The notes under the pieces are model-generated. The model had not been told where the DNA came from and ran no database searches. It saw nothing but the letters and a program-made list of their open reading frames with translations. This document shows, one piece after another, positions 1 to 10,840 of a DNA stretch of 10,840 bases. The DNA lies in NCBI GenBank assembly GCA_937901265.1, contig CALCHA010000126.1, forward strand, positions 1 to 10,840, given 5' to 3'. Numbering within the stretch: the stretch's first letter is position 1; the number at the start of each line of letters is the position of its first letter. The DNA comes from an uncultured Phycisphaerales bacterium (GTDB taxonomy: Bacteria; Planctomycetota; Phycisphaerae; WQYP01). The position numbers were made by a program, and so were the translations under genes.

Positions 1-1515
1 CTGCTCGCGACGTTGCCACTGTTCAGCGCCCAGACGCCGAAGGCGGCGGCGGGGGCGTTGGCGGGGGGCCTGGTGTGTGCGGGGGTGGGCGTGCTGGCGA
101 TGGTGAGCATTCCGGTGACGCCCTGGATCGCGGAAGCATTTGGTCGGAACTCGGCGACGTGGATGCACGAAGCCGCGCCGCCGATGGTGAATGATGATGA
201 CATGCATTTGATCTTTGCGCAGCGCTATCTGGGCCTGACGCTGCGGCTGGAGGGGGAGAATGTGGAGCTGACGGAGGCGGACCGCGCCCGGGCGACCCCG
301 GGCCAGGCGGCGTGGGTGGAGGATCACCATAAGCAACTGGCGTCGGCGATGAAGCGGCTGGCGGCCGGGGGCCCGGCGCTGCCGCTGTTGCTGGCGAATT
401 ATTACGACAACCCGAAGGAACGGCCGGACCGCTTCTGCACGTTTGTGGGAGAGGGCATGAACGTCTCGGTGGCGGTGACCTACGTGCCCGACGCCAGCGA
501 TCCGAACAACCCGCACCTGTATCGCTATTTCCATGGCGCGGGAAAGGTGCAGGCATCCAGCGACGCCGCGGACATGCGGCTGCAGCGGTCGCTGGGGCAT
601 TTGACCGCCCTGGTGCATGATGCGAATCCGGCGAACACGCCGGCGGAGAATGTGCTGGTGGTGGCGTGCGGGGCGGGGGTGACGGCGGGGTCGTTCGTGC
701 CCTACGACACCGTCAAGAGCATCACGATCTGCGACATTGAACCCATGGTTCCGGCGCGGGTGGCGCCGCTGTTCGCCAAAGAGAATTACAACGTGGTGGC
801 GGATCCGCGGACCACGGTGGTGCTGGACGATGGGCGCCATTTCGTGCGGACGACCAAGGAGAAGTTCGACATCATCACCTCCGATCCGATCGATCCCTGG
901 GTCAAGGGTTGCGCGGCGCTCAACACGGTGGAATATTACGAGATGTGCAAGGAACATCTGAAGCCGGGCGGGGTCATGGCATTGTGGATTCCGCTCTACG
1001 AGAACAACGAGGATTCAGCCAAGTCCATCATTGCGACCTTCTTCAAGGTCTTCCCCAACGGGATGCTGTGGTCGAACGACATCACCAGCGGCGAGGGTTA
1101 TGACGCGGTACTCTTCGGCACGACCGATGCCTGCACGATTAACGTGGACGCGGTGCAGGCCTATCTGGATAGCCACCCGAAGGTCAAGGATTCGCTCACC
1201 GAGGTGGGCTTTGGCAAGAGTGACGGGCTGGTGGCGGTGGACCTGCTCTCGACGTTCGCGGCGGATGCGGAGCATGTGAAGCCCTGGACGAATGGGGCGG
1301 AACTGAACGAGGATATGAACCTGCGGCTGCAGTATCTGGCGGGGCTCTGGCTGAACAAACAGATGGCCCCGGAGATTCTGCGGAACATTTTGAAGTGTTA
1401 CGAATTTCCGAATGACATTTTTCAGGGTTCCCCCGCGACGATCCGGGCGTTAAAAGAGCATTTGATTGCGAAGAACCGGATTCCGGCAAGTTTTAGAAGT
1501 GGGCCGACACAATGA
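1..1515 (+). CDS. Membrane-fused spermidine synthase-like protein, C-terminal part
   Basis: The frame is open from base 1, and the first in-frame start-like codon (TTG at 13) falls inside a hydrophobic stretch, so the gene is cut by the window edge. What remains is a last membrane segment (codons about 15-40), a linker of about 170 residues, and a Rossmann methyltransferase-like domain. That domain has a glycine-rich SAM-type loop (VACGAGVTAG, codons 221-230), an acidic motif CDIEP (about 244), DDGRHF (276-281) and DIITSDPIDPW (290-300). The last resembles the catalytic Asp-containing segment of spermidine synthases, which transfer aminopropyl groups to putrescine. In fused MFS/spermidine-synthase proteins this domain follows many membrane helices, which fits the truncated N-terminus. 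Polyamine synthesis by such fused proteins is not certain, and the true substrate may differ. The stop overlaps the next gene's ATG, suggesting co-transcription. Confidence 0.85.
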   Translation: MLATLPLFSAQTPKAAAGALAGGLVCAGVGVLAMVSIPVTPWIAEAFGRNSATWMHEAAPPMVNDDDMHLIFAQRYLGLTLRLEGENVELTEADRARATPGQAAWVEDHHKQLASAMKRLAAGGPALPLLLANYYDNPKERPDRFCTFVGEGMNVSVAVTYVPDASDPNNPHLYRYFHGAGKVQASSDAADMRLQRSLGHLTALVHDANPANTPAENVLVVACGAGVTAGSFVPYDTVKSITICDIEPMVPARVAPLFAKENYNVVADPRTTVVLDDGRHFVRTTKEKFDIITSDPIDPWVKGCAALNTVEYYEMCKEHLKPGGVMALWIPLYENNEDSAKSIIATFFKVFPNGMLWSNDITSGEGYDAVLFGTTDACTINVDAVQAYLDSHPKVKDSLTEVGFGKSDGLVAVDLLSTFAADAEHVKPWTNGAELNEDMNLRLQYLAGLWLNKQMAPEILRNILKCYEFPNDIFQGSPATIRALKEHLIAKNRIPASFRSGPTQ

Positions 1516-3443
1516 AGTATGCATTTTTGATGGCCGCGGCTGTGGTGGTGGCCGCGGGCGTTGCGACGGCGGCAGTTCCGGCAGCGGGGGCGGGGGGGGC
1601 TGCCCCCGGAGCCATTGCCCCGCAGCCGGGGGCGCGGACGTTTGATGTGCGGGCGTATGGTGCCACCGGGGATGGCAAGACGCTGGACACGGCGGCGATC
1701 GCGGCGGCGTTGGATGCGGCGGAAAAGGCGGGCGGGGGGACGGTGACTTTCCCCGCGGGGACCTACGCGAGCTTCAGCGTGCGGCTGCGCAGCAATGTGT
1801 CACTGCACCTGGCGGAGGGGGCGGTGCTGCTGGCGGCGACACCGCCGCGGGAGGGGCCTGGGGCGCGAGGCGGATTCGGTGGGGGCGGGCGCGGGAATGG
1901 CGGCGGCGGGCGGGGAGGCAATGGCGCGGGCGGGGGGAATGGTGGCGGGGGCGGCGCGGGTGCTGCGCGCGGAGCGATCGGGCAGGGCGGCGGGGCGATT
2001 TACAGCGGCGACAACTTCGGGGCCAGCGATCCGACGACGTTGCCGGCACCCCGTGCAGGCGGGCGCGGAGCGGGCGGAGGTCAGGGTCGCGGTCAGGGTC
2101 GCGGAGCGGGCGGCGGCCAGGGAGGCGGCCAGGGTCGCGGGCGAGCGGGCGGCGGGCAGGCCCAGGCGGCGGCATCTCAGCCAGCAGCGACGGGCCCGGC
2201 CCCAGCCGGTTACGACCCGGCCGAGCCCAACGAGTTTGATGCCTACCAGGACTTTGGCCATTCGCACTGGCACAACTCGCTGCTCTGGGGCGAAAACCTC
2301 AAGCACGTGACCATCAGCGGCCCGGGGAGAATTGACGGGCAGGGCCTGTCGCGCAGCGCCAGCGAACGCAACCCCACCGGCAACAAGATTTTCGGCCTGA
2401 AGAATTGCGATGACGTGACGATCCGCGATGTCACCTTGTATCGCGGCGGCCATTTCGCGCTGCTGGCCACGGGCGTGGACCATCTGACGCTCGATCACGT
2501 GACCGTGGATACCGACCGCGACGGCTTCGACATCGACGCCTGCCAGCACGTCACAATAACCAACTGCACCCTCAATTCGCCCAACGATGATGCGCTGGTG
2601 CTCAAATCCTCCTACGCCCTGGGCGTTGCCCGGCCCTGCGACGACATCACCATCAAGAATTGCCACGTCTCGGGCTTCGATGAGGGCACGCTCCTCGACG
2701 GCACGAAACAGACCACCCAGCGCACCGCCCCCGATCGCGGCGGCGTGACGGGGCGGATCAAGTTCGGCACGGAATCCAACGGCGGCTTCAAGAATATCAC
2801 CATCAGCGACTGCACGTTCGAGCATTGCCGCGGGCTGGCGATCGAAAGCGTCGATGGCGGCCCGATCGAGAACATCACGGTCAACAACCTGACGATGAAC
2901 GATGTCACCAGTGCGCCGCTCTTCGTGCGTCTGGGCAACCGGGCCCGCGGGCCCGAGGGCACGCCGGTGGCGACCGTGAAGCACATCGTGATTTCCAACG
3001 TCACCGCGACGCTCGCCGATCCACGCTACGGGTCGCTTTTCTCCGGCATTCCGGGCCATTCCATCGAAGACCTCACGCTGAGCCACCTGCGGCTGGAATA
3101 CCTCGGCGGCGGCGGAAAAGCGGATGTTGCGATCGAGCCTCCCGAGAATGAGGCGGGCTATCCCGATCCGAACATGTTCGGCGTCGTGCCGGCGTATGGG
3201 TTGTACTTTCGGCACGTGAAGAATCTGCAGGTCAGCGACGTGCAGATGACGTATGTGAAGGCGGAGGCGCGGCCGCCGATCGTGCTGGAGGACGTGCAGG
3301 GGGCGACCTTTGAGGATGTGCGGACGAAGCGCGAACCGGGGGTCGCGGTGTTTCGCCTGAAGGATGTGAAGGATCTGACGGTCAAGCAGGTGGAGGGGGT
3401 TGCGGACGGGCGGAAGGAAGCGACGACCGAGGAGTCGCTGTAG
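1512..3443 (+). CDS. Secreted GH28-type beta-helix glycosidase (pectinase/rhamnogalacturonase-like)
   Basis: This is a 643-residue exported protein. A signal peptide (residues 1 to about 20, cut near ATA-AVP) is followed by the pectate-lyase-superfamily opening motif FDVRAYGATGDGKT (about 44-57). A Gly-rich insert (about 112-232) comes next, then a right-handed beta-helix with repeated IxNxxI-type coils. GH28-like acidic residues are visible: D337 in DRDGFD and the pair D359-D360 in PNDDALVLKS. GRIKFGTESNGGF (414-426) and RGLAIES (440-446) match the later GH28 blocks, but the His of the GHG motif and the Arg/Lys of RIK are not in place (A443 and E445 at the RxK positions). It would hydrolyse galacturonan or rhamnogalacturonan in the periplasm or outside the cell; the exact substrate is inferred only from the downstream PL4 gene. 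The ATG lies in an ATGA overlap with the preceding stop, so translation is probably coupled. No strong Shine-Dalgarno is visible. Confidence 0.82.
   Translation: MKYAFLMAAAVVVAAGVATAAVPAAGAGGAAPGAIAPQPGARTFDVRAYGATGDGKTLDTAAIAAALDAAEKAGGGTVTFPAGTYASFSVRLRSNVSLHLAEGAVLLAATPPREGPGARGGFGGGGRGNGGGGRGGNGAGGGNGGGGGAGAARGAIGQGGGAIYSGDNFGASDPTTLPAPRAGGRGAGGGQGRGQGRGAGGGQGGGQGRGRAGGGQAQAAASQPAATGPAPAGYDPAEPNEFDAYQDFGHSHWHNSLLWGENLKHVTISGPGRIDGQGLSRSASERNPTGNKIFGLKNCDDVTIRDVTLYRGGHFALLATGVDHLTLDHVTVDTDRDGFDIDACQHVTITNCTLNSPNDDALVLKSSYALGVARPCDDITIKNCHVSGFDEGTLLDGTKQTTQRTAPDRGGVTGRIKFGTESNGGFKNITISDCTFEHCRGLAIESVDGGPIENITVNNLTMNDVTSAPLFVRLGNRARGPEGTPVATVKHIVISNVTATLADPRYGSLFSGIPGHSIEDLTLSHLRLEYLGGGGKADVAIEPPENEAGYPDPNMFGVVPAYGLYFRHVKNLQVSDVQMTYVKAEARPPIVLEDVQGATFEDVRTKREPGVAVFRLKDVKDLTVKQVEGVADGRKEATTEESL
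1845..2207 (+). other. Gly/Arg/Gln-rich low-complexity insert in the GH28-type protein
   Basis: About 120 codons (residues about 112-232) encode mainly Gly, Ala, Arg, Gln and Asn, with GGGGRGNGGGG-like and GQGR-type units. A short non-repetitive island (AIYSGDNFGASDPTT) sits in the middle. The insert separates the first beta-helix coil (ending near LAEGAVLLAATPP) from the coil beginning near LKHVTISGPGRIDGQG. In ordinary GH28 proteins these two blocks are joined by a short loop. The reading frame is intact throughout, so this is an in-frame expansion and not a frameshift. Confidence 0.85.
2079..2102 (+). repeat. Two perfect tandem copies of a 12-bp unit
   Basis: GGTCAGGGTCGC occurs twice head to tail, encoding GQGR-type repeats. 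Degenerate copies (GGCCAGGGAGGC, GGCCAGGGTCGC) follow up to about 2140. This is consistent with local expansion by replication slippage inside the Gly-rich insert. Confidence 0.8.
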
Positions 3444-3444
3444 C

Positions 3445-3466
3445 GGGGGCCGGGGGCGGGGGCGGG
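3445..3466 (+). other. G-quadruplex-like G-run cluster just after a stop codon
   Basis: Four G-runs of 5, 5, 5 and 3 bases lie on the + strand, separated by loops of only 2, 1 and 1 bases. The cluster starts 2 bases after the TAG of the GH28-type gene. The pattern satisfies the usual G4 motif in both the coding DNA strand and the RNA. Folding in vivo is not shown. Confidence 0.55.
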
Positions 3467-3478
3467 CGGCAGGGCAAA

Positions 3479-3647
3479 CGCATTCTCCGGCGTGGCATCG
3501 GCATCCTGACGATGTTGGGCTGAAGGCCCCTTGCGTCGGCGGTCGAAAAAGTGTCAGGCACAGCGGTATTTTGAACCGGGCCATTGCGCCGCGATTGCAT
3601 CGGCTGCGGCCGATCATTGGCAGGATGCCGATGCCACGGAGAATGCG
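3479..3647. repeat. Intergenic inverted-repeat element, about 169 bp
   Basis: The left arm (3479-3508) and right arm (3621-3647) are reverse complements over 27 bases: CGCATTCTCC plus GTGGCATCGGCATCCTG. They are interrupted only by 3 extra bases (GGC, 3489-3491) in the left arm. Between the arms lie AAAAAGTGTCAGGCAC (3546-3561) and a small hairpin ATCGGC-TGCG-GCCGAT (3599-3614). The element fills most of the otherwise gene-free gap 3444-3768. It has no coding capacity of its own and resembles dispersed palindromic or MITE-like elements of planctomycete genomes; that comparison is from memory and cannot be checked within this single window. Confidence 0.7.
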
Positions 3648-3708
3648 ATTGCCTCCATTGGGCGAAATTTCCGGGGGTGCGGGGCGTTGAACCAAGGGTG
3701 CATCTCCG

Positions 3709-3739
3709 GCGGGGGCGTGGGGGTGGCTCCCGCTCCCGC
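3709..3739 (+). promoter_or_regulatory. GC-rich hairpin in the leader of the PL4 lyase gene
   Basis: Bases 3709-3721 pair with 3727-3739: 12 pairs including two G-T wobbles, one mismatch (3718/3730), and a 5-base loop. It lies 17 bases before the Shine-Dalgarno of the downstream lyase and is not followed by a T-run. It is therefore more likely a leader structure than an intrinsic terminator. Its role is unknown. Confidence 0.45.
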
Positions 3740-3756
3740 TTGTTGATGGTGCTGAT

Positions 3757-3763
3757 GAGGAGG
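3757..3763 (+). promoter_or_regulatory. Strong ribosome binding site that sets the PL4 start
   Basis: GAGGAGG lies 5 bases before the ATG at 3769. An in-frame GTG at 3763 overlaps this site and so cannot be the start. The ATG at 3769 also gives a clean signal peptide. Confidence 0.85.
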
Positions 3764-3768
3764 TGTTC

Positions 3769-5748
3769 ATGCGCCGCTTTACCCCTGCTGTTGTCCTCGC
3801 CCTCTCCCTCGCCGCAGCGTGGGCCTCGACGGCGCGCGCCGCGGATGCCGTCACGGTCACCGACGATGGCGAGGTGTTCACTCTCACCAATGGCATCGTG
3901 ACCGCGAAGGTGCTCAAGCGCAATGGGAACCTCGGATCGCTGGTCTATCGCGGGATCGAAATGACCGCCGGCAGCATCCAGCGCCCGAGCAGCTACTGGT
4001 CGCACAACGCGGCCAGCGACAACACGACGGCCCGGGTCACGATCGATCCGGCGACCAACGGCGGGGAGCGCGCGGAGGTGTCGATCAAGGGGCTCTCCAA
4101 CGGCAAGCCGATGGGGGCGGGACCGGGGGGCTCGGCGATCGCCGACATTGAAATCCGCTACACCCTCGAGCGCGGCCTGAGCGGGCTTTACACCTACACC
4201 ATCTGGGAACACAAGCCCGACTATCCCTACACCAGCGTCGGCGAGGCGCGGTTTCTGGTGAAGCTCAATGATGCCGTCTTCGACTGGATGACCGTCGACG
4301 CCAAGCGCAACTTCCAGATGTTTTCCGCGCACGACTGGAACTACGGCACGGTGCTCAACATGAAAGAGGTGCGGCTGCTCAACACCGGCATCCAGAAGGG
4401 GGAGGTGGAGCACAAGTATGATTATTCGGCCAACCAGTTCGACACGCTGGCGTGGGGCTGGAGCAGCACGGGCCAGCACGTGGGCTGCTGGTTTGTGAAC
4501 CCGACGACGGAGTATCTTTCGGGCGGGCCGACGAAAATTGAGCTGTCCGCGCACCGGGATGCCACGTTCAATCCGGACGCCAAGGATGCCCCCGCGCCGC
4601 CCTGCCTGCTGAATTACTGGCGGGGGAGCCACTATGGCGGGTCGTCGATCGTGGTGCCGCAGGGGGAGGAATGGACGAAGGTGGTGGGGCCCTTTTTGAT
4701 TTACTGCAATGGGGGAGCAGCGAGCGAGACGCCGGAGGCGCTGTGGAAAGATGCGCTTGCGCGGAGGCCGGTGGAGACCCGGGCGTGGCCCTACGGGTGG
4801 GTGGAGGGGGTGGACTATCCGCATGCGGCGCAGCGCTCGACGGTCAGCGGGCGGCTGCTGCTCAGCGATGCGCAGGCGAAGGGGCCCGGGCTGACGCACC
4901 TGCGGGTGGGCCTTTCGCACGCGGATTACACGCCGCCGGCAAATCCCGCCGGCGCCGCGCGCGGCGGGCCGCCGCGGGTGGTGACGTGGCAGGATGACGC
5001 GAAATATTATCAATTCTGGGCGCGCGCCAATGCCGACGGGAGCTTTTCCATCCCCGACGTGCGACCCGGGACCTACACGCTTCATGCGATCGCCGACAAC
5101 GTGCTGGGGGAGTTTGCCCAGGCCGACGTGACGGTGGAGACGGGAAAGCCCCTGGAACTGGGGAGCCTCACGTGGAAGCCGGTGCGCTACGGGCGGCAAC
5201 TCTGGGAGATCGGGGAGCCCGACCGCACCTGCAGCGAGTTCCGCGGCGGCACGGATGCCTACTCCTGGGGCATGTACAACAAGTACGCGGCAGCCTTTCC
5301 CGACGATGTGAATTACACGATCGGAACGTCCGATCCCGCGAAAGACTGGTACCTGATGGAGGTGCCGCACTGGGATGGCAAGACGCTTCAGAAAGGGGGA
5401 GGGACCGATTATCAGGGGCGGCAGACCACCTGGACGATCCACTTCGCCATGCCCGCGGCCGTGCGCGGAAAGGCGACGCTGCGGCTGGCCTTCGCCGGTG
5501 CCGAGGCACGGAGCCTCACGGTGGCGGTGAACGATCAGGATGTCAGCCGGATCACCGGCCTGCTCAACACGGGCATGATCCATCGCGATGCGGACCGCTC
5601 CTACTGGCAGGAGCGCGATGTGCCCTTCGATGCCGCGATGCTGAAGAAGGGCGACAACACGATCAAGCTCACCGTGCCGGCGGGGTTAACGACGGCGGGG
5701 GTGGCGTACGACTATCTGCGCCTGGAGCTGGACGAGGAGGCGAAGTAG
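3769..5748 (+). CDS. Secreted rhamnogalacturonan lyase, PL4 family
   Basis: This 659-residue exported enzyme is expected to cleave the rhamnose-galacturonic acid backbone of rhamnogalacturonan I by beta-elimination. A signal peptide (residues 1 to about 24, cut after ARA) is followed by three domains in the order typical of PL4. First is a catalytic beta-sandwich (about 26-335), starting at LTNGIVTAKVLKRNGNLGSL and containing EYLSGGPTK. Second is an FnIII-like domain (about 355-460), with SIPDVRPGTYTLHAIAD near its end. Third is a C-terminal carbohydrate-binding-like jelly roll (about 465-657), with LWEIGEPDRT and the closing YDYLRLEL. Lys216 in HKYDYS and His288 in RGSHYGG probably correspond to the catalytic Lys/His pair described for the fungal family member; this rests on alignment from memory. 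The start is fixed by a strong Shine-Dalgarno. It follows the GH28-type gene after a gap of about 325 bases and likely works on the same polymer. No convincing promoter was seen. Confidence 0.92.
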   Translation: MRRFTPAVVLALSLAAAWASTARAADAVTVTDDGEVFTLTNGIVTAKVLKRNGNLGSLVYRGIEMTAGSIQRPSSYWSHNAASDNTTARVTIDPATNGGERAEVSIKGLSNGKPMGAGPGGSAIADIEIRYTLERGLSGLYTYTIWEHKPDYPYTSVGEARFLVKLNDAVFDWMTVDAKRNFQMFSAHDWNYGTVLNMKEVRLLNTGIQKGEVEHKYDYSANQFDTLAWGWSSTGQHVGCWFVNPTTEYLSGGPTKIELSAHRDATFNPDAKDAPAPPCLLNYWRGSHYGGSSIVVPQGEEWTKVVGPFLIYCNGGAASETPEALWKDALARRPVETRAWPYGWVEGVDYPHAAQRSTVSGRLLLSDAQAKGPGLTHLRVGLSHADYTPPANPAGAARGGPPRVVTWQDDAKYYQFWARANADGSFSIPDVRPGTYTLHAIADNVLGEFAQADVTVETGKPLELGSLTWKPVRYGRQLWEIGEPDRTCSEFRGGTDAYSWGMYNKYAAAFPDDVNYTIGTSDPAKDWYLMEVPHWDGKTLQKGGGTDYQGRQTTWTIHFAMPAAVRGKATLRLAFAGAEARSLTVAVNDQDVSRITGLLNTGMIHRDADRSYWQERDVPFDAAMLKKGDNTIKLTVPAGLTTAGVAYDYLRLELDEEAK

Positions 5749-5750
5749 CC

Positions 5751-8700
5751 TCATTTGGCGGCGGAAAGCGTGCCGCTGGAGGGGTCGAGCGTCAGCCGCA
5801 GCGACGCCTCGGTTTTTTCCGGGACGGTGAGGGTGCCCCTGGCGGTGCGGCCATCGGGGAGTTTCACAGTGACGTCGTAGGTGCCATGAAAGGCGCGGGC
5901 GGTGATGCGGCCATCGAGACCGGTCTGGGTGTCGACGTGCGTGTGCCAGGTTTCGTGGAGGAGCTTGCGGATCGCTTCGATGGCCGGCTCGGGGTTGCCC
6001 TTGCTGTCCTCCATGCCCCCGGAGGGTCCCCAGCCCGAGGGGTTCAGGCCCCAGAGGTTGACCATATCGACATGGGGATTGGAGAAGGCGACGGTGAAGT
6101 AGCGGGCGAAGTATTCCGCGCGGAGCGCCGGCGTCCATGTGCCGTGGCGGACGGGGCCGGTGATTGGGTAGCCGTTGGGGGGCAGGTATTCCTCGGTGAG
6201 GTGCACGCGGACGCCCTGATCGACGAATTTCTGGATGACTTCGTACTCTTCGCGCGGGTCGGCCCAGAGGCCGGCGGGGTGGTGGGCGTGCAGGCCGAAG
6301 TAATCGGGCGTGATGCCCTGGCTCTTGAGCCAGAGGAGGTCGTCAAAACCCTTGAACTGGCCCCAGTTGCGGTGTTCGCTGGGGCCATTGCCGTCCCAGA
6401 GGCGCACGCAATCGGAGATGCCCAGCTGGATGCCCGGGTACTTGGCGCGCAGCAGCCTGAACACTTCCGGCGTGAGCTTGAGAAGGTACCCTTCGTTCTC
6501 CACCTGCCAGTATTTGACCTTGCCGACATAGCGGTCCACGACGGCCAGGGCGTGCTCGTTGAAGGCCTTCTGCGTGGGATTGGTGCGCATGTACACCGGG
6601 AGAATGCCCGAGAGGTAGTGGTATTCCAGCGTCATGTGGTGCTGCTGGGCGAAATCAACGTATTTGTCGAGGTCGCTCCAGCGCATGTCGCCGGGCGTGG
6701 GTTCGACGTAGCACCACTTTCCCGAGAAGGGGATCATCGACGCATTGAAGGCGCTGGCGGCCAATTGAAGTTCGCGGGGGGTGACCGGCGCGGGCTTCTG
6801 GTCGCCGATGGGGCTGATGTTGTTGGGTTCAAAAAAGCCCAGCGACACGCCGAACGAAAAGGCGTGGTTCGTCTGTTCGAGCGTGATCGGGGCCGCCTGC
6901 ACCGGACGCCCCGCGGAATCGACGATCTGCAGCGTGATGTCGGCCTTGCGGTATTTTTCGATGTTTCCCGCGACCGTGGTGTTCATGAACTTTTCGATGG
7001 CCGCCCACTGCACCGGGTTGTTCACGTCCGCCGGCGGAGGCGGGGCGTCGGCCACGCGCGCGATTTCGGGCTTGTAGAGGGCGTAGCGCTGGTCTTCATA
7101 AGCCACGGCAAGGGAGCGCGGGGCGGGGCTCTCGCGCGGAAGCAGGATGTAGTCCGCATCATATTTTTTTGCCAGCGCCGCCAGCGCGCGGTCGTCCAGC
7201 GTGCCCAGCGCGTCGCCGCGGGCGACCAGCGAGGCGTTGTCCTTGGCCAGCAGCAGGTGCGGCTCCAGGTCGCGGACGCGCGCGAGCCACTCGGGCCCGA
7301 AGTCGGCGGAAAAATAGAGCTGCGTGCCGTCGCGCCAGTCGCCGACGATCGCCCGCTCCGCCCCGATGCGAAAGTTGGCCATGCCGCTGGGCGTGAGGAA
7401 CAGGGCGTCGGGAGCGGTGTGGGTGTTGGCCCAGGTTTCCATGTCGGCGAGGGCGGCGGCATCCGGCGTGCGCGGGGCGGGATCGATGTCGCGCCCGTAG
7501 AGCGCCACGCTCAGCAGCAACCCCGCGGCAAGCGCCGCCGTGCCGATGCCCCACTGAATTTTGCGCGATCTGACCGCCGTCGCCCCCACCGCGAGAGCGG
7601 CCGCGATCAGCAGCGGCCCCCACGCCAGCACCGCGCCCCAGCGCCCTGTATCCACGCCCAGCCAGTCGCCAGCTCCCGCCCCCGGCAGTCCGGGAATCGG
7701 AAACCCCAGCCGCAGGTGGGCGAGAAACGCCACCAGCAACGCAAAGGCGACCACGATCGCCTGCCCCCACCACAGCCGACCGCTCACCAGCGCCGCCACA
7801 GCCGCGGCGGCGACGGCCCAGGGAAGCAGCGGCAGGAGCGCGGGAATCGCCAGCGTCAGGAACACAAAAATGCCCGCGATCAGCTCCGCCGCACGCGCCG
7901 CCGGACGCAGCGTCACTGCCGGGCCATGAGCGCTCGCCGCCGCGCCGCACGCCCCCGCGCGCACCCCCATGGCGCACGCGTGCGCGATATGCACCAGCAT
8001 CAGCACCAGCAGCAGCCGCGACGCCCGGAACGGCTGCAGCCGGATCATCAAGGGCCAGGGATGGATTTCCGTAAAGTAGTACCCCGCCGCAAAAAACGCG
8101 GCGAGCGCCGCCGTCATCAGCACCGTCATCCGCGCCGTGCGCACGCTGAATCCCTTCCAGCGCACCGGGGCGAAACTCCACGAAAGCACGAACAACGCGA
8201 AAAACAGCACAAACCGCGGCACCTCCGGATCGCCCGCCACCCACCACGAACTCGGAAACGAATGGTCCGCCGATCGCACCCGCATGAGGTTGACCCAGCC
8301 CGCATCGAAAACCTGGTGCTGCGTCACCATCTGCACCAGCGTGGGCAGCGCCGGCACGATCGCCGCGCCGCCACAGAGCGCGACCCGGCGGAACCAGATC
8401 GCCGGACGCTCGCGCCCCAGATCCGCCAGCAGCGCCGCCCCCAGCATCAGCATCACATACGCCGCCGTGAGCGCATGGATGTTGAACAGTATCCCCGCCA
8501 GGAGAAACCCAGCGACCAGCCGGCGGCGATACCCCAGGGCCAGCGCCGCCACCGCGATCGGAAGCGCGATGTAGGTGTGCGTGAAACCGGTCGAATAAAG
8601 CCCGTCACCGGCCAGTGCCTGATGATGCCCCGCCACCAGCAGCACCACGCCCGCCAGCGCCGCGGTGTGGCTGCGAAAGATCGCCCGCCCCAGCGCATAC

Positions 8701-9047
8701 ACGGCGGCGAGCGTTGCAAAGCTGGTGAGAATCTGCAGCACCAGATACACCGGCGCAAGGCCAAACGCCCTCACCAGCGGAGCGATCATGCGGAAGAAAA
8801 AGCTGGGATACAGCGGCATGGTCTGGCGGACCATCTCGTCGTTGGCGAAGAGCCCCGGCGACGCCCACGCTTTCACGAAAGCGATCTGGATCGCCTGGTT
8901 GCCCACGCCGATCTGATACCCGGCGACGGCGATCTGCGCCACCGCCAGCAGCAGACAAATGCCCACGCCGACGACTGCCGGCGCTCCGGGTTTGCCGGTT
9001 GCCGCCCGTTGGCTCAACGCCGGCGTCTCAGGGACTGCACTGTTCAT
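5751..9047 (-). CDS. Polytopic membrane protein fused to a periplasmic GH10 (xylanase-like) domain
   Basis: This single intact frame encodes about 1,098 residues. Residues about 25-520 hold 13-15 hydrophobic segments with short loops, like large GT-C-type or DUF6798-like membrane proteins. A soluble segment follows (about 525-670) with ETWANTHTAPDALFLTP and IVGDWRDGTQLYF, a pattern I associate with that membrane family. From about 695 a GH10-like module begins: ITLQIVDSAGRPV and FSFGVSLGFF, then KWCYVEPTPGDMRW (about 776), YWQVENEGY with E852 as the expected acid/base, GLHAHHP (about 920), LTEEYLP with E952 as the expected nucleophile, and VNLWGLNPSGW (about 1000). A small C-terminal beta domain ends the protein. 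The 100-residue gap between the two Glu fits GH10. The C-terminal part should face the periplasm. The ATG at 9047 is chosen; a GTG at 9053 is possible and neither has a strong ribosome site. The stop is 2 bases from the converging PL4 gene. Substrate and role of the membrane part are unknown. Confidence 0.85.
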   Translation of the reverse strand: MNSAVPETPALSQRAATGKPGAPAVVGVGICLLLAVAQIAVAGYQIGVGNQAIQIAFVKAWASPGLFANDEMVRQTMPLYPSFFFRMIAPLVRAFGLAPVYLVLQILTSFATLAAVYALGRAIFRSHTAALAGVVLLVAGHHQALAGDGLYSTGFTHTYIALPIAVAALALGYRRRLVAGFLLAGILFNIHALTAAYVMLMLGAALLADLGRERPAIWFRRVALCGGAAIVPALPTLVQMVTQHQVFDAGWVNLMRVRSADHSFPSSWWVAGDPEVPRFVLFFALFVLSWSFAPVRWKGFSVRTARMTVLMTAALAAFFAAGYYFTEIHPWPLMIRLQPFRASRLLLVLMLVHIAHACAMGVRAGACGAAASAHGPAVTLRPAARAAELIAGIFVFLTLAIPALLPLLPWAVAAAAVAALVSGRLWWGQAIVVAFALLVAFLAHLRLGFPIPGLPGAGAGDWLGVDTGRWGAVLAWGPLLIAAALAVGATAVRSRKIQWGIGTAALAAGLLLSVALYGRDIDPAPRTPDAAALADMETWANTHTAPDALFLTPSGMANFRIGAERAIVGDWRDGTQLYFSADFGPEWLARVRDLEPHLLLAKDNASLVARGDALGTLDDRALAALAKKYDADYILLPRESPAPRSLAVAYEDQRYALYKPEIARVADAPPPPADVNNPVQWAAIEKFMNTTVAGNIEKYRKADITLQIVDSAGRPVQAAPITLEQTNHAFSFGVSLGFFEPNNISPIGDQKPAPVTPRELQLAASAFNASMIPFSGKWCYVEPTPGDMRWSDLDKYVDFAQQHHMTLEYHYLSGILPVYMRTNPTQKAFNEHALAVVDRYVGKVKYWQVENEGYLLKLTPEVFRLLRAKYPGIQLGISDCVRLWDGNGPSEHRNWGQFKGFDDLLWLKSQGITPDYFGLHAHHPAGLWADPREEYEVIQKFVDQGVRVHLTEEYLPPNGYPITGPVRHGTWTPALRAEYFARYFTVAFSNPHVDMVNLWGLNPSGWGPSGGMEDSKGNPEPAIEAIRKLLHETWHTHVDTQTGLDGRITARAFHGTYDVTVKLPDGRTARGTLTVPEKTEASLRLTLDPSSGTLSAAK

Positions 9048-9123
9048 GATCACGGTCCACTCTTACACACAGGGACGACTTCCCGATCTCCCACGTTTCC
9101 ACCCACGCGGCTTCGTCACGCAA

Positions 9124-9163
9124 GTTGCGGCACGACCCTGCTTTCATGCACATCTGCCGCAAC
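9124..9163. promoter_or_regulatory. Perfect 9-bp dyad, possible operator
   Basis: GTTGCGGCA (9124-9132) and its exact reverse complement TGCCGCAAC (9155-9163) are spaced 31 bases centre to centre, about three helical turns. They lie between two divergent genes and end one base before a possible -35 box. The layout suits a dimeric regulator bound at two half-sites, or a looped operator. No regulator gene is in the window. Confidence 0.4.
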
Positions 9164-9164
9164 C

Positions 9165-9194
9165 TTTTCACGCTGTCCGCGTTACCCCTACACT
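9165..9194 (+). promoter_or_regulatory. Possible sigma70-like promoter for the TPR-like gene
   Basis: TTTTCA (9165-9170), 18 bases, then TACACT (9189-9194); each box matches 4 of 6 consensus bases. Transcription would start only a few bases before the ATG at 9209, giving a very short leader. This is a weak match. Confidence 0.3.
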
Positions 9195-9208
9195 ACAACG
9201 GTGAAACC

Positions 9209-9664
9209 ATGACCCAGCATGCACGAAAACCCGCCGCCGCCGCTCTTCTGCTCACCCTTGCCCTCGGGCTCGCGGCGCTGGGCGCGACCGGGCGTCTGGC
9301 GGCGGAAAAGCCCACCAGCGACCTCCACGCCCTCGAAAAGCAGATCGCCGGCCATCCCGATGCCGCCACCTGGAACGCTTATGGCGATGCCCTCCGCGCT
9401 GCAGGCCGCAGCACCACCGCCGCTGAAGCCTATCGGCGAGCGCTGGAGCTCGACCCCGGCCTCCGCAATGCACGCATCAACCTGGCGCTCTCGCTCGTCG
9501 CCGCCGGCGATGCCGATGGCTTCTTTTCCTATGTCTCCCGCCTCACCCTCACCGATCCCAAGTTCGCCGCTCTCCTGATGGACCGGGCCGAACTCGCGCC
9601 CCTGCGCGGCGATCCACGCTTCCCCATCGCCCGCACCACCGCTCACGCCGCCGCCGTCGATTGA
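9209..9664 (+). CDS. Small exported TPR-like protein
   Basis: This 151-residue protein has an N-terminal hydrophobic stretch (residues 8-27) followed by LAAEKP, which reads as a signal peptide or membrane anchor. Residues about 38-100 form two tetratricopeptide-like helix pairs: WNAYGDALRAAGRSTTAAEA leading into YRRALELDPG, then ARINLALSLVAAGD. The closing AELAPLRGDPRF resembles the common C-terminal motif of bacterial TPR proteins. TPRs mediate protein-protein contact; no partner can be named. The frame extends upstream to a non-canonical possible start at 9125 (TTG), but that would place charged residues before the signal and overlap the dyad. The ATG at 9209, preceded by a weak GGTGA, is preferred. 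It diverges from the membrane-GH10 gene and converges on the endonuclease gene with a 24-base gap. Confidence 0.75.
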   Translation: MTQHARKPAAAALLLTLALGLAALGATGRLAAEKPTSDLHALEKQIAGHPDAATWNAYGDALRAAGRSTTAAEAYRRALELDPGLRNARINLALSLVAAGDADGFFSYVSRLTLTDPKFAALLMDRAELAPLRGDPRFPIARTTAHAAAVD

Positions 9665-9688
9665 CCCCCTGCCCGCCCCGCCCGCGAT

Positions 9689-10576
9689 TCACCACATCGG
9701 CCACACTTTGCCCTTCAGAGAGGCCCCCTCCGCCACCTCCGGCAGGAACGTCAGCCCTGTCTCCTTCTCGATCTCCGCGATGCTGCTGAGAAAGGGCCCC
9801 GGCAGTTCCGTCCCGCGCACACTCTGCGGCATGATCACCGAAAACACCCGCACCCGCCCCCCCGTCCGCTCCACCAGGATCTTGTAAAACGCCGCCGGCA
9901 CCGCGATGCCGCTACGCAGCGTCCGCGCCGCCCCGCCGTTGAGGTCCGCGAATATCGGGCCGTCCGTCACCCACACCTCCCCGCTCTTGTCCGCATAAGG
10001 CACCTCCCGCGCCTCCAGCTTGTCCCACACCCGCTCGTTCAAATTCGGCGACTGCGGGCAGATGTTGCTCAGCAGAAACGTCTCGTGCTGCGCGTCGGCA
10101 CCAAAGCAGTGGGCGATCGCCGCGTTGGGCGCCATGTGGCCCCGGTCAAAGCCCGAGCCCGTGAAATCATCGTGCGTCGTCCGCGCCCGCGTCCGCGTGT
10201 CCGTCACAAAGTTCCCCGTCGGCCGCGGCAGGCGGAAGGGATGCTCCGTCGCGATCACGTGATAGCACACGTACAGCGGATCGCGCCGCGCATCCGAATA
10301 GCCCGAAATGTACGCGATGTTCCGCAACACCGTGACCGGATACCCCGCCGATGCTCGCGGCAACCCGCCGAACACGATCCCGTTTTCCGTGACCAGCGGC
10401 CCCGAAACTTCGCCCGCACCCGTGGCGGCGATCGGCGGCGGCTCCGCGGCCGGCGACAGCGCCCCCTGCCGCCGAACGAGCACGAAATAGAGCAGCGTCC
10501 CCAGCAGCAGCAGGATGATGAAAACCATCACCCCGGCGGGCATTCGGAAAGTCTTCGGCAAACGGGATCGAGCCAT
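9689..10576 (-). CDS. Membrane-anchored DNA/RNA non-specific endonuclease
   Basis: This 295-residue protein belongs to the beta-beta-alpha-metal (NucA/Serratia-nuclease) type, which cuts DNA and RNA with a single Mg2+ ion. After a basic N-terminus comes one membrane segment (GVMVFIILLLLGTLLYFVLV, about 14-33), so the nuclease domain should lie outside the cytoplasm. The signature DRGHMAPN (144-151) holds the general base His147. SNICPQSPNLNERVW contains Asn180 at the place of the metal-binding Asn of Serratia nuclease, and Glu188 in WDKLE also matches. All key residues are present and the domain is full length. The ATG at 10576 is chosen, preceded by GGGAGAG about 11 bases upstream; a TTG at 10615 would extend it by 13 residues. 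Such enzymes serve in nutrient nucleic-acid scavenging or defence, and nothing here decides which. No adjacent immunity or inhibitor gene is seen. Confidence 0.9.
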   Translation of the reverse strand: MARSRLPKTFRMPAGVMVFIILLLLGTLLYFVLVRRQGALSPAAEPPPIAATGAGEVSGPLVTENGIVFGGLPRASAGYPVTVLRNIAYISGYSDARRDPLYVCYHVIATEHPFRLPRPTGNFVTDTRTRARTTHDDFTGSGFDRGHMAPNAAIAHCFGADAQHETFLLSNICPQSPNLNERVWDKLEAREVPYADKSGEVWVTDGPIFADLNGGAARTLRSGIAVPAAFYKILVERTGGRVRVFSVIMPQSVRGTELPGPFLSSIAEIEKETGLTFLPEVAEGASLKGKVWPMW

Positions 10577-10778
10577 GCGACCGACCACTCTCCCACACCC
10601 CGCCGACGCCGTCAAAACTCCCGCGCCGGCACCAGCGCGTCATTCCCTCCCGCACACTCACCCCGTCTCCAGCACTCCCCTCCCTCAAAACCAGCCGCAA
10701 CCCGCCGCCGTCTCCAACCTCGCCATAAACTTCCCCGGGAACCAGCACACCCCCCGAGCCGCAACTTTGAATTCCCGC

Positions 10779-10806
10779 TTGACTTTCCACCCCCGCGCGT
10801 TATCCT
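10779..10806 (+). promoter_or_regulatory. Sigma70-like promoter reading out of the window
   Basis: TTGACT (10779-10784, 5 of 6), a 16-base spacer, then TATCCT (10801-10806, 4 of 6). It points rightward to a gene beyond the window, divergent from the endonuclease. The stretch 10577-10778 between it and the endonuclease start shows nothing else I can name and is very C-rich on the + strand. Confidence 0.5.
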
Positions 10807-10840
10807 CAGCCCCATCACTTCCTCGCACGCTTCTGCTCTC

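What the first reader, a model, noticed from the sequence alone, without database searches (positions are those of the whole stretch)
5751..9047. One polypeptide joins a 13-15-helix membrane domain to a GH10 glycosidase domain
Xylanase-type GH10 domains are normally secreted with a signal peptide and carbohydrate-binding modules. Here the domain is the C-terminal part of a large polytopic membrane protein of GT-C/DUF6798-like appearance, in one uninterrupted frame and with both catalytic Glu present. A membrane enzyme that might add or move sugars, tied to a retaining glycosidase in the periplasm, could make and trim, or transglycosylate, an envelope or exported glycan. That would differ from simple xylan degradation. 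The function is inference; the fusion itself is read from the sequence.
Basis: partly seen in the sequence, partly recalled or inferred. Interest (0 to 1): 0.78.

Follow-up and report, generated by a model that had tools for sequence, protein, structure and literature searches.

The report
Membrane sugar-transferase fused to GH10 glycosidase
One bacterial protein, and dozens of relatives of it, joins a membrane part predicted to fold like enzymes that attach sugars outside the cell membrane to a GH10 glycosidase part that likely faces the same side, so one molecule would both build on a glycan and grip or cut it.

The parts
5751..9047 (-). Whole fusion gene, 1098 aa (stop codon 5751-5753; possible in-frame GTG start at 9053)
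   Evidence: 68 of 79 homologs with both Pfam domains
7488..8978 (-). Membrane domain, residues 24-520, 15 helices by my assignment, GT-C-like fold
8838..8840 (-). Asp70 in the predicted first extracytoplasmic loop, candidate catalytic Asp of the GT-C half
   Evidence: D in 70 of 71 aligned members, N in one; also in the three standalone DUF6798 proteins aligned
7266..7445 (-). DUF6798 segment, residues 535-594, after the last helix
   Evidence: Pfam PF20604 42.9 bits, cut-off 26.9
5805..6995 (-). GH10 module with its N- and C-terminal beta extensions, residues 685-1081
6492..6494 (-). Glu852, GH10 acid/base
   Evidence: aligned with a residue replaced in 7d89; E 47, D 17, other 7 of 71
6192..6194 (-). 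Glu952, GH10 nucleophile
   Evidence: aligned with a residue replaced in 7d89; E in 66 of 71

Best explanation
The gene encodes one polypeptide that joins a membrane half, predicted to be a GT-C-type glycosyltransferase, to a GH10 domain that likely sits outside the cytoplasmic membrane and would grip and, in this copy, probably cut the same glycan. Steps. (1) Shown: one frame, both domains, recurrent fusion. (2) Predicted from models and charge bias: GT-C-like fold, 15 helices, N-terminus in and C-terminus out. (3) Inferred: Asp70 in the first outer loop is the catalytic residue and the donor is a polyprenyl-phosphate sugar brought across the membrane by other proteins. (4) Inferred: the GH10 barrel takes the place that carbohydrate-binding modules have in EmbC, AftD and GT136, holding the acceptor beta-glycan near the transferase site. 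(5) Inferred: with both Glu present, the window's barrel also hydrolyses or transglycosylates that chain; relatives that lost the Glu keep binding only, and in some the cutting may have passed to a GH3 enzyme encoded behind the gene. The glycan is unknown; xylan-like is only a guess from GH10 and the xylosidase-like GH3.
Against: No sequence match of the membrane half to a Pfam glycosyltransferase family. I could not superpose Asp70 on a known catalytic Asp. A fourth standalone DUF6798 protein (L019) keeps Asp at that column but not N50 or H191. The own genome, G007 and G009 show no GtrA (own genome 81.6% complete), and the window holds no donor synthase or flippase. The window's neighbours are rhamnogalacturonan-degrading enzymes (GH28, PL4) and three other loci have GH3, which fits catabolism too. 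In GT136 the outer binding module was not needed for transfer under the conditions tested (PMC11127046 passage). The GH10 site departs from the usual pattern: the place of the canonical Gln of Q-x-H is His in 65 of 71 members (canonical motif recalled). PIGU-type chains show that the fold alone does not prove transferase activity (PMC12041525 passage).
Confidence: 0.5

Rival explanations
1. Membrane-anchored catabolic glycanase: the GT-C-like half is only an anchor or a binding scaffold (as PIGU is in GPI transamidase) and the GH10 half cuts imported plant glycan in the periplasm, with GH3 finishing the oligomers.
For: GH28 and PL4 rhamnogalacturonan enzymes in the window; GH3 genes with best NCBIfam scores to xylosidase Xyl3A (548-632 bits, cut-off 1250) beside 3 of 10 fusion loci; a GT-C-like fold without transferase activity exists (PIGU, PMC12041525 passage).
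Against: A mere anchor would hardly keep 19 invariant columns in the membrane domain and share core residues with DUF6798 proteins that have no GH10. The GH3 neighbours sit beside members whose GH10 site is degenerate (3 of 3), not beside those with Glu or Asp plus Glu (0 of 6). The GH28/PL4 genes target rhamnogalacturonan, not a usual GH10 substrate, and are on the other strand.
Confidence: 0.27
2. Transglycosylase or ligase: the GH10 half, with its nucleophile kept more often than its acid/base, moves glycan chains onto an acceptor that the GT-C half primes, rather than hydrolysing.
For: Nucleophile E in 66 of 71 but acid/base E in only 47 of 71, D in 17; GH10 is a retaining family (established knowledge).
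Against: The 5 of 71 members without the nucleophile Glu (QA 2, QG 1, EQ 1, DD 1) could not do this; no acceptor is known; no direct evidence.
Confidence: 0.12
3. Assembly or gene-calling artefact joining two genes.
For: None found; the window's genome is a fragmented draft (707 contigs).
Against: Both domains in 68 of 79 homologs; nine named loci with relatives of the fusion, two of them matched only in part (L042, L044), L044 shown to hold both domains; one confident model across the joint.
Confidence: 0.01

Closest known systems
GT-C (GT-CA) glycosyltransferases with an extracytoplasmic acceptor-binding module: GT136 ORF12, EmbC, AftD
   Same: Predicted GT-C-like fold, conserved Asp in the first outer loop, glycan-handling domain on the same side (PMC11127046 passages)
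   Different: The appended domain is a GH10 barrel, with both catalytic Glu in the window, instead of a CBM; no Pfam glycosyltransferase family matches the membrane half
GH10 xylanases XynA (7d88) and AcXyn10A (8b73)
   Different: 21% identity; tied to a membrane domain; His for the usual Gln two residues before the conserved His; acid/base changed in 24 of 71 members
Standalone DUF6798 membrane proteins (577-607 aa in the three aligned) of the same class
   Same: DUF6798 segment and the core residues N50, D70, H191, R258, H262, W269, R341, R560, R565, Q576
   Different: No GH10 half; 21-23% identity; a fourth one lacks N50 and H191 (L019)
Cyclic beta-1,2-glucan synthase (GT84 synthase with a GH189 transglycosylation domain; membrane nature and GH94 part recalled)
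   Same: A synthase and a glycoside-hydrolase-type domain on one chain (PMC12102758 passages)
   Different: The GH189 domain is an (alpha/alpha)6 barrel, not GH10; GT84 is not a GT-C enzyme (recalled)

Membership tests
GT-C (GT-CA) fold superfamily | GT-C fold of the membrane domain | tested here: met
   rows 1-43, on a predicted model; not an experimental structure
GT-C (GT-CA) fold superfamily | Catalytic Asp in the first extracytoplasmic loop | tested here: inconclusive
   Asp70 lies in that predicted loop and is D in 70 of 71, but was not superposed on a known catalytic Asp
GT-C (GT-CA) fold superfamily | Use of a lipid-linked sugar donor | not testable with these tools
   needs an assay; only a GT2/GtrA neighbour in one locus
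A named GT-C sequence family (such as GT39, GT66, GT83, GT136) | Sequence match to the family | tested here: inconclusive
   no Pfam family for residues 1-532; Pfam does not hold every CAZy family, so I file it in none
Glycoside hydrolase family 10 | GH10 profile and barrel fold | tested here: met
Glycoside hydrolase family 10 | Catalytic acid/base and nucleophile Glu | tested here: met
   E852 and E952 align with the pair replaced in 7d89; met by the window's protein, not by all relatives
Glycoside hydrolase family 10 | Hydrolysis of beta-1,4-xylan | not testable with these tools
   needs an assay
DUF6798 (PF20604) | Score over the Pfam cut-off | tested here: met
   42.9 bits against 26.9
Three-component extracytoplasmic glycosylation system (donor synthase + flippase + GT-C) | Donor synthase and flippase genes next to the GT-C gene | tested here: not met
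   none among the window's genes; found beside the fusion in one other locus, L039/G471

The most novel reading that the evidence does not exclude
A family of single-chain writer-reader-editors: a GT-C glycosyltransferase carries its own GH10-derived barrel that reads the growing envelope glycan and, where both Glu survive, edits or transglycosylates it; the barrel has decayed into a lectin several times, and in some of those lineages the cutting passed to a translationally coupled GH3 glycosidase.
Probability: 0.3. Interest if true: 0.78.

Novelty: new variant of a known kind. Interest (0 to 1): 0.6.

Why it matters
Where a source names these proteins, the names are mostly endo-1,4-beta-xylanase or hypothetical protein, which counts them as plant-biomass degraders. 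If the membrane half is a glycosyltransferase, they belong to envelope or exopolysaccharide building in little-studied Planctomycetota and Verrucomicrobiota, and xylanase counts in their genomes are partly misleading. A natural series from intact to degenerate GH10 on a constant transferase would also show how a hydrolase can turn into a binding module.

Tried and rejected
Artefact (missed stop or frameshift): rejected by recurrence and by the model across the joint. Cytoplasmic GH10: rejected by the charge bias in 71 of 71 sequences. The long + strand frame opposite (1346 aa): its translation over 5751-9047 matches no Pfam family, taken as a G+C-rich shadow frame. A sequence-level GT family for the membrane half: no Pfam hit; a PDB profile search with A2, whose rows are mostly full-length, showed no GT-C chain among the 60 shown of 168, the named ones being xylanases, other GH10 glycanases or designs. 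Fold searches with the whole protein showed only GH10-type chains in the 50 rows listed, so the membrane half was folded alone. The first genome-contig scan with the single protein found nothing; the alignment scan found 9 loci. GH10-free members of the close family: P0035, P0040, P0077 and P0080 end inside the GH10 half, P0072 before it and P0079 keeps parts of it, so none is good evidence for a GH10-free close relative. GH3 nucleophile motif (a recalled, widened pattern): found in L045 and both L043 genes, not in L041. The GH3 link may be chance or kinship: 3 of 10 loci, two lineages; by hand, Fisher 1/84 for 3 of 3 degenerate against 0 of 6 others, not corrected for kinship. Not counted there: L040 (195 bases behind the gene), L047 (N-terminal piece), L051 (contig ends in the gene); the GH10 of L046 is partial and outside the 3-against-6 count.

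Literature: no paper in the library mentions DUF6798; searches returned no paper; some searches returned listings in which no title describes such a fusion, and I opened only five papers, by passages (PMC12041299; PMC12041525; PMC12102758; PMC11127046; PMC11131199, and its section 15). PMC11131199, a CAZyme survey of Planctomycetota, left glycosyltransferases out. The library lacks most subscription journals, so this says little about novelty in print.

Full report
What is there. The - strand of the window from 9047 to 5751 is one open frame of 1098 codons. Its stop codon (5751-5753) lies two bases from the end of the + strand PL4 gene (3763-5748), so the two genes run tail to tail. Pfam finds DUF6798 at residues 535-594 and GH10 with its best stretch at 760-852. 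No NCBIfam model matches it at E 1. The opposite frame has no Pfam match.

Is the fusion real? Yes. Of 79 proteins returned by the homology search, 68 carry both PF20604 and PF00331, 10 carry PF20604 only and one neither (only the 7994 candidates sharing most words were scored). Of the 68, 66 are longer than 950 aa. The nearest are 72% identical over the full length. Where a source names the organism, it is a Phycisphaerae, Phycisphaeraceae, Phycisphaerales or Tepidisphaeraceae bacterium. A scan of named genomes gave nine loci, titled Phycisphaerales (2), Planctomycetota (2), Verrucomicrobiia or Verrucomicrobia (3), a PVC-group bacterium and an uncultured bacterium; two of them, L042 and L044, matched only in part, L042 because its contig ends. 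The fusion is rare: at E 1e-60, 11 of 397 genomes of the class match; 4 of them (G000, G007, G150, and G009 split over two contigs) match the membrane half as well, the other 7 the GH10 half alone. In a phylum sample 3 of 392, G000 included, match at E 1e-90. In both searches only two candidates per genome were scored. The window's own genome has a second copy, C165, 40% identical and cut by the contig end, an N-terminal-like piece on C407, and a GH10 match without the membrane half on C439.

Topology. With the helix limits of the model, four residues of each helix end counted to the loop and the N-terminus inside, predicted inner loops hold 0.141 K/R per residue and outer loops 0.059; the inner density is higher in 71 of 71 sequences. 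Fifteen helices then put the DUF6798 segment and GH10 outside the cytoplasmic membrane.

Candidate active site. In the alignment of 71 sequences (the window protein and 70 of 79 hits; 9 short or fragmentary hits left out) Asp70 is D in 70 and N in one, and the stretch before it is nearly invariant: GYxxGxGNQxIQ. Nineteen columns are invariant in the membrane domain, 10 in and around the DUF6798 segment and 7 in the GH10 half. Conservation is uneven: mean pairwise identity is 48.1% for residues 20-365, 30.1% for 382-525, 43.3% for 528-665 and 44.6% for the barrel. In PimE, ALG6, ArnT and PglB the catalytic Asp sits at the apex of the first outer helix (PMC12041525, passages). Asp70 lies between two short helices of the corresponding loop in the model, but I could not superpose coordinates. 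N50, D70, H191, R258, H262, W269, R341, R560, R565 and Q576 are also kept in the three standalone DUF6798 proteins aligned (21-23% identity, no GH10 half). A fourth, L019, keeps the Asp but not N50 or H191. So the membrane core appears to have a function that does not depend on GH10.

Catalytic decay. Over 71 sequences the acid/base column is E 47, D 17, other 7; the nucleophile column is E 66. Pair states: EE 46, DE 16, the rest 9. On a tree of the membrane half these labels need at least 10 changes for the acid/base (three states) and 4 for the nucleophile. With ten further loci (81 rows, 79 different) 13 rows have a degenerate site, meaning an acid/base other than E or D or a nucleophile other than E; that label needs 6 changes, 4 of them forced by starred branches. 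An Asp acid/base may still work, and I did not count it as degenerate. The window's protein is EE; its own-genome paralog has Gln and Asp in the two places. The degenerate members keep Asp70 in 12 of 12 cases where the sequence reaches it.

Neighbours. Ten loci hold 2 to 11 kb behind the fusion gene. Three have a GH3 gene there: the own-genome paralog (stop and start adjacent), L043 (two GH3 genes, the first overlapping the stop) and L041 (about 4 kb downstream). Their best NCBIfam score is to xylosidase Xyl3A, below its cut-off. All three have a degenerate GH10; none of the six other whole loci, which have Glu or Asp as acid/base and a Glu nucleophile, has GH3 in the fetched flank. The own genome has three GH3 matches in all. 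In L039/G471 a GtrA-type gene and a GT2 gene lie beside the fusion on the other strand; it is the only GtrA match in that genome, and the GT2 is most like AglJ and polyprenyl-phosphate sugar synthases, all below cut-off. Of the 12 genomes searched for GtrA, 5 have one; G000, G007 and G009, which carry the fusion, have none, while G150, G471 and G532 do. The own genome has GT2 homologs, the best 46% identical. The window's other neighbours are a spermidine-synthase-like protein, a rhamnogalacturonidase (GH28, NF049898 over its cut-off), a PL4 rhamnogalacturonan lyase, a TPR protein and an Endonuclease_NS protein.

Reading. The constant element is a membrane protein with a GT-C-like fold and a conserved core. 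GT-C enzymes with acceptor-binding domains on the outer side are known (EmbC, AftD, GT136; PMC11127046, passages), though in GT136 that module was not needed for transfer under the conditions tested. The simplest account of a GH10 barrel that is kept as a domain but has lost its Glu more than once is that it does the same job, holding the acceptor glycan, and in the window's protein can probably also cut or rearrange it. Hydrolysis, donor, acceptor and product are all untested. The main rival is a membrane-tethered catabolic glycanase.

Literature. No paper in the searched library mentions DUF6798; searches for GT-C/GH10 or GT-C/glycosidase fusions returned no paper or lists in which no title describes this architecture. 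The library lacks most subscription journals, and I opened five papers by passages (one section of one of them in full), so I claim only that I did not find it.

Noticed in passing
L045 (own genome C165) 158-5290: Paralog of the fusion with a degenerate GH10 site (Gln and Asp for the two Glu), followed without a gap by a GH3 gene with a signal-peptide-like start.
   Followed up: yes
window 1512-3443 (+): GH28-type rhamnogalacturonidase (NF049898 660.8 bits) with a Gly/Arg-rich low-complexity insert of roughly 100 residues near residues 115-215.
   Followed up: no
window 1512-5748 (+): GH28 and PL4 genes in tandem, a small rhamnogalacturonan degradation cluster that ends two bases from the stop of the fusion gene.
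   Followed up: partly
window 5172-9212 (+): 1346-codon open frame opposite the fusion gene; its part over 5751-9047 has no Pfam match, probably a shadow frame of G+C-rich DNA.
   Followed up: partly
L053, L054, L055: A gene whose start reads like galU lies 1-4 kb from the standalone DUF6798 gene in three of seven loci read; only the L054 copy was tested (321.5 bits, just under the NCBIfam cut-off).
   Followed up: partly
L039/L052 (G471): GtrA-like and GT2 genes divergent from the fusion gene, and a macro-domain gene overlapping its end.
   Followed up: partly
window 9689-10615 (-): DNA/RNA non-specific endonuclease with an N-terminal hydrophobic segment.
   Followed up: no
L048 8223-12161: 1312-aa protein with a CBM9-like domain directly behind the fusion gene in G007 (scanned as L036).
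   Followed up: no
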